DNA of 64,000 bases, taken from Sandaracinus sp. GTDB taxonomy: Bacteria; Myxococcota_A; Polyangia; Polyangiales; Houyiibacteriaceae. Positions within the stretch are counted from its first letter, which is position 1, and every line of letters begins with the position of its first letter. The notes under the pieces are model-generated. The model made no database searches, was not told the DNA's origin, and saw only the letters and a list, made by a program, of their open reading frames with translations. This document shows positions 1 to 64,000 of the stretch, in pieces. A program made the translations under genes and the position numbers. The stretch is taken from positions 1 to 64,000 of the forward strand of contig PABA01000002.1 of the NCBI GenBank assembly GCA_002699025.1, given 5' to 3'.

Positions 1-108
1 CGCTGTTGCTCTGGCTCGCGCTGTTGCTCTGGCTCGCGCTGTTGCTCTGGCTCGCGCTGTTGCTCTGGCTCGCGCTGTTGCTCTGGCTCGCACTGTTGCT
101 CCGGCTCG
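1..108. repeat. 18-bp tandem repeat, six units
   Basis: Six head-to-tail copies of CGCTGTTGCTCTGGCTCG fill positions 1-108. The first five are identical and the sixth differs at two bases. The array probably continues past the left edge. It lies just downstream of the stop codon of the TonB-like gene. The period is a multiple of three, so it is open in several frames (Leu/Trp-rich on the plus strand; Glu-Pro-Glu-Gln-Gln or Ser-Gln-Ser-Asn type on the minus strand), but no start signal supports a gene here. No spacers separate the units, so it is not CRISPR. Confidence 0.95.
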
Positions 109-114
109 CAGCCG

Positions 115-1404
115 CTAATCCACCATCGGGTTCGCGAACTCCACCGTCATGTCGAGCCGCAGCGCCTCCTGGTCGGGCACGAGATCCGCGGGCAGCGGGT
201 CGAAGGGGGCGGCGGCTTCGATGGCGGCGCGGGCGGCGCGGTCCATGTCCTCGAAGCCGGTGGAGCGGATGCGCCGGGGCGGGCGCCTCAGCCTTCCGTC
301 CCGGGCGACCACCAGGCGGTACACGCTGGTGCCCTGGTCCATGGCCAGCGCGCGCTCGCGGGGGAAGACGAGCCGCTCCTCGACCCGGCGGCGCTGGCGG
401 AGGTACCAGCGCCGGTAGCGTGCGCTCGAGGTGTCGAGGGCCGCGAAGTCGCCGCCTCCCGGTCCGTGGGGCGCCGCCCGGCCGCCTTCGCCGCGGCCGC
501 CGCCGGAGCCGGGTGCCCCGCTGCCGCCGACGCCGCCGACGCCCTCGCCCCGCTCGGGGCCGCCGCGCTCGCTCGCGTCGACGACGGATTGCACGAGCTG
601 GCCGGCCAGGCGCTCGGCGTCGGTGTCGTCCCGCACGCGCGACGCCTCCGGCGCGAGCGTCGCGGCGGGCCCCTCGTCCACCGGCGGGCGGCCGAAGGCG
701 ACCCGGGCGGCCTCGCTCCGGCGGGCGCCGCGTCCGCGGAGGATGCCGCGGCCGGGGGAGGGCTCGGCGCTGCCGGCGCGCCCTCGCTCGGGGAGCAGCG
801 GGTCGGGGCCGCGCGCGCCGGCGGGACCGTCGGTCGGGTCGCCGGCGCGGCCCGGGGCGGGGGCCCTGCGCGCGCCCTCGGCCGCGTCGCGGGCGGAGAC
901 GGGGCGGCGCTCCGGGTGCCGTCCCTCGCCCGAAGCGAGGAAGGGCTGGTCGTTCGGGTTCGGCGTCGCGCGCCGGTTCTCCCAGCTCGCCCGGTCGCGC
1001 GCGGTGCGGATGCGCTGGATCTGCGAGACGTGGGGCGCGTTCATGGGCCCGTCCTGCAGCGTCACGCCGTGGGCGCGGTCGGTCAGGAGCACCACCTCCA
1101 TGGCGCCCCGCCCGTCGCCCCGCTCGCCGCGGCTCCGTGCGTCGACGTTCTGGGCGCTGCGCGCGCCGCCCGGCCGAGCTTCGTCCGCGTCGCGCCGCAC
1201 GGCGCCCGAGGGGCCGTCCTCGAGCGGGGCGCTCGCGACGTCGGCGTCGAGCCAGACCAGCTCGGGCGGGAGCAGCGCGTCGGGCGCGGGGAGCTGCCAG
1301 ATCCACAGCGCCAGGCCCAGATGCAGACCGAGCGAGGCGACGACGGTCAGCGCCCAGCCCGAGCGGGCGGGGGTGCGGGAGCGACCATGGGCGAGCGAAG
1401 GCAC
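115..1404 (-). CDS. TonB-like energy-transducer family protein
   Basis: A 429-residue protein with a short basic N-terminus, one membrane anchor (about residues 17-37), a long Pro/Gly/Arg/Asp-rich linker (about 50-330), and a C-terminal TonB-type domain (about 335-429). That domain has the usual start with YLRQRRRVEERLVFPRERAL, then a VYRLVVARDGRL strand and a helix ending in AAPFDPLP. TonB proteins span the periplasm and pass inner-membrane energy to outer-membrane receptors; TonB-C domains also occur in other periplasm-spanning proteins. No ExbB/ExbD neighbour is present, so the receptor partner is unknown. The GTG start lies 8 bases after a TACACT hexamer, which suggests a leaderless mRNA. 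The gene follows the lgt-like gene by 58 bases in the same direction. Confidence 0.75.
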   Translation of the reverse strand: MPSLAHGRSRTPARSGWALTVVASLGLHLGLALWIWQLPAPDALLPPELVWLDADVASAPLEDGPSGAVRRDADEARPGGARSAQNVDARSRGERGDGRGAMEVVLLTDRAHGVTLQDGPMNAPHVSQIQRIRTARDRASWENRRATPNPNDQPFLASGEGRHPERRPVSARDAAEGARRAPAPGRAGDPTDGPAGARGPDPLLPERGRAGSAEPSPGRGILRGRGARRSEAARVAFGRPPVDEGPAATLAPEASRVRDDTDAERLAGQLVQSVVDASERGGPERGEGVGGVGGSGAPGSGGGRGEGGRAAPHGPGGGDFAALDTSSARYRRWYLRQRRRVEERLVFPRERALAMDQGTSVYRLVVARDGRLRRPPRRIRSTGFEDMDRAARAAIEAAAPFDPLPADLVPDQEALRLDMTVEFANPMVD

Positions 1405-1412
1405 GCCCCTTC

Positions 1413-1418
1413 AGTGTA
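1413..1418 (-). promoter_or_regulatory. -10-like hexamer (TACACT) for the TonB-like gene
   Basis: TACACT on the minus strand ends 8 bases before the GTG start. No convincing -35 box is seen at the expected distance. It is listed because the same spacing recurs before many starts in this window. Confidence 0.3.
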
Positions 1419-1462
1419 GGGAGCCGCCCGCCGCGGCGCAGCGAAGCGGTCCGGGGGGCCGC

Positions 1463-2545
1463 CTACTTCTTCTTCCGCTTCTTCTTCTTGCTGCTCGAGC
1501 TCGTCTTCTTCTTCGGCTCGGGCTTCTCGTCGCCGTCCTCGGCTCCCTCGCCGTCCTTCGCGCCGTCCTCGTCGCCCTCACCCTTCTTCAGGCGCATCTC
1601 CTCGGGCACCTCGAGCACCCCCTGGCGCCGCACGTGCATCAGGAAGAGCACGGCGAAGACGAAGAAGCCGATGGAGGCGTAGTGGCCCGGCGTCAGGCCG
1701 AGGTAGCGCGTGTCCGGGTTGCTGACGTCGGTGGCGCGGAGGAAGTCGAGCCCGAAGCGGAAGGGCGTGTAGACGAGCGGGAGCACGGCGCAGAAGAAGC
1801 CCGTTGGGAGGTCGCGCCGATCGCGCAGCCGCCAGAAGACGGCGAAGACGACGATCGAGAAGAGCACCTCGTAGAAGCCGAGGTCGTGGCGGATGACGCC
1901 TTCCTGGCCACCCCAGTTCTCCACGCCCAGGAAGAAGGTCGTCTGCGCGCCCGGGTGGTCGTGCACGACGAAGCAGCCCATGCGCCCGAAGATCCAGCCG
2001 AGCGGGAAGACCCAGCAGCACAGATCGGCCAGGTGCAGGGCCGGGAGCTTGCGCCGCTTCTTCCAGACCCAGACGGCGAAGGCCGCGCCGATGAAGCCGC
2101 CGAAGGAGCTCAGCCCGAGCCACTTCTCGAAGAGCTTCCGCGGGTCCGCGAGGATCTCCATGAGCGCGTCCCGCTCGTAGAAGAGGCCGTTCAGGAAGTA
2201 GCAGGAGACGAAGCCGATCACGATCACGTGCGTGATGAAGTCGGCGAGGTAGGCGCGATCGATGCCCCGCTTCTCGGCCTGATGCTCGGCGACGCGCGTG
2301 CCGAGGAGCACGCCGGTGGCGACGAGCACGCCGAAGGGCTGGATCGGCACCTCCTGGACGTCGAAGAAGAACCAGGCGACCGCGGCGGCTCCGCAGGCGG
2401 TGACGACCGTCGAGAGCGCCGAGCTCCGCCACTTCGGGTTCAGCGCGGCGAGCGCCGAGAGCGCGAGGACGATGCCGACCAGGTGGGGGAGGGGGACGTC
2501 CCACTGATCGAGCTTGAACCACGGAATGTAGAGATAAGCGCCCAC
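1463..2545 (-). CDS. Divergent prolipoprotein diacylglyceryl transferase (Lgt-like)
   Basis: A 360-residue polytopic membrane protein of the Lgt family, whose classical members move diacylglycerol from phosphatidylglycerol to the lipobox cysteine of prolipoproteins. The family match rests on the order of membrane segments, the GR-x-G core (GRMGCFVVHDHPG, residues 187-199) and the PFRFGLDFLR segment (261-270) near the end. Key positions differ from the E. coli enzyme as I align it: the HGG motif His is replaced (LSSFGGFIG, 145-153), the Asn of GN-F is Cys191, and two Glu positions are Asp. The C-terminal 45 residues are an acidic then Lys/Ser-rich tail ending in a run of lysines. Start: GTG, nine bases after a -10-like TAGGGT. 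It could be a true Lgt of a divergent subfamily or a paralogue with another acyl-transfer role. Confidence 0.72.
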   Translation of the reverse strand: MGAYLYIPWFKLDQWDVPLPHLVGIVLALSALAALNPKWRSSALSTVVTACGAAAVAWFFFDVQEVPIQPFGVLVATGVLLGTRVAEHQAEKRGIDRAYLADFITHVIVIGFVSCYFLNGLFYERDALMEILADPRKLFEKWLGLSSFGGFIGAAFAVWVWKKRRKLPALHLADLCCWVFPLGWIFGRMGCFVVHDHPGAQTTFFLGVENWGGQEGVIRHDLGFYEVLFSIVVFAVFWRLRDRRDLPTGFFCAVLPLVYTPFRFGLDFLRATDVSNPDTRYLGLTPGHYASIGFFVFAVLFLMHVRRQGVLEVPEEMRLKKGEGDEDGAKDGEGAEDGDEKPEPKKKTSSSSKKKKRKKK

Positions 2546-2554
2546 GGCGGCCGA

Positions 2555-2582
2555 ACCCTAGTACCCCCGTCCGGAAGTTCAA
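2555..2582 (-). promoter_or_regulatory. Promoter of the lgt-like gene
   Basis: Minus strand TTGAAC (2582-2577), 16-base spacer, TAGGGT (2560-2555). The expected transcription start falls at or within a few bases of the GTG at 2545, so the mRNA would be nearly leaderless. Confidence 0.5.
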
Positions 2583-2624
2583 TGCGGGTGGGCCGGGGGC
2601 GGCTCCCAGGGCCGGTCCTCTCCC

Positions 2625-3626
2625 TCAGGCGGCCGCCAGGCGCGCCTCGGCGAGCTCGCGGGCGATGGCGTCGGCCGGCCGCCGCTCGGCGAGGCTCCGC
2701 TCGAGCACCTCGCGCGCCGTCGCCTCGAGCCGGTCGAAGTGCGGCGCGGCCGGCGAGCCCATGATCGCGCTCGTCACGCCCTCGATCACGGCGCCGGCGG
2801 AGGCGATCACGTCGGGCACGTGGAGCACCTCGCGGCGCACGAGCGTCGCGGCCGCCGCCTCGTCCCGGACGGCGTTGTTGGCGCCCGGGACCACGGCCCA
2901 GGCGTGGAGCGCGCGCACCTCCGCCTCGCCCAGCACGTCGCCGACCGCGCAGGGCATCAGCACGTCGCACTCGGCCTGCAGGATCGCGGCCGGGTCCACG
3001 ACCGTGCCGCCGAGCTCCTCGGCGAGCTCGCGGGCCCGCCCGACGTGGAGATCCGTGAGCTGGAGCCGGGCCCCCTCGGCCGCGAGGGCCCGCGCCGCGG
3101 CCGCGCCGATGGCGCCGCTGCCCTGGATCGCGACGCGGAGGCCCTCGAGCTCCGCTCCCCGCTGCTCGGCGCAGGCGCGCACGCAGCGCACGAGGCCCCG
3201 CGCCACGGCCTCGGCGAGGGGCCCCTCGTCCGTGCGCACGTGCGAGGTGTGCGCCGCCACCGCGGCGAGCTCGGTGGGCCCGGTGCCGAGATCCCCGGCC
3301 GCCAGGTAGAGGCCTCCGAGCTCCTCGATCCGCTGCCCGAGCACGGCGAAGGCGGCCTCGCGCTTCAGGCCCGGGTGGTCGAGCACGACCGTCTTCGCGC
3401 CCCCCGCCCGCAGCCCGGCGAGCGCGCATTTGTAGGTCATGGCCCGGGCCAGGCGGCGGGCGTCGCGCACCGCGTCGAGGTCGGAGGGGTAGGTCCGCGT
3501 GCGGATGCCTCCGGCCGCGGGGCCGAGGCGGAGGTCGTCGAGGCAGAGCACGGCGCGGAGGCCGCTCGTCGCGTCCTGCCAGAAGCAGAGCCGGGGCGCG
3601 TCGCCGAAGCGGGAGAAGAGGTCCAT
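2625..3626 (-). CDS. Glu/Leu/Phe/Val dehydrogenase (leucine-dehydrogenase type)
   Basis: A 333-residue NAD-dependent amino-acid dehydrogenase, similar in length to leucine and phenylalanine dehydrogenases. These enzymes oxidatively deaminate branched-chain or aromatic amino acids to 2-oxo acids in the cytoplasm. Visible family marks are the Gly-rich loop LGPAAGGIR (34-42), the substrate lysine in MTYK (Lys66), the catalytic lysine in AGGAKTVV (Lys78), GDLGTGP around Asp112, and a Rossmann GSGAIG motif near residue 170. The start chosen is the ATG at 3626, which opens directly into the family N-terminus; longer upstream open frame runs antisense to the next gene. Substrate preference cannot be read from the sequence; branched-chain acids are the likeliest guess because myxobacteria make iso-branched fatty acids. 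Confidence 0.85.
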   Translation of the reverse strand: MDLFSRFGDAPRLCFWQDATSGLRAVLCLDDLRLGPAAGGIRTRTYPSDLDAVRDARRLARAMTYKCALAGLRAGGAKTVVLDHPGLKREAAFAVLGQRIEELGGLYLAAGDLGTGPTELAAVAAHTSHVRTDEGPLAEAVARGLVRCVRACAEQRGAELEGLRVAIQGSGAIGAAAARALAAEGARLQLTDLHVGRARELAEELGGTVVDPAAILQAECDVLMPCAVGDVLGEAEVRALHAWAVVPGANNAVRDEAAAATLVRREVLHVPDVIASAGAVIEGVTSAIMGSPAAPHFDRLEATAREVLERSLAERRPADAIARELAEARLAAA

Positions 3627-3725
3627 GGCCGAGGGGTTCTCCCGCGTTCGTGGGCCGGTCGCCAGGCGCGCCCTCACGCCGCCGCTCCTTGCCCGCCGGC
3701 GGGGCGCCGCGCACCATGGGGGGCC

Positions 3726-4832
3726 ATGGATGGGGCGAAGCACGGCGCGTCGCGGACGGGGTTCTCCCTCGGGCTGCTGGTCCTCCTCGGCGGCGCGCTC
3801 GCGTGCGGCGATCCGGGGCGGGGCGCCGGGCGTCGTCCGGAGGGGGCCGTCGCCGTGCGCGGCGCGTCCAGCTTCGACGCGGCGACCCCTCGGCCCGATG
3901 GAGGGCCCCCGGAGCTCGACGCGGGGGCGCCGAGCGTCCGGATCCTCGCGCCCGCGGACGCCGCGAGCTGGCCCCGGGACGACGTGGACGGGGCCCGCTG
4001 GGTGGCGCGCGGGAGCGTCGAGGTCGAGGCGTCGGGGGTGAGCACGCTCGAGCTCGTCGTGGACGGCGAGGCGCGGAGCTCGATGACGGCGCCGGGCGGC
4101 GTCGCGCGCTTCGAGCTGAGCCTCGAGCGGGACGGCGAGCGCGAGATCACCGTGCGGGGCCTGGACGACCTGGGCCTCGAGCGAGCGCGCGACCGGGTGG
4201 GCGTCCGGGTGACCCCGCCCGACGACGGGAGCTGCCACGCGATGCTCGACGCGCTCGGGCTCGACTGGGAGCCGGCCTCGCCCTCGCCGGGCATCACCGA
4301 CCCGGTGCGCGTTCAGCCGACCATCGGCGGGGTCCGCTATCGCTACGTGTCGCGGGACGAGCCGACGGCGATGGTGATGGATTGCGAGCTCGCGCCGCGG
4401 CTCCACCGGCTCTCCGGGCTGGTCCGGGAGCACGGCGTCGACGAGGTCATCCACATCGGCATCTACAACTACCGCTGCATCGGCGGCGGCGACCCGGACT
4501 CCGGGGAGTGCACGCCGAGCCAGCATGCCTACGCGCGGGCCATCGACATCTGGGGGCTCGGCGTCGAGGGGAGCGACGAGGAGTACGTGCTCGAGCGGGA
4601 TTGGGTCATCACCGAAGAGACCTGCCCCGGCGCGCCCGTGGACGAGGCCGATCGGGTCCTCCACGAGGTGGGCTGCGCGATGTGGGAGCGGGGCATCTTC
4701 CAGATCGTGCTGACCCCGAACTACAACGCCGCCCATCGGAACCACTTCCACGTCGACATGACGGACGGCTCGATGTTCATCGGCTACAGCGTCGCCGGCG
4801 TGGACCCGGACGTGCCCCACCTCGGGCACTGA
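3726..4832 (+). CDS. Lipoprotein with extensin-like / M15-type C-terminal domain
   Basis: A 368-residue protein with a lipobox at Cys27 (GGALAC), an Asp/Gly/Pro-rich linker, an immunoglobulin-like stretch (about 70-165), then an extensin-like C-terminal domain (about 170-368). That domain has the M15/VanY-type metal-site pattern SQHAYARAID (His267, Asp274) and NHFHVD (His340/His342). Relatives are peptidoglycan-acting metallopeptidases or proteins of that fold. The likely place of action is the periplasm or outer membrane, on cell wall peptides. The ATG at 3726 is the first start that gives a proper lipoprotein signal. It is divergent from the dehydrogenase and stands alone. Enzyme activity is inferred, not shown. 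Confidence 0.72.
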   Translation: MDGAKHGASRTGFSLGLLVLLGGALACGDPGRGAGRRPEGAVAVRGASSFDAATPRPDGGPPELDAGAPSVRILAPADAASWPRDDVDGARWVARGSVEVEASGVSTLELVVDGEARSSMTAPGGVARFELSLERDGEREITVRGLDDLGLERARDRVGVRVTPPDDGSCHAMLDALGLDWEPASPSPGITDPVRVQPTIGGVRYRYVSRDEPTAMVMDCELAPRLHRLSGLVREHGVDEVIHIGIYNYRCIGGGDPDSGECTPSQHAYARAIDIWGLGVEGSDEEYVLERDWVITEETCPGAPVDEADRVLHEVGCAMWERGIFQIVLTPNYNAAHRNHFHVDMTDGSMFIGYSVAGVDPDVPHLGH

Positions 4833-5106
4833 TTCCGCGCCGCGCTCGCGATCTCGCCGCTTCGCGGGGCGCTGCCCTTCGCAGAGAGCGGCGCGTTGCC
4901 GCTGTCGCGGCCAGCTCGCTGTCGGCGCTTCTCGGCTCGGCTCGGTGCGGGCAGCCGGAGCGAGGTGCGGGCCCAGGGGCTCCGGAGCGGACCGCGCGAA
5001 CGCGACACGCCACGAACCACGAAGGGGGGCGCCGCCGTCCCCGTCCCGCGGCCCGGCCCCACGGGCCGACTTCCTGTCGCATCAGCCGGCCCGTGTGACG
5101 CGCCCC
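4833..5106. other. Gap between converging genes, no feature recognised
   Basis: 274 bases between the extensin-like gene and the J-domain gene. Very GC-rich with small inverted repeats, but no strong hairpin, promoter or credible small gene was found. Confidence 0.5.
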
Positions 5107-5703
5107 TCAGAAGCGGGCTTCGCGGGTCCAGAGGGTGGGGGGGGCGCGGCGGTAGCGCTCGATCCCGTCGAGGACGGCGGTGGCGGCGGCGAAGCCCACG
5201 AGCATGAGGGCGCAAGGGGTCAGGCCGATGCGCCAGTGGAAGGCGGCGAAGGCGAGGAGGCCGAGGGCGGCCAGCGCGGGGCGCTGCTCGACGGGGACGG
5301 GGAAGCTCCAGCTCCGCCGTGGGCGGGCGAGCTCGGCCTCGAAGGCGGCGACGCGCGGATCCTCGGGCGCGGCGGCGTGCGCGCCCCGCGCGGCGAGCGG
5401 CACGTCGCAGCGCGGGCAGCGCTCTCCGGCCGTGTAGCCGTCCCCGCATGCCGGGCAGGCCAGGGGCGCCGGCGGCGGACCCGGGGGCGGGGCCGGCTCG
5501 GGGCGTGCGGCCTCGCGCGGACGGAAGACGTCGCCCTCCCGGAGCCGTCGCGCCTGCGCCCGGAACGCGGCGTGGAGCCGCTTGAAGCGCTCCTCCGCCG
5601 TCGGGTCGCCGGGGTTGGCGTCGGGGTGGTGGCGGCGGGCCAGGCGACGCCAGGCGGCGCGGAGCTCGGCTTCGGTGGTGAGCTGACGGAAGGGGTCGCG
5701 CAT
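5107..5703 (-). CDS. J-domain protein with zinc ribbon and membrane segments
   Basis: A 198-residue protein. Residues 1-60 form a J domain with the invariant HPD tripeptide (His26-Pro-Asp28), the part that stimulates Hsp70 (DnaK) ATPase. A Pro-rich linker leads to a CPAC...CPRC zinc ribbon (about 83-105), and the last third has two hydrophobic stretches (about 145-180) that could be membrane segments. The full DnaJ layout (Gly/Phe region, four CxxCxGxG repeats) is absent, so this is a specialised, probably membrane-tethered, co-chaperone. The start is the ATG directly before the J domain. It has no operon partners; the client is unknown. Confidence 0.75.
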   Translation of the reverse strand: MRDPFRQLTTEAELRAAWRRLARRHHPDANPGDPTAEERFKRLHAAFRAQARRLREGDVFRPREAARPEPAPPPGPPPAPLACPACGDGYTAGERCPRCDVPLAARGAHAAAPEDPRVAAFEAELARPRRSWSFPVPVEQRPALAALGLLAFAAFHWRIGLTPCALMLVGFAAATAVLDGIERYRRAPPTLWTREARF

Positions 5704-5788
5704 CGGTGCGGGGGTGGACAACGGGCTGCCGGGGAAGTTCCGGCGGCCAACCCAGTCTACGCAGATCGTCGCTCTCGCCTCCCCGTGG

Positions 5789-5794
5789 TAGGCC
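5789..5794 (+). promoter_or_regulatory. Extended -10 hexamer (TGG-TAGGCC)
   Basis: TGG directly followed by TAGGCC, which ends 8 bases before the ATG at 5803. No clear -35 box. It fits the recurring short-leader arrangement in this window. Confidence 0.35.
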
Positions 5795-5802
5795 GAAGCC
5801 CC

Positions 5803-6849
5803 ATGGCCTCCGGTCCCGATCTCTCTCGTGCCGCGCTCCTGCTGACGCTCGCGCTCGCCGGCTGCGAGTGTGGCGAGGTCGATCGCCCCGCCCAGGGGGC
5901 GCCTCCCCCGACGCCGTCCGTCGCGGAGTCGGCGGCAGAGCAGGCCGAGCCGCCGAGCGGGCCACCGACCCTCGAGACGCTCGCCACCCTCGCGCCGATC
6001 CCCGCCGTCGCCATCGGCCACTCCCCGGGCGGTGGGCGCTGGGCCGCCGCCGAGGAGGGGCGCATCCACCTCTTCGCGGGCGACCGCGAGCTCCGCGCGT
6101 TCCAGGCGCCCGCCTACCGGGCCCGGGCGGCCGCGCCGCTTCGCCTCGACCGGGACGGCATGCTCTACGCAGGCCCCTATCGCGTGACCGGCGGAGAGCA
6201 CCTCGAGGAGGCCGTCCCGCCCGCTCGCGGCGCCGTCCTCCGGACCCTCCACGGCGATGGCGTCCAGCTGCGCTTGCTCCGCGTGGACGCGCCCGGCGGC
6301 CCCACCCTCGAGCTGGCCCTCCGGCGCGGCGCGTCGACGCAGCACGTCGAGCTCGGCGCGTCCCGGACGGTCGCGTTGGCCCTGGCGCCGGACCGGCTCG
6401 CCGTCGGCGGTGAGCCGATTCGCGTCCTCGATCTCGATGGCGAGCTCCTCTCGGAGCATCCGCGCGGCCGCTACGCCATGCGCCAGCTCGCCTTCCGTGG
6501 CGAGGAGCTCCTCGGCCTCGACGCCGTCGGCGGGCTCCACGTCTTCGCGACGGACCCGCCGCTCCGCTTCCCCGCCCACGAAGGCGCCGGCACCGCCCTC
6601 GCGGTCGGGCACGGCCTGGTCGTCAGCGGCGGCGAGGACGGCGTGGTCCGCGTCTGGGATCCCTCCCGCTGGCCCGAGAGCCCGCTCGTGCCGACCCCGG
6701 GCGCGCCCCCCGCCGAGCCCGTCGCGCGCTTCGATGGGCCCGGGCCCGTCACCGCCCTCGACCTCCACCCCCATCGGCGCGAGCTCCTCGTGGCCTTCCG
6801 CGACGGCCGTCGCGGCCAGCTCCTGCGCCTCGCCCTCCCGGCGCCCTGA
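5803..6849 (+). CDS. Lipoprotein with WD40/PQQ-like beta-propeller repeats
   Basis: A 348-residue protein with a lipoprotein signal (LLTLALAGC) and a short Pro/Glu-rich linker. The rest is made of repeated beta-strand blocks, of which VVSGGEDGVVRVWDPSRWP is a clear WD40-like unit and RIHLFAGDRELRAF another. Such propellers are scaffolds for protein contacts, so a surface or periplasmic scaffold role is a reasonable inference; no catalytic motif is seen. It faces away from the J-domain gene across about 100 bases. The assigned ATG gives the lipoprotein signal and sits 8 bases behind an extended -10 hexamer. Confidence 0.65.
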   Translation: MASGPDLSRAALLLTLALAGCECGEVDRPAQGAPPPTPSVAESAAEQAEPPSGPPTLETLATLAPIPAVAIGHSPGGGRWAAAEEGRIHLFAGDRELRAFQAPAYRARAAAPLRLDRDGMLYAGPYRVTGGEHLEEAVPPARGAVLRTLHGDGVQLRLLRVDAPGGPTLELALRRGASTQHVELGASRTVALALAPDRLAVGGEPIRVLDLDGELLSEHPRGRYAMRQLAFRGEELLGLDAVGGLHVFATDPPLRFPAHEGAGTALAVGHGLVVSGGEDGVVRVWDPSRWPESPLVPTPGAPPAEPVARFDGPGPVTALDLHPHRRELLVAFRDGRRGQLLRLALPAP

Positions 6850-7086
6850 CGCGGCGGGCGCGGCGGTCGGGAAGGCCGAGAGCTGCGCGCGCCGGGCCGC
6901 TCCGGCCCCCAGCCGCGGCGGCCGAGCGCGTCCGCCGCCGCCTCCGCGACGGCGTCGACGTCGTGATCGGTCGTCCCGATCGCGATGCCGCCGAGGGCTC
7001 TCCGGAGGGCCATGCGGCGCCGACGTCCTCGGTGCGCCCCTGGTCCGGCCTGGTCGACGCGGCGCCCCCGACCCCACGCTCTCCCC

Positions 7087-7584
7087 ATGCGCCCGCCCCA
7101 CGCCGCGCCGCCCGGGCCCGATCAGGAGTCCGTGTGGGACTACCCGCGTCCGCCCCGCCTCGAGCCGAGCCCGCGCCGGGTCCGCGTCCTCGTCGCCGGC
7201 GAGCTCCTCGTCGACACCACCCGCGCGCTCCGCCTCCTCGAGACCAGTCACCCACCGAGCTGGTACGTCCCGCCCGCCGACGTCGCCTTCGAGCACCTCC
7301 GCGAGGGCCGCGGGGAGTCCTTCTGCGAGTGGAAGGGCGTCGCCCGCTATTGGGACGTCGTCGTCGGCGCCGAGCGGCGAGCGGGCGCGGCCTGGTCCTA
7401 CCCCACGCCGAGCCCCCGCTACGCGGCCCTGAAGGACCACCTCGCCTTCTACGCGGGGCGCGTCGACGAGTGCTGGGTCGACGACGAGCGCGTCACGCCG
7501 CAGCCCGGCGGCTTCTACGGCGGCTGGGTCACGGCGGACGTCGTGGGCCCGTTCAAGGGCGGTCCGGGCACGCTCGGCTGGTGA
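7087..7584 (+). CDS. DUF427 family protein
   Basis: A 165-residue protein matching the DUF427 family, small beta-rich cytoplasmic proteins of unknown function. The recognisable parts are the strand around RVLVAGELLVDTTRALRLLE, the YVPPADV segment with SFCEWKGVARYWDV, and the late AFYAGRVDECWVDDERV segment. The ATG at 7087 was chosen because the upstream in-frame sequence is Arg/Pro-rich and unlike the family. It converges on the CDGSH gene with a 64-base gap. No operon partner helps to assign a role. Confidence 0.85.
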   Translation: MRPPHAAPPGPDQESVWDYPRPPRLEPSPRRVRVLVAGELLVDTTRALRLLETSHPPSWYVPPADVAFEHLREGRGESFCEWKGVARYWDVVVGAERRAGAAWSYPTPSPRYAALKDHLAFYAGRVDECWVDDERVTPQPGGFYGGWVTADVVGPFKGGPGTLGW

Positions 7585-7648
7585 GGCGCCGCGCGGGGCC
7601 GCGCCAGTCGCGGTCGTGAGCGGCGAGCAGGGCTCACCCCCTCGCGCG

Positions 7649-8302
7649 CTACTCCGCCTGGAAGCCGGCGTCCTTGTGGCTTCCATCGCAGAAGGGCTTG
7701 TTCTTCGACTGCCCGCAGCGACAGAGCGCGCACTTCGTCCCGCGCCAGGCCACGCGCCCGGCGGCGGTCATCAGCGTGACGTTCCCGGAGAGGAGCAGCG
7801 GGCCGTCCTTGGCCCGCTTGATCACCAGCTTCCCGCCGGTCTCCTCGAGCCCCTCGCCGGTCTCGCCGATGGCGCCCCGGTCGGAGAACCCGCTCTGCTC
7901 GTGCGTGTTGTCGCAGAAGGGCTTGTTCTTCGACTGCCCACAACGGCAGAGCGCGGCCCGGAAGCGCACCCCGGGCATGTCCTCGGCGGCGCCCTCGATC
8001 GCGAGATCGCCCCGCACGTAGAGCGGCCCGTGGTTGCTCACCACCACGACGTTCTCGTTCTGCGGGCTCTCCCCCGGGCCCCCGTCCTTCCGCCGCAGGC
8101 TGAGCGCGCCCGTCGGGCAGCGCGTCACCACGTCGACCGTGACGTCCGCCTCGACCTCGTCGGGCCGGCACCAGGGCTTCCGGCCGCCGACGAAGAGCGT
8201 GTTCGCCGCCCGCCCGCACTCGCCGACGTGGATGCAGAGCCGACCGTCCCAATCGACCTCGGCCGCGTCGCCCTCGTAGGTGTGCACCTTCTCGTCGCTC
8301 AT
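7649..8302 (-). CDS. Iron-sulfur protein: Fer4_19-type domain plus two CDGSH domains
   Basis: A 217-residue protein. The N-terminal third is a divergent mono-cluster ferredoxin-like domain (CIHVGECG ... WCRP ... RCPTGAL), followed by two CDGSH-type 2Fe-2S sites, CRCGQSKNKPFCDNTH and CRCGQSKNKPFCDGSH, with the three-Cys-one-His ligand pattern. CDGSH proteins carry labile redox-active 2Fe-2S clusters and act in electron transfer or redox sensing. A double-CDGSH protein fused to a ferredoxin-like module could relay electrons within one chain. The ATG start has a purine-rich ribosome site just upstream (AAGGGGGAAG). The gene is divergent from the membrane protein at 8445. Confidence 0.85.
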   Translation of the reverse strand: MSDEKVHTYEGDAAEVDWDGRLCIHVGECGRAANTLFVGGRKPWCRPDEVEADVTVDVVTRCPTGALSLRRKDGGPGESPQNENVVVVSNHGPLYVRGDLAIEGAAEDMPGVRFRAALCRCGQSKNKPFCDNTHEQSGFSDRGAIGETGEGLEETGGKLVIKRAKDGPLLLSGNVTLMTAAGRVAWRGTKCALCRCGQSKNKPFCDGSHKDAGFQAE

Positions 8303-8336
8303 CGCTTCCCCCTTCGGCGCGTGCTCGCCTGGCCGG

Positions 8337-8366
8337 ACCCTACGACGGGCGCCCCCGCGGCGGCAA
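8337..8366 (-). promoter_or_regulatory. Promoter of the CDGSH gene
   Basis: Minus strand TTGCCG (8366-8361), 18-base spacer, TAGGGT (8342-8337). A leader of about 28 bases ends in a good ribosome site. Confidence 0.45.
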
Positions 8367-8427
8367 CGGGGCCTGCTCCCCGCCGGAGCACGCCCAGCCG
8401 GCGCGCCACGGCGGGCCCCCGCGTTGC

Positions 8428-8433
8428 TACTCT
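8428..8433 (+). promoter_or_regulatory. Extended -10 hexamer (TGC-TACTCT)
   Basis: TGC directly followed by TACTCT, ending 11 bases before the ATG at 8445. No -35 box is clear. Confidence 0.3.
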
Positions 8434-8444
8434 CGCCGTGGGCC

Positions 8445-9215
8445 ATGAGCGCGCGCGACGAGGTCGAGCTCCCCGACATCCTGATCAACCGCCTGGCGAT
8501 CACCCTGGCGCTGACCGTGTCGACCATGGCGACGCTCCTCTGGCTCGCCATGCCGGCTGCCGGTTCGCTCGTCGAGCAGGTGCGCGCCGTCGAGCGCGCA
8601 CCGGGCCTCTACCCGGTCGCCTTCGCGAGCGTCGCCGCCGCCGACCTCCTCACCATCGCGCTCCTGGTCGTGCTCGTCCGCCGGGTCGCCGCGCCCGAGT
8701 CCATCGCCCCGCGAAACGTCTCGCTGACGCCCTACCGCCGCCGAAGCCGCCTCGAGGTCGGCCTGGCCCTCGCCTCCCTGCCCTTCCTCCTCGGCGCCTC
8801 GATCTCCCAGATCCTGCTCGCCACGGTCTTCGAGCGCCCCCAGGCCGACGTCGAGTGGTACGTCTTCGCCGAGGACTCCTGGGCCGTCCTCGTCGACTTC
8901 GTCGGCTACGGTCTCTTCGGCTTCGCCGCGAGCCTCGCGGGTTGGCGCATGCGCCGTCGCCCCGGTTGGGGGCCCGTCGGCTGGACCCTCCTCGTCGCGG
9001 GCCTGGCCTACGTGCTCGGCCTCGTCGGTCACGTCGCCGACTTCGTCTACCTCGAGCGGGGCACGCTCCTCGGCCGCGTCCTCGTCCTCCCCTTTGCGCT
9101 CGCCGTCCGCCGCGCCATCTTCGAGGCCCGAGCCCGCGCCCGCCGCTTCGGCCGGCCTCACCTCGCGTCCATGCGAGGGCGCGGGGTCAGCGCTCGTCCG
9201 CCGCGTCCCGGATGA
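8445..9215 (+). CDS. Multi-spanning membrane protein of unknown function
   Basis: A 256-residue protein with about five or six hydrophobic segments (roughly residues 17-35, 55-80, 100-125, 145-165, 175-195 and 205-225) and an Arg-rich C-terminal tail. No family was recognised and no catalytic or transport motif stands out. The ATG at 8445 was chosen over earlier in-frame codons, which lie in the intergenic region shared with the CDGSH gene. Its last 29 bases overlap the end of the converging histidine kinase gene. Confidence 0.65.
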   Translation: MSARDEVELPDILINRLAITLALTVSTMATLLWLAMPAAGSLVEQVRAVERAPGLYPVAFASVAAADLLTIALLVVLVRRVAAPESIAPRNVSLTPYRRRSRLEVGLALASLPFLLGASISQILLATVFERPQADVEWYVFAEDSWAVLVDFVGYGLFGFAASLAGWRMRRRPGWGPVGWTLLVAGLAYVLGLVGHVADFVYLERGTLLGRVLVLPFALAVRRAIFEARARARRFGRPHLASMRGRGVSARPPRPG

Positions 9216-11187
9216 GCGCCGCGAGCGTCCGCAGGAGCGCGGCGGGTCGGTAGGGCTTGGCGACGAACGCCGTCCGCGGGGGGAGCGCCGCCCCCTCGAG
9301 CGCGTCCCCGACGTGCCCGGAGACCAGGATCGCCGGCAGGTCCGGGCGGGCGCGCCGCATCTCCTCCACCAGCTCCGGGCCGCGCGTGCCCGGCATCACC
9401 ACGTCCGTGACCACGGCCACGAGCTCGTGCTGCTCCGCCGCGAAGCACACGCGCGCCTCCTCCGCGTCGCCCGCCACGAGCACCTCGTAGCCCGCGTCGA
9501 CGAGGATCTCCCGCCCGAGTCGGCGAAGGCTCTCCCGGTCCTCCACGAGGAGCACGAGCTGGCCACGCCCGGGCGCCGGCTCGAGCGGCGGGCGCGAGGG
9601 GCGCGCCGGCTCGTCCTCCGCGGGGTCCGCGGCCGGCAGGCTGACCACCGCGCGGGTTCCGCCCCCCTCGGCGCTCTCGAGGGAGACGGCGCCCCCGGCC
9701 TGTCGCACGACGCCGTGCACCGTCGCGAGCCCGAGGCCGCTCCCGCTCCGCTCCGCGCCAGCGCGCGTGGTGAAGAACGGTTCGAAGGCCCGCTCGCGCG
9801 TCTCCGCGTCCATGCCGTGGCCGTCGTCCGTGACGACGAGGCGCGCGTAGCGACCCGGCGGCAGCTCGCCTTCGCCCTCGGCGAGGCCGACCTCGAGCGC
9901 CTCCGTCGCCACCTTCACGTGGCCGCCGCCCGGCAGCGCGTCGCGGGCGTTGACGATCAGGTTCACGAGGAGCTGCTCGAGCTGCCCCGGGTCCATGCGC
10001 ACCGGCGGCACCTCGGCGCCGAGCTCCGTCTCGAGCGTGATCTCCTCGCCGATGATGCGGTGGAGGAGGCCGCTCAGCGAGTCCACGGTGCCGTTCAGGT
10101 CGAGCACGCGAGGCTCCACGACCTGCCGCCGCGCGAAGGCGAGCAGCTGCGCCGTGAGCGACGCGGCCCGCTCGGTCGCCAGCACGATCTCCTTCACGTG
10201 CCCCGCCCCCGGGTGCGTCGCGCCGAGCTCGCGATCGAGAAGGTGCGCATAACCCTGGATGCCCGTGAGCAGGTTGTTGAAGTCGTGCGCGATGCCGCCC
10301 GCGAGCCGCCCGATCGCCTCGAGCCGCTGCGACTTCATCAAGCGCGACTCGGCCTCCGCGCGTTCTTGGGTCTCCTGCTTCAGCGCCTCGTAGGTCGCCT
10401 CGAGCTCGGCCGTCCGCTCCCGCACGCGCTCCTCGAGCTCGTCCCGCTTTCGTCGGAGCTCTTCCTCGAGCCGCTTGCGCGCCAGGAAGTCCGGCACGCT
10501 CACGCTCCCCGAGGGCGGCGCGTCGGCCCCCTCCGCCCAGCGAGCGAGCTGCGCCTCGATCCGCGCCGGGGGCGCCATCACGAAGCGGCAGGCCTCGTCC
10601 CCCCGCGCCCGGCAGAGCACCTCGGCGGCGACGAGCGGGGTGTCGAAGCTCGCCTCGCACCAGCCGGACGAGTAGCCGGCGTTCATGATGCAGACGGGCT
10701 CGTCGACGGAGCGCCCGGCCGCGAGCCAGGCGTCCGCCTCGAAGGAGTGGTCGTGGTCGTAGATCAGGCAGAAGGCGTCGCCGGGCTCGGTCACCGATCG
10801 GGCGTCGATGCGCACGTGCGCCCAGCCCGTGAAGGCGAAGTGGACGGGCCCGGCCGAGAGGCGCTCCACCGGGTCGCCGAGCCGCATGCGCGCGTGGAAG
10901 TTTCGCGCGTCCGAGCGGCCCACGGCGTGCGCGAGGTCGTAGAGGAGATGGCGCGAGAAGGCGTCCGCCTCCCTCTGGCGCCCCTCGCCGTAGAAGTCGC
11001 GCATCAGGTCGAAGAGCTCGACGCTCAGCGCCGGGCCGCGGAGGAGGACGTAGCGCGAGCCGCTGTGCTCGAGGGTGCCGCTCTCGATCTCCTGGCGGCG
11101 CTCCGCGAAGTACGCCGCCACCGTCTCCTCGGCGCGGGAGAAGATGTCCCGGAGCGGGTCGGGGACGGAGACGGAGCGCGGGGCCAT
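9187..11187 (-). CDS. Hybrid sensor histidine kinase with V4R sensor and receiver domain
   Basis: A 666-residue cytoplasmic kinase with no membrane segments. In order: an N-terminal sensor of XylR-N/V4R type (about 40-205, with GWCEASFDTPLVAAEVLCRA and GDEACRFVMAPP), a coiled coil (about 230-290), HisKA with the phosphorylated His301 in AGGIAHDFNNLL, an HATPase domain with VNLIVNARDAL (N box), DDGHGMD (G1) and GSGLGLATV (G2), and a C-terminal receiver (about 545-666) with Asp in VVTDVVMPG and Lys in FVAKPYRP. V4R domains bind small hydrophobic ligands, so it probably senses a soluble metabolite. No regulator gene lies beside it. The ATG is 7 bases behind a -10-like box. Confidence 0.88.
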   Translation of the reverse strand: MAPRSVSVPDPLRDIFSRAEETVAAYFAERRQEIESGTLEHSGSRYVLLRGPALSVELFDLMRDFYGEGRQREADAFSRHLLYDLAHAVGRSDARNFHARMRLGDPVERLSAGPVHFAFTGWAHVRIDARSVTEPGDAFCLIYDHDHSFEADAWLAAGRSVDEPVCIMNAGYSSGWCEASFDTPLVAAEVLCRARGDEACRFVMAPPARIEAQLARWAEGADAPPSGSVSVPDFLARKRLEEELRRKRDELEERVRERTAELEATYEALKQETQERAEAESRLMKSQRLEAIGRLAGGIAHDFNNLLTGIQGYAHLLDRELGATHPGAGHVKEIVLATERAASLTAQLLAFARRQVVEPRVLDLNGTVDSLSGLLHRIIGEEITLETELGAEVPPVRMDPGQLEQLLVNLIVNARDALPGGGHVKVATEALEVGLAEGEGELPPGRYARLVVTDDGHGMDAETRERAFEPFFTTRAGAERSGSGLGLATVHGVVRQAGGAVSLESAEGGGTRAVVSLPAADPAEDEPARPSRPPLEPAPGRGQLVLLVEDRESLRRLGREILVDAGYEVLVAGDAEEARVCFAAEQHELVAVVTDVVMPGTRGPELVEEMRRARPDLPAILVSGHVGDALEGAALPPRTAFVAKPYRPAALLRTLAALIRDAADER

Positions 11188-11194
11188 GCGGGCG

Positions 11195-11223
11195 ATCGTT
11201 CGAGCTGGGCGAAGGGCAGTCAA
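11195..11223 (-). promoter_or_regulatory. Promoter of the V4R kinase gene
   Basis: Minus strand TTGACT (11223-11218), 17-base spacer, AACGAT (11200-11195). The -10 ends 7 bases before the ATG, which predicts a leaderless transcript. Confidence 0.42.
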
Positions 11224-11436
11224 CGTCCCACGTGGGGGAGGCCCACGACCCGGGACGCTCCGCGAGCGGGTGCGCGGCACCCACGAGGGGGCGCTCGCCG
11301 CGGTCTCCCGGTACCGCGAGGAGGCGAGGCGACCGGAGGCTGGCTCGGGCCGAGCTCGTGGGGGCGGGACGCTGCGCGCGTAGAGGCGGGGCGGCCGCGT
11401 TTCGCTCACCTTTTTCGGCGGATCCGCGACCCCCCA

Positions 11437-11465
11437 TGGACAACCGTGCAGGTCGTGGTTATGTT
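11437..11465 (+). promoter_or_regulatory. Candidate infC promoter
   Basis: TGGACA (11437-11442), 17-base spacer, TATGTT (11460-11465). It is one of the few AT-richer spots in this region and would give a leader of about 200 bases. Confidence 0.42.
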
Positions 11466-11671
11466 GATGGGGAGAGTCGCGCGCGCTGGCAGTCGTTCGC
11501 CGTGAGGCCGAGCCCGGCGCGCTTCCTCTCGCACATACGCAGGGACGCCCGGTGAGATCGCACGCCGGGACGATGCGACGCATCGCGGGCGCGTGCCGCG
11601 CGCTCCTCCCGCCACCGCTGGGCCGACCGTCTCACCGAGGCGTGCGCGGCGGCCGAACGAACAGGAGATAC

Positions 11672-12214
<543 letters not shown>

Positions 12215-12234
12215 GACCGACACGCGACCGACGA

Positions 12235-12267
12235 GAGCGCCCTCGACGAAGGCCGTCGGGGGCGCTC
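12235..12267. terminator. Terminator hairpin 1 after infC
   Basis: A 33-base perfect hairpin with 14 paired positions (one G-T) closing on a 5-base AAGGC loop, starting 20 bases after the infC stop. No long U tract follows, so it may act in both directions for infC and the converging RuvC-like gene. Confidence 0.8.
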
Positions 12268-12299
12268 ACGCGTGGGCTTCACGCCTCCGATCGGACGAA

Positions 12300-12332
12300 G
12301 AGCGCCCTCGACGAAGGCCGTCGGGGGCGCTC
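12300..12332. terminator. Terminator hairpin 2 after infC (copy of hairpin 1)
   Basis: Base-for-base copy of the hairpin at 12235-12267, in direct orientation 65 bases downstream, with GCGTGGGC following both copies. It is a local duplication of the terminator. Confidence 0.8.
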
Positions 12333-12374
12333 GCGCGTGGGCGTTCGGCCGCCGGGGGCTGCAGGGCGGCGCGC

Positions 12375-12842
12375 TCAGCGGGGAGCGGGCGTGGCGTCGG
12401 GCTCGACCCAGCCGAGCTGGAGGCAGCCCCACCAGCCGATGAGGATGGCCTCGGCCGCGTCGTGGCGCAGGGAGGTCGCCCCCTTCCCGGCGCGCTCCGC
12501 GATGAGCGCCCGCGCGAGGCCGTCGGCGGCCTGCTTGGCCTCGGCGCCGCTCCGCCGCTCGGTTTCCCGGAGCAACTCGGGCCGCCAGGTCTGGGCGTGG
12601 ATGGCGAAGGTCCGCGCGCCGCGGCGTTCGGCGGCTTTCAGCCAGGGGCGCCCGAGCTGCGCGTCGCCCTCGACGACGAGGGCCGCGAGCTCGTCGACCT
12701 CTCCGACCATGCGAAAGGCCGCGCGCTTGAGCCGCGTCACGCTGCCGACGTTCTGGGAGCCGAAGCGCAGCAGGGCGCCGCTCGCGTCGAAGACGGCGTG
12801 CCCCATGCGGAGACCGAGATCGACGGCGAGCAACTCTGCCAC
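12375..12842 (-). CDS. RuvC-like RNase H-fold protein
   Basis: About 155 residues from the GTG at 12842. The pattern fits a RuvC/RNase H-fold nuclease: strand one with LLAVDLGLRMGH (Asp8), a central LVVEGD (Glu58), and a final helix RHDAAEAILIGWW (Asp128 and Glu131). These four acidic positions match the spacing of the catalytic acids of RuvC (Asp7, Glu66, Asp138, Asp141). It lacks close similarity to true RuvC elsewhere and is not beside ruvA/ruvB. It may act on branched DNA or another structured nucleic acid; this is inference. An ATG 42 bases upstream (12884) is an alternative; GTG was preferred because TATGGT lies six bases before it. Confidence 0.6.
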   Translation of the reverse strand: MAELLAVDLGLRMGHAVFDASGALLRFGSQNVGSVTRLKRAAFRMVGEVDELAALVVEGDAQLGRPWLKAAERRGARTFAIHAQTWRPELLRETERRSGAEAKQAADGLARALIAERAGKGATSLRHDAAEAILIGWWGCLQLGWVEPDATPAPR

Positions 12843-13219
12843 GGTCGCACCATAGTGCGCCTCGGGTCTCCCGGGATCATCCATCGCGTCGAGAGCAGCG
12901 TGGAGCGCTCACCTGCGCCACCTGCGCTCACCTGCTCCCCGCTTCGATCGACCTCGGTCGACGGAGGCTTCGGTGGGCGCTCGTCCCCCATGCGCTCGTC
13001 GGGAGCCCGCTCGCCGAGCGGCGAAGCGGCTGGCTGGCCACCGTTCGCTCTCGCTCGGTCCCCGGCGCGTGAGCTCGCTCGTCGGGGAGTCGGTGGGGCG
13101 GCGCCCTCCGGCCTGGGCCCGAGGGCGTCTGCTACCCCTTCCGGGCTGGATGGGCCACACTACGGGACACCACGCGTTGGCTAGGCTCGTCGCGAGGTGA
13201 CCGAAGGGACCCGACGAAC
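12843..13219. other. Intergenic stretch, little recognised
   Basis: About 377 bases between the RuvC-like gene and the small ORF at 13220. It has short direct repeats of CACCTGCG type near 12908-12935 and a weak -10-like TAGGCT at 13182-13187. No gene or RNA was recognised. Confidence 0.4.
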
Positions 13220-13498
13220 GTGGAGAACCAGAGTGAGCGCAGTGGGTCGGAGGACGGCGTGAGCGGCCGCGTGGAGGAGGCGGGCCTCGCGTGGGCCGGC
13301 GAGATGCGTGCGGCGCTGCACGCCGAAGGGCGCCCGGCCGCCGGTGGCTGGCCCGGCACGCTCTCGGAGGCGCGGGCGCGGGTCGTCTCCGTCGTGGGCC
13401 GCCAGCGGGGCGAGGAGCTCGAGCGCTTCGCGCGCCTGCTCTACGGGGCCGCGCGGGACGCCTGGCTGAGCCAGCGGGAGCCGACCCCGCGGGACTGA
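13220..13498 (+). CDS. Small hypothetical protein
   Basis: A 92-residue Arg/Ala/Glu-rich, probably helical, soluble protein with no recognised family. Support comes from a GTG start with AAGGGA about ten bases upstream, a TAGGCT -10-like element at 13182-13187, and a second small ORF in the same frame 18 bases after its stop. It could be spurious, since long open frames are common at this base composition. Confidence 0.4.
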   Translation: MENQSERSGSEDGVSGRVEEAGLAWAGEMRAALHAEGRPAAGGWPGTLSEARARVVSVVGRQRGEELERFARLLYGAARDAWLSQREPTPRD

Positions 13499-13516
13499 TC
13501 GCGTTCTCCGTTCGCC

Positions 13517-13666
13517 TTGCAGATCGTTCGCCGCCACCGCCGCGTGATCCTCTTCGTGATCGGTCTGCTCGCGCTCGGGGGCATGACCTACGGCTACCTG
13601 AAACGCATCGGCGTCGACCCGCTCGCGCCCGAGCGTGACGCCGGCGTCGAACGAGCACGTCCCTGA
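13517..13666 (+). CDS. Small single-span membrane protein
   Basis: A 49-residue ORF from a TTG codon. It has an Arg/His-rich N-terminus (QIVRRHRRV), one hydrophobic helix (about residues 10-24, ILFVIGLLALGGMTYGYL) and a short charged tail. It lies 18 bases after the 92-residue ORF and is followed three bases later by a hairpin (13669-13689), which supports a real transcription unit. Function unknown; the positive N-terminus suggests insertion with the C-terminus in the periplasm. Confidence 0.45.
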   Translation: MQIVRRHRRVILFVIGLLALGGMTYGYLKRIGVDPLAPERDAGVERARP

Positions 13667-13668
13667 GG

Positions 13669-13689
13669 GCCCGGCCGTTGCGCCCGGGC
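13669..13689 (+). terminator. Hairpin after the small membrane ORF
   Basis: GCCCGG, nine-base loop, CCGGGC, starting three bases after the stop at 13666 and before the converging fusion gene. Confidence 0.45.
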
Positions 13690-13747
13690 GTTGTGCCGCT
13701 GCTGCCTCACTGCCCCGAGAGGTCCGGGAGAAGCGAGGTCGCCGCGG

Positions 13748-15478
13748 TCAACGAAGCCGCGGGAGGCTCAGCGCGCCGAGCGCGTCGGCCAACGGGGCGA
13801 GCCCCCCGCCGACGAGCGTCAGCTTCTCCGGGGCGATCCGCTCCCGCCGCATCCAGGGCAAGACCAGGCCGGGCAGGGGAGGGCGGCACCAGCAGCGAGG
13901 CGGCCCCGCCGCGTGCGGGCAGACGGCCAGCTCCGCGCCGAGCCGGGCGATCCGGTGGGCGAGCGCTCCTTCGCGCGCTCCGCGCTCCGCCGCCCCGAGG
14001 TCGGGCCACCAGGCCGTCACGAGCAAGGCCGTCCGGGGCGTCCGCTCCGCGAGCCGGCTGAGCCAGCCCGCCTCGTCCTCGGCTTCCTCGAGGAGCGCCG
14101 CGTCGATCACCAGCCCGGCCTCCCGATGATCGGGGCGCGGCCGGCGCTCGAAGGCGCGCCGTTCGATCCCGTCGAAGCCCTCGTCCTCGCGGGGCGGCTC
14201 GAAGGTCCGGGCGAAGCGCAGCTGAGCGGCGGGCGGGATCATGGTCGGATCGGCGCGGCCCGCCTTCTTCAGTGCGTCGGGGTCGAGGACCCGGCCGGCT
14301 TTGGCGAGCATGCGGTCGACGGCGTTGAGCTGCGCCTGGGCGAGCGGCGTGTCGAACCAGACGGCGCGGACCCGCGCGCCCTGGCGCCAGGCGGCCTCGA
14401 GCACGCGGTTTCGCTGGGCGCGGGTCGGGTAGGTGGCGTCCATGACGACCTTCCGGGCGCCGTCCTCGAGCTCGGCCTCCATCGCCCGGGCGAGGTCCTT
14501 CAGCGTGCCACCGCGCTCGTCGCGGCTCAGGCGCAGGCCGCCCTCGTGCCGCGCGGCTTCGGTCTTCCCGGCGGCCGGCATGCCGACGAAGAGCACGACC
14601 TCGCGCTCCGAGCGCGGCCGGGTGGCCCGGCGCTCGGCGCGGCGCGTTCGCACGAGCTCCCCGATGGGGAAGAGTGCGTCGAGGAGCGCCCGCTCGTCGT
14701 CTCGGAGCGCCAGCGTCGCCGCCGCGCCCGCGAGCCGCGCCGTCTCCGGGCGCCGCGCCCCCGGGAGCGGCACGAGCGAGGGGTGGAGCCCGGCGAGCCA
14801 GGCCAGCGCGATCGTCTCGGCGGTCACGCCGTGGGCGCCCGCGAGGTAGGCGAGGTCCTCGTGGCGGGCGAGCACGCCGCGGCGCTTGGGCCCACCGAGG
14901 GGCGAGTGTGCGAGGACGCGGATCCCGAGCTCGAAGCAGCGCTCGACCACGCCGCCGCGCACGGCGTCCTCGTCGAAGGGGCTCAGGGCGACCTGGACGC
15001 AGTCGATGGGCACGATGGCCCGCGCCTCCTCGAGCTGGTCGAGGCGGACGTTCGAGAGGCCGACCGCCTCGGCGACGCCGCGCTCGAGGAGCGTGGCGAG
15101 GGCCCGGACGCTGGTCGCGAAGGGGACCCGCGGGTCCGGCGCGTGCAAGAGGAGCAGGTCCAGCGCCTCGACGCCGAGCGCGCGCCGGCTCGCCTCCGCG
15201 TCCGCCAGGATGGTCTTGCGCCGGCCGTCCGGGCGCCAGCCGCCCTTCGGCCGGGCCATGCCCGCCTTGGTGACCACCTCGAGCTCGCCGAGGCCCGCGC
15301 CGAAGGCTCGCGCCAGGAGCCGCTCGCCGTGGTGCTCGCGCGCGTTCCGGCCGTAGGCGGCGGCCGTGTCGAAGAGGCGCACGCCGGCCTCGCGCGCGGC
15401 CCGCAGCGTGGCGAGGGCGCGCTCCTCGTCCCGATCCGGATCGGTCGAGAGGCGCATGCAGCCGAGGCCGATCTCCAC
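13748..15478 (-). CDS. Fusion: aldo/keto reductase + polynucleotide-kinase-like + degenerate HAD domain
   Basis: A 576-residue three-part protein. Residues 1-280 are an aldo/keto reductase with the full catalytic set: Asp37, Tyr42 (FDTAAAYG), Lys71 (VVTKAG), His112 (LLLHAPDP). Residues 292-445 look like the kinase part of PNKP/T4 Pnkp: Walker A GMPAAGKT (299-306), Arg-Asp of LSRDE (319-320), a VVMDATYPTRAQRNR strand-turn, DTPLAQAQLNAVDR with the lid Arg, and the FEPPREDEGFDGI ending. Residues 453-576 resemble a HisB/GmhB/PNKP-type HAD phosphatase. The zinc-loop pattern C-x-H-x6-C-x-C (520-531) and motif II Thr (LLVTAW) remain, but the second motif I Asp, motif III Lys and motif IV Asp residues are gone. 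Start: GTG opening into the AKR strand. Substrates unknown. Confidence 0.85.
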   Translation of the reverse strand: MEIGLGCMRLSTDPDRDEERALATLRAAREAGVRLFDTAAAYGRNAREHHGERLLARAFGAGLGELEVVTKAGMARPKGGWRPDGRRKTILADAEASRRALGVEALDLLLLHAPDPRVPFATSVRALATLLERGVAEAVGLSNVRLDQLEEARAIVPIDCVQVALSPFDEDAVRGGVVERCFELGIRVLAHSPLGGPKRRGVLARHEDLAYLAGAHGVTAETIALAWLAGLHPSLVPLPGARRPETARLAGAAATLALRDDERALLDALFPIGELVRTRRAERRATRPRSEREVVLFVGMPAAGKTEAARHEGGLRLSRDERGGTLKDLARAMEAELEDGARKVVMDATYPTRAQRNRVLEAAWRQGARVRAVWFDTPLAQAQLNAVDRMLAKAGRVLDPDALKKAGRADPTMIPPAAQLRFARTFEPPREDEGFDGIERRAFERRPRPDHREAGLVIDAALLEEAEDEAGWLSRLAERTPRTALLVTAWWPDLGAAERGAREGALAHRIARLGAELAVCPHAAGPPRCWCRPPLPGLVLPWMRRERIAPEKLTLVGGGLAPLADALGALSLPRLR

Positions 15479-15536
15479 GCCCGGAGCATGGCATGGGCGC
15501 GCGCGCTTCGTCGGGCCACCGCGCCGGACGCCGTGG

Positions 15537-15542
15537 TATGGC
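15537..15542 (+). promoter_or_regulatory. Extended -10 hexamer (TGG-TATGGC)
   Basis: TGG directly followed by TATGGC, ending 7 bases before the ATG at 15550. This placement favours 15550 over the ATG at 15538, which lies inside the hexamer. Confidence 0.35.
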
Positions 15543-15549
15543 TGCCCTC

Positions 15550-16659
15550 ATGGGCGAGCTGGAGTCGGGGCGGCGGGTCGTGGTGCGGGAGCTGGGCGAG
15601 TCTCCGATGGAGGCGCTCGAGGCGCACGTGGCGCTCGAGACGCAACCCCCGCCGGATCCCGCGGCGCTCGCCGAGGACGACGTCATCGTCGCCGTGAAGG
15701 CCTCGGGCGTGAACTGGGTCGACCTCATCATGACGAGCGGCCAGTACCAGCACGTGCCGGAGCCGCCCTATACGCCGGGGCTCGAGTACGCCGGCGAGGT
15801 CGCCTGGGTCGGGCCGGCCGTCTCGGGGCTCGCGATCGGCGACCGGGTGATGGCGGACGGGCTGCTCACGGGGCCGCGCTCGCTCGGGGCGCATCGGCGC
15901 TGGGGGGGCTGGGCGAGCTGGGCCGTGGCGCCGGCGAAGGCGCTCCTGCCGCTCCCCGAGGCGCTGAGCTTCGACCAGGGCGCGACCGTGCTCGGCGCCT
16001 ACGAGACCGCCTACCACGCGCTCGTCTTCCGCGGCCGGCTCCAGGCCGGGGAGAGCGTCCTGATCGTGGGCGCCTCGGGCACGACCGGGCTCGCCGCCGT
16101 GCACGTGGCGAAGGCGCTCGACGCGACGGTGATCGCGACGGGGCGCCGGGCGGAGAAGCTCGAGGTCGTGAAGGCCGAGGGCGCCGATCACGTGATCGCG
16201 ACGGCGGACGGGGAGGGCGGCGTGCGCCGCTTCCGCGACGAGGTGAAGGAGCTCACGGGGGGCCGCGGCGTCGATGTCGTGCACGACGGCGTCGGCGGGA
16301 AGCTCACCTACGAGAGCCTCCGCTCGGCGCGCTTCGGTGCGCGCTACCTGATCGTGGGCTGGGCGGCGACCCCCTTCGTGGCGAAGGGCAAGGGCGGGCG
16401 CGGGGCGCCGAACGCGAACGTGATCCCGACGAACCTGATCATGATGAAGGGGCTCGACGTGCTGGGCTGCCCGGCGGCGATCACCGCGCACAAGGATCCG
16501 TCCATCCGCGCGGAGCGGCTCGCGGCGATCCGGCGCTGGCTCGAGGAGGGGGCCGTCCGACCGCTGGTCTCCGCGAGCTGGCCGCTCGAGGAGGTGCACG
16601 AGGCCATGCGCGCCAAGTGGAAGAGCGCGTACCCGGGCGCGATCACCGTGCGTCCCTGA
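15550..16659 (+). CDS. MDR-family oxidoreductase (quinone oxidoreductase-like)
   Basis: A 369-residue medium-chain dehydrogenase/reductase of the zinc-free quinone-oxidoreductase/enoyl-reductase branch. It has a GroES-like N-terminal half (ASGVNWVDLIMTSGQYQ, PPYTPGLEYAGEV) and a Rossmann half with LIVGASGTTGLAAVHVAKAL and the family TGGRGVDVVHDGVGG segment. It would reduce quinones or activated carbonyls with NADPH; the substrate is not evident. The start at 15550 is set by a -10-like hexamer at 15537; the ATG at 15538 would add four residues. It is divergent from the AKR fusion over 71 bases, so the two redox genes could share control. Confidence 0.85.
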   Translation: MGELESGRRVVVRELGESPMEALEAHVALETQPPPDPAALAEDDVIVAVKASGVNWVDLIMTSGQYQHVPEPPYTPGLEYAGEVAWVGPAVSGLAIGDRVMADGLLTGPRSLGAHRRWGGWASWAVAPAKALLPLPEALSFDQGATVLGAYETAYHALVFRGRLQAGESVLIVGASGTTGLAAVHVAKALDATVIATGRRAEKLEVVKAEGADHVIATADGEGGVRRFRDEVKELTGGRGVDVVHDGVGGKLTYESLRSARFGARYLIVGWAATPFVAKGKGGRGAPNANVIPTNLIMMKGLDVLGCPAAITAHKDPSIRAERLAAIRRWLEEGAVRPLVSASWPLEEVHEAMRAKWKSAYPGAITVRP

Positions 16660-16687
16660 GGCGACCGGTCTCTGGATTCGTGCCCGC

Positions 16688-16753
16688 GTCCCTCCGCAGG
16701 GGTGCGGACCGGTGGGAGCCGAAGCGCACCGGTGCGCACCGCCGGGGAGGGAC
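16688..16753. terminator. Long hairpin between converging genes
   Basis: Outer arms GTCCCTCC / GGAGGGAC enclose inner near-palindromic arms built of GGTGCG-CCGGTG and CACCGG-CGCACC. It can serve both the oxidoreductase gene and the converging S1P-lyase-like gene. Confidence 0.65.
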
Positions 16754-16770
16754 GCCCTCGCGGGCCTCGC

Positions 16771-18501
16771 TCAGAGGCGGCGAGCGAGGAAGCCGAGGGG
16801 TGTCTTCTCGAGGGCCTCGAGCCCTTCGCTCAGGCGGCGGGCCGCGCGGCGGACGAAGCCGCCCGGGGGGCGCGGGTGGCCGTTCGTTCGCGGGCGGCTG
16901 GCGCGCTGGCCGTTCGCTCGGGGGCGACCCGCAGAATGGCCGTTCGTGTGCGGCCCGTGCGTGTGCGGCCCGTTCGCCGGGCCGCCCCGGCGGCTGCTCC
17001 CGAGGTGGGATTCGCGCGGCGGCGCCTCGCCCGGCGCGAAGGCCGGCGTGCGCTTCGGCACGAAGAGCTCGTTGAAGTACTCGACGAGGAGCTTCTCCGA
17101 GAGCGGCCGCGGCAGGACGTTCAGGATCTCGTTGATGAGCGCCGTCTCCTCGGGCAGGTCCACCTCGCCGCCGCCCATGCCCGCGAGGCTCAGCACCTGC
17201 TCGAGGCTCGCCCCGTCGATCTCGCCGTCGTCGAGCGTGTCGACGACCTTCTGGACGAGCGGCCGGACGCCGACGCCCGGCCGCTTCTTCGCTTCGGCCA
17301 CGCACTCCTTGAGCTTCTCGAGGAAGTCGTCCTCCCAGCCGCAGTTCGCCGGGTTCACGCTCACGTGCAGGTTCTCCCGGTGTCCGCCGTAGCCGAGCTG
17401 CGGCTGGATGTACCAGCCGCGCGCCTTCATCAGGTCGGCGAGAACGAAGACGCTGAAGTCGTCGGCGGTGAAGCTGAAGAGCGTCGTCTGCGGGGCCGCC
17501 ATGAGGCGGAGCCCGTCGATGGCCTCGACCCCGGCCGCGAGCTTCTTCGTCGTCTCCCGCATGCGCGCGACGAGCTCGCCGTAGCCCGCCTCACCGAGGT
17601 ACTGCAGGACGGCCCAGGTGGCCGCGATGGGGCCGCCGCTCCGCGTGCTCTGCACGGTGGTGTTGATGACCGTGTAGCCGGTCCAGCTCGAGCAGGCGTA
17701 GAGCGCATGCCGCCGCACGGCCTTGTCGCGGAAGAGCACGACCGAGCTGCCCTTCGGGCAGAAGCCGTACTTGTGAAGATCCATGGAGATGCTCGTCACG
17801 CCCGGCACGCGGAAGTCGAAGGGCGGCACGGTCTCGCCGTTCTTCTCCATCACGCCGAGCACGAACGCGCCGATGCAGCCGTCGACGTGGAAGAGCAGCC
17901 CCTTCTCCTCGGCGAGCGCGCCGATGGCCTCGATGGGGTCCGCCACGCCGTGCGCGTAGGCGACGGCCGAGCCGACGAGCAGGATGGTCTCCTCGTCGAT
18001 GGCCGCGCGCATGGCCCCGACGTCGGCCTCGAAGGTCTCCGGGTCCGCGGGGGTGACCACGGTCTCCACGCCGAGGTAGTGGGCGGCCTTGTGGAAGCAG
18101 GCGTGCGCCGTCTCCGGGAGCACCATCTTCGGGCGCGCGATCTCCGGCCGGTGGCGCCGGGCCCAGTCGCGGGCCGCCTTCACGGCGAGCATCACGGACT
18201 CGGTGCCGCCGCTCGTGAAGAGCCCGACGGCGCCCTCGGGCGCGTGGAGGTGTTCGGCCGCGATGCCGAGGATCTCGTTCTCCATGCGGAGCAGGCTCGG
18301 GAAGACCGTCGGGTCGAGGGCGTTCAGCTCGAGGTGCTTCGCGAAGGCGTCCCGGCCGAGGGCCTCCGCCTCCGCGCCGGCGAGGTAGACGTAGCCGAAG
18401 ACGCGACCGTCGTGCCACGGCAGGTCGTGCGCCGTGTAGCGCGCGAGCGCCTCGAAGATGGCCTCGCGGGCGACGCCGCGCTCGGGGATGGGACTGCTCA
18501 T
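16771..18501 (-). CDS. PLP-dependent lyase/decarboxylase, sphingosine-1-phosphate-lyase-like
   Basis: A 576-residue fold-type I PLP enzyme of the group II decarboxylase/S1P-lyase superfamily. The PLP lysine is Lys244 in SMDLHKYGFCPKGSS, Asp207 (HVDGCIGAF) would hold the ring nitrogen, and TSGGTESVMLAVKAARD is the phosphate-side loop. HKYGFCPKGSSVVLFRDK followed by TRSGGPIAATWAVLQYLGE is closest to S1P lyases, which split phosphorylated long-chain bases to a fatty aldehyde and phosphoethanolamine; amino-acid decarboxylases are the alternative. The C-terminus adds about 110 residues with a His/Asn/Gly/Pro/Arg-rich repeat stretch (HGPHTNGH type) and a basic helix. The ATG is served by a good promoter overlapped by a palindrome. 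Confidence 0.82.
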   Translation of the reverse strand: MSSPIPERGVAREAIFEALARYTAHDLPWHDGRVFGYVYLAGAEAEALGRDAFAKHLELNALDPTVFPSLLRMENEILGIAAEHLHAPEGAVGLFTSGGTESVMLAVKAARDWARRHRPEIARPKMVLPETAHACFHKAAHYLGVETVVTPADPETFEADVGAMRAAIDEETILLVGSAVAYAHGVADPIEAIGALAEEKGLLFHVDGCIGAFVLGVMEKNGETVPPFDFRVPGVTSISMDLHKYGFCPKGSSVVLFRDKAVRRHALYACSSWTGYTVINTTVQSTRSGGPIAATWAVLQYLGEAGYGELVARMRETTKKLAAGVEAIDGLRLMAAPQTTLFSFTADDFSVFVLADLMKARGWYIQPQLGYGGHRENLHVSVNPANCGWEDDFLEKLKECVAEAKKRPGVGVRPLVQKVVDTLDDGEIDGASLEQVLSLAGMGGGEVDLPEETALINEILNVLPRPLSEKLLVEYFNELFVPKRTPAFAPGEAPPRESHLGSSRRGGPANGPHTHGPHTNGHSAGRPRANGQRASRPRTNGHPRPPGGFVRRAARRLSEGLEALEKTPLGFLARRL

Positions 18502-18518
18502 CGGGGCCTCCACGCCCT

Positions 18519-18547
18519 CTTCTAGCAGCGGTGGCACTCGGTGCCAA
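18519..18547 (-). promoter_or_regulatory. Promoter of the S1P-lyase-like gene
   Basis: Minus strand TTGGCA (18547-18542), 17-base spacer, TAGAAG (18524-18519) with an extended TGC before it. The start codon is 17 bases downstream of the -10. A palindromic operator covers the -35. Confidence 0.58.
18532..18546. promoter_or_regulatory. Palindromic operator, copy 1
   Basis: Perfect 15-base palindrome TGGCAC-TCG-GTGCCA covering the -35 and first half of the spacer of the S1P-lyase-like promoter. A 14/15 copy lies in the SDR promoter at 19609-19623. Size and symmetry suit a TetR-, LacI- or GntR-type dimer. Confidence 0.6.
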
Positions 18548-18645
18548 GTGGCACGGGCGGTCACGCGAGCGCTCCGGCGTCTCCGGCCGAGGCATCTCCG
18601 CTCGGTGGTCGTGCGTGTTCGGTCGGCGGTGCGCGGTCGGCGGGC

Positions 18646-18671
18646 TCAGTCCGTGAGCTCAGTCCGTGAGG
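18646..18671. repeat. 13-base direct repeat at the 3' end of the SDR gene
   Basis: Two adjacent copies of CTCAGTCCGTGAG; one contains the SDR stop codon. Probably a small slippage duplication. Confidence 0.6.
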
Positions 18672-19528
18672 CCCACCCACTCCATGCTGCGGCGCCAGGT
18701 CTCGGCCGAGAGCGCTTCGTCGGTCGCGGGCGGGTAGGGCTCGGCCCGGGCGCACTCGTCGTAGTAGTGGCCCGTCTCCCCTTCGAGCTCCGGCGCCGTC
18801 GCGCAGTAGAGGCTCGTCTGCGCCCCCTCCTCGTTGGAGATCATGCGCATCTTCATGAGCGGTCGGATCGGCCAGGGCACCTTCCGCCACACGTCCGAGG
18901 CCACGACGCCCGGGTGGAGCGAGTAGGTCGTCACGCCCGTGCCCTCGAGGCGCCGCCCGAGCTCGCGCGCGAAGAAGATGTTCGCCGCCTTCGACTCGGC
19001 GTACTCGGTGAAGCCCGTGAAGCTCCGGGTCGGCTCCCGCTTGCGGTCCAGGTGCACCGTGCGCGCCTTGCGGTGTCCCTTGCTCGCGACGATCACCACC
19101 CGCGCGGGCGCCGACGCCTTCAGCTTCTCGAGCAGGAGGTGCACGAGCAGGAAGTGACCGAGGTGGTTCACGCCCCAGGCGAGCTCGAAGCCCTCCTTCG
19201 TGAGCCCCTTCTGCCCGGCGAGGCCGGCGTTCGCGACGAGCACGTGGAGCGGGAGGTCCCGCGCGAGGAACGCCTCCGCGCAGGCGCGCACGGAGGCGAA
19301 GTCGCCGAGGTCGAGCGGCAGGAGCTCGACGGCCTCGTTCCCGGTCTCGCGGCGGATGCGATCGAGGGCGGGCTGCGTCCGCTCCCGCGAGCGGCAGGCG
19401 AGGAAGACGTGGGCCCCGGCGCGCGCGAGCTCCAGCGCCGTCACCTCCCCGATGCCCGTGTTCGCCCCCGTCACCATGCAGACCTTCCCGCGCATGTCGG
19501 GGACCTGGACCTTCGGCATCGTTCCCAT
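18659..19528 (-). CDS. Short-chain dehydrogenase/reductase (retinol-dehydrogenase-like)
   Basis: A 289-residue classical SDR. It has the cofactor loop TGANTGIG, NAGLAG after strand four, the catalytic Ser in VVIVASKGHR, and the active-site pair in YAESK. NADP(H) use is suggested by the CRSRER segment after strand two. Overall it resembles the retinol-dehydrogenase/WW-oxidoreductase group acting on hydrophobic alcohols, aldehydes or ketones. The ATG at 19528 was chosen because GGAGGAAG lies just upstream; an ATG at 19549 would add seven acidic residues. It lies downstream of a promoter whose spacer holds the same palindrome as the S1P-lyase-like promoter, so the two are probably co-regulated. 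Confidence 0.87.
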   Translation of the reverse strand: MGTMPKVQVPDMRGKVCMVTGANTGIGEVTALELARAGAHVFLACRSRERTQPALDRIRRETGNEAVELLPLDLGDFASVRACAEAFLARDLPLHVLVANAGLAGQKGLTKEGFELAWGVNHLGHFLLVHLLLEKLKASAPARVVIVASKGHRKARTVHLDRKREPTRSFTGFTEYAESKAANIFFARELGRRLEGTGVTTYSLHPGVVASDVWRKVPWPIRPLMKMRMISNEEGAQTSLYCATAPELEGETGHYYDECARAEPYPPATDEALSAETWRRSMEWVGLTD

Positions 19529-19600
19529 CGCTTCTTCCTCCGGCTCCATCGTCGGGCGAGGCCGCGGCGCGCTACACGCTGGCCCGCCTCCCGGATGCGC

Positions 19601-19629
19601 GCAATAACTGTCACCGAGTGCCAGCGCAA
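19601..19629 (-). promoter_or_regulatory. Promoter of the SDR gene
   Basis: Minus strand TTGCGC (19629-19624), 17-base spacer, TATTGC (19606-19601). The palindrome at 19609-19623 fills the spacer, so a bound protein would block polymerase. Confidence 0.55.
19609..19623. promoter_or_regulatory. Palindromic operator, copy 2
   Basis: TGTCACCGAGTGCCA, 14 of 15 bases identical to the reverse complement of the perfect palindrome at 18532-18546. It lies wholly within the SDR promoter spacer and 18 bases from the start of the flavoprotein ORF on the other strand, so that gene may also be affected. Confidence 0.58.
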
Positions 19630-19640
19630 GCCATGCCAGC

Positions 19641-21374
19641 GTGTTCCCCGTGAGCCGATCCCGCCGACCTTCGCGCAGCCGACCTTCGCGCAGCCGACCT
19701 TCGCGCAGCCGACCTTCGCGCAGCCGAGCTTCGCGCAGCCGACCTTCTCACGATGGCTTCGCCGTCCGCGCCCTCGGCGCCCTCCTCCTCTCCGCCGCCC
19801 TCGCGGGCCTCGGGTGCGGCGGCGGCGACGCCGCCCCGCCCGTCGACGAGGGCGAGCCCACCCACCAGAGCTTCGACCGCGGCGTCCTCTGCACCCCGGA
19901 GCGCCTCCTCCGGCCGGAGACGGTGGAGGAGGTCCAGGCCGCCGTCCGCTGGGCCGCCGAGCGGAACCTCCGCGTGAAGGCCGTCTCCTCGGCCGCCTCG
20001 CACAGCGAGAACGCCATCATCTGCGCCGACGAGGGCGCCATCCAGCTCAGCCTCGTCGCCATGGACGCCATCGTGGGCATCGACGAGGAGGCCATGCAGA
20101 TCACCGTGGAGCCCGCGGCGCAGATGGGCGCCATCGGGGACGCGCTCCACGAGGCCGGCCTCGGCGTGCGCAACACCATCCCGCTTCGCGATCTGACGGC
20201 CGCCGGCGCCATCGCCACCGGCGCGCACCACACGAGCCTCCGCTTCCCCTCGGGCGTCCACGACATGGTCGTCGGGCTCTCGCTCGTCGACGGCCGCGGG
20301 GAGCTCCAGCGCCTCGAGGGCGAGGAGGCGCGCGGGGCCGCCGCCCACCTCGGGCGCCTGGGCGTCGTCGTGGCCGTCACCTTCCAGGCCGAGCCCCAGT
20401 TCAAGACGCGCCACGCGATCACCAGCGGCTCGGACGAGGGGCTCGAGGACCGCATCCTCGCGATGGCCCGGGAGCACGACTACGCGAGCTTCAGCTGGTG
20501 GCCGGGCGAGGGCCGCTGGGTGCTCCGCCAGCACGACATCGTCCCCGCCGACACGCCTGGAGAGGCCTACTCGGTCGGCTGGGTCTCGACGGCCGGCGAC
20601 CAGCGCCTCCAGGCCGCGCTCGCCCACCGGGCGAACCGCGATCCGGAGGGGGAGGGGACGCTCTGCGACGTACAGGCGCTCCGGGCCGAGGCGACGGAGC
20701 TCGTCCACGAGGAGGCGGGCGAGCCGGTCGAGGGGCAGGCCGTGGGCTTCTCCCATCGGATGTTCTCGAGCACCTGCGAGGGGCTCGCCTGCCCCTGGGA
20801 GCACCTGAAGATCTTCAACCCGGAGGTCGCCATCCCGGTCGAGGAGCTGCCGCGTTGGATGCGCCGCGTGCGCGAGATCGTCGCCGCGCGCCCCGCCTGC
20901 TTCCCGCTCAACGGCCTCGTCATCCGCTTCTCGGCGGCGAGCGAGAGCTGGCTGGGCATGAACGCCGGCCAGGACGTCGCCTACGTCGAGCTCCACGTCG
21001 TGCGGCACCCGGACGAAGGCGCCTTCGAGCACTTCGCCGACGTCCACGACGAGCTCCACCAGATGTCGCTCCTCGAGTTCGAGGCGCGGCCGCACTGGGG
21101 CAAGAACTACGGCGCGACCTTCCTCGGCCTCGACTACCCGGCCCTCTACCCGGAGTGGGAGCGCTTCGAGGCGCTCCGGGCCCGCCTCGACCCGGACGGA
21201 CGCTTCGAGAACGCCTTCTTCCGGCGGGCCCTCGGCCTCGAGCCGGCGCCCCGGCCGCCCGGCTGCGCCGTGGAGCGCGACTGCTTCTGCCGCGACGACG
21301 CCGACTGCGGGCCGGGCCTCGTCTGCCGGCCGGGCGCCGTGGTGGAGGCGGCGCGCGTCTGTCGCCCGGAGTGA
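19641..21374 (+). CDS. Lipoprotein FAD-linked oxidase (sugar-1,4-lactone oxidase-like)
   Basis: About 577 residues. The N-terminus is odd: a GTG start leads into a Ser-Arg-Ser-Arg-Pro repeat (about residues 8-36, encoded by a 15-bp tandem repeat) before a lipoprotein signal ending in LAGLGC. The body is a VAO-type flavoprotein: FAD-binding part with VKAVSSAASHSENA and DLTAAGAIATGAHHTSL, and an ALO-type C-terminal part ending in PLYPEWERFEALRARLDPDG. Relatives oxidise aldonolactones or alditols with O2. The tail (CAVERDCFCRDDADCGPGL) is a small Cys-rich module. No start codon lies between the repeat and the hydrophobic segment, so the repeat is probably translated. Likely outer-membrane anchored and exported. 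Confidence 0.75.
   Translation: MFPVSRSRRPSRSRPSRSRPSRSRPSRSRASRSRPSHDGFAVRALGALLLSAALAGLGCGGGDAAPPVDEGEPTHQSFDRGVLCTPERLLRPETVEEVQAAVRWAAERNLRVKAVSSAASHSENAIICADEGAIQLSLVAMDAIVGIDEEAMQITVEPAAQMGAIGDALHEAGLGVRNTIPLRDLTAAGAIATGAHHTSLRFPSGVHDMVVGLSLVDGRGELQRLEGEEARGAAAHLGRLGVVVAVTFQAEPQFKTRHAITSGSDEGLEDRILAMAREHDYASFSWWPGEGRWVLRQHDIVPADTPGEAYSVGWVSTAGDQRLQAALAHRANRDPEGEGTLCDVQALRAEATELVHEEAGEPVEGQAVGFSHRMFSSTCEGLACPWEHLKIFNPEVAIPVEELPRWMRRVREIVAARPACFPLNGLVIRFSAASESWLGMNAGQDVAYVELHVVRHPDEGAFEHFADVHDELHQMSLLEFEARPHWGKNYGATFLGLDYPALYPEWERFEALRARLDPDGRFENAFFRRALGLEPAPRPPGCAVERDCFCRDDADCGPGLVCRPGAVVEAARVCRPE
19664..19753 (+). repeat. 15-bp tandem repeat in a signal-peptide N-region
   Basis: Five copies of CCGACCTTCGCGCAG (one with a single change) followed by a partial copy. 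It encodes the Ser-Arg-Pro-Ser-Arg repeat at the start of the FAD-linked oxidase. Confidence 0.9.
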
Positions 21375-21451
21375 GCGGAGGCGTCGTCGCACGCGGCCGT
21401 GACGCGCTGCGTCGAGAGTCGGCTCACGGCTCCGGGCCCGCGGGGCTCTGG

Positions 21452-21457
21452 TAGGCT
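21452..21457 (+). promoter_or_regulatory. Extended -10 hexamer (TGG-TAGGCT) before acs
   Basis: TGG directly followed by TAGGCT, 31 bases before the acs start; no clear -35. AGGAG lies 5 bases before the ATG. Confidence 0.35.
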
Positions 21458-21488
21458 CGCGCCCCCACCCGAGCCCGCCAGGAGAGCC

Positions 21489-23426
<1,938 letters not shown>

Positions 23427-23434
23427 CCTTCGCG

Positions 23435-23462
23435 TGAGCGTTCGCCCGCCGGGGGGCGCTCA
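23435..23462. terminator. Hairpin between acs and the P-loop gene
   Basis: TGAGCG ... CGCTCA arms with an inner CCC/GGG pairing; it overlaps the stop codon of the converging gene. Confidence 0.45.
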
Positions 23463-24023
23463 GGCGAGGAGCGGGAGCTGCGGCGGCGCGAGGTGCTCCT
23501 CGGCCGCCGCGGCGACCACGTCGAGCCAGCCCTCGCGGTCGTCCGCGTCGAGCAGGAGCGTGGGCACGCCGCGGGCGTCCAGCTCGCGGAGCAGGCGGGC
23601 GTCGACGGCGCGCTGGAAGGCCGGGTCCGTGGAGCGGGTCCCGTCCGGGCGGAGCGCGTCCACGATGGGCACGTAGACGAGCAGGTCGTAGCTGCCGAGC
23701 CAGCTCGTGACGAGCTCCTCGAGGCCCGGCGGCGGGTTCCCGGAGAGGAGCAGGTAGACGTAGTTGTCGAGCACGCTCCTATCGCAGAGCACGACCGGGT
23801 GGCGCGCGCCGGCGACGAGCTCGTCGGCGATCTGCGTGTGCAGGATCCAGGACTGGGCCGCGAGGCTCGTGGACTCGTTGATCGGGAGCGGGCAGCGGCG
23901 CGCGACCTCGTGGACGATGTCGAGCACCACGTCCTGCGCCTTCAGGCGCGCGGCCAGCCCGTAGCAGAGGGTGGTCTTGCCCACGCCGTGGGTCCCGATG
24001 AAGGCCAGCTTGAGCTCGGGCAC
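23460..24023 (-). CDS. P-loop nucleotide kinase-like ATPase (AAA_28 type)
   Basis: A 187-residue protein with Walker A GTHGVGKT (residues 10-17) right after the first strand, VVLCDRSVLDNYVYLL as the Walker B-like strand with the DR pair, and a lid-like Arg/Asp region (DGTRSTDPAFQRAVDARLL). This layout fits the AAA_28/NadR-kinase-like group of small nucleotide or nucleoside kinases. Substrate unknown. The GTG start sits six bases behind TATGCT, in line with the leaderless pattern. It is divergent from the RND operon. Confidence 0.75.
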   Translation of the reverse strand: MPELKLAFIGTHGVGKTTLCYGLAARLKAQDVVLDIVHEVARRCPLPINESTSLAAQSWILHTQIADELVAGARHPVVLCDRSVLDNYVYLLLSGNPPPGLEELVTSWLGSYDLLVYVPIVDALRPDGTRSTDPAFQRAVDARLLRELDARGVPTLLLDADDREGWLDVVAAAAEEHLAPPQLPLLA

Positions 24024-24336
24024 GGCGCGAGCATAGCGCGCGGAGAGGCGGGCGCGGCGGCGAGTTGCCCTCGTTCGGAGGCGGGGCGCACGGGCGAGCC
24101 GCCCGGATGCGCGCTTCCGGATGCGCGCGCCCGGATGCGCGCTTCGGAGCTTCGCGCCGCAGAGTGGGGCAGGGCGCCCCGTTTCCCGTGCCTTCGCTCG
24201 ACGCGGCCCCGCTCCCGCCTTAGGTCACGGCGGAGCGGGCGCGCGAGGGCCTCGCGACGGAACGGTCTGTCGATTTCCCTCGCGCGCCTCCCCGGGTCAC
24301 GCTCGCTCGATCCGAGCGACCTCTTCCCACGTATCG
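24024..24336. promoter_or_regulatory. Divergent region between P-loop gene and RND operon
   Basis: 313 bases. TATGCT (minus strand, 24035-24030) ends six bases before the P-loop gene start. A 14-bp tandem repeat (three copies of CGGATGCGCGCTTC, the middle one altered) spans 24104-24145. A small inverted repeat with GCTCG/CGAGC arms lies near 24303-24320 and could be an operator for the efflux genes. No gene was recognised. Confidence 0.4.
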
Positions 24337-25458
24337 ATGCGACGCCTCTCCCTCCTCTCCATCTTCCTCCTCGCCTGCGGTGGCGACTCCGAGCCCGGCG
24401 CCGGGGGCGGCGCAGGGAGCGGCGGGCCGCCGCCGGCGCGGGTCGAGGTGGCTCCGGCGCGGATGGGCGCCCTGGAGGCGACGCGGACCTACTACGCCGA
24501 GCTCCGCTCCCTGGAGCGCGCCGAGCTCGCCGCCGGCGCGGAGGGCGAGGTCCGCGAGGTGCGCGTGCGGGTCGGGGATCGGGTGAGCCGGGGCGACCTG
24601 CTCCTGGTCGTCGACCCGGACCGCGCCCGCGCTTCCCTGGCCGCCGCGCGCTCCGCCCGCGAGCGCGCCGAGCGGGAGCGCGCCCAGGCCCTCCGCGACG
24701 CCGAGCGCCTGCGCCGCGCCGGCCGCGAGCTCGTGCCCGAGGCCGAGATCGAGCAGACGGAGGCGCGCGCCGCCCAGCTCGAGGCGGAGGTCGAGAACCA
24801 GAGCGCGCTCGTCGCCGAGGCCCGTGACGCCATGGACCGCACGCGCCTCCGCGCCCCCTTCGACGGCACCGTCGCGGCCCGGCACGTCGACCGCGGTGAC
24901 TGGGTCTCCGCCGGCACGCTCGCCTTCGAGGTGGTGGCCGACGAGGGCGTCGAGGCCATCGTGCGCGTCGAGCCCGAGCTCACCCCACAGCTCGAGGCCG
25001 ACCACCCGGTGCGCTTCCTCCACGCCGGCGAGAGCGTGTCCGGCCGCGTCTCCGGCGTGGTCCACGCGCTCGATCCGGCGACCCGCACGGCGGGCGTCCG
25101 CGCCCTGCCCGCGGAGGCGACCCCCTGGCTCCGGCCCGGCGCCGCCGCCGAGGTCGCCATCACCGTGGAGCGCGACGGCGAGGGCGTCGTCGTGCCGCGG
25201 GACGCGCTCGTCTTCGGGGTCGCCGAGACGCGCGTCTTCGAGGTCGTGGACGGCAAGGCCGAGGCGCGGCCCGTGGAGGTGCTCGATCGGGGCGGCGCCG
25301 AGGTGCGCGTGCGCGCCGAGGGGCTCGAGGCGGGAGACCGGGTCGTCGTGCGCGGCAACGAGCGCCTCCGCCCCGGGCAGCCCGTGCAGGTGCAGGGCGA
25401 CGAGGCGGAGAGCGCGGACGCGGACGGGAACGGGGCGGACGAGGCGCCGGCGCCGTGA
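24337..25458 (+). CDS. RND efflux periplasmic adaptor (membrane-fusion lipoprotein)
   Basis: A 373-residue membrane-fusion protein with a lipobox at Cys14 (FLLACGGD) and a Gly-rich linker. The HlyD-type layout is complete: lipoyl half (AELAAGAEGEVREVRVRVGDRVSRGDLLLVVD), a long Arg/Glu-rich helical hairpin (about 105-165), the second lipoyl half (RTRLRAPFDGTVAARHVDRGDWVSAG region), a beta-barrel, and a membrane-proximal domain ending in RLRPGQPVQVQG. It links the inner-membrane pump to an outer-membrane channel. Its stop overlaps the pump start (GTGA), so the two are translationally coupled. No TolC gene is adjacent; the one at 58-59 kb is a possible partner. Confidence 0.92.
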   Translation: MRRLSLLSIFLLACGGDSEPGAGGGAGSGGPPPARVEVAPARMGALEATRTYYAELRSLERAELAAGAEGEVREVRVRVGDRVSRGDLLLVVDPDRARASLAAARSARERAERERAQALRDAERLRRAGRELVPEAEIEQTEARAAQLEAEVENQSALVAEARDAMDRTRLRAPFDGTVAARHVDRGDWVSAGTLAFEVVADEGVEAIVRVEPELTPQLEADHPVRFLHAGESVSGRVSGVVHALDPATRTAGVRALPAEATPWLRPGAAAEVAITVERDGEGVVVPRDALVFGVAETRVFEVVDGKAEARPVEVLDRGGAEVRVRAEGLEAGDRVVVRGNERLRPGQPVQVQGDEAESADADGNGADEAPAP

Positions 25459-28400
25459 GCGAGAAGGAAGTCGCGCCCGCGCCCCGGGAGGGGGGCCTGC
25501 TCCGCGGAGCCATCGGCCGCCCGGTCACGGTCATCGTCGGCGCCGTGCTCGTCGTGCTCTTCGGCGCGCTCACGGTCGTCGACCTGCCCATCCAGCTCAC
25601 GCCGGACATCTCGGTCCCGACGCTGAGCATCAGCACGGCCTGGCCCGGCGCGTCCCCCACGGAGATCGAGCGGGAGATCCTCGAGCCCCAGGAGGACGCG
25701 CTGAAGTCCCTCGAGGGCCTCCGCGAGATGACCTCCACGGCGCGCTCGAACCGCGGGCAGGTCTCGCTCGAGTTCGAGCTCGGCACGGACATCGACGACG
25801 CGCTCGTCCGCACGACCAACGCGCTCCAGGAGGTCGGCGACTACCCCGACGCCGCCGACGCCCCCGTCGTCGAGACCTCCGACGACACGGGCCCGCCCCT
25901 CGCCGTGATCGCGGTGCGCCACCAGGAGGGCGAGCCCGTCGAGGCCTACCGCACCTGGGTCGAGGACGAGATCCTCCCGCGCCTCCAGCGCATCCCGGGC
26001 GTCGGCGACATCCGCCTCCTCGGCGGCCGCGACACCATCGCCCAGGTCGACTTCGCCCCCGAGGCCCTCGCCGCCCGCGGCCTCTCCATCCCGGCCGTGG
26101 CGCAGCGCCTCCAGACCGAGCTCCGCGACGTCTCCGGCGGCGACGTCACCATCGGGCGCCGCCGCCTCCTCGTCCGCACCATGGCCGTCGAGCCCGAGCC
26201 GGACGCCCTCGAGCGCGTCGTCGTCGCCGCCGGCCCGGACGGGACGCCCATCCGCCTCGGTGACGTCGCGACCGTGCGCTTCGGCCTCCGGGAGGCCACC
26301 GGCGTCGCCATGAGCGACGACCGGCCGAGCCTGGTCATGCTGCTGAGCCGGGAGGCCGGCTCGAACGTCCTCGAGGTCACCGAGGACATCCGCGCCGAGA
26401 CCGAGCGCCTCGACGAGGAGCGCTTCCAGCCCGAGGGCCTCCGCATCGAGGTGCTCTCGGACCAGGTCGGCTACATCCGCGGCGCCCTCGACCTCGTCCA
26501 GCAGAACCTCCTCCTCGGCGCGGGGCTCGCCATCCTCGTCTTGCTCCTCTTCCTGCGGAGCTTCGGCGCGAGCGCCATCGTCTCCGTCGCCATCCCGGTC
26601 AGCGTCTTCGGCACGGCCCTCGGGATGAACCTGCTCGGGCGCACGGTGAACGTCGTCTCCCTCGCCGGCGTGACCTTCGCCATCGGCATGGTGCTCGACA
26701 ATTCGATCGTCGCCCTCGAGAGCATCGACACCTGGCGCGGGCGCCTCTCCCAGCCGCGCGCCGCCGCCCACGAGGGCATCCGCGAGGTCTGGGGCGCCAT
26801 CGTCGCCTCCACCTTCACGACCGCCGCGGTCTTCATCCCGGTCATCGGCTGGGAGGACGAGGTCGGGCAGCTCCTCAAGGACGTCGCCGTCGCCGTCTCC
26901 TTCGCCGTCGGCACCTCGCTCCTCGTCTCCGTGCTGGTCATCCCGGCCCTCGCCGCGAAGCTTCCGCCCCGCGAGGCGCCGGAGGAGAAGAAGCGCCCCG
27001 GCTGGCTCCGCTGGCTCGACGCGCGGGGCGAGGCCGGGCGCCGCCGGGTCTCGGGCGCGGCCGCGAGCCTCGTCGCCAAGCCCTGGCGCGGGGGGCTGGT
27101 GGTCGTCGGGGCCGTGGTCGCCGCCCTGATGGTCGTCTGGTCCCTCCTTCCGCCCCTCGAGTACCTCCCGGCGGGCAACCGGAACCTCCTCTTCGGCATC
27201 CTCACGCCGCCGCCGGGCACCAGCGTCGAGGAGCTCGAGGACGTCGGCCGCCAGGTGCAGGGCGAGATCGCCGAGCACATCGACCGCGAGGTCGACGGCG
27301 TGCCGGCCGTGAAGCGGAGCTTCTTCGTCGGCTCGACCGATCGGCTCTTCGCCGGCGCCGTCGCCGACGACCCGGACCGGGTCAAGGAGCTCCTCGGCTG
27401 GCTCCGCGGCGTGCAGTCGTCGATCCCCGGCTACTTCGCCTTCACGACGCAGGCCTCCCTCTTCGGTCGCCGGGGAGGCGGGCGGACGGTCGAGGTGCAG
27501 ATCACCGGCGCGGACCTCGGCGACCTGGTCGGCGCCGGCGGCGCGCTCTTCGGCGCCATCCGCGGCGAGCTCGAAGGCGCGCAGGTTCGCCCCGTGCCCA
27601 GCCTCGACCCGGGGACGCCCGAGCTCCGCTTCCACCCCCGCCGCGGCGCCGCCGCTCCGCTGCAGACGCCGACCGACACGCTCGGCCTGATGGTCGACGC
27701 CGTGGCCGACGGAGCGATCGTCGGCGAGCTCTCGCCGCCCGGCCAGCCGCGGCTCGACGTCGTGCTCCGCGCCGTGCGCGAGGGCGAGGCCATCGAGGAT
27801 CGGGACGCCATCCTCTCGGCGCCCGTCGTCGCCGGCTCGGGCGAGGTCGTGCCCCTCGGTGTCCTCGCCGATGCCCGCGAGGAGCTCGGCCCGATCACCA
27901 TCCAGCGCATCGAGCGGCGCCGCGCGCTGACCCTCGACGTCTCCCCGCCGGAGACGCTCCCCCTCGAGACGGCCATCGAGCGCATCCGCCGCATCGTCGA
28001 CGAGCAGACCGCCTCGGGCACGCTGCCGCCTGGCGTGCGCGTGGAGATCGCGGGCGCGGCGGGCGACCTCGAGCGGGCGAAGGACCGCTTCGCCGACGTG
28101 CTCCTGTTGGCGCTGGTGATCTCCTTCCTGCTCCTCAGCGCGCTCTTCGAGGACTTCCTCGCGCCCGTGGTCGTGCTCGTCACCGTGCCCCTCGCGGCGG
28201 CCGGGGGCATCGGCGCGCTGCGCCTCGTGGACGCGACGCTCTCGCCGCAGCCCCTCGACCTGATGACGGCGCTCGGCTTCTTGATCCTGCTCGGCGTGGT
28301 CGTGAACAACGCCATCCTGGTCGTCGACGGTGCCCTGGCGCGCCTCCGGGAGGGGGACGAGCTGGTCGAGGCCGTCCGGGCGGCGGTCGCCAATCGGGTG

Positions 28401-28598
28401 CGCCCGATCTTGATGACGACGCTCACCTCGCTCGCGGGCCTGACCCCCATGGTGCTGGTGCCCGGATCGGGCTCCGAGCTCTACCGGGGCGTCGGCGCCA
28501 TCGTCCTCGGCGGGCTGACGCTCGCGACCGTGCTCACGCTCTTCGTCGTGCCGAGCCTCTTCGGGCTCATCTGGCGCGTCCGCATGCGGGCACGCTGA
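25455..28598 (+). CDS. RND efflux pump permease (AcrB/HAE1-like)
   Basis: A 1047-residue inner-membrane proton-driven exporter of the expected size with 12 membrane segments and two large periplasmic loops. It has the N-terminal LPIQLTPDISVPTLSIST segment and PGASPTEIEREI, and the TM4 motif reads GMVLDNSIVALES. At the acidic pair used for proton relay in AcrB, the first Asp is kept and the second is Asn, a form also seen in other bacterial RND pumps as I recall. Substrate cannot be told. The start is a GTG overlapping the adaptor stop. Its last codons and stop form the first unit of an 18-bp repeat array. Confidence 0.93.
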   Translation: MSEKEVAPAPREGGLLRGAIGRPVTVIVGAVLVVLFGALTVVDLPIQLTPDISVPTLSISTAWPGASPTEIEREILEPQEDALKSLEGLREMTSTARSNRGQVSLEFELGTDIDDALVRTTNALQEVGDYPDAADAPVVETSDDTGPPLAVIAVRHQEGEPVEAYRTWVEDEILPRLQRIPGVGDIRLLGGRDTIAQVDFAPEALAARGLSIPAVAQRLQTELRDVSGGDVTIGRRRLLVRTMAVEPEPDALERVVVAAGPDGTPIRLGDVATVRFGLREATGVAMSDDRPSLVMLLSREAGSNVLEVTEDIRAETERLDEERFQPEGLRIEVLSDQVGYIRGALDLVQQNLLLGAGLAILVLLLFLRSFGASAIVSVAIPVSVFGTALGMNLLGRTVNVVSLAGVTFAIGMVLDNSIVALESIDTWRGRLSQPRAAAHEGIREVWGAIVASTFTTAAVFIPVIGWEDEVGQLLKDVAVAVSFAVGTSLLVSVLVIPALAAKLPPREAPEEKKRPGWLRWLDARGEAGRRRVSGAAASLVAKPWRGGLVVVGAVVAALMVVWSLLPPLEYLPAGNRNLLFGILTPPPGTSVEELEDVGRQVQGEIAEHIDREVDGVPAVKRSFFVGSTDRLFAGAVADDPDRVKELLGWLRGVQSSIPGYFAFTTQASLFGRRGGGRTVEVQITGADLGDLVGAGGALFGAIRGELEGAQVRPVPSLDPGTPELRFHPRRGAAAPLQTPTDTLGLMVDAVADGAIVGELSPPGQPRLDVVLRAVREGEAIEDRDAILSAPVVAGSGEVVPLGVLADAREELGPITIQRIERRRALTLDVSPPETLPLETAIERIRRIVDEQTASGTLPPGVRVEIAGAAGDLERAKDRFADVLLLALVISFLLLSALFEDFLAPVVVLVTVPLAAAGGIGALRLVDATLSPQPLDLMTALGFLILLGVVVNNAILVVDGALARLREGDELVEAVRAAVANRVRPILMTTLTSLAGLTPMVLVPGSGSELYRGVGAIVLGGLTLATVLTLFVVPSLFGLIWRVRMRAR

Positions 28599-28862
28599 GG
28601 CATGCGGGCACGCTGAGGCATGCGGGCACGCTGAGGCATGCGGGCACGCTGAGGCAGGCGCGCATGCCGAGGCCGGCGGCCGCGCCGAGGCAGGCGGCCG
28701 CGCCGAAGCCTGCGAGCGCGCCGAGGTATGCGGCGACGAGGTCTGCAAGCGCGCCGCCTGCGAGCAGGCCGAGGTCTGCGGGCGCGCCGAGGCCAGCGGC
28801 CGCGCCGAGGTCTGCGTGCGCGCCGAGGTATGCGAGCGCCCCGAGGTCGTGCACGCCGAGGC
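28581..28862. repeat. Degenerate 18-bp tandem repeat array crossing the RND pump stop codon
   Basis: Four near-identical units of GGCATGCGGGCACGCTGA (28581-28652; the first starts CG) are followed by about eleven decayed units of 15 or 18 bases. The first unit contains the last codons and TGA of the pump gene, and every exact copy carries another TGA in the same frame. The array fills the gap to the PLD-CBM20 gene. No spacers, so not CRISPR. Confidence 0.9.
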
Positions 28863-28878
28863 ACCGGGGCGAGATGAA

Positions 28879-30762
28879 TCAGGGCGCCGGAGCGAAGCGC
28901 GGCGCCCGGCCCTCGCCGAAGAACCAGCGCCAGACTCCGTCGCGCGCCTGGAGGGCCCGGTTCGGCCCCGGCTCCCAGCGCTCGCCGAGCCCCCGGAGCA
29001 CCGCCTTCGCCTCGAAGCGGACGCCGAGGGGCAGCGTCAGCTCGCCGCGCCAGGTCGGCCAGCCCGCCAGCGGGAGCCCGGCGACGGGCGCCCAAGCGCC
29101 GAGCTCCGCCGGCGCCCCCGTCACGGTCACGCCTTCGCCCCAGCGCGTGTGCGGCGCGTCGACCTCGAAGGCCACGCGCGCCCTCGGCCAGGCGGCCGGG
29201 TCGAAGCTCGGGTCGTAGCGGCGGAGCAGGTCGACGGCCTCGCCGAGGTAGCGGCGGGCGACGCGCTCGTCCCGCCAGACGAGCTGGTCCTCGTCGTTGA
29301 GGAAGGCGGCGTCGTGGTACCAGTTGAAGGCCCCCGTGACGGCGATGGCGTCGTCGATGACCACGGTCTTGTGGTGCATGGAGGCGTAGCGGCCGTAGGG
29401 GTTGTCGACGCGCACGACGTGCACGCCCATCGTCTCGAGCCACTCGTCGATGGGGTCGTCCTCGGTCTCGACGCCGTAGTACTCGGAGGCCTCGTGGATG
29501 CCGTGGTCGATCAGCGCGGTGACCTCGACGCCTCGCGACCTGGCCGCGGCGAGCTTGCCGAGGAGCGAGACGCGCTCGCCGCCTTCCTGCCAGGCGACGT
29601 CCTTGGCCGTGAACATCGCCAGGACGACGCGGCGCTCGGCCGCGTCGAGGAGCTCGCCCACGATCCGATGCGGGGCCTCGTCCGGGGCGAAGGAGACGCT
29701 GACCCGGGCGCCCGGATCGGCCGCGTGTACGCGGGGCCGGAGCACCCCGCCGGCGAGGGCCTCGAAACGCGCCGCGTAGGCGGCGACGACGCTCCGCTCG
29801 CGCGTGAAGAGGACGTTCTCGTGGTTGTCGAAGCGCGCGCCGGTCTCCCAGTTCATGGATCCCGTCGCCAGCTCCTCGCCGTCGAAGAGCACGATCTTGT
29901 CGTGCATCGCGCCGCGCCCGAGCCGCCGCACGCCGAGCAGCGGGACGCCCGCCTCGAGGAGCCGGTCGTCGCCCCGGTACCAGTCGTAGCGCGGCCGATG
30001 CTTTCGCCCGTCGTGGATCACGCGCACCTCGACGCCGGCGCGGTGGGCCTCGACCAGGGCTTCGACGAGCTCCGGATCGTTCACGTTCATGACCGCCACG
30101 TGCAGCGTGCGCCGGCGGCCCGGGTCTCGGCGCTGGGCCGCGGCGAGCGCGCGGATCCGCGCGAGGATCGCGGCGCCGGGATCGTCGAAGGGCGCGAAGA
30201 GGACCTCCGGGAGGCTCCCCTCCTCTCGGGCGCGCACGGGCGAGCGCACCGCCTCCCAGGGATCGGCGGCGGGCGGGGAGGGCGCGCCCGCGCCATGGAG
30301 CGTCGCCCAGCTCGTCGCGATCATCCGCTCCGCGCCGCCCTCCGCGTGCTGCATGCGGAGCCGGTAGAGCACGGGGCCCGAGAGGGGCGCGCCGCCGGGG
30401 CCGCCCGCGGGGTAGAGCTCGATGGCGTCCGTGCCCCAGCGCTCCACCGGGCCGCCGGTCTCGCGCGGCGCACAAGGCAGGAGCAGGCGCAGCACGCCGG
30501 CCTCGCCATGCGGCGCCCGCACCTCCACGAAGACCCGCTTGGCGTAGCGCACGTTCGCCACCCGGGCGTCCACCCAGGCGCGGAGCACGCTCGGGTCCTC
30601 CGGGTCGGGCCAGGTGCCGTGGCCGGCGGGCCGGAGCAGCTCGCGCGGCGCCGGCTCGAGGGAGCGCCGATCGGCCGCGGGCCTCTCCGGAGGCTCGCCC
30701 TCGCCGCCCGCGCAGGCGCCGGCGAGCGCGAGCAGGACGGCCGCCCTACCAGCGGAACGCAT
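28879..30762 (-). CDS. Lipoprotein: two phospholipase-D HKD motifs and C-terminal CBM20
   Basis: A 627-residue lipoprotein (LLALAGAC signal). After a beta-rich N-terminal region (about 55-190) come two PLD half-domains with HxKxxxxD motifs: MHDKIVLFDGEELATGSMNW and MHHKTVVIDDAIAVTGAFNW, so one complete active site is predicted. The C-terminal 100 residues look like a starch-binding CBM20 module (VTVTGAPAELGAWAP, WPTWRGELTLP, WEPGPNRAL). PLD enzymes cut phosphodiesters in lipids or nucleic acids. The CBM could hold the enzyme on alpha-glucan or a glycosylated surface. It overlaps the upstream PLD gene by 17 bases and forms an operon with it. Confidence 0.82.
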   Translation of the reverse strand: MRSAGRAAVLLALAGACAGGEGEPPERPAADRRSLEPAPRELLRPAGHGTWPDPEDPSVLRAWVDARVANVRYAKRVFVEVRAPHGEAGVLRLLLPCAPRETGGPVERWGTDAIELYPAGGPGGAPLSGPVLYRLRMQHAEGGAERMIATSWATLHGAGAPSPPAADPWEAVRSPVRAREEGSLPEVLFAPFDDPGAAILARIRALAAAQRRDPGRRRTLHVAVMNVNDPELVEALVEAHRAGVEVRVIHDGRKHRPRYDWYRGDDRLLEAGVPLLGVRRLGRGAMHDKIVLFDGEELATGSMNWETGARFDNHENVLFTRERSVVAAYAARFEALAGGVLRPRVHAADPGARVSVSFAPDEAPHRIVGELLDAAERRVVLAMFTAKDVAWQEGGERVSLLGKLAAARSRGVEVTALIDHGIHEASEYYGVETEDDPIDEWLETMGVHVVRVDNPYGRYASMHHKTVVIDDAIAVTGAFNWYHDAAFLNDEDQLVWRDERVARRYLGEAVDLLRRYDPSFDPAAWPRARVAFEVDAPHTRWGEGVTVTGAPAELGAWAPVAGLPLAGWPTWRGELTLPLGVRFEAKAVLRGLGERWEPGPNRALQARDGVWRWFFGEGRAPRFAPAP

Positions 30763-32119
30763 CGCGCAGCTCCAGCGTCGGCTCCTGCGGATCGGTGGGC
30801 ACGAGCGCGTGTCGGTTCGCGCCGCGCTCCCAGCTCACGCGCCCGTCCGGGTGGAGCACGACCAGCTTGTAGGCCACGCGCGCCCCGGGCCGGAGCGCGA
30901 CCTCGCCGCGCCAGCTCGGCCAGCTCGCCCCGTCGAGGCGGACGCCCGCCCAGGGGTCCCAGGCGCCGAGGGCCGGGTCGTCGCCGACCAGGGCCAGCGT
31001 GTCCCCGAACGCCGTTCGCTCTGCGAAGGCGTCCACCCGCACGGGCATGCTCGCCGTCACCGGGTTCGGGCGCGCGCCGCCGTAGCGCGCCCAGAGCCGG
31101 CCGAACTCGCCCTCGAAGGCCGCCGCGACCTCCCGATCGTCGATGGCGGCGAGGTCCTCGTGGCTCGCGAAGGTGGCGGTCCAGGACCAGTTGTACGAGC
31201 CGGTGAGCGTGAGCCGGCCGTCCACGACGGCGAACTTGTGGTGCATGGCCGTGTGCTCCCCCGTCGCGTTGAGGGCGCGCAGGACGGGGACGCCCGCCGC
31301 CTCGAGCAGCTCGTCCACGTCCGTGTAGTCGGCCTGCTTGCGGTCCGTGACCACCCAGACCTCCACGCCGCGCCGGTGCGCGTCGACGAGCGCCTCGGCG
31401 AGCCAGCGCAGCCGGAGCGAGAAGACCGCGACCAGCACGCGCTCCTCGGCCCCGTCGATGGCGCGCTCGATGACGGCGTCGAGCCGATCGGTCGGCGAGA
31501 AGTGCAGCTGCATGGGACCGGGCACGTCTCCGACCCGGGCGTGGCGCGCGTCCGAGGCGATCTCGTCGAGCTCGGCGTCGACCACGGCCGCCAGCGCCGG
31601 GGAGCGGAGCGCGAGGAGCGCCTCCTCGTTCGCATGGAGACCGCTGGGGCCCCAGTTCGCCGAGCCGAGGAAGACCTCCGCGTCGTCCACGAGGGCGAGC
31701 TTGTCGTGGAGCGTCGCGTAGCGGTGGCGCTCGTTGCGGACCGGCACGACCGGCAAGCCCTGCTCCTCGAGCCAGGCGCCGAGCGTGTTCCAGGGCTGGT
31801 CCATCTGCTTGGCGTCGAGGAGGAGCTCGACCTCGAGCCCCTCGCGATGGCGGGCGAGGAGCGCGTGGGCGAGGCGCTCACTCCGGAGGTTGTAGAGGGC
31901 GACCCGGATCCGGCGCTCGGCTCCGAGGATGGCCGCCTCGAGCCGGTCCTCCACGACCGGGCCGCTCGGCACGAAGTAGACGTCGAGGGCCTCGCCGCGC
32001 TCGGCCCAGCCGTCGATCGTCTCGAGGGCCGCCGGGGCGGAGGCTGCGGGGGCCTCCCTGGCGCCGAGGGCGCAGGCGCTCGCGAGCATCAGGGGGAGGG
32101 CGAAGGCGCGGAGGAACAT
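30746..32119 (-). CDS. Secreted protein: two phospholipase-D HKD motifs and C-terminal CBM20
   Basis: A 457-residue exported protein, a shorter paralogue of the next gene. The N-terminus is a signal peptide with a lipobox-like LMLASAC. Two PLD motifs follow, LHDKLALVDDAEVFLGSANW and MHHKFAVVDGRLTLTGSYNW, and the last 100 residues form a CBM20-like module (LALVGDDPALGAWDPW, WPSWRGEVALRPG, WERGANRHAL). The ATG at 32119 starts the signal peptide. It is the first gene of a two-gene operon and overlaps the following PLD gene by 17 bases. The pair could act together on extracellular polymer or prey envelopes; that is inference. Confidence 0.82.
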   Translation of the reverse strand: MFLRAFALPLMLASACALGAREAPAASAPAALETIDGWAERGEALDVYFVPSGPVVEDRLEAAILGAERRIRVALYNLRSERLAHALLARHREGLEVELLLDAKQMDQPWNTLGAWLEEQGLPVVPVRNERHRYATLHDKLALVDDAEVFLGSANWGPSGLHANEEALLALRSPALAAVVDAELDEIASDARHARVGDVPGPMQLHFSPTDRLDAVIERAIDGAEERVLVAVFSLRLRWLAEALVDAHRRGVEVWVVTDRKQADYTDVDELLEAAGVPVLRALNATGEHTAMHHKFAVVDGRLTLTGSYNWSWTATFASHEDLAAIDDREVAAAFEGEFGRLWARYGGARPNPVTASMPVRVDAFAERTAFGDTLALVGDDPALGAWDPWAGVRLDGASWPSWRGEVALRPGARVAYKLVVLHPDGRVSWERGANRHALVPTDPQEPTLELRDAFRW

Positions 32120-32369
32120 GGTGACTCTTTCGAGATGCACTACTCGCGCCATGCAAAAAGCGTCGTGATTTCGGAGATCGGTTTCGGGCGTGTGACGGGA
32201 GTGTGGCGAGTCGAGTGACCAGCGAGGGGGCCGGGGCGGTCGCTCGAGTGGCCACCCGGCGCTGGGCGCAGCGGCGTGAGCGGTGTTCACGCTCGTTGCC
32301 AAGGCTCCGCGAGCTGTGCGACTTTGGGACAGCTCCGGACGGGGTGTCCGGGCGGTCGCGGGGTTGGCG

Positions 32370-35300
32370 ATGCGCAGAGCTTGGGTAGCGGGGTTGTCGG
32401 GGCTCCTTCTGGTCGCGTGCGGAGGCGGGGGAGGCCGCCCGGGCACGGGGGACGGAGGCGCGGGCGATGGGGCCGTGGCCGATGGGGGCGGCGTGGACGC
32501 TGGCCGGCGCGACAGCGGGCCGGCTCCGATGGACGCGGGCACGGACGGCGGGCCCGTCGAGATGGTCGGGCTCTGCGAGGCGTGCACGCTCGACGCCGAG
32601 TGCGGCATCACGGCCCTCTGCGGCCCGCTCAGCGGCGGTGACCGGGTCTGCCTCAAGCGCTGCACCTTCGAGTTCAACGACTGCCCGCGCGGCTTCGAGT
32701 GCGCGAACTACGGGCCCCTCGACTTCGAGTCGGTCTGCCTCCCGGTGGGCGAGGTCTGCTGCGTGGACGAGGACGCGGACGGCTACGGCGTCGGCGCCAG
32801 CTGCCTCGGGCCCGACTGCAACGACGCGGACGCCGATCGGAACCCGGGCGCGCCCGAGCTCTGCGACGGCGCCGACCAGGACTGCGACGAGGCCGTCGAC
32901 GAGATGTTCGTCGACTGCGATCAGCAGCGCTGCGAGGCCGTCGGCTCCGGGACCTTCCAGGAGACCGGCGACTCGGGCTGCGAGGCCGGGGCCTGCGTCG
33001 ATCCGATGCCCGTCGACTGCGGGCTCTACACCTGCGAGCTCGGCGCCGACGAGGGCGACTTCTGCGGTGACGGCTGCGCGCCCGAGGGCACGGACGACGA
33101 CGCCCTCTGCGTCCCCGCCGCCCACTGCGAGGAGGGCGGCTGCGTCATGGACGAGCCGAACGGCAGCGCCTGCGACGAGGACAGCGACTGCGAGTCGAAC
33201 TACTGCGACAACGGCTTCTGCTGCGGCATGGGCGCGACCTGCTGCGCCGAGGACATGGACTGCCCGGGCTACCCGGGCGAGGGCACGGTCTGCGACACGC
33301 CCGCCGACTGCGACGGCTCGCGCGGCGTCGTCCAGTGCAACGACACGACCTACGAGTGCGAGACGCTGAGCGGCGTCGACGACGACACGGCCTGCGACGA
33401 CTCGGTCCTCGCCGACGACTGCGGCACCTTCCGGGACATCTACTGTGACGGCAGCGCCGACCAGCCGCGCCCGCGCTGCCCGAGCAGCTGCACGACCGAC
33501 GCGGAGTGCGACGACAACGCGCACTGCGACGCGGGCTTCTGCTTCCCGGACCTGCCCGGCGGCGAGGCCTGCGACGAGGCGTCGGACTGCATCAGCGGCT
33601 ATTGCGGGAACGGCTTCTGCTGCGACAGCGGCGACTGCTGCCGCACGGCCACGGACTGCCCCGGGAGCTACGGGAGCCCGGCCGAGTGCGACGACGCGCG
33701 CGCCTGCGCGGGCACGCGGGACGCCGCCGTCTGCATCGACAACCAGTGCCGGACCGAGTTCGACGTGGCCGACGACAGCGCTTGCACGAGCAGCATCGTC
33801 GCCGACGAGTGCGGCTTCTACCCGGCCGTGCGCTGCACGGGCGGCGTCGACCAGACCTCGCCGATGTGCGCCACGAGCTGCAGCGGCGACGCCGAGTGCG
33901 ACGACGCGGCCCACTGTGACGGCGGCGTCTGCGTCGCGGACCTGCCCGACGGGGAGGCCTGCGACGAGGCGTCGGACTGCATCAGCAGCTACTGCGGCAA
34001 CGGCTTCTGCTGCGACAGCGGCGACTGCTGCAGCCGCGACTCGGACTGCCCGGCCAGCTACGGCGAGCCCTCGGTCTGCGCGATCCCCTCGCAGTGTCAG
34101 GGGCAGCGCCGCGACCCGGTCTGCAACCCGGGGACGAGCCGCTGCGAGACCGGCGGCCTGGTCGACGACGACTCCGGCTGCGCGGGCATCGAGGCCAACT
34201 CCTGCGGGCTCTTCCCGGCGGTGGACTGCACGGCCATGACGAGCCAGCCCACGGACCAGGCGGGGCTCTGCGCGAGCTCCTGCACCATGGACGGGGACTG
34301 CGATCCGGGCGCCTTCTGCAACGGCTCGGGCCTCTGCGAGGCCGAGGGCGACCCGGGCGACCCCTGCACGGCGAGCAACCAGTGCAGCGGCTCGCTCCAG
34401 TGTGTCGATGGCGTCTGCTGCAGCTCCGCCTGCACCGGCACCTGCGAGGCCTGCAACGTGCCCGGCTCCGAGGGGACCTGCTCGGCCGTGCCCGACGGAG
34501 AGGACCCGGCCGGCGAGTGCGGCGGCGTGGGCTGCGGCAGCTACTTCGACGGCTTCGGTGGGGACGTCTGCTACGAGAAGGCGGACGCGCCGGCCAGCGC
34601 CGTGAGCTGCAACGGCGCCCGGGCCTGCCAGACCGCCGCCGACGTCTGCCCGGCTCAGGGGCGCGGCGACGCCCGCCTCGCCTGCGACGCGACCTGCGAG
34701 GAGCCGCGCGCCGCCACGTGCACGGGGACCTCCGTCGGCGTCTGCGACGCGCTCGACCTCGGCAACCAGACCTGCGGCCTCGGCATCTGCGAGCGCACGG
34801 TGCCGGTCTGCGTGAGCGGCAGCCCGAACACCTGCTCGCCGGGCACGCCGAGCACGGAGAGCTGCAACGACATCGACGACGACTGCGACGGCATCCCGGA
34901 CAACAACCTCCCGGGCGATGGCTTCGAGAACAACGACAGCTGCGGCGAGGTCGTGGAGCTGACGAGCGTCGACACGGACGGCAGCTCGGCCGCTCGGAGC
35001 GACAGCGCGTCGGCGACGCTCTTCCCGAACGGCGACGTGGACTACTACCGGGTCCACGTGGACGAGAGCGGCGGGGCGGACTGCATCACGACCTGCGTGG
35101 ACAACGAGCGGAGCACGCTCGAGGTGACGCTGACCGTGCCCTCGGGGGCGGGCTCCTACCGGCTCTGCGGCGTGCGGACGACCTGCACGAACGTCGACTC
35201 GACGTCGGACTGCATCACGGTCTCGGGCGGCAACGACGGCACGATCACCTTCCGGGGCCGGTCGCGCTGCTGCTCGGGCGTCTTCTGCAACTCCGACAAC

Positions 35301-35396
35301 TCGGAGGACTTCTATCTGCGGGTCGAGGGCATCGCGTCGCCGGCCTACGAGTGTGCGAGCTATCGGCTCGACTACGTCGGCGACGAGGCCTGCTGA
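32370..35396 (+). CDS. Large Cys-rich lipoprotein with MopE-type motifs
   Basis: A 1008-residue lipoprotein (LLLVACGGGGG) with an Asp/Gly-rich linker and then many disulfide-rich modules. One MopE-like metal-binding segment (about residues 130-175; DADGYGVGA and CNDADADRNPGAPELCDG) and a second short one (CNDIDDDCDGIPDN) are visible. In between, three near-repeated Cys modules of about 130 residues share FPDLPGGEACDEASDCISG and GNGFCCDSGDCC elements. Such proteins sit on the outer surface; MopE homologues bind copper, but here metal binding is inferred. The last 150 residues form a beta-rich domain. The start is the ATG at 32370. It overlaps the next gene. Confidence 0.8.
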   Translation: MRRAWVAGLSGLLLVACGGGGGRPGTGDGGAGDGAVADGGGVDAGRRDSGPAPMDAGTDGGPVEMVGLCEACTLDAECGITALCGPLSGGDRVCLKRCTFEFNDCPRGFECANYGPLDFESVCLPVGEVCCVDEDADGYGVGASCLGPDCNDADADRNPGAPELCDGADQDCDEAVDEMFVDCDQQRCEAVGSGTFQETGDSGCEAGACVDPMPVDCGLYTCELGADEGDFCGDGCAPEGTDDDALCVPAAHCEEGGCVMDEPNGSACDEDSDCESNYCDNGFCCGMGATCCAEDMDCPGYPGEGTVCDTPADCDGSRGVVQCNDTTYECETLSGVDDDTACDDSVLADDCGTFRDIYCDGSADQPRPRCPSSCTTDAECDDNAHCDAGFCFPDLPGGEACDEASDCISGYCGNGFCCDSGDCCRTATDCPGSYGSPAECDDARACAGTRDAAVCIDNQCRTEFDVADDSACTSSIVADECGFYPAVRCTGGVDQTSPMCATSCSGDAECDDAAHCDGGVCVADLPDGEACDEASDCISSYCGNGFCCDSGDCCSRDSDCPASYGEPSVCAIPSQCQGQRRDPVCNPGTSRCETGGLVDDDSGCAGIEANSCGLFPAVDCTAMTSQPTDQAGLCASSCTMDGDCDPGAFCNGSGLCEAEGDPGDPCTASNQCSGSLQCVDGVCCSSACTGTCEACNVPGSEGTCSAVPDGEDPAGECGGVGCGSYFDGFGGDVCYEKADAPASAVSCNGARACQTAADVCPAQGRGDARLACDATCEEPRAATCTGTSVGVCDALDLGNQTCGLGICERTVPVCVSGSPNTCSPGTPSTESCNDIDDDCDGIPDNNLPGDGFENNDSCGEVVELTSVDTDGSSAARSDSASATLFPNGDVDYYRVHVDESGGADCITTCVDNERSTLEVTLTVPSGAGSYRLCGVRTTCTNVDSTSDCITVSGGNDGTITFRGRSRCCSGVFCNSDNSEDFYLRVEGIASPAYECASYRLDYVGDEAC

Positions 35397-37494
35397 GGCC
35401 GCGCGCGCTCGACCGCGCTTGCCCCGAAGCGGGGGGCGGGCGTCGTGTCGGGCGTTCCGGCGCGCTCGCGGGGCGCTCCTCGGGCTGACGTTCGCGCTCT
35501 TCGCCTGCGGCGGATCGGGCGAGCCCTGCGCCGTCGAGGACCCTTGCCTCGAGGCGCGCCGAGAGGGGGGCGCATGCGTGGAGCGCCCCCGCGCCGATGG
35601 CGCCCCCTGCGACGATGGGGACGCCTGCACCACCGGCGACGCCTGCCGCGCCGGGGCCTGCGTGGGCGGCGCGCCGCGGGTCTGCGCCGAGGCGGGTCCC
35701 TGCGCCGAGGCGCGCTGCGAACCGGCCCGCGGTTGTGTCTCGGCGCCGCTCGTCGACGGCGCGCCCTGCGACGACGGGGACGCCTGCACGGGGAGCGACG
35801 TCTGCCGCGCGGGCGTCTGCGCCGGTGTGCCGCGGGTGTGCAGCGGCGAGGGCCTCGGGCCCTGCGAGCGCGCGGCCTGCGCGCCCGACGGGAGCTGCGG
35901 GGTCGTGGACGCGGAGGACGGGACGCCGTGCGACGACGGAGTCGCCTGCGACGGGCGGGACGCCTGTCGGGCCGGGCGCTGCATCGCCGGCGCGGGCGGC
36001 TGCGGGGAGGGCCCCTGCTTCACCGACGTCACGGTGGGGTCGGGGCTCGAGGCGCTCTTCCTCGGCGGGGACATCGGCGGCGGCGCGGCGCTCCTCGACG
36101 CCGACGGGGACGGAGCGCTCGACCTCGTCGTCGCGGGCGAGCTGGACGTGCTGCGGCTCTTCCTCGGGCGCGGGGACGGGACCTTCCGGGACGCCACCGC
36201 GGGCTCGGGGCTGGTGGGCCGCCGGACGGACGGGAGCGACCCGGCCTCGCCGGCCATCCCGGGGAGCGACGCCCGGCCCATGGGCCTGGCCGTGGGCGAC
36301 CTCGACGAGGACGGGCGCGACGACCTGATCGTGCTCCGGGACGGGCGTGACCAGGTGTACCTCGGGCGGGGGGACGGGACCTTCGAGGACGTCAGCGCGC
36401 GGAGCGGCCTCGACCCGACGCCCCGCTGGTCGACGGGGGCGGCGCTCGCCGACGTGGACGGCGACGGTCACCTCGACCTCTACGTCGTCGCCTACATCGA
36501 GGAGCTCGACTTCCCGGACCACGGCCCCGCCCCGAACGCCTTCTACCGCGGCCGGGGCGACGGCAGCTTCGAGCGCGTCCCGGACGCGGCGCTCGAGGGC
36601 GCCGGCACCAGCCTCGCGGCGCTCTTCGCCGACGCCGACGACGACGGGGACCCGGACCTCTTCGTCTGCAACGACTTCGGCGCGAACATCGAGCCCAACC
36701 GCTTCTTCGAGAACCGGGGCGGCGCCCTCGTCGAACGGAGCGCGGCGTCGCGGACCGACCTCGCGTTCTTCTGCATGGGGATGGTGCCCGGCGACTACGA
36801 CCGCGACGGGGATCTGGACGTCTTCGTGCCGAACCTCGGGCCGAACGCGCTCCTCCGCCGGGTCGGCGATCGCTACGAGGAGGTGGCCGCGCGGGCGGGG
36901 CTCGAGGGCTTGCCCACGGCGTGCACGGCCGGGCGGCCGACGACGAGCTGGGGCGGCGCTTTCCTCGACGTCGACCTCGATGGCTGGCTCGACCTCTGGT
37001 CGCCGAGCGGCTTCGTCGGCTACGGCATGTCGAGCCCGGAGGATCCGGATCGGCTCTTCCTCCACCAGGGGCCGGCGCTCACCTTCGCGCCCGTGTACGA
37101 CGGCGGCGTCGGCTCGCCCGAGGCGTCCCGGGGTGGCGTCGCCGGCGACCTCGATCGGGACGGCGACGTGGATCTGGTGCAGGTGAACGTGCGCGGCGGC
37201 CTCCAGCTGCTGAGGAACGACACGCCCCGGCGTGGGCGCTGGCTCGGCGTGCGGCTCCCGGGCCATCGGGCCGTCGGCGCGCGGGTGGCGCTCGAGCTTC
37301 CGGGCGGCGACACCCTCGTCCGCTGGCTCCACCGGCAGGCGGGCTACGCCTCGTCGCAGCCGGGCGAGCTGCACTTCGGGCTGGGCGAGGTCGAGCGGGT
37401 GGAGCGGCTCCACGTGCGCTGGCGGGACGGGAGCGAGGTCGAGCGGCTCGACGTGGAGCCGGACCAGTGGGTGGAGCTGCGCGGAGCAGAGTGA
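35353..37494 (+). CDS. Lipoprotein with FG-GAP/VCBS propeller and ASPIC/UnbV domain
   Basis: About 713 residues. The N-terminus is uncertain: the only upstream start in frame is the GTG at 35353, inside the end of the previous gene, giving a 44-base overlap and a long Arg-rich leader before the signal (ALLGLTFALFAC). Then come four Cys-rich repeats (PCDDGDACTGSDVCRAGVC type), FG-GAP/VCBS blades (LLDADGDGALDLVVAGE, LADVDGDGHLDLYVV, DYDRDGDLDVFVPN, DLDRDGDVDLVQVN), each with a calcium-binding DxDxDGxxD loop, and a C-terminal ASPIC/UnbV domain ending in VEPDQWVEL. Such proteins are calcium-stabilised surface propellers, probably for adhesion or binding. It is likely co-transcribed with the MopE-like gene. 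Confidence 0.78.
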   Translation: MRAIGSTTSATRPAEAARARPRLPRSGGRASCRAFRRARGALLGLTFALFACGGSGEPCAVEDPCLEARREGGACVERPRADGAPCDDGDACTTGDACRAGACVGGAPRVCAEAGPCAEARCEPARGCVSAPLVDGAPCDDGDACTGSDVCRAGVCAGVPRVCSGEGLGPCERAACAPDGSCGVVDAEDGTPCDDGVACDGRDACRAGRCIAGAGGCGEGPCFTDVTVGSGLEALFLGGDIGGGAALLDADGDGALDLVVAGELDVLRLFLGRGDGTFRDATAGSGLVGRRTDGSDPASPAIPGSDARPMGLAVGDLDEDGRDDLIVLRDGRDQVYLGRGDGTFEDVSARSGLDPTPRWSTGAALADVDGDGHLDLYVVAYIEELDFPDHGPAPNAFYRGRGDGSFERVPDAALEGAGTSLAALFADADDDGDPDLFVCNDFGANIEPNRFFENRGGALVERSAASRTDLAFFCMGMVPGDYDRDGDLDVFVPNLGPNALLRRVGDRYEEVAARAGLEGLPTACTAGRPTTSWGGAFLDVDLDGWLDLWSPSGFVGYGMSSPEDPDRLFLHQGPALTFAPVYDGGVGSPEASRGGVAGDLDRDGDVDLVQVNVRGGLQLLRNDTPRRGRWLGVRLPGHRAVGARVALELPGGDTLVRWLHRQAGYASSQPGELHFGLGEVERVERLHVRWRDGSEVERLDVEPDQWVELRGAE

Positions 37495-37616
37495 GGCGCG
37501 GGGAGGGCGCTCCGGGGGCCTCGAGGATGAGCAGGAGCGCGAGCGCGGAGCCGTGCGGGCCCGAGCCCGTTGACGCCTGCCCGTCCCCTCGGCAGCGTGG
37601 GGAGGAGGAGGGCTCG

Positions 37617-38918
37617 ATGAAGATCACGCTCCTGGACGCGCTCGAAGGAGGCGAGCTCGGCGCGGCGCTCCGCCAGGCGCTCACCTCGGAGACGCTCCTC
37701 GCCGACCACCGGCTCCGCGAGGAGCGCTTCGCCCCCTGCCAGGGCTGCTTCGAGTGCTGGGTGAAGCACCCGGGCACCTGCAAGGCGAAGGACGCGGCGA
37801 ACGACGTCATGCGCGACGCCATGGCCGCCGATGTCCTCCTCTGGGCCACCCGTGTCCGCTTCGGCTGCTGGGACCCCATCGCCAAGGTCGCCTTCGACAA
37901 GGCCGTCGGCGTCCTCTCGCCCTTCTTCCGCGCCATCGCGGGCGAGACCCACCACGCCAAGCGCTACGCGCGCTACCCGCGCATGGGCGTCCTCGCCGTG
38001 CTCCCGAAGGACGCCCCGCCGGGTGAGGCCGAGACCTTCCGGCGGCTCGTCGCCCGGAACGCCGCCAACTTCCACGCGGGCGCCCCCTGGGTCGGCTTCG
38101 TCGGGGAAGGCGACCCACCCGAGGCCGTCCGCGCCGCCCTCGCCGAGGGGCTCGACGCGCTCCGCCGCCCCCGCGACGAGACGCTCCCGAAGGTCGCCGC
38201 CTTCGCCGAGGACGTGCGCCAGGGCGTCCCCCCGAAGGCCGGCCCCCGTCACGTCGCGCTCTGGATCGGCAGCGCCAAGCCCGCGGGCACGAGCACCTCG
38301 GAGGCCCTCGCCGGAGCGCTCGAGGCCCGCCTGGTCGAGCGCGGCTGGACCAGCGAGCGCGTCCACGCCCTCCGCACCACCAAGCTCGGCCACCCCCGCG
38401 CGCCGAAGCTCGTGGACGCCGCGCGCCGGGCGGACCTGCTCGTCCTCGCCTCGCCCGTCTACATCGACTGCCTCCCCTCGCTCGTCCTCGCCGGCCTCGG
38501 CCACCTCGCCGACGCCGCGCTGGATCCGCCCCCGGCGCTCCTCCCGATCATCCAGTGCGGGTTCCCGGAGCTCGAGCACACGGCCCTCGCCCTCGCGGTC
38601 GTCCGCCGCGCCGCGCGCGCTCTGGGCGCTCCCTGGGCCGGCCACCTCGCCCTCGGCGGGGCCGGCGCCATCCAGGCCGAGCACCTCGACCAGCGCGGCG
38701 GCCGCATGCACCACCAGGTCGACGCCCTCGACCAGGCGGCCGAGGCGCTGAACGCGGGCCGGCCCCTCCCCATCGCGGCGAGCGAGCGCTTCGCCACGCC
38801 GCTCCTCGGGCCCCGCGCCTACCGCGCCGTCGGTCAGGTCGGCTGGGTCGTCCACGCGCTGAAGGAGGGCGCCGCGCTCCGCCTCTGGGACGAGCCCTTC
38901 GCGCCGGAGGAGCCCTGA
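37617..38918 (+). CDS. Tandem flavodoxin-fold (NADPH-dependent FMN-reductase-like) protein
   Basis: A 433-residue protein made of two flavodoxin-like halves. The N-terminal half (1-215) has CQGCFECWVKHPGTCKAKD, the cysteine pattern of iron-sulfur flavoproteins and related FMN reductases, and ATRVRFGCWDP. The C-terminal half (about 220-433) begins VALWIGSAKPAGTSTSEALAG, a FMN-phosphate loop of NADPH:FMN-reductase type, and has LLVLASPVYIDCLPSLV. Each half in relatives is a separate flavoprotein of about 200 residues. The start has GGAGGAGGAG just upstream. It is probably an electron carrier or flavin reductase; redox partner unknown. Confidence 0.75.
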   Translation: MKITLLDALEGGELGAALRQALTSETLLADHRLREERFAPCQGCFECWVKHPGTCKAKDAANDVMRDAMAADVLLWATRVRFGCWDPIAKVAFDKAVGVLSPFFRAIAGETHHAKRYARYPRMGVLAVLPKDAPPGEAETFRRLVARNAANFHAGAPWVGFVGEGDPPEAVRAALAEGLDALRRPRDETLPKVAAFAEDVRQGVPPKAGPRHVALWIGSAKPAGTSTSEALAGALEARLVERGWTSERVHALRTTKLGHPRAPKLVDAARRADLLVLASPVYIDCLPSLVLAGLGHLADAALDPPPALLPIIQCGFPELEHTALALAVVRRAARALGAPWAGHLALGGAGAIQAEHLDQRGGRMHHQVDALDQAAEALNAGRPLPIAASERFATPLLGPRAYRAVGQVGWVVHALKEGAALRLWDEPFAPEEP

Positions 38919-38936
38919 GCGCTTCCGCGCCTCCGC

Positions 38937-39917
38937 TCAGCGCTCGGCGGCGTCGCCATCCGGACGCGCGGCGTCGGCGGAGCTCGTCCCTGAACGATCT
39001 GGCGTCTCGGCGGTCGCCGGCTCGGCGGCAGGCGGCTCGGCGGCCGGTTGCTCGGCCGGGTCCGACGCGGGCGCCGGGGCGGGGGGAGCCGGTGGCGCCG
39101 GCGCCGAAGCGGGCGCCGCCCCGGGAGGCAGCACGGAGTGCGTCTCCCCGTCCCGCCCCGCGAAGTCCATGCGCTCGATCAGCGTCTCCAGGTCGCCGAG
39201 CCGCTCCGCGTAGTCGATCGGCGCCGCGATCAGCGTCACGACCAGCGCCAGGCGGACCGAGCGCACGCCCACGCGAGAGCTCACCCGCGTCTGCCACGGC
39301 GTCCCCACGAAGACCGAGCGGCCGAGCGCCTCCCGATGCTCGGGCGCCACGCGGACCCGATCCACGTCGAAGATCTCGAAGCTCGCCGCCGACGCCGGCA
39401 GCCCCTTCACCTGCGCCGGGTTCCGCGCGGTCACGAGCGAGCGCCAGCGCTGCTCGTCGACCTGCAGCCGGCCGTCCCGCGCGCTCAGCCGGTGGCGCAT
39501 GCGGAAGACGTCCTCGAGGAAGCCTTCGTGGAGCACGCGGAGCACGCGGCTCGTGCGGTGGGGCGGCACGGGCAAGAGGCGCACCGCGAGGATCGCCCCC
39601 GTGCGGTCGTGCACGAGCACCAGGTCGTTCGTCGGGAGCTGGACCGCCGTGTCCACCTCCCCGTCCCCCGTGAAGTCCCACTCGTAGCGCTGCCAGTCGT
39701 CCGGGCCCCGGTCGTGCCGGCCGAAATGCCAGTTGGCCACCGACCACCCGGCGAGCAGCCGCTGCCCTTCGCCATCGGCGAAGGGAATGCGGTAGGAGGT
39801 GCCCGCGCGCACGAAGCCATCGGCGCCGAACTCGCCGACGCCTCGTTGGTGGCTGACGCAGGCGACGAGCCCAGAGAGCAGAACGAGGGCGAAGAGCGAG
39901 CGATGGGGCCTCGGCAT
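38937..39917 (-). CDS. Lipoprotein of unknown function
   Basis: A 326-residue protein with a lipoprotein signal (LVLLSGLVAC), a beta-rich body, one DFTGDGEVDTA stretch like an EF-hand or thrombospondin-type calcium loop, a hydrophobic segment (ALVVTLIAAPIDY, about 215-230), and a Pro/Ala/Glu-rich tail of about 75 residues. No family was recognised. It converges with the flavodoxin-fold gene and lies downstream of the lon terminator, so it is its own unit. Confidence 0.6.
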   Translation of the reverse strand: MPRPHRSLFALVLLSGLVACVSHQRGVGEFGADGFVRAGTSYRIPFADGEGQRLLAGWSVANWHFGRHDRGPDDWQRYEWDFTGDGEVDTAVQLPTNDLVLVHDRTGAILAVRLLPVPPHRTSRVLRVLHEGFLEDVFRMRHRLSARDGRLQVDEQRWRSLVTARNPAQVKGLPASAASFEIFDVDRVRVAPEHREALGRSVFVGTPWQTRVSSRVGVRSVRLALVVTLIAAPIDYAERLGDLETLIERMDFAGRDGETHSVLPPGAAPASAPAPPAPPAPAPASDPAEQPAAEPPAAEPATAETPDRSGTSSADAARPDGDAAER

Positions 39918-39998
39918 GACCGGCCGAAGCTGTCACGCCGAGCGGGGGCGCGCCATGGTCCATTTCGGGTACGGGGAGGCGCGGCGGCCCCGACGCGT

Positions 39999-40031
39999 GA
40001 GAGGCCGCGCCCCAGCGGGGAGCGGCCTCTC
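39999..40031 (-). terminator. Terminator of the tig-clpP-clpX-lon cluster
   Basis: Ten-base-pair stem GAGAGGCCGC/GCGGCCTCTC around an inner CCCC/GGGG pairing, 17 bases beyond the lon stop. Confidence 0.8.
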
Positions 40032-40048
40032 GGTCGCGGTCGCGCGGC

Positions 40049-42535
<2,487 letters not shown>

Positions 42536-42584
42536 TCAGCCTCCTGCCCTCGTCCGCCGCGGCTCGGCGGAGAGAGCTACGCGC

Positions 42585-43835
<1,251 letters not shown>

Positions 43836-44042
43836 GCGAAATTCCTGATGTCTTGAGGTTCCTGCGCCGCTCGTGCGAGCGCCACAGATGGGGTTGGGTC
43901 GAGTCTAGCGCCGGGCTTAACCCCCGGCAAGCAAGGGCAAAGCGAGGGCCGGCCGGGGTGTGAGGAAGGCCCGCCGATCGGGCCCTCCGCCCCCTCTGGT
44001 CGGCGCCGCCACGCGATCGTGACGCGTCGCGCCGGGAGCGGC

Positions 44043-44680
<638 letters not shown>

Positions 44681-44684
<4 letters not shown>

Positions 44685-46015
44685 GCGTCGTCCCCGCCCT
44701 TCGCGTCGTCCTCGTCGGTCGCCGAGCCCTCTTCCTTCGAAGAAGCCTTCGGCTCGGCCTCGGTGATCTTGGCCTTCTCCCGGAGGAATCCAAAGATCTT
44801 TTCCTCGAGGAGCTGGTTTTCGAGCTGGTCGCGCCGCTCGCCCGAGTACTCGACACGGAGCTTCGCGATGTGCTTCCCGGTCTCCTCGGCCATCTCCTGG
44901 AGCTTGGCCTCGAGGGCCTCCTCGTCGATGGAGATCTCCTCGAGGCGGGCGATCGCGCCGAGGAGGATGCCGGCCTTCACGCGGCGCTCGGCCTTCTCGT
45001 CCATGCCCTCGAGGTCGTCCGGGGAGACCTGCCGCCCGGTCATCTGGGCGAAGGTCATCATCTCGTAGAGCATCTGCTGCTTCTGCTGCTGCACCATCGA
45101 GGGCGGCACGGGCACGTCGTTCAGCTCGAGGAGCGCGTCGAGGATCGCGTCCTTCAGCTCGGCGGCGTAGCGCTGCTCGGCCATGCCCTTCAGGCGGTCG
45201 CGGATGTCGGTCTTCAGCTCCTCGAGCGTCTCGAACTCGCCGACGTCCTTGGCGAGCTCGTCGTCGAGCTCCGGGAGCAGGAGCTCCTTGAGCCCCTTCA
45301 CCTTCACGTGGAAGGTGGCGGTCTTGCCCTTGAGGTCCGGGTGGTGGTGGTCCTCGGGGAAGCCGACGTCGATGTCCTTCTCCTCGCCGGGCTGGGCGCC
45401 GACGAGGCCCTCGCCGAAGGCGTCCAGGAGATCCTCGTCGCCGAGGTCGACCTCGCGGCCCTCGGCGGCCATCTCGCCCTTCGCCTCGCCGTCGATCTCG
45501 ACCGTGTAGTCGATGGTGAGCCGGTCGCCGTCCTTCGCCGGGCGCATGGGGTCCGGCTCGCGGAGGTCGGCGTGCTGCTTGCGGAGCCGGTCGATCTCGG
45601 CGTCGACGGCCTCGTCGAGCACCTTCACCGGGGCGACGGTGACCTCGAGCCCGTCGACGGAGACCGCGTCGAGCTTGGGGCGCACCTCGATCTTCGCCGT
45701 GAACTCGAAGTCCTTGCCGTCCTCGATGAGGGGCGGGCTGACCTCGGGCTGGGCGACGACGGCGAGCTCGTGCTCCTCGACGGCGTGGAGCAGGCCCTTC
45801 TCGACGATGGTCCCCGTGACCTCCGCCTTCACCTGCTTGCCGTAGAGCTGCTTGACGACGTGGCGAGGCACCTTTCCCGGCCGGAAGCCTCGGACCTTCG
45901 CCGTCTTGGCGAGCTGGCCGTAGGTGGTGTCGAGGTCCTTTCGGACGACGTCCCAGGGAACCTGGACCTTCACCTCGACCATGACGGGGCTGATCTCGCT
46001 GACCTCGGAATGCAC
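44681..46015 (-). CDS. tig: Trigger factor
   Basis: A 444-residue ribosome-bound chaperone and prolyl isomerase. The ribosome-binding loop [17 protein letters not shown], an FKBP-like domain (about 150-245, [16 protein letters not shown]), and the long C-terminal helical arms are present, ending in an acidic tail. The GTG at 46015 gives the usual N-terminus ([21 protein letters not shown]); the longer frame upstream crosses the promoter. It is the first gene of tig-clpP-clpX-lon and overlaps clpP by 4 bases. Confidence 0.96.
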
Positions 46016-46088
46016 GAACGAACGCTCCTTCGACCCGGCCGCGGCGACCCCTTCGCGTTCGGACGCGAGGGGCGGAGCCGGGTGCGCG

Positions 46089-46117
46089 TACCTAGTCCCC
46101 GGCGTCCGCCGGGTCAA
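46089..46117 (-). promoter_or_regulatory. Promoter of the tig-clpP operon
   Basis: Minus strand TTGACC (46117-46112), 17-base spacer, TAGGTA (46094-46089), giving a leader of about 65 bases to the GTG. Confidence 0.6.
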
Positions 46118-46314
46118 ACCGCTGCGGGGGAGCGGGGGACCCCGAGCCCCAGCGGGCAGCAGCGACGCGAGCCCCAGCCCGAGCCCGAACCACCCCGAGC
46201 GGCGAGCTGGAGCCCGAGCCGAGCCGCGAGCTCGACCTCGAAGCCGCGGGCCTGGGCACGGAGCCGGAGCGGGTCGCTCGACCGGAGCGCAGGAGCGAGC
46301 GCCAGCGAGCGGAG

Positions 46315-47685
46315 CTACGGCGCGATCGTGGAGGGGCGCCGCGGCGGGGTCGGGGGGAGGTCCTCTTCGAAGCCGGCGAAGGCCGCGTCCACCGGCGGCC
46401 GAAGCGCCTCGGGGAGGCGGAGGGTCACCAGCAGGGCGCGGCCCTCGCGGCGGAGCTCGTCCGCTCCGAGCGTCCGGCGCGCGGCGGCCTCGGCTTCGCG
46501 CGCCTCGGCCTCGTCGTCGAAGGTCATGAACCAGACGGCCACGCCGAGCTCGCTCCGCCCGTCGGCCCAGCGGTAGACCCGCAGCCGGTCGCCGCCCCAG
46601 CCATCGGCGGCTGCCGCGTCGACCCCGCTCTCCGTTCCGCGCCCGAGGAAGACCGCCACCTCGAGCTCGCCGAGCGTGTCCTCCTCCACCGGCTCGAGCC
46701 CCGCCTCCTCGAGCGCGGGGAAGGCCGGCAGGGCGATCGGGTCCGGCTCCTCGCCCTGCAGGTAGCGCCGCGGGTGGAGCACTTGCTCGGTCGAGGCGGG
46801 CTTCCGCTCGAAGGCCCCGTCCACGCCCCGCCAGTCCCCGGCCCGCCGGAGCTCCCGCGCGAAGCGAAGCCCGGCCACGTAGGGTGTCACCAGCGTGTGC
46901 CGCAGGATCGGCGGCGCCCGCCCGAGCGCGTCGTCCCCGGCGCCGACGCTCTGCGCCATCAGCGTCTCCACGGCCGCGTCCCCCGCGAGCGCCTCGAGCG
47001 GTACGCCGAGCTTCTCGGCCGCGTAGACCATCATGGCGAGCGTCGCGTCGCCCTCGACCAGCGCCCGCAGCGCGTTGTCGGCGTCGCTGTCCCGCTCGAT
47101 CTCCCAGGCCTCGCCGAGCCGGAGCGCCTGGTCCTGCAGCGCGTGCACCAGCTCGTGCACGATCACGATCCGCGCCTCGGCCGCCTCGGCGCTCGTGGCC
47201 CGCCGCGCCAGCACCTCCATCACGTCCTCGCGCACGACCAGCCGCGCCTCGTCCGTGTCGTAGTAGCCGAGCACCTGCTCGCCGAGCACCTCGCGCAAGA
47301 GCCCGCGCAGATCGAGCCCCTCGGGGAGCAGGCCGAGCGTGCCGTAGACCAGCTCGGCCTTCTCCACGTCCTCGTCCTCGATCTGGCCGTCGAGCCGCGC
47401 GGCGATCCGCTCGGCGTCGTGCACCTCCACGTGCACGGGAGCCGTGAAGCTGAGCCGGCGCGTTCGCTGGGCCTCGCCCATCAGCCGTCGGAGCGCGCCC
47501 ATCTCGAGCGGCGTCGGCGCGCGCTCTCCGGGGGGCGTGCCGGCGACCGTCGGGGGCGCGGCGAGGGCGGCCGGGGCGCTCGACGCGGCCGTCGTCGTCT
47601 CGGCCGGGGGCGGCGCGCTCGCGCAGGCCAGGAGGAAGACGAGCGGGGCGAGGAAGCCGGGCCGCCCCTGGCGCCCGGGGCGCAT
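46315..47685 (-). CDS. HEXXH lipoprotein, putative metallopeptidase
   Basis: A 456-residue protein with a lipoprotein signal (LAPLVFLLACAS), an Ala/Pro-rich linker and a globular domain with VHELVHALQDQ, a HEXXH zinc motif on a helix, preceded by QVLGYYDTDEARLVV. The motif and the following EWEIERDSDADNALRALVEGDA-like region suggest a gluzincin-type metallopeptidase; activity is inferred. The start ATG overlaps the RNase J stop (TGATG), so translation is coupled. It is exported, unlike its partner. Confidence 0.72.
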   Translation of the reverse strand: MRPGRQGRPGFLAPLVFLLACASAPPPAETTTAASSAPAALAAPPTVAGTPPGERAPTPLEMGALRRLMGEAQRTRRLSFTAPVHVEVHDAERIAARLDGQIEDEDVEKAELVYGTLGLLPEGLDLRGLLREVLGEQVLGYYDTDEARLVVREDVMEVLARRATSAEAAEARIVIVHELVHALQDQALRLGEAWEIERDSDADNALRALVEGDATLAMMVYAAEKLGVPLEALAGDAAVETLMAQSVGAGDDALGRAPPILRHTLVTPYVAGLRFARELRRAGDWRGVDGAFERKPASTEQVLHPRRYLQGEEPDPIALPAFPALEEAGLEPVEEDTLGELEVAVFLGRGTESGVDAAAADGWGGDRLRVYRWADGRSELGVAVWFMTFDDEAEAREAEAAARRTLGADELRREGRALLVTLRLPEALRPPVDAAFAGFEEDLPPTPPRRPSTIAP

Positions 47686-49373
47686 CAACCGACCTCGAGC
47701 GCCATGGCCGTCACGATGGGCTTGCGCCGGAGCTTCTTGTAGAAGTAGCGGCGCAGCGCCCGCCGGGCCCGCTCCTCCAGCTCGCCCGGCCCCTCTCCCT
47801 TGGCCCGCCTCAGATCGCGCCGCACGTAGTCGCTCGCGTCGTCGAGGAGCGCGTCCTCCACCTCGGCCGCGAGGAAGCCGCGCGCCACGATGTCCACGTG
47901 GCCGAGGAAGCGATCCCCCCGGCCGATCGAGAACGCGACGACCGCGTGGCCGAGCTCCCCGATCAGGCGCCGCTCCTTGAGGAGCTCCTCGTCGACGGGC
48001 GTGCCCCGGTCGATGTGCACGCGCCCGACCGTCGCCTCGCCGACCACCTCGAGCCGGCCACGCTCGAGCTGCACGATGGCGCCGTTCTCGATCACCAGCG
48101 TCTGCTCGACGCCCACCTCCCGGGCGAGGGCCGCGTGGCGGCGGAGGTGGTGGAAGGTGCCGTGGACCGGGATGAAGGTCTTCGGTCGACAGAGCTCGAG
48201 GTAGCGGCGCTGCTCGTCCCGGGCGGCGTGGCCGCTGCAATGCACGTCGGGCCGGTTCTTCCGGTGGTGCAGGATGCAGCCGACGCGCTCGAGCATGTCC
48301 GTCAGGTCGAAGACGATCTTCTCGTTGCCCGGGATGATCCGGGACGAGAGGACGACCGTGTCGCCGGCCTCGAGCTCGAGCGCCGGGTGCGTGCCGCGCG
48401 CGAGCCGCGAGAGGGCGGCCGGGGGCTCGCCCTGGGTGCCGGTGGCGATGACGCAGAGCTGGTCCCGCGGGACGTCTCGGGCGTCGTCGTCCTGGAGGAT
48501 GAGATCGGCGACGCCGTCGAGGAGGCCGAGCTCCCGGGAGACGGCGGCGTGGTTGCGCACCGAGCGGCCGAGGAGGAGCACGCGCCGGCCGTGGCGGCGG
48601 GCGGCCTCGAAGACGGCCTTCATGCGGTAGACGTTCGAGGCGAACTGGGCGACGACGACGCGGTGCTCGGCCCCGGCGACGAGCGCGTCGATGGCCTCGG
48701 CCACGTCGGCCTCCTCCCCCGAGTCGCCCTCGACGTCGATGTTCGTCGAGTCGCTGAGGAGGAGGTCGACGCCTTCGTCTCCGACCCGCTGGAGGGCCGC
48801 CGTCCCGAAGTGCTCCCCGTCCAGCGGGCGCTCCTCGATCTTGAAGTCGCCGCTGTGGACGACCGTGCCGGCCGGCGTCCGCAGGATGAGGCTCGTCGCG
48901 TCCGGGATGGAGTGGTTGACGCGGACGGGCTCGACGTCGAAGCAGCCGACCTCGAAGCGCTGGCCCGGGCGGGTCGCGATCATCTCCGGGAAGTCGAGGT
49001 GGTGCTCCTCGAGGCGCTTCCGGATGAGCGCGAGGGCGTAGGGCGGGCCGTAGACGGGCACCGGCTGGTCCAGCTCGCGCAGCAGGTAGGGGAGGGCGCC
49101 GATGTGGTCCTCGTGCCCGTGCGTGATCAGGATCGCGCGCAGCTTCTGCTGGTTGGCGAGCGCGTGGTCGAGGCGCGGGTGGTCCAGGTCGATGCCATGG
49201 ACACGACCCGGGAAGGTGACGCCGGCGTCGACGACCACGAGGTCGCCCTCGCACTCGATCAGCATGCAGTTCATGCCGACCTCGCCCAGGCCTCCCAGGG
49301 GGACGACGGTCAGCGCAGGCAGGGGAGGGCCTCCACCCGGCCCAGACTGGCACGCGGCTCCGGGCTGCGCCAC
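47685..49373 (-). CDS. Ribonuclease J
   Basis: A 562-residue RNase J of the metallo-beta-lactamase/beta-CASP family, an endo- and 5'-exonuclease for mRNA decay and rRNA maturation. The metal site is ITHGHEDHIGALPYLL (His85, His87, Asp89, His90), with HSGDFKIEE, the beta-CASP part with LLLSDSTNIDVEG and FASNVYRMKAV, and the late HCSGHAARDEQRR and FIPVHGTFHHLRRH motifs. The GTG at 49373 puts the family start (VVPLGGLGEVGMN) at residue 23. It is divergent from the beta-barrel gene and coupled to the HEXXH lipoprotein. Confidence 0.94.
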   Translation of the reverse strand: MAQPGAACQSGPGGGPPLPALTVVPLGGLGEVGMNCMLIECEGDLVVVDAGVTFPGRVHGIDLDHPRLDHALANQQKLRAILITHGHEDHIGALPYLLRELDQPVPVYGPPYALALIRKRLEEHHLDFPEMIATRPGQRFEVGCFDVEPVRVNHSIPDATSLILRTPAGTVVHSGDFKIEERPLDGEHFGTAALQRVGDEGVDLLLSDSTNIDVEGDSGEEADVAEAIDALVAGAEHRVVVAQFASNVYRMKAVFEAARRHGRRVLLLGRSVRNHAAVSRELGLLDGVADLILQDDDARDVPRDQLCVIATGTQGEPPAALSRLARGTHPALELEAGDTVVLSSRIIPGNEKIVFDLTDMLERVGCILHHRKNRPDVHCSGHAARDEQRRYLELCRPKTFIPVHGTFHHLRRHAALAREVGVEQTLVIENGAIVQLERGRLEVVGEATVGRVHIDRGTPVDEELLKERRLIGELGHAVVAFSIGRGDRFLGHVDIVARGFLAAEVEDALLDDASDYVRRDLRRAKGEGPGELEERARRALRRYFYKKLRRKPIVTAMALEVG

Positions 49374-49434
49374 CAGGTGGAAAGGCGTCCTCCGGGCCGC
49401 TCCTGGCACCCTTCGCGCAGAACGTCGCGACGCG

Positions 49435-49464
49435 TTGACCACCCCGATCAGGCCGTGGTAGGCC
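49435..49464 (+). promoter_or_regulatory. Promoter of the beta-barrel gene
   Basis: TTGACC (49435-49440), 18-base spacer ending in TGG, TAGGCC (49459-49464). GAGGA lies 5 bases before the ATG at 49486. Confidence 0.52.
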
Positions 49465-49485
49465 GGCCGCTCGAACGAGGACTCC

Positions 49486-51531
49486 ATGGCACGCCTGACC
49501 CGCCTGATGCTCGCTCTCGCGCTCTCGCTCTCCGCCCCGGTGGCGTTGGCGCAGACGGAGGACGCCCCCGAAGAAGACGCCCCCGCCGACGAGGCGGCGG
49601 AGTCCGAGGAGGAGGCGCTCGACGAAGACGAGGAAGAGCTCGAGCTCGACGGCGACGAGGACGTCGTCGGCGAGGACGAGCCGGCGCTCCGGGCGCCGAG
49701 CCTCGAGATGCCCGACGTCGGCGACGCCATGGCCGAGGACGACGAGGGAGCGGACGAGGACGAGGACGACTGGGCCGAGGCCGGCGAGGGCACGGCCGAG
49801 GAGGACGAGGATCTGCTCCGGCAGGCCGAGCCCGAGGCGCCCTCCGCCGACCCGACCCGCACCCAGTGGACCGCGCCCCAGACGGCCCTGACGCTCCACG
49901 GCTACTTCCGCGTGCGCGGCGAGCTGCAGGACAGCTTCTTCCTCGGGCGCGACGACGTGCCCTTCAACCTCTTCACGCCCGCCGACCGGGACGTCCTCCC
50001 CGAGGGCGGCTGCCGCGGCGGTGAGCCCGGCGACGATCCGGATCGCGACGCCTGCAACGGCAGCGACCGGCTCCGCTTCGCCAACATGCGCCTGCGCCTG
50101 CGGCCGACCATCGGCCTCAGCGACGACGTCCGCGTCCGGATGACGATCGACGTCTTCGACAACCTGGTCCTCGGCTCGACGCCGGATGGCACCGTCTACA
50201 TCCCGCCCGGCGCGGCGGGGAACGACACGGGCGAGTTCATCCAGCCCGCCCGCACGCCCGGCGTGCCCATCGACTCCTTCGCGGCGACCCAGAACCCGCA
50301 GCAGGGCTACCGGAACTCGCTCCGGGACAGCATCTACGTGCGCCACGCCTGGGCCGAGGTGACCAACCGCGGGCTCGGTCAGCTCCGCTTCGGCCGCATG
50401 CCCTCGCACTGGGGTCTCGGCGTGCTCGCCAACGACGGCATGGGCATCGACGCGGACCAGTCGAGCGACGTCGACCGGATCATGGGCCTGACGCGGCTCG
50501 CCGGCATCTACATCGTCGCCGCCTGGGACTTCGCCGCGCAGGGGCTCCAGCAGCAGCTCCTCAACGATCTCCGGGGCGTGCCCTTCGACGCCTCGACCAA
50601 GGACGACGTCCGCCAGTACGTCTTCGCCCTCGCGCGCCGCACCGAGCCCGAGGAGCAGCAGGCGCGGCTCCAGCGCGGCAGCTGGGTGCTCAACGGCGGC
50701 TTCTACTTCGTCTTCCGGAAGCAGTTCCTCTCGACCATCGGGCCGGGGCAGGCCGGCGCCTTCCCGTCCATGGCGAGCTACGAAGACCTCTTCGTGCGCC
50801 GGAACGCGCGCGCCTTCATCCCCGACCTCTGGGCCCAGTTCCTCTGGGGCGGGCTCCGGCTCGAGATGGAGGCCGTCTACATCGCCGGCGAGATCGAGAA
50901 CATCGAGAACGACAGCTTCGTCCAGCAGGACTTCAAGATCCGCCAGTTCGGCGTGGCCTTCGAGGGCGAGTACCGGCTCCTCGACGACAAGCTCTCCATC
51001 CGCCTCTACACCGGCTACGCCTCTGGCGATGCGGACATCAACGGCCTCTCGCAGCGCCAGGGCCTGCTCGCCCAGCAGACCGACAACCGGACCATCAGCC
51101 ACATGCAGTTCCACCCGAACTACCGGGTCGACCTCATCCTCTGGCGCAACATCCTGGGTCGCGTGGCCGGCGCCTGGTACCTCAAGCCGGGCCTCAGCTA
51201 CGACATCATCCGCAACCCCTTCGGCCAGCTCTTCGGCATCGGCGCGGACCTCGTCTACAGCCGCGCCGCCCAGGAGGTCCAGACCTACGGCTCGGATCCG
51301 AACCTCGGCGTCGAGCTCGACTTCTCGGTCTACTACCGGAGCGAGGACGGGCCGGAGATGTTCGACGGCTTCTACATGCAGTTCAACTACGGCGTCCTCT
51401 TCCCGCTCGCCGGCCTCGGCTACGCGAGCTACATGGGCGTGCCGGAGAACCCGCGGGACGACGACCCGCTGCGGAACCAGGGCCTGAAGAACGCCCAGAC
51501 CCTCCGCCTCATCCTCGGCGTCCAGTACTGA
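49486..51531 (+). CDS. Outer-membrane beta-barrel protein with acidic N-terminal region
   Basis: A 681-residue exported protein with a clear signal peptide (LALALSLSAPVALAQ), then about 95 residues rich in Asp, Glu and Ala, and a long region of alternating strands ending in an aromatic C-terminus (ILGVQY). The strands include LTLHGYFRVRGELQDSF, LRFANMRLRLRPTIGL and GLRLEMEAVYIAGEIE. It resembles porin-like proteins of delta-proteobacteria that I recall as the TIGR04551 family; this is from memory. A role as porin or receptor is inferred. It is divergent from RNase J and has its own promoter. Confidence 0.7.
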   Translation: MARLTRLMLALALSLSAPVALAQTEDAPEEDAPADEAAESEEEALDEDEEELELDGDEDVVGEDEPALRAPSLEMPDVGDAMAEDDEGADEDEDDWAEAGEGTAEEDEDLLRQAEPEAPSADPTRTQWTAPQTALTLHGYFRVRGELQDSFFLGRDDVPFNLFTPADRDVLPEGGCRGGEPGDDPDRDACNGSDRLRFANMRLRLRPTIGLSDDVRVRMTIDVFDNLVLGSTPDGTVYIPPGAAGNDTGEFIQPARTPGVPIDSFAATQNPQQGYRNSLRDSIYVRHAWAEVTNRGLGQLRFGRMPSHWGLGVLANDGMGIDADQSSDVDRIMGLTRLAGIYIVAAWDFAAQGLQQQLLNDLRGVPFDASTKDDVRQYVFALARRTEPEEQQARLQRGSWVLNGGFYFVFRKQFLSTIGPGQAGAFPSMASYEDLFVRRNARAFIPDLWAQFLWGGLRLEMEAVYIAGEIENIENDSFVQQDFKIRQFGVAFEGEYRLLDDKLSIRLYTGYASGDADINGLSQRQGLLAQQTDNRTISHMQFHPNYRVDLILWRNILGRVAGAWYLKPGLSYDIIRNPFGQLFGIGADLVYSRAAQEVQTYGSDPNLGVELDFSVYYRSEDGPEMFDGFYMQFNYGVLFPLAGLGYASYMGVPENPRDDDPLRNQGLKNAQTLRLILGVQY

Positions 51532-51584
51532 CGCGCGCCCGCGGCGCCCGGGCAATCGTCCGGCGCGCCGCGCGATGAGGCCCC

Positions 51585-52958
51585 GTGGCGAAGAAGAAGG
51601 CGAAGAAGCCGTCCTACGCCTGCCGCGCCTGCGGCGCGCAGTTCGCGCGCTGGATGGGTCGCTGCACGACCTGCGGCGAGTGGGACACGATCGAGGAACA
51701 GGCCGCCGCGCCGAGCACCGCGTCGAAGGAGCGCACCGGGGGGGCGCGGCCGATGCGCATCGGGGACGTCTCGACGGAGGACGCGCGGCGGCTCCCGACG
51801 GGCATCGGCGAGCTCGATCGGGCCCTCGGCGGCGGGCCCGTGCGCGGCGGCGTGGCCCTCCTCGGCGGAGACCCGGGCATCGGCAAGTCGACGCTCCTGA
51901 TGCAGGCGCTGGCGGCGCTCGCGGCCCGGGACGAGAGCGCCGTCTACGTGACGGGCGAGGAGTCGGCCTCGCAGGTGGCGCTCCGGGCGCGGCGCATCGG
52001 GGGCGCGGGCATGGAGGCCGTGCGCATCCTGGCGACGACCGAGCTCGAGGACGCGGAGGCGGCGCTGAGCGCGGAGAAGCCGGCGGTCGCGGTCATCGAC
52101 TCGATCCAGACGCTCCGCGCCGCGAGCCTGAGCTCGGCGCCCGGCAGCGTGAGCCAGCTCCGGGAGGTGGCCGCGCGGCTCATCGACCTGGCGAAGCGGC
52201 ACGGCATCGCGCTCTTCCTGATCGGTCACGTGACCAAGGAAGGGGCCATCGCCGGGCCGAAGGTGCTCGAGCACCTGGTGGACACGGTGCTGAGCTTCGA
52301 GGGGGATCGGAGCCACGCCTTCCGCGTGCTCCGGGCGACGAAGAACCGCTTCGGCCCCGCGCAGGAGATGGGCGTCTTCGAGATGGACCGGGAAGGGCTC
52401 CGCGAGGTGCCGGACCCGAGCGCGCTCTTTCTGGCCGAGCGGCCCGAGGGCTCGGCCGGATCGGTGGTCGTGCCGACGGCGGAGGGGACGCGGCCGCTGC
52501 TCGTGGAGCTCCAGGCGCTGGTGGCGCCTGCGGTCTACGGGAACGCGCGGCGGGTGGTCTCCGGGCTCGACGGGAACCGGCTGGCGATCCTGTTGGCCGT
52601 GCTGGACCGGAAGGCGCAGACCCGGGTGCTCGACCGGGACGTCTTCGCGTCGGTGGCGGGCGGGGCGCGGGTGGACGAACGGGCCCTCGACCTGGCGCTC
52701 GCGGTGGCCGTGGTCTCGTCCTACCGGCAGCGGGCCGTGCCGGCGGACCTGGTCGTCTTCGGCGAGGTCGGCCTCGCGGGGGAGGTGCGCGCCGTGCCCC
52801 GGCCGGGGCCGCGCATCGCCGAAGCGCGCAAGCTCGGCTTCCGGCGGGTGCTCCTCCCGAAGACGAACGCCGAGCGGCTGACGAAGAAAGAGAAGAAGGG
52901 CCTCACGTTGATGCCCGTCGGCACCCTGGCCGAGGCCCTCGAGACCGCCCTCGACTAG
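51585..52958 (+). CDS. radA: DNA repair protein RadA
   Basis: A 457-residue RadA, which helps RecA-driven branch migration in recombination. It has the N-terminal four-Cys zinc finger (CRACG ... CTTCG, Cys13-Cys30), a RecA-like ATPase with Walker A GGDPGIGKST, the KNRFG motif (residues about 248-252) and a C-terminal Lon-protease-like domain (from about 290) without the catalytic dyad. Start: GTG at 51585. It follows the beta-barrel gene by 53 bases on the same strand but probably has its own promoter. Confidence 0.97.
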   Translation: MAKKKAKKPSYACRACGAQFARWMGRCTTCGEWDTIEEQAAAPSTASKERTGGARPMRIGDVSTEDARRLPTGIGELDRALGGGPVRGGVALLGGDPGIGKSTLLMQALAALAARDESAVYVTGEESASQVALRARRIGGAGMEAVRILATTELEDAEAALSAEKPAVAVIDSIQTLRAASLSSAPGSVSQLREVAARLIDLAKRHGIALFLIGHVTKEGAIAGPKVLEHLVDTVLSFEGDRSHAFRVLRATKNRFGPAQEMGVFEMDREGLREVPDPSALFLAERPEGSAGSVVVPTAEGTRPLLVELQALVAPAVYGNARRVVSGLDGNRLAILLAVLDRKAQTRVLDRDVFASVAGGARVDERALDLALAVAVVSSYRQRAVPADLVVFGEVGLAGEVRAVPRPGPRIAEARKLGFRRVLLPKTNAERLTKKEKKGLTLMPVGTLAEALETALD

Positions 52959-52995
52959 TGCAGGGCCAGGAGTGCGTACCCGCTCCTACCCGCTC

Positions 52996-54777
52996 CTAGA
53001 GCGGCCGGCCGGCCGGTCGCTCGAGGAGGTGGCGCGAGTGGTGGCGGGCGCGGGCGCACTCGACGGCGGTCAGACGCTTGGGGCCGGTCACGAGGGGGAG
53101 GGCGCCGTCGCTGTCCATGAGCCGCCACGGCTCGTCGGGGCCGACGTTGTCCGGGTGGAAGGGCTGGTCGAGGAGCACGTGGCCGAGCTCGTGGGCCTGG
53201 GTCCAGGAGGCGCGCTGGCGGTGGATGCCCCGGCGGTCCAGGACGACGGCGCCCGCGATGGCGCCGCCGTCGGACTCGATGAAGGCCTCGCCCTGGCGGC
53301 CGGCGCGGCGGAAGGCGGGGACGATGACCAGCTCGAGCGTGGTCGGGTCGTCGTCGCGCAGCGCGTGGAGGAGGGCGCGCTCCTCGAGGGTCCCGGCGGC
53401 GGCGTCGGCGTTGCCGAAGGTGTCGAGGCCGTCCGCGAGGTCGACGACGCCGAGCTGGACGGATTGGCGCGGGTCCGTGCTCAGCGGGTGCTCGCCGTCC
53501 GGGGCGAGGGTCACGGGGCGGCCTCGGCGACGCACGTGCACGTCGGCGCTCCCGTCGGCGCCGTGGCTCGTCCGGGGGTTCACGGTCACGTGGGCGTCGA
53601 AGCCCGCGGCGTCGAGGGCGGCGGCGATGCGGAGGGCGGTCGCGGCCGGGCTCAGGCCCCGGGGGATGGCGATGGGCCCGATCGGGCGGTCGTCCGCGCG
53701 GAAGCGGATCGCGCCGCCGCGGGAGGGGAGCCCGTCGCCATCGCCGACGGCGAGGAGGGTCGGCGGGGGCGCGTCCACCACGGCCACGTCCGCCTCGCTC
53801 GGGGGCCCGAAGCCGAGGTGGCATTGGAGCCAGACCTCGTTCGCGATGCGCACCTGCTCGCGAGCGAGGGCCTCGGCGCCGGCGTCGTCGCCGCCCACCG
53901 CCGGGACGCCCTGGTGGCGCACGACGCGCACGCGGAGCCGGGCGCGGCGGGCGGCGCGGGGGCCGGCCTCGCGCCCCGGCCGACCGACCCGCGCGCTCTG
54001 CCGGGCGGCGCCGAGGCGGGCGTGGACGGCGTCCCGGAGACCGACGCGGAGCAGGCGCCCGCCCGTGCCCGGCGCGGCCTCGTCGAGCGCGTCGCCCACG
54101 AGCCGGAACCAGGGCGTGAGGCGCTCGCCCTCGCCTTCGCCGCGGAGCGGGAGCGAGAGCTCGCCGAGGAGCGATCCGTCCGCGGCCCGGCGCTCGATCC
54201 GAAGCTCCGTGGCGGCATCGCCGGCGCCCTCGACCTCCACGCGGAGCGCCTCCGGGTCGCCGGCGCGCGGGGCGAGGGGGCTCCGCGGCAGGGACTCGTC
54301 GTTGGGGATCCGGCGGGTGATGGCGAGGGCGTCGCGGCGCGCGTCCACGGGGCCCGCGGGCCGGACCAGGCGGAGCGTGACGACGCGGAGCGCGAGCTCC
54401 GCGGCGCCCCGGGGCGAGCGGAGGCGCAGGCGCGCCGGCCCGGCGGCGAGGCCCTGCACGGAGACGGTCGTGGGGAGCCGCAGGCGCGCGCCCGGCTCGA
54501 GGGGGCGGCCTGCGCGGAACACGCGGAGGCCGCCCTCCCAGTCGAGGCTCGCCGCGCCGCGGCCCTCGAGGCGAAGCGGGAAGAGGTCCTCCGGGGGCGG
54601 CGCGGAGCTCTCCCGGTCGCGGGTGCCGTCCTCGTCGTCGTCGTCGTCGTCCACGGCGACCCAGAGCGCTCCCTCGCCCTCGACCTCGAAGCGGGGAGCC
54701 TGGGCGGCCGCCGCACCGGGCGCCCCGAGGGCGGCGCAGGCCAGGAGGAGCCAGGGGGCCGCGTGCCGGGCGCTCAC
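52996..54777 (-). CDS. Secreted HEXXH protein, putative metallopeptidase
   Basis: A 593-residue exported protein with a signal peptide (PWLLLACAALGAPGAAAAQ), an acidic stretch (DDDDDDE, about 45-52), beta-sandwich-like segments (about 60-330), and a C-terminal half with TQAHELGHVLLDQPFHPD, a HEXXH zinc motif. The final residues are basic. It may act on cell-surface or extracellular protein. Its GTG start overlaps the gmk stop by 4 bases (GTGA), so it is coupled to guanylate kinase. Family unknown. Confidence 0.68.
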   Translation of the reverse strand: MSARHAAPWLLLACAALGAPGAAAAQAPRFEVEGEGALWVAVDDDDDDEDGTRDRESSAPPPEDLFPLRLEGRGAASLDWEGGLRVFRAGRPLEPGARLRLPTTVSVQGLAAGPARLRLRSPRGAAELALRVVTLRLVRPAGPVDARRDALAITRRIPNDESLPRSPLAPRAGDPEALRVEVEGAGDAATELRIERRAADGSLLGELSLPLRGEGEGERLTPWFRLVGDALDEAAPGTGGRLLRVGLRDAVHARLGAARQSARVGRPGREAGPRAARRARLRVRVVRHQGVPAVGGDDAGAEALAREQVRIANEVWLQCHLGFGPPSEADVAVVDAPPPTLLAVGDGDGLPSRGGAIRFRADDRPIGPIAIPRGLSPAATALRIAAALDAAGFDAHVTVNPRTSHGADGSADVHVRRRGRPVTLAPDGEHPLSTDPRQSVQLGVVDLADGLDTFGNADAAAGTLEERALLHALRDDDPTTLELVIVPAFRRAGRQGEAFIESDGGAIAGAVVLDRRGIHRQRASWTQAHELGHVLLDQPFHPDNVGPDEPWRLMDSDGALPLVTGPKRLTAVECARARHHSRHLLERPAGRPL

Positions 54778-55415
54778 GGCTCGGGTGGCGGCTCGCGGAG
54801 CAGCGCTTCGGCGCTCGGCGCCAGCCGCCGGCGCCGGCAGAGCTCGGCGTGGATGATGCCGCGGAGCTCGGCGAGGGCCTGCTGGAGGTCGTCGTTGAGC
54901 ACCAGATAGTCGAAGAAGGGGTAGTGCTCGATCTCCTCCTTCGCCTTCGCGTAGCGCCGCTCGAGGGACTCGGGCGACTCCGTGCCGCGGCTCTCGAGGC
55001 GGCGCCGGAGCTCGCTCATGGAGGGCGGGAGGATGAACACGCCGACGGCCTCGGGGCGCTTGGCCTTGATCTGCCGCGCCCCCTGGTAGTCGACGTCGAA
55101 GAGGAGCACGCGGCGACCGGCCCGCCGGGCCCGCTCGATCTCGCCGACGCTGGTGCCGTAGAGGTTGCCGTGGACCTCGGCCCACTCGGCGAACTGGCCC
55201 TCGGCGATGCGCGCCCGGAAGGCCGCGTGATCGATGAAGTGGTAGTCCTGCCCGTCCACCTCGTTGGGCCGCGGCGCGCGCGTCGTGTGCGAGATGGAGA
55301 AGGCGAGCTGCTCACCGAACTGGTCGAGGAGCCGGTGCGTGAGGGTCGTCTTCCCGGCGCCGGAGGGCGAGCTGATGATCAGCAGCAGGGGCTCGCTGGC
55401 GTGCGACTGGTTCAC
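54774..55415 (-). CDS. gmk: Guanylate kinase
   Basis: A 213-residue guanylate kinase (ATP + GMP to ADP + GDP). Walker A SSPSGAGKTTL opens the protein, followed by SHTTRAPRPNEVDGQDYHF (GMP-binding), EWAEVHGNLYGTSV, and VLLFDVDYQGARQIK. Start: GTG at 55415, six bases after TGC-TAAACC, a likely leaderless transcript. It is downstream of yicC, separated by 134 bases, and overlaps the secreted HEXXH gene. Confidence 0.96.
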   Translation of the reverse strand: MNQSHASEPLLLIISSPSGAGKTTLTHRLLDQFGEQLAFSISHTTRAPRPNEVDGQDYHFIDHAAFRARIAEGQFAEWAEVHGNLYGTSVGEIERARRAGRRVLLFDVDYQGARQIKAKRPEAVGVFILPPSMSELRRRLESRGTESPESLERRYAKAKEEIEHYPFFDYLVLNDDLQQALAELRGIIHAELCRRRRLAPSAEALLREPPPEP

Positions 55416-55421
55416 CGCGCC

Positions 55422-55427
55422 GGTTTA
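55422..55427 (-). promoter_or_regulatory. Extended -10 hexamer (TGC-TAAACC) before gmk
   Basis: Six bases before the GTG start, the same layout as before tolC (TGC-TAACAC). No clear -35. Confidence 0.4.
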
Positions 55428-55549
55428 GCACGTCTCTCGCCCGCGTCGCTCGCCCTCCGTCCACCGCCGCCCGCCTCCGTGTGCTCGGGAGGCTCCGGCG
55501 TCTCCTTCCGGTGCGCCGCGAGGCCCATCGCCCAGCCCGCTCGCCGCCG

Positions 55550-56437
55550 TCAGAGGACGTTCTGGACCTGCTCGCGCATGCGCTCGACGTCGGCCTTCAG
55601 CTCGACGACGCTCCGCGTCACCTCGACCTCCGGGGTCTTGGCGCCGAGCGTGTTCACCTCGCGGGCCATCTCCTGGAGGAGGAAGTCGAGCTTCCGCCCG
55701 TGGGACGGCCCGGTGCTCTGCATGAGCTCCACGAACTGGTCGCAGTGGCTCGTCAGCCGGGCGAGCTCCTCCGCCACGTCGGTGCGCTCGGCGAAGAGCG
55801 CGACCTCGTGCTCGAGGCGCCCCTGGTCCAGCTCCAGGTCGCGATCCGCGAGGAGCTTCTCGAGGCGCTCCCGGAGCCGCTGCCGCTGCGCCGCGACCAC
55901 CGTCGGGCAGAGCACGCGCACCTGCGCCAGCTTCGCCCGGATCGACTCGAGGCGCGTGCTCAGGTCCTGCGTGAGCGCCTTGCCCTCGCGCAGGCGCATG
56001 GCGTCGAGGGCGTCGCAGGCCTCGGCCGTCGCCTCGAGGAGGCTCTCCCGGAGCGCCTCGCCATCGGCCGGGCCGCCCGGCGTGAAGAGCCCGGGGACCG
56101 AGGAGAGCAGCGAGAGGGGGAGCGGCTCCCCGGGGGCGAGCTCGTCGCGGAGCGCCTGGAGCTGCTGGAAGGCCGAGCGGGCGAGCGCTTCGTCGAGCGT
56201 CGGCGCCCGCTCCACGCGACCCTCCACGCGCGCCATCACCTCCACCCGGCCCCGGCGGAGGCGCTTGCGGAGGAGCGCCTCCACAGCGGCCGTGTGCTCG
56301 GCGAGCGGCGCCGGCAGGCGGACGCGGCAGTCGAGGAAGCGGTGGTTCACCGCCCGCATGTCCACGACCAGGCGCACCGGCGCGTCGTCCACGGACGTTC
56401 GCGCGTCGCCCGACCCGTAGCCGGTCATGCTGCGCAC
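55550..56437 (-). CDS. yicC: YicC family endoribonuclease
   Basis: A 295-residue YicC-type protein. The N-terminus SMTGYGSG, VVDMRAVNHRFLD and the C-terminal GRKLDFLLQEMAREVNTLGAK are the family hallmarks; the latter holds metal-binding residues. YicC proteins cut certain small RNAs in E. coli. Neighbouring yicC and gmk is a common arrangement. The GTG at 56437 is 7 bases after TACACC, or the Met of MTGYG could be used. Confidence 0.9.
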   Translation of the reverse strand: MRSMTGYGSGDARTSVDDAPVRLVVDMRAVNHRFLDCRVRLPAPLAEHTAAVEALLRKRLRRGRVEVMARVEGRVERAPTLDEALARSAFQQLQALRDELAPGEPLPLSLLSSVPGLFTPGGPADGEALRESLLEATAEACDALDAMRLREGKALTQDLSTRLESIRAKLAQVRVLCPTVVAAQRQRLRERLEKLLADRDLELDQGRLEHEVALFAERTDVAEELARLTSHCDQFVELMQSTGPSHGRKLDFLLQEMAREVNTLGAKTPEVEVTRSVVELKADVERMREQVQNVL

Positions 56438-56444
56438 GCCCCAA

Positions 56445-56450
56445 GGTGTA
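56445..56450 (-). promoter_or_regulatory. -10-like hexamer (TACACC) before yicC
   Basis: Seven bases before the GTG at 56437; no clear -35. Confidence 0.28.
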
Positions 56451-56572
56451 TCACGCAGCCGGTCGGGCCCCCCAAGAACTCGTCGCCGGGGCGAGCCCTC
56501 CGCGCCGGGAAACCGAGCCGGGAGGCGTTGGAAGGGGTGAGGGGGGCGATCGCGGGGCGACCGCCGCGCCGC

Positions 56573-57085
56573 TCACTCGAGGTGCTTGCGGCTCTTGAGC
56601 GAGGCCATGACCTTCTCGTACTCGACCTCGAAGGCGGCCGTGCCCTCTTCCAGGTTCTTGATCTTCGAGCGGACCTCCCGGTCGAGGTCGCTCTCCATGT
56701 TCGTGTGCTTGCGCAGCACGGTGGCGATCTTCTTGCGGAGCACGCCGTCCTCCGCCCAGACCTCGGCGACGTTCGCCGAGTGGAAGAGCATCGTCATGAG
56801 CTGCTCGACCAGGTAGGGGAGCTGCTCGTCGTGCGGCGGGAAGCCCATCTCCTTGGCGACCTGCGCACGGACCTTGCCCATGACGGCGTAGGAGAGGCCG
56901 GCCCGCTCCATGCGGTCCTTCGCCTCGTCGACCACGCGGCGGCTGCGGCGGATGAACTCCTTGAGGACGGCCTCGAAGTCGAGCCGCACCTCCTCGGAGC
57001 TCTCGACCTCGATGTCTTCGTCCTTCGTCAGCTCGCGGAGGAGGTCCTCCGCGATGAAGGGAACCTTCCCGGAGTACAGCTTCAT
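56573..57085 (-). CDS. DUF507 family protein
   Basis: A 170-residue helical cytoplasmic protein of the DUF507 family, whose function is unknown. Typical parts are MKLYSGKVPFIAEDLLREL at the start and a charged, Lys/Glu-rich second half. The ATG at 57085 is the family start and lies ten bases behind TACACC (minus strand, 57101-57096). It lies between mlaC and yicC. Confidence 0.85.
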   Translation of the reverse strand: MKLYSGKVPFIAEDLLRELTKDEDIEVESSEEVRLDFEAVLKEFIRRSRRVVDEAKDRMERAGLSYAVMGKVRAQVAKEMGFPPHDEQLPYLVEQLMTMLFHSANVAEVWAEDGVLRKKIATVLRKHTNMESDLDREVRSKIKNLEEGTAAFEVEYEKVMASLKSRKHLE

Positions 57086-57140
57086 CGCCGGAGTCGGTGT
57101 ACGTGGAAACCGCCGCCCCCGCAAGAGCGGCCGGCGCGCC

Positions 57141-57764
<624 letters not shown>

Positions 57765-57929
57765 GGCGGTCGCGGAGGGGGTGGGGGCCAGGCGGCTCGT
57801 GGGGGATGCGGGGCGAGGGCCAGTCATCGGAGGTGGGACGCGGGGGCGGAGCCGGATATTCGGCGCGCGCTCGGCGTGGGCGCCGGGCACCGCGGAGCGG
57901 GCCTCCGAGGACGGTCGCCCGGCGTTCAG

Positions 57930-57989
57930 CCGCCCAGCCTTCGGTCGCCCGGGCTTCACTCGCCCGGGCTTCACTCGCACGGGCTTCAC
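57930..57989. repeat. 15-bp tandem repeat at the 3' end of the tolC-like gene
   Basis: Copies of TCGCCCGGGCTTCAC at 57945-57959, 57960-57974 and 57975-57989 (one change), with a decayed copy before. The last copy contains the tolC stop codon, as the 28.6-kb array does for the RND pump. Confidence 0.75.
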
Positions 57990-59371
57990 TCGCATGGTGG
58001 CTCCCAGCCATCGGCGGGCAGGAGCGCCTCACCCGTCACCCGCTCGAGCTCGGCGGCGGCCGTGTTCACGTCGCGCACGGCCTGGAGGTGGGAGAAGCGC
58101 GCCGTGAAGTAGGCCTTCAGCGCGTCGATGAGGTCCTTCGGCTCGAGCGTGCCGAGGTCGTAGGCCTGGGCCGCCGAGACGAACCAGGCGCGCCCCTGCC
58201 GGCGTCCGCGCTGCCAGGCCTCCTCGCGGCGCAGGGCGTCCTGGTAGGCCTGCACGGCGAGGCGCACCTCGAGGCGGATGCCGAGCCGGGCCTCCCGGGC
58301 CTGCGCCCGCGTCTCCTCGAGCCGCGCCCGGGCCCGGTCGCGCCGGTGCACCTGCCCGGCGAAGTCGAGGTTCCAGCGCATCACGAGCCCGGCGCCGAGC
58401 TGCGGCCGGTTCGCCTGATCCTGGATGAAGGGGTTCTCCTGGTCCGTGCGCCCGGGCGCCCAGGTGAGCGCGGCCTGGAAGCCGAGGCCGAAGTCCGGCG
58501 CGAAGCCCACCCGCTCGGCGTCGAGGGCCGCCTCCCGCGCCTCCAGCGCCGCCTCGAGCATGCCGAGCTCGGGTCGCGCCTCGGACGCCTCGAGGAAGCG
58601 CGCCATGGTCGTGTCCTCGAGGGCGATGGGCTCCATGGGGCAGTCCGGCACGCGGATCGCGTCGAGCCCCGTGAGCGCCTGGAGCGCCGCCTCCGAGCCG
58701 TCGTGGAGCCGCTCGATCTCGCTGGCCCGGGCGCGGACCTCGGCGAGCGCCGTCTCGAGGCGGAAGCGATCGAAGGGGTTCACGTCCGGATCGCCCTCGG
58801 CGAGCATCTCCTGGAGCTTCTCGGCGGCGCGCTCGAGCTTCGGGAGGCCCTCGCCGATCATCTGCTGGAGGTCGAGCGAGAGCTGGAGCGCGAAGTAGGC
58901 GCGGCGGACGTCGAAGCGGAGCCGGGCTTCGGCGCGCTCCTGGTCGAGGGTGGCGGCCCGGACGCCGGCTCGCGCGGCGCGCTTGAGCGCCCGCAGCTTG
59001 CCGAAGGTGTAGAGGGGCACGACGCCGCGGATGCCGACCTGCGCCGCGGGGCCCCAGCCCTCGTTCAGCGGGAGCTGGTCCTGGTCGCTGTAGACGGGCG
59101 TGCCGGTGGCGTCGGGGACGACCGTCAGGCCCGCTGTGCCCTCCCAGCCGCGAAAGAAGGGCGAGAGGCGGGCCTCTCCGAGCCGCGCCTCGGCGGCCTC
59201 GATGGCCGCGCCGCGCGCCTCGAGGGCCGGGTAGTGGCGCTCGGCGGCGTCGACGAGCGCCTCCAGATCGCGCACGGGCGGATCCGCCTCCGGCTCCTGC
59301 GCGAGGACCGAGGTGACGCCGGCGCAGGCGAGGGCGCTGGCCAGGACCAGGTGGGGCAGCCGCGGGGCCAC
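57986..59371 (-). CDS. TolC family outer-membrane channel
   Basis: A 461-residue exported outer-membrane efflux factor. A signal peptide (LVLASALACAGVTSVLAQ) precedes two OEP repeats with long coiled-coil helices (RAARAGVRAATLDQERAEARLRF; RARARLEETRAQAREARLG) and strand segments such as VGIRGVVPLYTFGKL. It forms the trimeric exit duct for efflux pumps or type I secretion. GTG start six bases behind TGC-TAACAC. It could serve the RND pair at 24-28 kb, but that is not proven. Confidence 0.9.
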   Translation of the reverse strand: MAPRLPHLVLASALACAGVTSVLAQEPEADPPVRDLEALVDAAERHYPALEARGAAIEAAEARLGEARLSPFFRGWEGTAGLTVVPDATGTPVYSDQDQLPLNEGWGPAAQVGIRGVVPLYTFGKLRALKRAARAGVRAATLDQERAEARLRFDVRRAYFALQLSLDLQQMIGEGLPKLERAAEKLQEMLAEGDPDVNPFDRFRLETALAEVRARASEIERLHDGSEAALQALTGLDAIRVPDCPMEPIALEDTTMARFLEASEARPELGMLEAALEAREAALDAERVGFAPDFGLGFQAALTWAPGRTDQENPFIQDQANRPQLGAGLVMRWNLDFAGQVHRRDRARARLEETRAQAREARLGIRLEVRLAVQAYQDALRREEAWQRGRRQGRAWFVSAAQAYDLGTLEPKDLIDALKAYFTARFSHLQAVRDVNTAAAELERVTGEALLPADGWEPPCE

Positions 59372-59377
59372 GACGAG

Positions 59378-59383
59378 GTGTTA
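59378..59383 (-). promoter_or_regulatory. Extended -10 hexamer (TGC-TAACAC) before the tolC-like gene
   Basis: Six bases before the GTG start, the same as for gmk. No clear -35. Confidence 0.4.
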
Positions 59384-59425
59384 GCACGCATTCGGGGCCC
59401 GGGCGTTACAGCGGGCCCCGAACGC

Positions 59426-59461
59426 GAGACGCCGCCGTCGGCGGACCGGCGGCGGCGTCTC
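59426..59461 (-). terminator. Terminator after the skp-like gene
   Basis: A 12-bp stem GAGACGCCGCCG / CGGCGGCGTCTC, 36 bases beyond the skp stop and upstream of tolC. Confidence 0.75.
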
Positions 59462-59497
59462 GGAGCGACGGAGCGTTCCGCTCGGGCGGCGGAGCGT

Positions 59498-60061
59498 TCA
59501 GCGTCGCTTGGAGCGCATGGACGACATGCTGCTCGAGCCGCCGCGCTCCTGGTTGTACTGCTGGATGACCTGGTCCGTCAGGTCGAGGTTGCCGGGCACC
59601 CAGACCACGCCGCCCTCGTTGGCCTCCACGATGAGCGTGTAGCCCTCGCGCTGGCCGATGCGCCGGAGGATCTCCTGCATCCGCTCGAGGATGCTCTTGG
59701 TGAGCTGGGCCTCCTTCGCGGCCAGCTCGCGCTGGTACTCCACGTAGGTCGACTGCAGCTCGATGAACGCCTTCTGGTACTCCTCGAGCCGGGCCTCGAG
59801 GGCCTCGCGGCTGAGGACGTTCTTCTGGCGCTCGATGTCCTCCTTCATCTTCTTCAGCTTCTCCTGCGCCGCGTCGAGGCTCTTCTGCCGACGGCGGAAC
59901 AGGCGCTTGAGGCGAGCCTTCGCGCGGCGACCGTCTTCGGTCTCGTTCATGGCGCGCTGCAGGTCGACCACGGCGATGCGGGACTGGGCGTAGAGGCTCG
60001 GCGCGATGCTCGAGAGGAGCACGGCGGCGAGGAGGGTGATGGCGTGGCGCTGGAGGCTCAT
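59498..60061 (-). CDS. OmpH/Skp family periplasmic chaperone
   Basis: A 187-residue protein with a signal peptide (LLAAVLLSSIAPSLYAQ), the strand RIAVVDLQRAMNET, two long charged coiled-coil arms (about 45-125), and the closing GYTLIVEANEGGVVWVPGNLDLTDQVI strands. Skp trimers carry unfolded outer-membrane proteins to BamA. It sits directly after bamA as in many proteobacteria and has its own TTGACC promoter. The tail is Ser/Arg-rich. Confidence 0.92.
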   Translation of the reverse strand: MSLQRHAITLLAAVLLSSIAPSLYAQSRIAVVDLQRAMNETEDGRRAKARLKRLFRRRQKSLDAAQEKLKKMKEDIERQKNVLSREALEARLEEYQKAFIELQSTYVEYQRELAAKEAQLTKSILERMQEILRRIGQREGYTLIVEANEGGVVWVPGNLDLTDQVIQQYNQERGGSSSMSSMRSKRR

Positions 60062-60101
60062 GGGCGTCCTTTTTCGTGCCTTCGAAGAAGCTGGCGGCGG
60101 C

Positions 60102-60130
60102 GGAGTAGCTGTCCCGCTCGCCCGGGTCAA
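60102..60130 (-). promoter_or_regulatory. Promoter of the skp-like gene
   Basis: Minus strand TTGACC (60130-60125), 17-base spacer, TACTCC (60107-60102). About 35 bases of leader. Confidence 0.62.
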
Positions 60131-60182
60131 GGAGGGGGGGAGGTCCCGGTGCTGGGACGAGGAGCGCTCCCCCGGATTCATT

Positions 60183-62972
60183 TCAGAACGAGTTTCCGAT
60201 GGTGAACTCGAAGCGGATCTTGTCTTCCCAGGGCTTCCGGTTGATCGGGATGCCCCACTCGAAGCGGAGCGGGCCGAGCGGCGAGAACCAGCGGAAGCCG
60301 AAGCCCCAGGAGTTGCGGATGCCGCGGATGTCGAAGCCGCAGGGGTCCGTGCTCCGGTCGCCGGTCGTGGTCTCGGGGCCCTGGCAGAGCGCGTTCTCGA
60401 GGTTCCAGACGTTGCCGCCGTCCGTGAAGAGGACAGCACGGATGCCCACGGAGGGGACGATCGGGACCTCGAGCTCGGCCTGGTAGAAGAGCTGCAGGTT
60501 GCCGCCGATGGCCACGCCCTCGGCGATGCCGTTGCCGGCGCGGGGCGGGACCGCGTTCGGGTCCGTGGAGCGCGGGATGGAGACGCGCGGGCCGAGGCTG
60601 TTCAGCGGGAAGCCGCGCACGTTGAAGATGCCGCCGAGGAAGAAGCGCTCGAAGATCGGCACGCCGCGGTTCTGGCGCGAGTTGATGAGGCCGAACTCGG
60701 CGTTGACCTTGAAGATGACCGGCCGCTCGGCGCCGAGGGAGAAGATCTGCCGGTAGTGGCGGACGAAGGCCGTCTGCCGGAAGAAGACCTGGTCCGAGCC
60801 GAGGAAGCGGTCGGCGACCTCGGCCGAGTAGCTCGCGAACCAGCCGTCGCTCGGGAAGAGGCGGTTGTTCCGGTTGTCCCAGGTGAAGGTGAGCCGGAGC
60901 GAGCTGGTGAGGCCCGAGCGGAAGAGGTTGTCGAGGGGGACCCGGCGGAAGATGTTGAAGCCCGCGCCGCCGCCGCCGCTCTGGAAGAAGCCGCCGGTGC
61001 GCGCGCTGATGCGCACGAGCTCGGCGCGGTACTGGAGCGCGACCCGGAGGCGCCGGTCGAAGATGGGATGGCCGAGCGTGAGGCCGCCGCCGGTGCTGTC
61101 GCGGTTGAAGTCGGCGAACTGGCGGATGGTCTTGAAGACGTCGACGCCGAGGCCCCACTGGGTGCCGAGGAACCAGGGCTCGAAGAAGCGGAGCTGGACG
61201 AGCTGCCGGATGCCCGAGAGCTGGAGCTGCAGCGAGAGGCTCTGGCCGTTGCCGAAGAGGTTCTGCTGCTGGATCTGCGCCGTGAGGATGAACTGCTCGA
61301 TGGAGCTGAAGCCGGCGCCGACCTGGAAGGTGCCCGTGGCGCGCTCCTGCACCTCGACGTTGATGACCATCCGGTCCGGCGCCGAGCCGGTCTCCTCGGA
61401 GAGATCCGTGCGCTCGAAGTAGCCGAGGGCCTCGATGCGCCGCTTGGAGCGCTCGACGAGGGTCTGGTCGTAGAGCTCGCCCTCGAGGATGAGCATCTCG
61501 CGGCGGATGACGCTGTCGCGCGTCTTGGTGTTGCCGCGGATGTTGATGCGCTCGATGCGCACGGGCGGGCCGCGGACGATCGACACGGTGATGTCGACGA
61601 TGCGCCGCTCGCTGTCGAGGTTCGTCTCCGGGCCCACCTCGACCCGGGCGTAGCCCTCGTCGCGGTAGGTGCGCGTGATCTCCTGGAGGCCGAGGGCGAT
61701 CTGCGTGCGGCTGAACCAGTCGCCGCTCTCGAGGTCGATGGCGTCGCGGAGATCGGACTCGAGGGGCTCGACCTCGGCGCCGTCGGCGTTGACCTCCCGC
61801 ACGCGGAGGCGACCGACGCGGAAGCGCGGTCCCTCGTCGATGGGGATGGTGATGTCGATGTGCTCGCGATCGGCCGTGAGCTCGATGCGCGGGACGCCGA
61901 CGCTCATCGCGAGGTAGCCCTGGTCGTAGTACCAGGCCTGCAGGCGCGTGACGTCGTCGTCGAAGGCGTCCGAGTCGTAGTGGTCGTCGTCCGAGATGAA
62001 GGAGAAGAAGCCCTCCTCGGACGTCTGCATGATCGCGTTCAGGTCGTCGGCGGGGATGTTCCGGTTGCCGACGAAGCGGATGCGGCGGACGGAGACCTCG
62101 GCGCCCTCCTCGATGGAGAAGCGGACCTCGATCTCGTTGTTGTCGTTCTGGATCCGGCGGATCTCGTACTCGACGCGGGCGAGGAAGAAGCCCTCCTCGG
62201 CGTAGAGGTCCCGGATCTTCGTGACCTGCCGGCGGACGTCCGGGACCGAGAGGATGGCGCCCTCGCGGAGGGTGATCTTCTCGTCGATGTCCTCGTCCTC
62301 GACCTCGTCGTTGCCGTCGAAGACGATGCGGCCGATGGCCGGGCGCTCGCGCACCCGGACGATCATCTCGACCTCGTTGCCGACGCGCTCGGCCTCGATG
62401 ACGAGGTCGTCGAAGAAGCCCATCTCCCAGAGGGCGCGGGCGTCGCGGGCGACCTCGTCGTCGGTGCAGGGGAGGCCGCGGCGCAGACGCATGGTGGCGC
62501 GGACGTCCTCCGGGTCGACGCGGCGGGCGCCCTCGACGCGGATGCGGCGGATCATGCGGCCGTGGCAGAGGGGGCGCGGGACGCGGGGGCGCTGGGTCTG
62601 GGGGGCGTAGGGGTCGCCGGCGGGCGGAGGCTCGGGCTCGGCGTCCTCGCCCTCGAGGTCTTCCTCGTCGTCCCAGTCCTCGTCGTCGCCCTCGAGGTCG
62701 TCGTCGCCGTCGTCGTTGCCTTCGAGGTCTTCGTCCTCGTCCTCGTCCTCGCCCCAGTTCTCGTCGCCGCCGTCCTCGTCGTCGCCGCCGAGCTCTTCCT
62801 CGTCCGGCTCGGCTTCGCCCTCGGCGGGGGCCTCCTCCCCCTCGGGGGGCGCGGGCTCCGGGGGGCTCTCGCCGCCGGTCTGCGCCGACGCCACCGAGGC
62901 GACGAGCGCGCCGAGCGCGATGAGCACGAAAAACCGGGTCGGAGACCCGGCAGGTCGGGAAAAGCGAGGCAT
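60183..62972 (-). CDS. bamA: Outer-membrane protein assembly factor BamA
   Basis: A 929-residue BamA, the core of the machine that inserts outer-membrane proteins. A signal peptide (FVLIALGALVASVASAQ) is followed by about 100 residues almost entirely Asp, Glu, Gly and Pro, then five POTRA domains (from about residue 130; RRIRVEGARRVDPEDV, GRIVFDGNDEVEDEDI, VRRIRFVGNRNIPADDL and so on), and the 16-strand barrel with the conserved loop VRGFPLNSLGP and terminal Phe (IGNSF). The acidic extension before POTRA1 is unusual. The start ATG at 62972 gives the signal peptide; a TTGACC promoter lies in the 47-base gap after lolD. Confidence 0.96.
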   Translation of the reverse strand: MPRFSRPAGSPTRFFVLIALGALVASVASAQTGGESPPEPAPPEGEEAPAEGEAEPDEEELGGDDEDGGDENWGEDEDEDEDLEGNDDGDDDLEGDDEDWDDEEDLEGEDAEPEPPPAGDPYAPQTQRPRVPRPLCHGRMIRRIRVEGARRVDPEDVRATMRLRRGLPCTDDEVARDARALWEMGFFDDLVIEAERVGNEVEMIVRVRERPAIGRIVFDGNDEVEDEDIDEKITLREGAILSVPDVRRQVTKIRDLYAEEGFFLARVEYEIRRIQNDNNEIEVRFSIEEGAEVSVRRIRFVGNRNIPADDLNAIMQTSEEGFFSFISDDDHYDSDAFDDDVTRLQAWYYDQGYLAMSVGVPRIELTADREHIDITIPIDEGPRFRVGRLRVREVNADGAEVEPLESDLRDAIDLESGDWFSRTQIALGLQEITRTYRDEGYARVEVGPETNLDSERRIVDITVSIVRGPPVRIERINIRGNTKTRDSVIRREMLILEGELYDQTLVERSKRRIEALGYFERTDLSEETGSAPDRMVINVEVQERATGTFQVGAGFSSIEQFILTAQIQQQNLFGNGQSLSLQLQLSGIRQLVQLRFFEPWFLGTQWGLGVDVFKTIRQFADFNRDSTGGGLTLGHPIFDRRLRVALQYRAELVRISARTGGFFQSGGGGAGFNIFRRVPLDNLFRSGLTSSLRLTFTWDNRNNRLFPSDGWFASYSAEVADRFLGSDQVFFRQTAFVRHYRQIFSLGAERPVIFKVNAEFGLINSRQNRGVPIFERFFLGGIFNVRGFPLNSLGPRVSIPRSTDPNAVPPRAGNGIAEGVAIGGNLQLFYQAELEVPIVPSVGIRAVLFTDGGNVWNLENALCQGPETTTGDRSTDPCGFDIRGIRNSWGFGFRWFSPLGPLRFEWGIPINRKPWEDKIRFEFTIGNSF

Positions 62973-62994
62973 TCGGGCAGGGGGACGTCGCGCG

Positions 62995-63023
62995 GCTATA
63001 CTCGTGGCCCTGGATCGGGTCAA
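62995..63023 (-). promoter_or_regulatory. Promoter of bamA
   Basis: Minus strand TTGACC (63023-63018), 17-base spacer, TATAGC (63000-62995), overlapping the lolD stop. One of the best promoter matches in the window. Confidence 0.65.
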
Positions 63024-63931
63024 GCGTTGGAGGAGGGGGTTTCAGCCCCCGATTCGCCGCCCTCGTCGGACGATTCCGCGCCCCGCGGCGCGGCCTCCCC
63101 GGGCGCCTCCCCCTCGCTCTCGCTCCCCGAACGCGCTTCGGCCGCGTCTTGTTCGGCCTCGGCCGGCGCGCTGGGCGAATTCGCCTCGCCGCCGCCCGCC
63201 ATGCGGGCGATCTCCTTGCGCTCGTCGGACTCGATGACGCCGTCCCGCATGGCCACGACGCGCGGCATGCGCGCGGCCATGGCGAGGCTGTGGGTGACGA
63301 GGAGGAAGGTCGTGCCGCGCTTCTCGTTCAGCTCGAAGAAGAGCTGGTGCACGGACTCGCTCGTCTTCGTGTCGAGGTTGCCCGTGGGCTCGTCCGCGAG
63401 GATCAGCGCGGGCTCCATGACGAGGGCGCGGGCGAGGGCCACGCGCTGCTGCTCGCCGCCGCTGAGCTCGCCGGGGCGGTGGGCGAGCCGGTGGGCGAGG
63501 CCGACCTCCTCGAGGAGCGCGCGGGCGCGGCTTCGGAGCTTCGCCCGGTCCATGCCCTGGATGAGCCCGGGCATCATGACGTTCTCGAGCGCGTCGAACT
63601 CGGGCATGAGGTGGTGGAACTGGAAGACGAAGCCGATCGTCCGGTTCCGGAAGCGGGCCAGCTCGCTGCTCGAGAGCTTGGTGACGTCCCGCCCCTCGTA
63701 CTCGATGCTCCCGCTCGTCGGCAGGTCGAGCGTGCCGAGGATGTGCAGGAGCGTGCTCTTGCCCGTGCCCGAGGGGCCGACGCAGCAGACCATCTCGCCG
63801 CGCGCGATCTCGAGGTCGACGCCCTTGAGGACCTCGACGGTCTTGCCCTCGTGCATGAAGGTCTTCTTCACGGCGCGGGCGCGGACGAGCGTGTCGGAGT
63901 CGGGCATGGCGTTCGGTTCGAGGGGGCTCAT
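63020..63931 (-). CDS. lolD: Lipoprotein-releasing ABC transporter ATPase LolD
   Basis: A 303-residue ABC ATPase with Walker [13 protein letters not shown], signature [15 protein letters not shown], Walker [13 protein letters not shown] and LLVTHS. Length and the [14 protein letters not shown] segment fit LolD/MacB-type ATPases; LolD with LolC/E frees mature lipoproteins from the inner membrane. The C-terminal 70 residues are an extra Glu/Ser/Ala-rich tail. The start ATG overlaps the stop of the permease gene upstream (ATGA). Confidence 0.9.
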
Positions 63932-64000
63932 TGCCAGCGGAGCGCGTCCACCGGGCGGGTGCGGCTCGCGAGGACGGCGGGGAAGATCGTGGCGACCACG
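63928..64000 (-). CDS. LolC/LolE-type permease, C-terminal end (partial)
   Basis: The last 23 residues of a membrane permease cut by the right edge. [21 protein letters not shown] is the characteristic FtsX/LolC-LolE C-terminus. Its stop overlaps the lolD start by 4 bases, so the two are one coupled unit. Only the end is visible, so LolC and LolE cannot be told apart. Confidence 0.75.

Follow-up and report, generated by a model that had tools for sequence, protein, structure and literature searches.

A palindrome upstream of an S1P-lyase-like gene is a predicted operator of an MftR-type TetR repressor in Sandaracinus sp. and other Myxococcota

A palindrome in front of a gene for an S1P-lyase-like enzyme was analyzed in a stretch of 64,000 nucleotides from Sandaracinus sp. 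(the window). It very probably represents the operator of an MftR-type TetR repressor, which would control the lyase, a lyase paralog, a creatininase-like enzyme and, probably, the region of an SDR gene and a FAD-linked oxidase gene. Comparison between genomes showed the predicted operator, its conservation, its link to TetR genes and the putative members of the regulon. Thereby, the palindrome of a single window led to a defined regulon, for which a candidate regulator, a consensus operator and a few predicted targets are now available. In addition, a large subfamily of S1P-lyase-like proteins from Myxococcota, Desulfobacterota and sphingomonads was set apart from the canonical S1P lyases, and its conserved partner should help to find the substrate.

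The features are compiled in Table 1. Both copies of the palindrome, O1 with 0 mismatches and O2 with 1 mismatch, lie exactly where the original prediction had placed them, and, as it had claimed, the window contains no third one with up to 1 mismatch. The promoter hexamers that had been described for the lyase and the SDR gene were also read from the sequence. For the lyase, on the minus strand, TTGGCA (18547-18542) is separated by a 17-bp spacer from TAGAAG (18524-18519). For the SDR gene, TTGCGC (19629-19624) is followed after 17 bp by TATTGC (19606-19601), and the spacer is filled by the palindrome. O2 is located between two divergent genes, i.e., the SDR gene (start 19549, minus strand) and the FAD-linked lactone-oxidase-like gene (start 19641, plus strand). 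This arrangement had been missed, as had the degenerate half-operator next to O1.

Table 1. Coordinates of the predicted operators, the promoter and the genes. Positions without a contig refer to the window; C49 and C60 belong to the same genome (G000).
Feature	Position	Strand	Basis and remarks
O1, predicted primary operator, perfect palindrome TGGCACTCGGTGCCA	18532..18546	-	overlaps the lyase -35; conserved upstream of orthologs
Degenerate tandem half-operator TGGCACGGGCGGTCA	18549..18563	-	17 bp from O1; 3 mismatches to consensus
O2, putative second operator TGTCACCGAGTGCCA, 1 mismatch	19609..19623	-	SDR promoter spacer, divergent SDR/oxidase intergenic region
Putative lyase promoter TTGGCA-17-TAGAAG	18519..18547	-	sequence; -35 TTGACA overlap general among homologous operators
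S1P-lyase-like PLP enzyme, 576 aa, divergent subfamily	16771..18501	-	Pfam PF00282
SDR oxidoreductase, 296 aa, possible regulon member	18659..19549	-	Pfam PF00106, NCBIfam PRK06197-like
FAD-linked lactone-oxidase-like gene, alternative or additional O2 target	19641..21374	+	Pfam PF04030, PF01565
Closest TetR ortholog (G000)	C49:103804-104376		E 8e-75
TetR paralog (G000)	C60:9471-10040		tandem sites 9405, 9422 directly upstream

The palindromes could be chance sequences in a GC-rich genome, and the search of the whole genome that the original prediction had proposed was at first sight in line with this. With the bare pattern TGGCACnnnGTGCCA it revealed no enrichment and was uninformative, i.e., 15 near-copies with up to 1 mismatch were found in the 9.24 Mb genome versus 15 for the reversed-pattern control. 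In contrast, the conserved form TGRCACYNRGTGYCA was enriched, with 17 matches with up to 1 mismatch versus 6 for the control (exact matches: 3 versus 0), and with 27 versus 7 over 58 genomes. The comparison of upstream regions in relatives, which had also been proposed, gave a positive result for the lyase. The unrefined motif, i.e., the motif of the original prediction tested before any refinement, was present with up to 1 mismatch between -400 and +60 at 3 of 29 lyase loci from other genomes, while 0.02 were expected (P ~2e-6). These three loci (L022, L023, and L025) belong to two families of the order and have the site at -38, -68, and -76, and their copies then served to define TGRCACYNRGTGYCA. 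Four more lyases (L017, with two copies, L018, L019, and L020) have the exact form in their upstream regions, at a distance of about 650-700 bp. In all four cases it precedes a TetR gene, which directly precedes the lyase, and at L022 a TetR gene lies directly 3' of the lyase. Because orthologous lyases and tetR-lyase operons of many genera, also from other families, share the palindrome in their upstream regions, it is more than a chance sequence, and a chance origin is extremely improbable. The palindrome in front of the lyase is predicted to be a genuine regulatory site that many Myxococcota have in common.

The association with TetR genes was quantified with 80 lyase loci, which were collected independently by protein from named genomes. 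The exact operator was found within 900 bp at 17 of the 20 loci with a linked TetR of this type, versus 4 of the 60 loci without (Fisher 6e-11); when five previously used genomes were left out, the numbers were 14 of 17 and 2 of 58. The exact motif was absent at three TetR-linked lyases (L175, L178, and L240). The operator occurs before tetR-lyase as well as before lyase-tetR, and at L170 a site is present before both genes. In addition, a profile was built from five TetRs linked to operator-bearing lyases, which had strong matches in 11 of 58 genomes. The exact motif was present in 8 of these 11 genomes versus 6 of the 47 genomes without the TetR (P 2e-4). The total numbers of motif matches were 21 and 6, respectively, the latter being the control level (7 over all genomes); half of the 21 matches came from the genome G044 alone, mostly from inside coding sequence, and thus the count per genome is safer. 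In G044, a single contig of 10.33 Mb, nine exact TGGCACYNRGTGCCA palindromes (L119, L120, L122-L128) were seen outside the tetR-lyase operon; most of them fall into predicted coding sequence, and they frequently have AT-rich flanks (like GAAAn...nTTTC). The 10 exact copies of TGGCACnnnGTGCCA versus 11 one-mismatch copies represent a strong excess of exact ones in this genome.

It is very unlikely that a regulator of another family binds the palindromes and that the association with TetR is an incidental clustering of genes. The four motif-bearing lyase loci without a linked TetR would fit such a regulator, but among them are G008 and G015, which have the TetR gene at another site in the genome. 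Moreover, the motif lies in the promoter of the TetR gene itself or its operon in several architectures (L017-L020, L170, L177, L188, L196, L204, L208, L213, L218, and G000 C60), and the operator core is identical to the one published for MftR. Because the motif tracks the linked TetR, the regulator is probably an MftR-related TetR. At three further loci (L021, L028, and L029) the lyase ortholog lies directly downstream of unrelated TetR types and has no operator motif, which points to a repeated exchange of the regulator at this enzyme.

The original prediction had stated that no regulator gene lies beside the two genes. This is true for the window, and the orthologous TetR is encoded on another contig, C49. 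The C49 protein clusters with the lyase-linked TetRs (support 96/94) and is most likely the regulator, with the C60 paralog as alternative. A search of the C49 tetR locus revealed no operator within it. Both proteins have the TetR_N HTH domain PF00440 (E 2e-18 for C49 and 4e-14 for C60), and the TetRs carry PF17754, i.e., TetR_C_14, the C-terminal domain of MftR. On C60 (L136, 4711-7132), the paralog is found near a ferredoxin-reductase-like gene, followed by a fatty-acid-desaturase-like gene (desaturase named by eye).

MftR is a TetR-family repressor of mycofactocin biosynthesis in Mycobacterium; its operator has the core T-N2-GGCA-N5-TGCC-N2-A, and it is released by long-chain acyl-CoAs (PMC8728441). 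The palindrome of the window, T-GGCA-CTCGG-TGCC-A, has the same GGCA-N5-TGCC core with the same spacing. The combination of TetR_N with the MftR C-terminal domain is also shared, and in both cases the operator is located in the promoter of the genes under control. However, while TIGR03968 (MftR) was the best NCBIfam model, the scores of 87.5, 88.4, 98.2, and 100.5 bits were far below the equivalog cut-off of 224.9, and the predicted targets are S1P-lyase-like and creatininase-like enzymes. The mycofactocin radical-SAM maturase TIGR03962 was over the cut-off in none of the 58 genomes, and thus the mycofactocin pathway was rejected as context. Judged from these comparisons, the candidate regulator works like MftR, but is not MftR itself. 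The dimeric repressor that had been proposed thus gained support and a class for the lyase, i.e., an MftR-type TetR whose gene shares an operon with the lyase gene in many relatives.

The consensus operator derived from the conserved copies is TTGRCACYNRGTGYCA, which overlaps a -35 element TTGACA. Among 30 exact operators, 25 have a T before the palindrome, 22 an A at position 3, and 28 a C at the symmetric position 13, and thus the left half reads TTGACAC. We read this asymmetry as a -35 TTGACA that is superposed on the predicted operator, and the weaker TTGGCA of the window accounts for the perfect symmetry of its palindrome. At the homologous operators, matches to the -10 TATAAT at spacers of 16-17 were barely above other offsets, so that the lyase -10 is without statistical support. 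Of 29 exact operators, 10 have a second copy with up to 3 mismatches on the upstream side at a distance of exactly 17 bp, versus a background of 0.9% per offset, and in other genomes the second copy is located at 22-24 bp instead. The tandem spacing would fit two dimers per promoter.

The proposed mechanism is that a bound TetR dimer would cover the -35 element of the lyase promoter and thereby block RNA polymerase, and that a second dimer would probably occupy the tandem half-site. A ligand would release the repressor, and by analogy with MftR this may be an acyl-CoA or a related lipid. From the operator position we infer repression by occlusion of RNA polymerase, not activation, and we likewise infer the identity of the effector ligand and the control of the SDR gene.

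The shared control of the SDR gene stands on different ground than that of the lyase, i.e., on the proximity of the two sites and a 14/15 match in this genome only. None of the 29 other SDR loci had a site of up to 1 mismatch in the upstream region, and FAD-oxidase orthologs at E <= 1e-40 were not found in 57 relatives. Both genes are placed outside the predicted conserved core of the regulon. It is rather unlikely, though to be reckoned with, that O1 is a real TetR operator, as predicted, and O2 is a chance near-match, with the SDR gene not belonging to the regulon. The negative result for the other SDR loci would agree with this, as would the mismatch of O2, which falls on an otherwise nearly invariant base, and the regulon core elsewhere, which is TetR-lyase-creatininase. 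On the other hand, O2 lies exactly in the intergenic divergent promoter, and the probability that a site with up to 1 mismatch occurs by chance within 1.1 kb of O1 is ~0.003. Because such a close neighborhood is unlikely by chance, control of the SDR or the oxidase gene via O2, specific to this genome, was kept as probable. At the start of the oxidase frame, a 15-bp unit (CCGACCTTCGCGCAG) is repeated head to tail about five times, with one variant (window 19675-19750), and the repeats encode an Arg/Ser-rich stretch.

Exact or 1-mismatch operators also precede the second lyase paralog (C193:107531) and the gene for a creatininase-like amidohydrolase (C5:98550). The latter has an exact operator at C5:98516, with the ATG 20 bp downstream. 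In G044, L188, L208, and L213, the gene immediately 3' of the lyase encodes a creatininase homolog, and in G008 the creatininase ortholog, which is not linked to the lyase, has a 1-mismatch operator at -50. The adjacency and the operators of its own speak for TetR, lyase and creatininase as the conserved core.

The original prediction had proposed a pathway in which the lyase cleaves phosphorylated long-chain bases to an aldehyde, which the SDR could reduce. The closest solved relatives of the lyase are indeed S1P lyases, the best being 5k1r (E 5e-82). With BPSS2021 (5k1r), human SGPL1 (4q6r) and StSPL (3mad) it shares the PLP fold-type-I group II decarboxylase family. The PLP-binding residues of 5k1r are G126, T127, H159, D233, C235, H270, K271, and S313 (PMC5234717); the contacts G, T, H, D, C, H, and K are aligned and conserved in the window enzyme, whereas the position of S313 is a T, and S or T in the orthologs. 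The substrate loop is different. The solved enzymes and the homologs L031-L045 of the same order have a motif like GG[IL]YxSPTxAGSRPG, whereas a sequence like W[TS]GYxxxNxTxQS[TS][KR]SGGP takes its place in the window protein, in the paralog and in every operator-bearing ortholog examined. Both lyase copies of G000 (E <= 1e-60) are of this divergent type. The pathway from S1P via an aldehyde to the SDR was not supported: the enzyme is without the canonical GG[IL]YxSP, and the conserved regulon partner is the creatininase-like amidohydrolase, not the SDR. Literature searches for S1P lyase with TetR or with creatininase found no papers.

Tentatively, a lipid-sensing MftR-like repressor may control an undescribed catabolic module, widespread in Myxococcota, with a substrate other than S1P. 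Equally tentatively, this module would combine a hydrolase of the creatininase-like (or M81 or amidase) type with the divergent S1P-lyase-like enzyme. In G008 and G015, the place of the creatininase 3' of the lyase is taken by a gene that was judged to be M81-like by eye. Amide-hydrolase types were also seen to recur beside the lyase at L182 (5650-7176), L130 (1947-3554), and L188 (4922-5833), the amidase-like and M81-like types named by eye and the creatininase-like type by homology, hinting at an amide-containing lyase substrate.
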